From positions 75,185 to 86,689 of the forward strand of contig NVWZ01000011.1 of NCBI GenBank assembly GCA_002746365.1: DNA of 11,505 bases, written 5' to 3'. Each line of letters starts with the position of its first letter. Positions within the stretch are counted from its first letter, which is position 1. The notes under the pieces were generated by a model that had not been told where the DNA came from, ran no database searches, and saw nothing but the letters and a program-made list of their open reading frames with translations. A program made the position numbers and the translations under genes. Shown in pieces: positions 1 to 11,505 of the stretch. The stretch comes from Thiotrichaceae bacterium (GTDB lineage: Bacteria; Pseudomonadota; Gammaproteobacteria; SZUA-229).

Positions 1-669
1 TTCAAATAATTCACTGAGATTATATATTCTGTCGATCTCATACTCCAGCGTTTTAGAAAAAGCACCAAACTCCTGTCCCAATGTCATCGGCACTGCATCC
101 TGTAACTGGGTACGTCCCAATTTCAGGACTTCAGAAAACTCATCACTTTTATCTCTTAAGCTCTGTATTAGAGACTCGAGCGCCACCACCAATGACTGAC
201 GATTGATTAATATTGATAAGCGCAACGCCGTGGGATAAGCATCATTTGTAGACTGTGACATATTAACATCATCAATCGGATGCAATAGTTCATAACGACC
301 TTTTGCTTCACCCATATACTCCAATGCTACATTTGCAATGACTTCATTGGTGTTCATATTGGTTGAAGTACCTGCGCCACCCTGTATAACATCGACCATA
401 AACTGGTCATGCAATTCGCCCTGCGCTATCCGTTTACATGCGAAAATAATCGCCTTAGCTTTTTCATCATTAAGCTGACCGAGTTTCTGATTAGCGATTG
501 CAGCAGCTTGCTTCACCTGCACCAGTGCTACAATAAAATCGTTATAGTGGCCTATCGGAATTCCTGAAATAGGAAAGTTTTCGATCGCTCGACTGGTATG
601 GATTCCCCAGTAAACATCCGCTGGCACATCACGTTCACCTAACATGTCATGCTCGACTCGCATTTGCAT
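1..669 (-). CDS. aspA: Aspartate ammonia-lyase, N-terminal part (cut by window edge)
   Basis: Aspartate ammonia-lyase reversibly deaminates L-aspartate to fumarate and ammonia in the cytoplasm, linking amino-acid catabolism to the TCA cycle. The visible 223 codons read MQMRVEHDMLGERDVPAD and onward. They carry the family's N-terminal block (VYWGIHTSRAIENF), the substrate-binding stretch GGAGTSTNMNTNEVIAN near residues 97-113, HPIDDVNMSQSTNDAYPTA near 130-148, and GRTQLQDAVPMTLGQEF near 186-202. This agrees with AspA rather than the closely related fumarase C, which has an SSND instead of an STND motif. The C-terminal half, including the flexible signature loop (GSSxMPxKxNP), lies beyond the window. 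The ATG at 669 follows an excellent Shine-Dalgarno (AGGAGGTGA, 676-684) with 6 bases between. The gene lies downstream of the TonB receptor gene behind a terminator, so it is probably transcribed on its own. Confidence 0.93.
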   Translation of the reverse strand, partial: MQMRVEHDMLGERDVPADVYWGIHTSRAIENFPISGIPIGHYNDFIVALVQVKQAAAIANQKLGQLNDEKAKAIIFACKRIAQGELHDQFMVDVIQGGAGTSTNMNTNEVIANVALEYMGEAKGRYELLHPIDDVNMSQSTNDAYPTALRLSILINRQSLVVALESLIQSLRDKSDEFSEVLKLGRTQLQDAVPMTLGQEFGAFSKTLEYEIDRIYNLSELFE

Positions 670-675
670 AGCCCA

Positions 676-684
676 TCACCTCCT
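676..684 (-). promoter_or_regulatory. Strong Shine-Dalgarno of aspA
   Basis: On the minus strand AGGAGGTGA sits 6 bases before the ATG at 669. It fixes that ATG as the start in preference to the out-of-frame ATG at 676-674 and the in-frame second ATG at 663-661. Confidence 0.8.
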
Positions 685-725
685 GTTCGACTAAAACCAC
701 TAATAAAGCGACCAATGCCATAAAC

Positions 726-756
726 AAAAAAAGCCCAGAACGAAACTGGGCTTTTT
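726..756 (-). terminator. Rho-independent terminator after the TonB receptor gene
   Basis: The inverted repeat AAAAAGCCCAG / CTGGGCTTTTT has a 7-base loop and lies 24 bases beyond the receptor stop codon. On the minus strand the stem is followed by a run of seven T, as expected for intrinsic termination. The A/T tracts flank both sides, so it could also act on the plus strand, but no plus-strand gene approaches it. It separates the receptor from aspA. Confidence 0.85.
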
Positions 757-779
757 ATTCAGTACAACACTATCAACTC

Positions 780-3269
780 CTAGAATTCATAGTGTGCGGC
801 AAGATACCAGGAGCCACCTTCGTAGTTAGCAGCGGTACGACGTGGATACTGCAGACCCACACTCTGGCGGTTTGCATTAACGCCGTTATCTTCGATTTCA
901 TCAACAAACTCGTCGAAGATATTTGAGCCACCCAGTACAACTCTAAACGCGGGCGTTACATGGTAACCCACTTCCATATCAATGTAGATGACTGGATCAA
1001 TTTCCGCACTCCTACTACCAGGAGCGCCATCGATCGTACCACGCTCATCAAAATGCTTACCGTAATAGTTAGCCCTAACCATCAGATTCCATTCTTCATT
1101 AAAGGACGTATTACTGGTGAGTACAAAACGTGTGTCTGGATAGTTGTTTTCAATATCCTCAACCGTTGCATCACTAACTGGATTAACACCATTCACCTGG
1201 TTTTGATCGGTTACGTCAATATCATTGAAGTTAGCAGCAAGAATCAAGTCAGAACCATCGTAGACATCAAAGCTTGTGCTATACACAAGGTCGATACCTG
1301 ATGACTGGATATCCAATGCATTAGTGTAAAAAGAAATGGTCGGGCCATCAGGATCAGGCGCTCCACCCGGTAAGAATGTAGTAGGAATATTACCAGTACG
1401 ATAAATACGGTCTGAGATATCGATTTGATAAACATCCACCGTCAATGTGGATGACTCACCAAAATCGGTAGTAAGACCCATACTCAGGTTAACTGATGTT
1501 TCCTCCTCCAATTCTTTACCACCAAATGGCGCTGCTGCTGCACTTGTTGGGACAACCAACCCTTCTTCCTGTTGATTACCACTGCCATCAAATGTAGTAA
1601 TAACAGTTGTGATATTAGCCTGCCCTGGTGTTGGCGCATGGAAACCCGTTGATACTGATCCGCGTATTGCTGTCGAATCGTTCACGTTATAACGCGTTGC
1701 CAGTTTACCGTTTATGGTGTCACCAAAGTCTGAGAAATCCTCATAACGCAAAGCCGCTTGCACTAACCAGTCATCGGTGAAATCTTTTTCCACCTCAATG
1801 TATGCAGCATAGTTATCCCTATCGAACTCTCCCGCAGCAGCTGGATTAATACCAGCGAAGCCATTAGAACCCGCGCCAATATAAGATGAAACCTCACCTG
1901 CTTTTGTTTCGTAAGTTTCTTCACGCCACTCAAAACCATACGCAAGGTTAACCGTCTCGGTAATCAATTTGGAGAAGTCCAAATTGACGTTTATTTCTGT
2001 TTGCACATAGGCGCCAACATCAAAGTTGCGTTGTGGAATTACAAATACGCCATTGCCTGGGTCAATTACACCCAACGTTGGGTTAGTCGTATTATGCAAA
2101 GTATAATCCAGCTCGTTCTGTCCATAACCTATACTAAAGTCATAATCCCAACCATTATCTAATTCACCTCTAAGACCCGTAACCAGACTAATATCTATCT
2201 GCTCACCTTGCAGGTACGGTGTATAACCAGTATTCACAATATTGTCAGTAAAGACACCACCCTGGGCAATCGCACTATCTTTGATTGCAGTCAACGTAGA
2301 GTGGCCTGGATTCCTGTAGAAGAAGCGATAAGTACCATCGGTTTCCGCATAGTTACCGAAAAAGTACAGCTCAATATTATCGGTTAGTTCTGCACCACCA
2401 TTCAAGAAGAAGCGTGTTGCGTCTGTTGCAGGCCGACCCCAACTCTGTGCAAACGGTGCATCATCAAATGGGCTATCAGAACCAACACCTATCACACCCG
2501 CATCGATTAATGCCTGCGCATCGGGTCGTTGCACACCACGTGAGAGACCTTCATTATCCACTCTTTCGACAGTCAAATTCAGAAAACCCGTATCACCCAG
2601 CTCGATACCACTGTTGGCGGCCACTTTCCAACTTGATTCGCCTTCATAGAACTGACCATACTGTGTCACTATAGAACCGCCTTCACTGGCATCTTTCATT
2701 ACAAAGTTCATTACGCCTGCGATGGCATCAGAACCGTATTGCGAGGAAGCACCATCACGTAACACATCGACACGTTTCAGCGCGATGCTTGGAATCATAC
2801 CGATGTCTACACCGTGCGCACCATTACCTGCAGCAGGCGCGAAAAAATGCACTAATGCAGAACGATGTCGACGTTTGCCGTTTACTAATACTAAAGTTTG
2901 ATCAGGTGCCAGACCACGTAAAGAAGTCGGTCTGACGAAAGCACTACCATCACCTGTTGCCGGGGTGGCAGTAAAGGAAGGAACAAAGGCTTTTAAGTTA
3001 TCGGTAATATCGACTGCATTACCAAGAGACCTAAACTGTTCGCCAGAAATACTGTCGATTGGAACAGTGGAATCACTCGCAGTGCGTGGTCGCGAACTTC
3101 TGGTACCTAACGATATGACTTCTTCGAGTGTCTCGTTACTGGCAATCTGTGCTGCATCACCTTCGACAGCATAAGCTGTCGAACCAAACATGGCAATTGC
3201 AGAAGCACAGGCCAGTGATATAGGTGTACGTTTCAAGATATAGAATTTATTACTTTCGTACTTCTTCAT
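780..3269 (-). CDS. TonB-dependent outer-membrane receptor (substrate unknown)
   Basis: Outer-membrane beta-barrel transporter that takes up large or scarce ligands using energy passed from the inner membrane by TonB-ExbB-ExbD. The 829-residue protein starts with a signal peptide (positively charged MKKYESNKF, hydrophobic stretch to about residue 34, likely cleavage after AYA). A TonB-box-like ETLEEVISLG follows near 46-55. The plug domain runs to about 195, with SLRGLAPDQTLVLVNGKRRH near 116-135 and RDGASSQYGSDAIAGVMNFV near 171-190. The rest has barrel-type alternating strands and ends in phenylalanine (YLAAHYEF), the usual outer-membrane assembly signal. The ATG at 3269 has GGGGAGA 4 bases upstream. 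The ligand cannot be told from sequence: siderophore, oligopeptide, nucleoside and carbohydrate receptors share this architecture. It lies 245 bases downstream of the acetoacetyl-CoA synthetase gene and may serve the same nutrient; that is inference from proximity only. Confidence 0.93.
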   Translation of the reverse strand: MKKYESNKFYILKRTPISLACASAIAMFGSTAYAVEGDAAQIASNETLEEVISLGTRSSRPRTASDSTVPIDSISGEQFRSLGNAVDITDNLKAFVPSFTATPATGDGSAFVRPTSLRGLAPDQTLVLVNGKRRHRSALVHFFAPAAGNGAHGVDIGMIPSIALKRVDVLRDGASSQYGSDAIAGVMNFVMKDASEGGSIVTQYGQFYEGESSWKVAANSGIELGDTGFLNLTVERVDNEGLSRGVQRPDAQALIDAGVIGVGSDSPFDDAPFAQSWGRPATDATRFFLNGGAELTDNIELYFFGNYAETDGTYRFFYRNPGHSTLTAIKDSAIAQGGVFTDNIVNTGYTPYLQGEQIDISLVTGLRGELDNGWDYDFSIGYGQNELDYTLHNTTNPTLGVIDPGNGVFVIPQRNFDVGAYVQTEINVNLDFSKLITETVNLAYGFEWREETYETKAGEVSSYIGAGSNGFAGINPAAAGEFDRDNYAAYIEVEKDFTDDWLVQAALRYEDFSDFGDTINGKLATRYNVNDSTAIRGSVSTGFHAPTPGQANITTVITTFDGSGNQQEEGLVVPTSAAAAPFGGKELEEETSVNLSMGLTTDFGESSTLTVDVYQIDISDRIYRTGNIPTTFLPGGAPDPDGPTISFYTNALDIQSSGIDLVYSTSFDVYDGSDLILAANFNDIDVTDQNQVNGVNPVSDATVEDIENNYPDTRFVLTSNTSFNEEWNLMVRANYYGKHFDERGTIDGAPGSRSAEIDPVIYIDMEVGYHVTPAFRVVLGGSNIFDEFVDEIEDNGVNANRQSVGLQYPRRTAANYEGGSWYLAAHYEF

Positions 3270-3514
3270 ACTGTCTCCCCTGATTTTCTTTTTAGTAAAC
3301 TATCCAGGATTACATTATCAAGATGTGCAGCAACGCAGTCGTCGCACATCTCCCCAAATAGTTATGCTCACGAACCAAACTGTTCATAGCAAACCATATA
3401 ACAAATAAAGTTTAATAACAACACCTTCAAACCATCTTATTACAAACAACCTCCATCTTTTCTGTTATCTGTATGTATAAATAATCAGACTAATAAACAT
3501 AAATAATTTTGCCT
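3270..3514. other. Intergenic region between acetoacetyl-CoA synthetase and TonB receptor genes
   Basis: These 245 bases hold no open reading frame with coding character. Beyond the leader hairpin (3321-3351) and the receptor's Shine-Dalgarno (3274-3280), the upstream part (about 3360-3514) is AT-rich and should contain the receptor promoter. Several weak TTG- and TAT-containing hexamer pairs occur, but none stands out. I see no convincing terminator after the synthetase stop at 3515, so some read-through into the receptor gene is possible. Confidence 0.5.
3321..3351 (-). promoter_or_regulatory. Leader hairpin ahead of the TonB receptor gene
   Basis: AGATGTGC (3321-3328) and GCACATCT (3344-3351) form a perfect 8-bp inverted repeat. 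On the minus-strand transcript the 15-base interior can extend the stem with CGAC/GTTG (one G-U pair) around a 3-base TGC loop. The result is an almost continuous hairpin about 51 bases before the start codon. It is too far upstream to be the ribosome-binding site and has no U-tract, so it is not an intrinsic terminator as drawn. It could be a protein operator, an RNA-stability element or part of a leader regulator. I recognise no named riboswitch and see no AT-rich Fur-box-like palindrome here. Confidence 0.45.
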
Positions 3515-5476
3515 CTATGTATACAGTTCAGACAAGTCTTTAAAATAATCAAGTGCTTCAGGATTCATCAATGCTTCTTTATTTTTAATCGTTTCCCCAT
3601 GTACCACATCCCTGACTGCCAGCTCAACAATCTTGCCACTTCTTGTTTTTGGGATATCGGGAACCGAAATAATTTTCTCAGGAACATGGCGAGGCGTAGT
3701 ATTGCACCTAATCTGCTGACGAATTTTTTGTTCTAATAAATCATCAAGAACCACACTTTCTGCCAGGCAGACGAAGAGCACGAGCCTGACGTCATCATGC
3801 CATTGCTGACCAATAATTAGCGATTCATTTATTTCGTCTAACTGTTCCACCTGGCGATAGATTTCCGCAGTACCAATACGCACACCACCCGGGTTTAATA
3901 CAGCATCAGAGCGACCATAGATCAGCACGCCGCCACGATCTGTAATTTCAATATAATCACCATGGCACCAGACGTCCGAATATTTTTTAAAATACGCCGC
4001 ATGATATTTAACCCTGCCTTCATCATGCCAGAAGGCTACAGGCATAGATGGAAAAGGTTTTACACAGACCAGCTCACCTTTTTTACCGATCACCGATTCA
4101 GCTTGTTCATCCCACGCCTGCACCGCCATACCTAAGCCACGACATTGCAATTCACCTCTATAGACAGGCAAAACTTCACAACCTAATGCAAAACATGAAA
4201 CGATGTCCGTACCGCCAGAAATAGAAGATAGACAAACTTTCTGCTTGATCGATTGATAAACATAATCAAAAGTTTCAGGTAACAGTGGCGACCCCGTGGA
4301 CAGAATAGTCTTCAGAGAAGATAGGTCATGACTATCAATAGGTGAGAGTTTCTTGTTACGTAAAGCATCGAGGTATTTTGCCGAGACGCCGAATACAGAA
4401 ATCGATTCTTGATCGATCAAATCAAATAATTTTTCAGGTTTAGGATAAAATAGAGCGCCGTCATAAAGTATCAACCTAGAACCCGAAGCCAGTGCTGTAA
4501 TCAACCAGTTCCACATCATCCAGCCACAGGTAGTAGCATAATATATAGTTTCTTTTGCCTGCAGGCCAACGTGCAGACGATGTTCTTTTAAATGCTGCAG
4601 CAATGTACCACCCACGCCATGAACAATACATTTTGGCACTCCAGTCGTACCTGAAGAAAACATAATATATAACGGGTCATTAAAAGCCACATCGACATAT
4701 TCTATTTCATCATCATCGTCGATCGCATGTGTTGATAATATTTCACTAAAAACATTCCATTTTATCTCTGAGCTTATGTCACTATTTAATAATGGCGCTA
4801 GTATCACCTGCTCCACAGTTTCAAGCTGCTCGATGATGGCAATGTTTTTCTCCATTACATCAAATACTTTTCCCGCATAAAAATAGGCATCGGTAACAAA
4901 AATAATTTTTGGTTCGATTTGCGCAAAACGGTCGAGCACCCCCTGCACACCAAAATCAGGTGAGCACGATGACCATACAGCGCCAAGAGAAGTCGTTGCC
5001 AACATGGCGACAACCGTTTCGTTTATATTTGGCAAATAGCCTGCTACCCGATCTCCCTTCACCACACCAGAGTGTCTTAAAAAATTTGCCAGCGCAGCAA
5101 CCTGCTGACTCAGCTGTGCATAAGTCAGTCTTTGAGTTGCGCCATCCTCACGAATAAATACCAAGGCTTCATCATCCGCACCACCCTTACATAGAAGATT
5201 TTTCGCAAAGTTAAGCTTTGCCTGCGGAAAGAATTTAGCCGCTTCCATGTGACCACTCTGCACTAGCACATCATCACCTTTTTCACTGGCAACAACATCG
5301 CAATAAATCCACACCATATCCCAAAAGCTTTCGATTTCTGAAATAGACCAGTCGTAGAGATGGTTATAATTTTCCAGCCGTAAACCATGCTTCTGATTAA
5401 CAGCATGCCGAAAGTTTGAAAGCTGGCTCGACTCAATATCTTTTTCTGCTGGCTGCCAACATTTTATATCAGGCAT
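3515..5476 (-). CDS. aacS: Acetoacetyl-CoA synthetase (acetoacetate-CoA ligase)
   Basis: ATP-dependent ligase that turns acetoacetate and CoA into acetoacetyl-CoA, AMP and pyrophosphate in the cytoplasm. It is an adenylate-forming enzyme of 653 residues, the usual full length for AacS. Visible features are the family-specific N-terminal region with FWDMVWIYCDV near 51-61, the phosphate-binding core FSSGTTGVPK near 273-282 followed by the AacS-typical IVHGVGGTLLQHLKEHRLH, GGTD at 421-424, GDY at 506-508, the hinge YGRSDAVLNPGGVRIGTAE near 520-538, and the catalytic lysine in TRSGK (K615). The C-terminal NPEALDYF is also AacS-like. The ATG at 5476 has AGGAGGA 5 bases upstream, and only 15 bases separate it from the preceding stop, so it is last in the operon. 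Acetoacetate is a co-product of BKACE enzymes, so this enzyme fits as the recovery step. Confidence 0.93.
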   Translation of the reverse strand: MPDIKCWQPAEKDIESSQLSNFRHAVNQKHGLRLENYNHLYDWSISEIESFWDMVWIYCDVVASEKGDDVLVQSGHMEAAKFFPQAKLNFAKNLLCKGGADDEALVFIREDGATQRLTYAQLSQQVAALANFLRHSGVVKGDRVAGYLPNINETVVAMLATTSLGAVWSSCSPDFGVQGVLDRFAQIEPKIIFVTDAYFYAGKVFDVMEKNIAIIEQLETVEQVILAPLLNSDISSEIKWNVFSEILSTHAIDDDDEIEYVDVAFNDPLYIMFSSGTTGVPKCIVHGVGGTLLQHLKEHRLHVGLQAKETIYYATTCGWMMWNWLITALASGSRLILYDGALFYPKPEKLFDLIDQESISVFGVSAKYLDALRNKKLSPIDSHDLSSLKTILSTGSPLLPETFDYVYQSIKQKVCLSSISGGTDIVSCFALGCEVLPVYRGELQCRGLGMAVQAWDEQAESVIGKKGELVCVKPFPSMPVAFWHDEGRVKYHAAYFKKYSDVWCHGDYIEITDRGGVLIYGRSDAVLNPGGVRIGTAEIYRQVEQLDEINESLIIGQQWHDDVRLVLFVCLAESVVLDDLLEQKIRQQIRCNTTPRHVPEKIISVPDIPKTRSGKIVELAVRDVVHGETIKNKEALMNPEALDYFKDLSELYT

Positions 5477-5491
5477 GAAATTCCTCCTGAA

Positions 5492-6304
5492 TCACCATAT
5501 CGGCGTAAGCAGCTTTTGTGTTTGTTCGAACGTCGCCATGGATAAACCCTGCTCTCTTACCGAAGCCACACTGATACTGACAAGCTCAGCATTATCTTTT
5601 ACTTTTTCTTTATCCGGACGCTGCAAATTATTTTCAAAACCCACACGCATATGACCGCCTTCAGCGATTACAGTTTTCATTATTTCCTGTTCTGTATAAC
5701 CAAACGCACAAACCATCCAGCAAGTGAATATTTCGCTAGACTTTACAAACGGCGCTAGCATTTCGATATTAGCGATTATTTTTTTACTGTAGTTACCCAA
5801 AACAAAAAGCACCGGGTATGCTTTGCCTGCTAACACGCCATCGTTAATCCATTTTCTATACTGCAATAAATCATTTTCATCATAGATTATCCATTGCGGC
5901 AAAACCTGCTCTGCACACATCCAACTATCTAGTGATGATATTTCCTGTTCTTTTGCTGCGGCTAATTCTTTAACCGATAACGATACCGCTTGCGGCTTTA
6001 ACTGATAGACCAATTTAATTTGTTGATCCACTTTATACACGCCAGCAGCCTCTGTCGTAACTTGCAGAAACAAGTCATGACCACATGCTTTTCTAATCGC
6101 ATTGATAGCGGCCTGATAAAGCTCAACACTCAATGAATGACTACCTCTGGCATCCCGCACATGAAGATGCATGGCAGTTGCACCCGCTGAAAGCACCGAT
6201 TTTGCAGTTTGTGCCAGCTCAGCAGCTGTAAAAGGAATTTGTTGATGGTCTGATTTATGACGCCGAGCACCATTGGGTGCAACCATACATATCACTAAAC
6301 TCAT
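5492..6304 (-). CDS. BKACE-family (DUF849) beta-keto-acid cleavage enzyme, divergent subgroup
   Basis: BKACE enzymes are TIM-barrel, zinc-dependent enzymes that condense a beta-keto acid with acetyl-CoA and release a shortened acyl-CoA plus acetoacetate; Kce of lysine fermentation is the prototype. The 270-residue protein has the metal-binding HLH at H46 and H48 within MHLHVRD, QVTTEAAG near 81-88, a TIM-barrel-like body and GGHMRVGFENN near 216-226, where R220 and E224 match the conserved arginine and third metal ligand. Compared from memory with Kce, TGAE is NGAR (E14 to R14), STGG is TTEA, and the glutamate is followed by N225 instead of aspartate. This matches a shorter subfamily with no assigned substrate that I know of. 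Its ATG overlaps the aminotransferase stop (ATGA), indicating translational coupling, and acetoacetyl-CoA synthetase follows. Databases would probably name it 3-keto-5-aminohexanoate cleavage protein; that substrate is not supported here. Confidence 0.88.
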   Translation of the reverse strand: MSLVICMVAPNGARRHKSDHQQIPFTAAELAQTAKSVLSAGATAMHLHVRDARGSHSLSVELYQAAINAIRKACGHDLFLQVTTEAAGVYKVDQQIKLVYQLKPQAVSLSVKELAAAKEQEISSLDSWMCAEQVLPQWIIYDENDLLQYRKWINDGVLAGKAYPVLFVLGNYSKKIIANIEMLAPFVKSSEIFTCWMVCAFGYTEQEIMKTVIAEGGHMRVGFENNLQRPDKEKVKDNAELVSISVASVREQGLSMATFEQTQKLLTPIW

Positions 6305-7641
6305 TGGTTAACGGTCTCATTAGCAATGACGGAAAACAATGTTTCAACGATTTGTTCCAGATGCGATTGTTCGACGATAAACGGTGGCGCTAATAAGATA
6401 TGATCCCCTTTTTGACCATCGACAGTCCCACCCATCGGATAACACATAAGTCCCTGCTGCATCGAACCTGCCTTTATTTTTTTATGCAGCTCTAGAGTCG
6501 CATCAAAAGGCTCTTTTGTTTCTCTGTCTGCCACAAGTTCAATACCGACAAACAAACCACGACCGCGAATATCACCGACATACGGATGCTCATCGAATGC
6601 TTCATGAAGCATCACCTGAAGCGCATGCCCTTGTTTTTTTACATTTTCCAACAGGCCCAATTCACGGATTTCCTGTTGCGCTGCAAGACCGGCGACACAA
6701 GCTAGAACATGCCCATTATAAGTATGACCATGCTGAAAATAACCCCGACCAGATTCGATAGCCGAAGCGATTTTATTACTGACAAAAACTGCACCCAACG
6801 GTTGATAGCCAGCAGCGATACCTTTAGCCACCGTCTGTATATCTGCGACGATACCTTCCTGCTCACAGGCGTGTAAGGTTCCAGTCCGCCCCATGCCGCA
6901 CATAACTTCATCGAGTATTAACAGCACGCCGTGTGCATCACATATCTCACGTACGCGTTTAAAATAACCGGGAACGGCCGTCATCGCACCAGCAGTCGCC
7001 CCCACAACTGTCTCGGCGATAAACGCCATAACATTCTCTTCACCCAGTTCAAGAATGCTGATTTCCAGTTCATCAGCGACACGTAAACCATACTCTTCTG
7101 CCGTCTCATCGGCACGCTGATCGCGATAGGCATAACACGGCGAAATAAGATTTGCATGCATCAAAAGCGGTGCGAACGGTTCACGACGCCACATATTACC
7201 GCCGACAGAAAGTGCGCCAAGCGTGTTACCGTGATAACTCTGTCGCCTGGCGATAACCAAATGACGATTGCTCTGACCAATTTCAAGATAATATTGGCGA
7301 GCGATTTTCAAAGCGGCCTCTACCGCCTCTGATCCGCCAGAAACAAAATAAATATTGCTATAATGGTCTGAACCTGCTGCGTTCTGGATTAACTCATCAG
7401 CTAATCTCTCCATAGGTTCCGTACTAAAAAATCCAGAATGGATGTATGAGAGCTTTGTTATCTGCTCGGTCAGGGCGTTTTGTATACGTGCATTGTTATA
7501 TCCAAGGCAACAAACTGCGGCACCGCCACAGGCATCGAGGTACGCTTTACCCTCACTATCATAGACATAAACGCCTTCACCGGTAACGGCCTGCGGATAG
7601 TTCGCGCGCATCGAACGATGCATGACTGAAGACTTGCTCAA
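6301..7641 (-). CDS. Class III PLP-dependent aminotransferase
   Basis: Fold-type I, class III (omega or beta-amino) transaminase of 446 residues, a normal family length. It moves an amino group, often from an amine not in the alpha position, to a keto acid such as pyruvate or 2-oxoglutarate. Visible landmarks are GGSEA near 102-106 (cofactor phosphate), YHGNT near 136-140, LDEVMCGMGRTG near 243-254 with D244 for the pyridine nitrogen, the Schiff-base lysine K273 in VAKGIAAGYQPLGAV, HTYNGH near 306-311, and RGRGLFVGIEL near 359-369. The start is TTG (7641): GGAAG (7649-7653) lies 7 bases upstream, while the ATG at codon 7 has no Shine-Dalgarno. Starting at codon 7 would give MHRS, close to family N-termini as I recall them, so this stays open. 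It overlaps the preceding small open reading frame and the following BKACE gene by 4 bases each. It plausibly supplies the keto acid the BKACE enzyme cleaves. Substrate unknown. Confidence 0.92.
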   Translation of the reverse strand: MSKSSVMHRSMRANYPQAVTGEGVYVYDSEGKAYLDACGGAAVCCLGYNNARIQNALTEQITKLSYIHSGFFSTEPMERLADELIQNAAGSDHYSNIYFVSGGSEAVEAALKIARQYYLEIGQSNRHLVIARRQSYHGNTLGALSVGGNMWRREPFAPLLMHANLISPCYAYRDQRADETAEEYGLRVADELEISILELGEENVMAFIAETVVGATAGAMTAVPGYFKRVREICDAHGVLLILDEVMCGMGRTGTLHACEQEGIVADIQTVAKGIAAGYQPLGAVFVSNKIASAIESGRGYFQHGHTYNGHVLACVAGLAAQQEIRELGLLENVKKQGHALQVMLHEAFDEHPYVGDIRGRGLFVGIELVADRETKEPFDATLELHKKIKAGSMQQGLMCYPMGGTVDGQKGDHILLAPPFIVEQSHLEQIVETLFSVIANETVNQ

Positions 7642-7763
7642 GAGAGCACTTCCGACATTGGTTTCACCAAACCCTTCATTGCATTAATAATCCACATAAC
7701 AATGCCATACAACAGTAATATGCGATGTAACAGTAACGCTGAAAAATTGTTATAAAATTTCAT
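7638..7763 (-). CDS. Small single-span membrane peptide heading the catabolic operon
   Basis: A 41-codon open reading frame, which I do not recognise as a family, starts at the ATG at 7763 with AAGG (7769-7772) 5 bases upstream. It ends in a TGA that overlaps the aminotransferase TTG start (TTGA). The peptide begins MKFYNNFSALLLHRIL, has a hydrophobic span of about residues 9-28 containing one histidine and one arginine near its start (LLLYGIVMWIINAM follows), and ends in the polar KGLVKPMSEVLS. An in-frame ATG at 7778 would add five residues but lacks a good Shine-Dalgarno. The TATAAG/TTGCAG promoter lies just upstream, so it would be the first gene of the operon. It may be a real micro-membrane protein, a leader that sets aminotransferase translation by coupling, or chance coding. 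The clean overlap and the ribosome-binding site favour real translation. Confidence 0.5.
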   Translation of the reverse strand: MKFYNNFSALLLHRILLLYGIVMWIINAMKGLVKPMSEVLS

Positions 7764-7781
7764 CTTGACCTTAATCATCTT

Positions 7782-7802
7782 AGTCTTAAAATGAAGTCTT
7801 AA
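7782..7802. repeat. Direct repeat AGTCTTAA x2, possible operator
   Basis: AGTCTTAA occurs at 7782-7789 and again at 7795-7802, 13 bases start to start; a related CCTTAAT lies at 7769-7775. The pair spans the predicted transcription start of the catabolic operon, where a repressor would block initiation. No regulator gene for the operon is in the window, so the binding protein would be encoded elsewhere. The region is AT-rich and the repeat is short, so chance is a real alternative. Confidence 0.3.
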
Positions 7803-7807
7803 TAAAA

Positions 7808-7836
7808 CTTATAAAACATTTTAGAGTAAACTGCAA
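7808..7836 (-). promoter_or_regulatory. Sigma-70-like promoter of the catabolic operon
   Basis: Reading the minus strand, TTGCAG (7836-7831) and TATAAG (7813-7808) are separated by exactly 17 bases. The -10 box matches the consensus at five of six bases, the -35 box at three of six. The expected start near 7801 leaves about 38 bases before the ATG at 7763. The position, between the divergent remnants and the operon, is right for its main promoter. Confidence 0.5.
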
Positions 7837-7861
7837 ATTATTCACAACATAAGGAGATCTC

Positions 7862-7996
7862 ATGGCTGAAATCGAAGTGGTAATTGCAAGTGCTTGCCGC
7901 ACCTCGATTAGTTCACTACAAAGCACTTTGTTAAAACAGTCAGGACTCTCGGTAGGCGACATTGCAGCAGCGATGAGCGTTGAGCTAAAAAATTAA
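7862..7996 (+). pseudogene. Truncated acetyl-CoA acetyltransferase (thiolase) N-terminal remnant
   Basis: A 44-codon plus-strand open reading frame with a strong Shine-Dalgarno (AAGGAGAT, 5 bases before the ATG) starts MAEIEVVIASACRT. That closely matches the first strand of thiolases of the PhaA/AtoB type (typically DVVIVSAARTAIG). The next residues, ending SVGDIAAAMSVELKN, can be aligned to the following 'SAxDLGAxxIxEALKR' segment, after which a TAA stops the frame. A working thiolase has about 390 residues, and the nucleophilic cysteine near residue 90 and the C-terminal His/Cys pair are absent, so the product cannot be an active thiolase. Acetoacetyl-CoA thiolysis would be the natural step after the acetoacetyl-CoA synthetase of the divergent operon, which supports a decayed partner gene. 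It could instead be an unrelated short peptide; the similarity rests on about 14 well-matched residues. Confidence 0.5.
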
Positions 7997-7997
7997 A

Positions 7998-8075
7998 ATG
8001 AGTTACGCGACCACATTAAGATGTACCGCCTGCTCAACAGAGTTTCCAATTAATGAATTGATTAACCTCTTGTAA
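7998..8075 (+). pseudogene. Truncated threonine-synthase-like N-terminal remnant
   Basis: Two bases after the thiolase-like stop, a 25-codon frame reads MSYATTLRCTACSTEFPIN and ends at TAA. The LRCxxCxxEFP pattern resembles the short zinc-ribbon N-terminus of one branch of threonine synthases and related fold-type II PLP enzymes, typically LRCxxCGxEYPL followed by a second cysteine pair. The second cysteine pair and the whole catalytic domain are missing. The small gap suggests it was once co-transcribed with the thiolase-like gene. The match is short, so the family assignment is tentative; that the frame is only a fragment is clearer. Confidence 0.35.
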
Positions 8076-8144
8076 CACGCCCTCCGCCTTACAGTGCCAT
8101 AGTGTAGCAATCTTGACAGAACGCAGCCGCACAATAACATCACT

Positions 8145-8234
8145 GTCATACCGACATGCTTTTAGCCGGGATTTATCTTATAAATTCGTGTTATTTTTAG
8201 ATGTGGATACCGGCTAAAAACATGCCGGTATGAC
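8145..8234. repeat. REP/MITE-like inverted-repeat element
   Basis: Two 25-base arms (8145-8169 and 8210-8234) are inverted copies matching at 23 of 25 positions around a 40-base AT-rich centre. The arms begin and end with GTCATACCG / CGGTATGAC. The right arm is itself a hairpin, TACCGGC with GCCGGTA around a 9-base loop. This paired-hairpin design is typical of interspersed repetitive elements (REP pairs or small non-autonomous elements) common between genes in gammaproteobacteria. It contains no coding sequence and no clear target duplication. It lies 68 bases beyond the yfcA-like stop, so its folded RNA may protect or end that transcript. The stretches on either side (8076-8144 and 8235-8302) show nothing recognisable. 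Confidence 0.75.
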
Positions 8235-8302
8235 GAGATGATTGCGTGGTGCATTACTTATTACTTGTTACACTACGATTTTATTTTAACCACTCTCAAC
8301 CT

Positions 8303-9079
8303 CTACACGATCAACCAACCCATCGAAACACTATATTTAAATAACATCCCCAAACACATCAATACAATCACCACTCTTAAATATTCAGGTTTTACTCTAA
8401 ACAGGCAATGCGACCCAAGCCATGCACCAATAACCTGCCCCATCATCATTGATATTCCCATCACCCATACCACATGCCCTGCAAATAAAAAAACAATCAA
8501 AGAGGCAATATTTGTCGAAAAGTTTAGTGGTTTAGCAGCGGCGACAGAGGAAAGTAAACCATGCCCCCAAAACAACACACCCGTTAACGAAAAAAATGAC
8601 CCTGCTCCAGGACCGAACATGCCGTCATAAGCACCTATAACAGGCACGACGACATTTTGATATTTCCATTTCGTAATCTTTGGCTTTAACTTTATTTCAG
8701 ACGGCTTAGGCATCAACAAGAAATAAACAGCAATGATAAAAAGCACGACAGGGATCACAAATGATAATACTTCCACATTGATTAGCAACACAATAACACT
8801 ACCAATAACCGAACCGATAAATGCTGTCAACATGAGATGCTTAACCTCATGCCAACTTACCTTTTTCTTACTGAGCATCATGTAAGTTGCCGTTGCTGTT
8901 CCCATACAACCTTGCAATTTATTTGTGCCAAGAGCAGACAATGGTGACATCCCACTCATAATCAAAGCTGGCAATGTTATTAACCCACCACCGCCTGCAA
9001 GGACATCAAGAAATCCTGCGACAATCGCCACAGAAAACATAAAAAACAATAACTCTATAGATAATCCATCAAAAACCAA
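8303..9079 (-). CDS. yfcA: YfcA-like TSUP (TauE/SafE) family membrane transporter
   Basis: Integral inner-membrane protein of the TSUP/TauE-SafE family, whose studied members move sulfite, sulfoacetate or related anions. The closest named relative I recognise is E. coli YfcA, of unproven substrate. The 258 residues are mostly hydrophobic, with about seven or eight membrane segments. Two family signatures occur: AGFLDVLAGGGGLITLPAL near 21-39 followed by ALGTNKLQGCMGTATA near 49-64, and the half-repeat GAYDGMFGPGAGSFF near 149-163. The start is TTG (9079): GGAGG (9086-9090) is 6 bases upstream, and the nearby ATG at 9069 is out of frame. It stands alone, 74 bases after the lipoprotein stop. 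A 6-bp AT-rich palindrome at 9093-9107 lies just upstream. Substrate unknown; the gene symbol reflects family resemblance. Confidence 0.87.
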   Translation of the reverse strand: MVFDGLSIELLFFMFSVAIVAGFLDVLAGGGGLITLPALIMSGMSPLSALGTNKLQGCMGTATATYMMLSKKKVSWHEVKHLMLTAFIGSVIGSVIVLLINVEVLSFVIPVVLFIIAVYFLLMPKPSEIKLKPKITKWKYQNVVVPVIGAYDGMFGPGAGSFFSLTGVLFWGHGLLSSVAAAKPLNFSTNIASLIVFLFAGHVVWVMGISMMMGQVIGAWLGSHCLFRVKPEYLRVVIVLMCLGMLFKYSVSMGWLIV

Positions 9080-9085
9080 AAAATG

Positions 9086-9090
9086 CCTCC
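9086..9090 (-). promoter_or_regulatory. Shine-Dalgarno deciding the TTG start of the yfcA-like gene
   Basis: GGAGG on the minus strand lies 6 bases before TTG 9079-9077, an optimal distance. No in-frame ATG lies between it and the conserved N-terminal membrane segment, so TTG is the probable start. Confidence 0.6.
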
Positions 9091-9153
9091 AAAATTATCT
9101 AATAATTATGATTTTTTACTGAGATTTATAAGCTTATTCTGCCCACAAATAAA

Positions 9154-9726
9154 TTATTTTTTCTTTTCTGGTGGGAACTGCGAAAGTATCGCATTGATAT
9201 GAGCATTAATAGTCTCAGTCAGTTTTTCGGCATCGGTGTGTGCATAGACATAACGCGTACTATTACCACGCCAAATCAGTTTTTCTGACTGACTATCGAT
9301 GATATCGACGATCAATGTTGCCTCGTCTTTTTGTCGGATATATGTACCCGTGTTGAGACCGACAGAACCGTAGTGCCCTCTACCACCAAAACCAACAGAA
9401 AAAGCACCGGCGGCAACATCTGATTTGATTCGTGAGCGAACTGCCATTTGATAGTTAACGATAAAATCGGACTGATCATCTTCAGACTGGCGATACCCCA
9501 ACGATGCCAGTTTATTATCTACAGCTCTATGTATGCGTGTATTGAGCAGTGGGTTATTGTTTTCGACTTGCTGCTCATTGCGCAACAACACTGGATGCCA
9601 GCGATAGACTTTTAATGTTGAAAAGTCAGCATCAACAGCATAATCCTGACTGACACGGATACTACTGCATGCCGTAACAATTAAGACAATAAACAATATC
9701 AGTAAGTTTTTGAATAAATATGTCAT
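9154..9726 (-). CDS. DUF4136-type lipoprotein
   Basis: Predicted lipoprotein of 190 residues, exported by Sec and lipid-anchored at C20: a hydrophobic signal (LFKNLLILFIVLIV) ends in the lipobox VTAC followed by SS. The mature part has the features I associate with DUF4136 proteins. These are an early SQDYAVDADFSTLKVYRW, in which aromatic and hydrophobic residues follow the acylated cysteine, a middle LASLGYRQSEDDQSDFIVNYQM, a glycine-rich FSVGFGGRGHYGSVGLNTG near 109-127, and a late TLIVDIIDSQSEKLIWRGNS near 137-156. Function is unknown for the family; an outer-membrane or periplasmic structural role is often presumed. S21-S22 after the cysteine, rather than aspartate, predicts sorting to the outer membrane. 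No strong Shine-Dalgarno precedes the ATG at 9726. It appears to be a single-gene unit between yfcA-like and tRNA-Pro. Confidence 0.85.
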   Translation of the reverse strand: MTYLFKNLLILFIVLIVTACSSIRVSQDYAVDADFSTLKVYRWHPVLLRNEQQVENNNPLLNTRIHRAVDNKLASLGYRQSEDDQSDFIVNYQMAVRSRIKSDVAAGAFSVGFGGRGHYGSVGLNTGTYIRQKDEATLIVDIIDSQSEKLIWRGNSTRYVYAHTDAEKLTETINAHINAILSQFPPEKKK

Positions 9727-9873
9727 TACTAAACACTAAACAATTTTCGACCAAAAAGAAACCGCGCTGTGTAACTTAGGCAACATCAATCGCTTCAAGC
9801 TTCTAATCACCCCCATTTGACAAAGATGAACAAAATAGTAAACCTGATTTGAGACTTCAAACTGGTGTTTATT

Positions 9874-9950
9874 TGGTCGGGATAACAGGATTTGAACCTG
9901 TGACCACTACACCCCCAGTGTAGTGCGCTACCAGACTGCGCTATATCCCG
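9874..9950 (-). tRNA. tRNA-Pro(GGG)
   Basis: The 77-base cloverleaf is complete, with CCA encoded. The acceptor stem CGGGATA/TATCCCG is perfectly paired, with A73 then CCA. The D arm contains AGCGCAGTCTGGTAGCGC, the anticodon stem CTACA/TGTAG encloses loop CTGGGGG with anticodon GGG (9916-9914), and the T arm is ACAGG/CCTGT around TTCAAAT. It reads CCC and CCU codons. The C1-G72 pair is the usual proline identity feature. It lies downstream of the merR-type gene, an order shared with Pseudomonas. No integrase or duplicated tRNA 3' end is visible, so there is no sign of use as an attachment site. Confidence 0.96.
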
Positions 9951-10145
9951 AAGGGTGTGTAGGTTACACGAAACTGTTTTAGTTCGAAACAGTTCTGTTG
10001 GAATTAGGGTTATTTTTTCTTGTAATTCACGTAGCGCCAGGTGTTTGTGATGTCTACTGACCAATCGCGGATTTCAATCCGCTGTTACAATTAATATTTT
10101 GCCTGTAGGAGTAGTTTGTAAACCACGATTTTTCTGGCAAAAATA
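9951..10145. other. Leader region of tRNA-Pro with two small palindromes
   Basis: About 195 bases between the merR terminator and the tRNA hold no credible gene. Two perfect hairpins are present: AACTGTTT/AAACAGTT (9972-9994, 7-base loop) and GCGGATT/AATCCGC (10067-10082, 2-base loop). The tRNA promoter should be here on the minus strand. TAACCT (9968-9963) is a weak -10 candidate, with the 9972-9994 palindrome covering the -35 area. I see no clear -35 box. Confidence 0.4.
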
Positions 10146-10173
10146 AAAAGGCCGGTTTAAAAACCGGCCTTTT
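10146..10173 (-). terminator. Rho-independent terminator after the merR-type gene
   Basis: Perfect GC-rich repeat: AAAAGGCCGGTTT (10146-10158) pairs with AAACCGGCCTTTT (10161-10173). On the minus strand the stem runs into TTTTTATTTTT. It starts 32 bases after the merR-type stop and probably ends the pheT-ihfA-merR transcript, leaving tRNA-Pro to its own promoter. The A-tract on the other side would also give it activity on the plus strand. Confidence 0.92.
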
Positions 10174-10205
10174 AGAATATCTAAGGAATATTTCTAAGGT
10201 CGCAA

Positions 10206-10559
10206 CTATTTCAGAATGGTAAGCAGCCCTTCCAGCTCATCGCGCATCTGACGAATAATTTGCTGGCTCTGAGAACTATCATCTGCCACTTCTTCACCTG
10301 TTAGTTTTTGTCTAGCCCCACCGATGGTGTAGCCTTGATCATATAACAAACTGCGAATTTGACGTATTAAAATAACATCATGACGTTGATAATATCGGCG
10401 ATTACCGCGGCGTTTTACCGGTTTAAGTTGGGTGAATTCCTGTTCCCAATAACGCAAGACGTGGGATTTGACTCCACACAATTCACTGACCTCTCCAATC
10501 GTGAAATAGCGTTTTCCTGGTATTACGGGTAATTCGTTATTATTGCTGGCTTCCAGCAT
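10206..10559 (-). CDS. MerR-family transcriptional regulator (ihfA-linked type)
   Basis: Small DNA-binding regulator of 117 residues. The winged helix-turn-helix runs from about 18 to 80: [22 protein letters not shown], then [20 protein letters not shown], then [19 protein letters not shown] short helical tail ([19 protein letters not shown]) is probably the dimerisation coiled coil. There is no C-terminal cysteine cluster or ligand domain, so it is not a metal sensor of the MerR/CueR kind. The first 20 bases overlap the end of ihfA. The start ([19 protein letters not shown]) matches the form I recall from the Pseudomonas copy, which supports this long overlap. The gene is a conserved downstream partner of ihfA in gammaproteobacteria; its target genes are not known to me. 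A strong terminator follows. Confidence 0.92.
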
Positions 10560-10839
10560 AAGCTTCTACTCTTTGCTTCAATTTTTGTCCGGGTCTGAAG
10601 GTTACGACTCGACGTGCGGAAATGGGTATTTCTTCCCCCGTTTTTGGATTACGACCAGGTCGCTCTGTTTTGTTTCTGAGAACAAAATTTCCAAAACCAG
10701 ATAGCTTTACGTGATTTGCATCACCTAATGCGGCGCGAACCTCTTCAAAGAACAATTCTACCAGTTCTTTCGCCTCGCGCTTATTTAAGCCCAGTTCCTC
10801 GTATAAACTTTCAGCCATATCGGCTTTCGTCAATGCCAT
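10540..10839 (-). CDS. ihfA: Integration host factor alpha subunit
   Basis: Alpha subunit of IHF, the heterodimeric DNA-bending protein that shapes the nucleoid and assists replication, recombination and sigma-54 transcription; the partner IhfB is encoded elsewhere. The 99-residue protein is full length. It opens [24 protein letters not shown], has the HU/IHF core [21 protein letters not shown] (residues near 45-65) with the intercalating proline of the GRNPKTG arm, and then [20 protein letters not shown]. The ATG at 10839 starts 2 bases after the pheT stop, with a Shine-Dalgarno (GGGAG) inside the pheT end. This is the well-known pheT-ihfA coupling. Confidence 0.97.
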
Positions 10840-10841
10840 AC

Positions 10842-11505
10842 CTACTCCCGAAGTGTAGCAGCAAATTGTTGATTTAGTGTAGATACGATATTTTCGATTT
10901 CAGTATCTACATCCGTGTCCGTAAGAGTGCGGGAAAACTCCTGTAAAATCAAGCCGAAAGCGACACTTTTTGTCCCTTCGTCGACTCCTTTTCCCTGATA
11001 AATATCAAATAATTGCGTTTCTTTAACCAAATCTGACGTAGTGGCATTAATGACTGCCATAATTTCAGATGTTGGCACCTTTTCATCAACCAGGATTGCC
11101 AGGTCACGCCGCACTTCTGGAAAGCGCGATAACGGTGAAAACTCAGGTATATTATTGTTCGCAATCGCCGATTGTTTAATCTCAAATACAAAGGTTGGCT
11201 GGTCAATATCCAGTGTTTTTTGCACTTCAGGGTGTAACGCCCCTATCCAGCCAATCACCTGACTATTTTGAAGGATGCAGGCACTTTGCCCTGGATGCAG
11301 CGCCGGATGCCTGGCAGCTTTAAAGTAGGATTCTACGGCAGAATAAGACAGTAAAGCTTCTACGTCCGCTTTAATATCGTAAAAATCGACTTTTCGGCTT
11401 TTTTCTGCCCATTGTTCATGGTTCATATCACCACAAATAACACCTGCAAACATAGGGTCTTGTGCAATGGCATCAACACCGGATTCTTCGGTTTCCGGCT
11501 TGAAA
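10842..11505 (-). CDS. pheT: Phenylalanyl-tRNA synthetase beta subunit, C-terminal part (cut by window edge)
   Basis: Beta subunit of the alpha2-beta2 phenylalanine-tRNA ligase. The window holds the last 220 of roughly 790 residues; the frame stays open to the right edge ([12 protein letters not shown] and on), so the gene continues beyond it. Seen here are [30 protein letters not shown] and [11 protein letters not shown] of the catalytic-like core, then the C-terminal tRNA-binding (FDX-ACB) domain over the last 100 or so residues, starting [18 protein letters not shown] and containing [19 protein letters not shown]. It ends normally at TAG 10844-10842. The first in-frame ATG at 11453 is internal, not the start. 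Confidence 0.96.

Follow-up and report, generated by a model that had tools for sequence, protein, structure and literature searches.

What does a bacterial operon break down when it places a class III transaminase and an acetoacetyl-CoA synthetase (AacS) on either side of a DUF849 protein that lacks the catalytic base of the beta-keto acid cleavage enzymes (BKACEs)? We analyzed this question for a stretch of DNA of 11,505 nucleotides (the window), in which the three genes lie consecutively on the (-) strand. The first gene (6301-7641) encodes a class III transaminase (PF00202) of the NCBIfam PRK07483 group (NF005685, 703 bits; cut-off, 485), a group whose substrate is undefined. The second gene (5492-6304) encodes the DUF849/PF05853 protein (Pfam, 182.6 bits; cut-off, 24.8). 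The third gene (3515-5476) encodes AacS, as indicated by a TIGR01217 score of 885.2 bits against an equivalog cut-off of 520.9, and its closest solved sequence is 4wd1, an acetoacetate-CoA ligase. One further family profile scored 120.9 bits vs 382. The transaminase and DUF849 genes overlap by 4 bases (6301-6304), and a gap of 15 bases (5477-5491) separates the DUF849 gene from AacS, in agreement with the arrangement of three consecutive genes described in an earlier note on this DNA. That note had, however, extended the unit to position 7763, which lies outside the transaminase frame. In its longest form, this frame opens with the TTG codon at 7641, but translation could also start from an in-frame ATG (the M of MHRS) close to 7623. 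A further ATG, near 7659, belongs to a different frame that is soon closed by a stop.

A gene for a TonB-dependent receptor (780-3269, (-) strand), 245 bases downstream of AacS, is probably the uptake part. It is followed by a terminator-like hairpin (728-756, (-) strand) with an 11-pair stem and a T run; this is a consensus match only, and the scan found 8 hairpins overall vs 6.0 expected. Scanning the window for promoters was uninformative (12 sites vs 16.7 expected). Upstream of the operon, a TauE/SafE-family permease gene (PF01925; 8303-9079, (-) strand) showed no sign of belonging to it. Also upstream is a divergent 44-residue frame on the (+) strand (7862-7996; MAEIEVVIASACRTSI...) with a good-looking ribosome site. 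We took this frame, by eye, to resemble the start of a thiolase, and the idea of a thiolase remnant was dropped because, in a genome of the same genus (G017), the operon is preceded by a divergent gene that encodes a threonine synthase.

The DUF849 protein belongs to the PF05853 superfamily by its score, its TIM-barrel fold, and its His-His-Glu zinc site. Its AlphaFold model (pLDDT 95.6) was nearest to Kce, and the zinc ligands H46, H48, and E224 as well as the Arg residue R220 are kept. Position 14, where Kce has a Glu residue (E14) that we take to hold the substrate amine, is Arg in 187/213 clade rows, Tyr in 25, and Lys in 1. Such an Arg suits a second carboxylate on the substrate and speaks against a positively charged, beta-lysine-type substrate, one of the candidates listed in the earlier note. 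Beta-glutamate, also on that list, is supported as a candidate. Regarding beta-leucine, the remaining candidate, nothing was found in its favour.

As can be read directly from the alignment, the base position (E171 of BKACE15, E143 of Kce) is Ile (I139) in the window protein and in 213/213 clade rows, which include near-copies such as P0008 and L110 (homologues considered: the best 120 of 5910); this position is Glu in 12/12 canonical rows. Similarly, the position of a neighbouring conserved Asp (D231 of Kce) is Asn (N225 in the window protein) in 213/213 clade rows and Asp in 12/12 canonical rows, and 9/9 solved sequences listed keep both the Glu and the Asp. E171 is the tested catalytic base of the Paracoccus BKACE15, and the E171L substitution abolishes its activity, according to section 9 of PMC11961710. 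Neither the window protein nor its clade carries the Glu by which a functional BKACE is recognized. Given these replacements, the middle protein is not a normal BKACE, and its chemistry is probably not of the textbook type. Since the clade lacks both the base Glu and the Asp, the family name gives no licence for acetyl-CoA-dependent cleavage, which the earlier note had ascribed to this enzyme.

The DUF849 protein might still condense a beta-keto acid with acetyl-CoA to yield acetoacetate and an acyl-CoA that has lost two carbons, in which case E85, E113, or R220 would serve as the base. E85 and E113 are fixed in the clade, and either could be a new base. However, this canonical route has to contend with the loss of the E171 and D231 equivalents in every clade row, and the contact to the CoA phosphate points the same way. 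Lys254 of BsfD contacts the CoA 3'-phosphate (PMC12871164 section 8), and its position is counted as acidic (Asp, Asn, or Glu) in 194/213 clade rows, while it is Lys or Arg in 9/12 canonical rows. Moreover, the window operon contains no acyl-CoA-handling gene, and we consider the canonical reaction doubtful.

Linkage of the transaminase and DUF849 genes was then analyzed in 93 distinct clade loci, which are not all independent: the best 80 of 497 loci from the scan of named genomes include ten with the name Thalassospira and twelve with the name Achromobacter. A related transaminase (>130 bits) was located within 700 bases of the DUF849 gene in 49/93 loci and further away in 2/93. A partner of the 3-hydroxyacyl-CoA-dehydrogenase type was called in at least 13/93 loci, a lower bound because the greedy frame caller picks some shadow frames in G+C-rich loci, and neither partner was called in 29/93. 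On the tree, the transaminase label changed 8 times vs a shuffled mean of 23.5. The transaminase-DUF849 linkage is more than chance, and its conservation across several bacterial families is supported, as is the earlier proposal that the enzymes form one functional unit. Furthermore, K273 and other polar residues of the transaminase are nearly invariant in 47 linked relatives. A lack of linkage in related genomes had been named beforehand as a finding that would speak against the pathway. Such a lack was partly seen at close range: of 54 genomes analyzed from the family to which the window belongs (a search by order gave the same 54), 2 carry the DUF849 gene, namely the window's own and G017. 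Nevertheless, the pair is frequent in more distant genomes. The clade is carried by 13/369 sampled genomes of the window's class, and its true size and edge may lie beyond the best 120 of 5910 homologues and the best 80 of 497 loci on which the analysis drew. One locus titled Mesoflavibacter (Bacteroidota), L023, groups with alphaproteobacterial loci (support 100/99), possibly reflecting a mislabelled assembly or a transfer.

In addition to the window, AacS was directly beside the DUF849 gene in 4/93 clade loci: L110 (G017), L008 (Cocleimonas), L099 (G406), and L106 (G150), with the family score confirming AacS in the last three. In L106, 174 bases of contig remain upstream, and a transaminase could not show there. 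In L099, the genes annotated next to the unit are of the hisB and pseudouridine-synthase types and seem to have no connection with it, so the three genes may suffice. Because AacS adjoins the DUF849 gene in these four loci and in the window, acetoacetate, which had been proposed as the product, is likely. A claim of independent origins of the AacS linkage was rejected: the label changed 4 times for 5 rows, 40/500 shuffles were as low, and the tree contains long branches. Co-occurrence of the clade with AacS across genomes was found but was not specific. AacS was present in 13/13 clade-positive genomes vs 68/356 others in the class sample (Fisher p = 1.2e-9), but a PrpE-like control ligase, scored at a 640-bit line chosen after seeing the list, was present in 10/13 clade-positive genomes vs 59/356 others (p = 5e-6). 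Given the similar behaviour of this control, the genome association of AacS carries little weight and was discarded as proof of acetoacetate; both associations may simply follow catabolically rich genomes.

The position of AacS also bears on two other explanations. The DUF849 protein could convert the product of the transaminase in a different way, such as by hydrolysis, and acetoacetate, if formed at all, would then be confined to the lineages with linked AacS. That the fold is capable of other chemistry is evident from a related enzyme, cis-epoxysuccinate hydrolase, but the adjacency of AacS and DUF849 in the window and four further loci points to acetoacetate, and we regard such a reaction as unlikely. 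Alternatively, the transaminase could make acetoacetate directly from 3-aminobutyrate, leaving AacS to activate it and the DUF849 protein to play a side role. Although its chemistry is simple and AacS scores far over the equivalog cut-off, this route appears highly improbable, as the strongly conserved pair is the transaminase with DUF849 and not the transaminase with AacS, and the DUF849 gene would be left unexplained.

We tentatively favour decarboxylation, and propose that the operon may be a compact catabolic unit ending in acetoacetyl-CoA, in which a beta-amino diacid is degraded via decarboxylation by the DUF849 protein. The simplest route to acetoacetate without the BKACE base is the decarboxylation of 3-oxoglutarate, which would make transamination of beta-glutamate its source. 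In this pathway, the class III transaminase would deaminate a beta-amino acid. The substrate is most likely a diacid, for instance beta-glutamate (3-aminoglutarate), from which the beta-keto acid 3-oxoglutarate would be formed. The DUF849 protein would bind 3-oxoglutarate at its zinc and, without the glutamate base, would release CO2 instead of catalyzing acetyl-CoA-dependent cleavage, thereby yielding acetoacetate. AacS would then convert acetoacetate to acetoacetyl-CoA, which a general thiolase could split, and the TonB receptor may import the substrate or a precursor. The wider reading, which includes a transaminase-decarboxylase pair spread through several bacterial families, is offered as a guarded possibility. 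Several points stand against the pathway: AacS adjoins the DUF849 gene in only 4/93 loci, the differing partners suggest that some branches of the clade act on other substrates, and a TonB receptor would be unusual for a molecule as small as beta-glutamate.

Uptake partners differ between lineages. Relatives of the window receptor were located beside clade members in L110 (73%), in L006, L014, and L016 (57-58%), and in L015 (55%). TAXI-type receptor and DctM transporter clusters were each found in 20 of the 81 clustered loci, and parts of a tricarboxylate transporter in L012 and, by clustering, in L019; such TRAP and tricarboxylate systems would suit carboxylate uptake. In L100, the transaminase is preceded by genes for an ABC transporter and by one that resembles dimethylglycine dehydrogenase. 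The latter (L100:2365-4770), an FAD/GcvT fusion, adjoins the transaminase-DUF849 pair and has cluster relatives in L026 and L105, which suggests an N-methylated substrate in this branch.

The loci with the dehydrogenase-type partner were L020, L038, L039, L041, L042, L046, L047, L056, L060, L063, L069, L072, and L079, as if a beta-hydroxy acid were used there in place of the beta-amino acid. In 10 of these 13 loci, position 14 is Tyr instead of Arg. Arg at this position was considered as a strict marker of a transaminase partner and rejected, since it is present in 46/49 transaminase-adjacent loci (Tyr in 2, Lys in 1) and also in 3/13 dehydrogenase loci. L017, L030, L054, L073, L078, and L080 share clusters near the DUF849 gene, without a transaminase, and in L073 these clusters correspond to the alpha and beta parts of nitrile hydratase. 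When the frames called in the loci were scanned with a crude cysteine motif, no glutamate aminomutase neighbour was identified; motif matches were present in L055 and L101.

These observations concern a sizeable clade whose members are named as beta-keto acid cleavage or 3-keto-5-aminohexanoate cleavage enzymes, without the base needed in the characterised enzyme. The conserved transaminase partner, joined in some lineages by AacS, makes the function of this clade specifically and cheaply testable. According to PMC8269262, both depth profiles showed higher levels of beta-glutamic acid at depth, and in Nitrosopumilus maritimus no other identified metabolite was as abundant as this compound (730 mM). 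If the beta-glutamate reading is true, the operon would be a candidate sink for this archaeal osmolyte. A search of the open-licence literature found no beta-glutamate breakdown pathway in print, and no published description of this operon was recognised there.

Comparison with known systems further places the window protein. Where Kce retains E143 and D231 and carries E14, the window protein has I139, N225, and R14. In BKACE15 of Paracoccus denitrificans (PDB 8rio/8rip/9hnf), the base is E171, in contrast to Ile in the window protein. BsfD of flavophos biosynthesis (PDB 9zsc) is a DUF849 enzyme described in PMC12871164 as departing from BKACE chemistry; it keeps the Glu and the Asp and has Phe for Tyr, which is the reverse of the window protein. 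The deoxyribonate oxidation pathway, as outlined in PMC6365646, shares the logic proposed here, such that a beta-keto acid is made and split and acetoacetate is recovered via acetoacetyl-CoA; however, it uses a dehydrogenase and not a transaminase, and its proposed cleavage is acetyl-CoA-dependent. Finally, the DUF849 group G6 is recorded in section 22 of PMC4922564 as not BKACE, with beta-ketoglutarate decarboxylation. The activity proposed here would match that reported for group G6.
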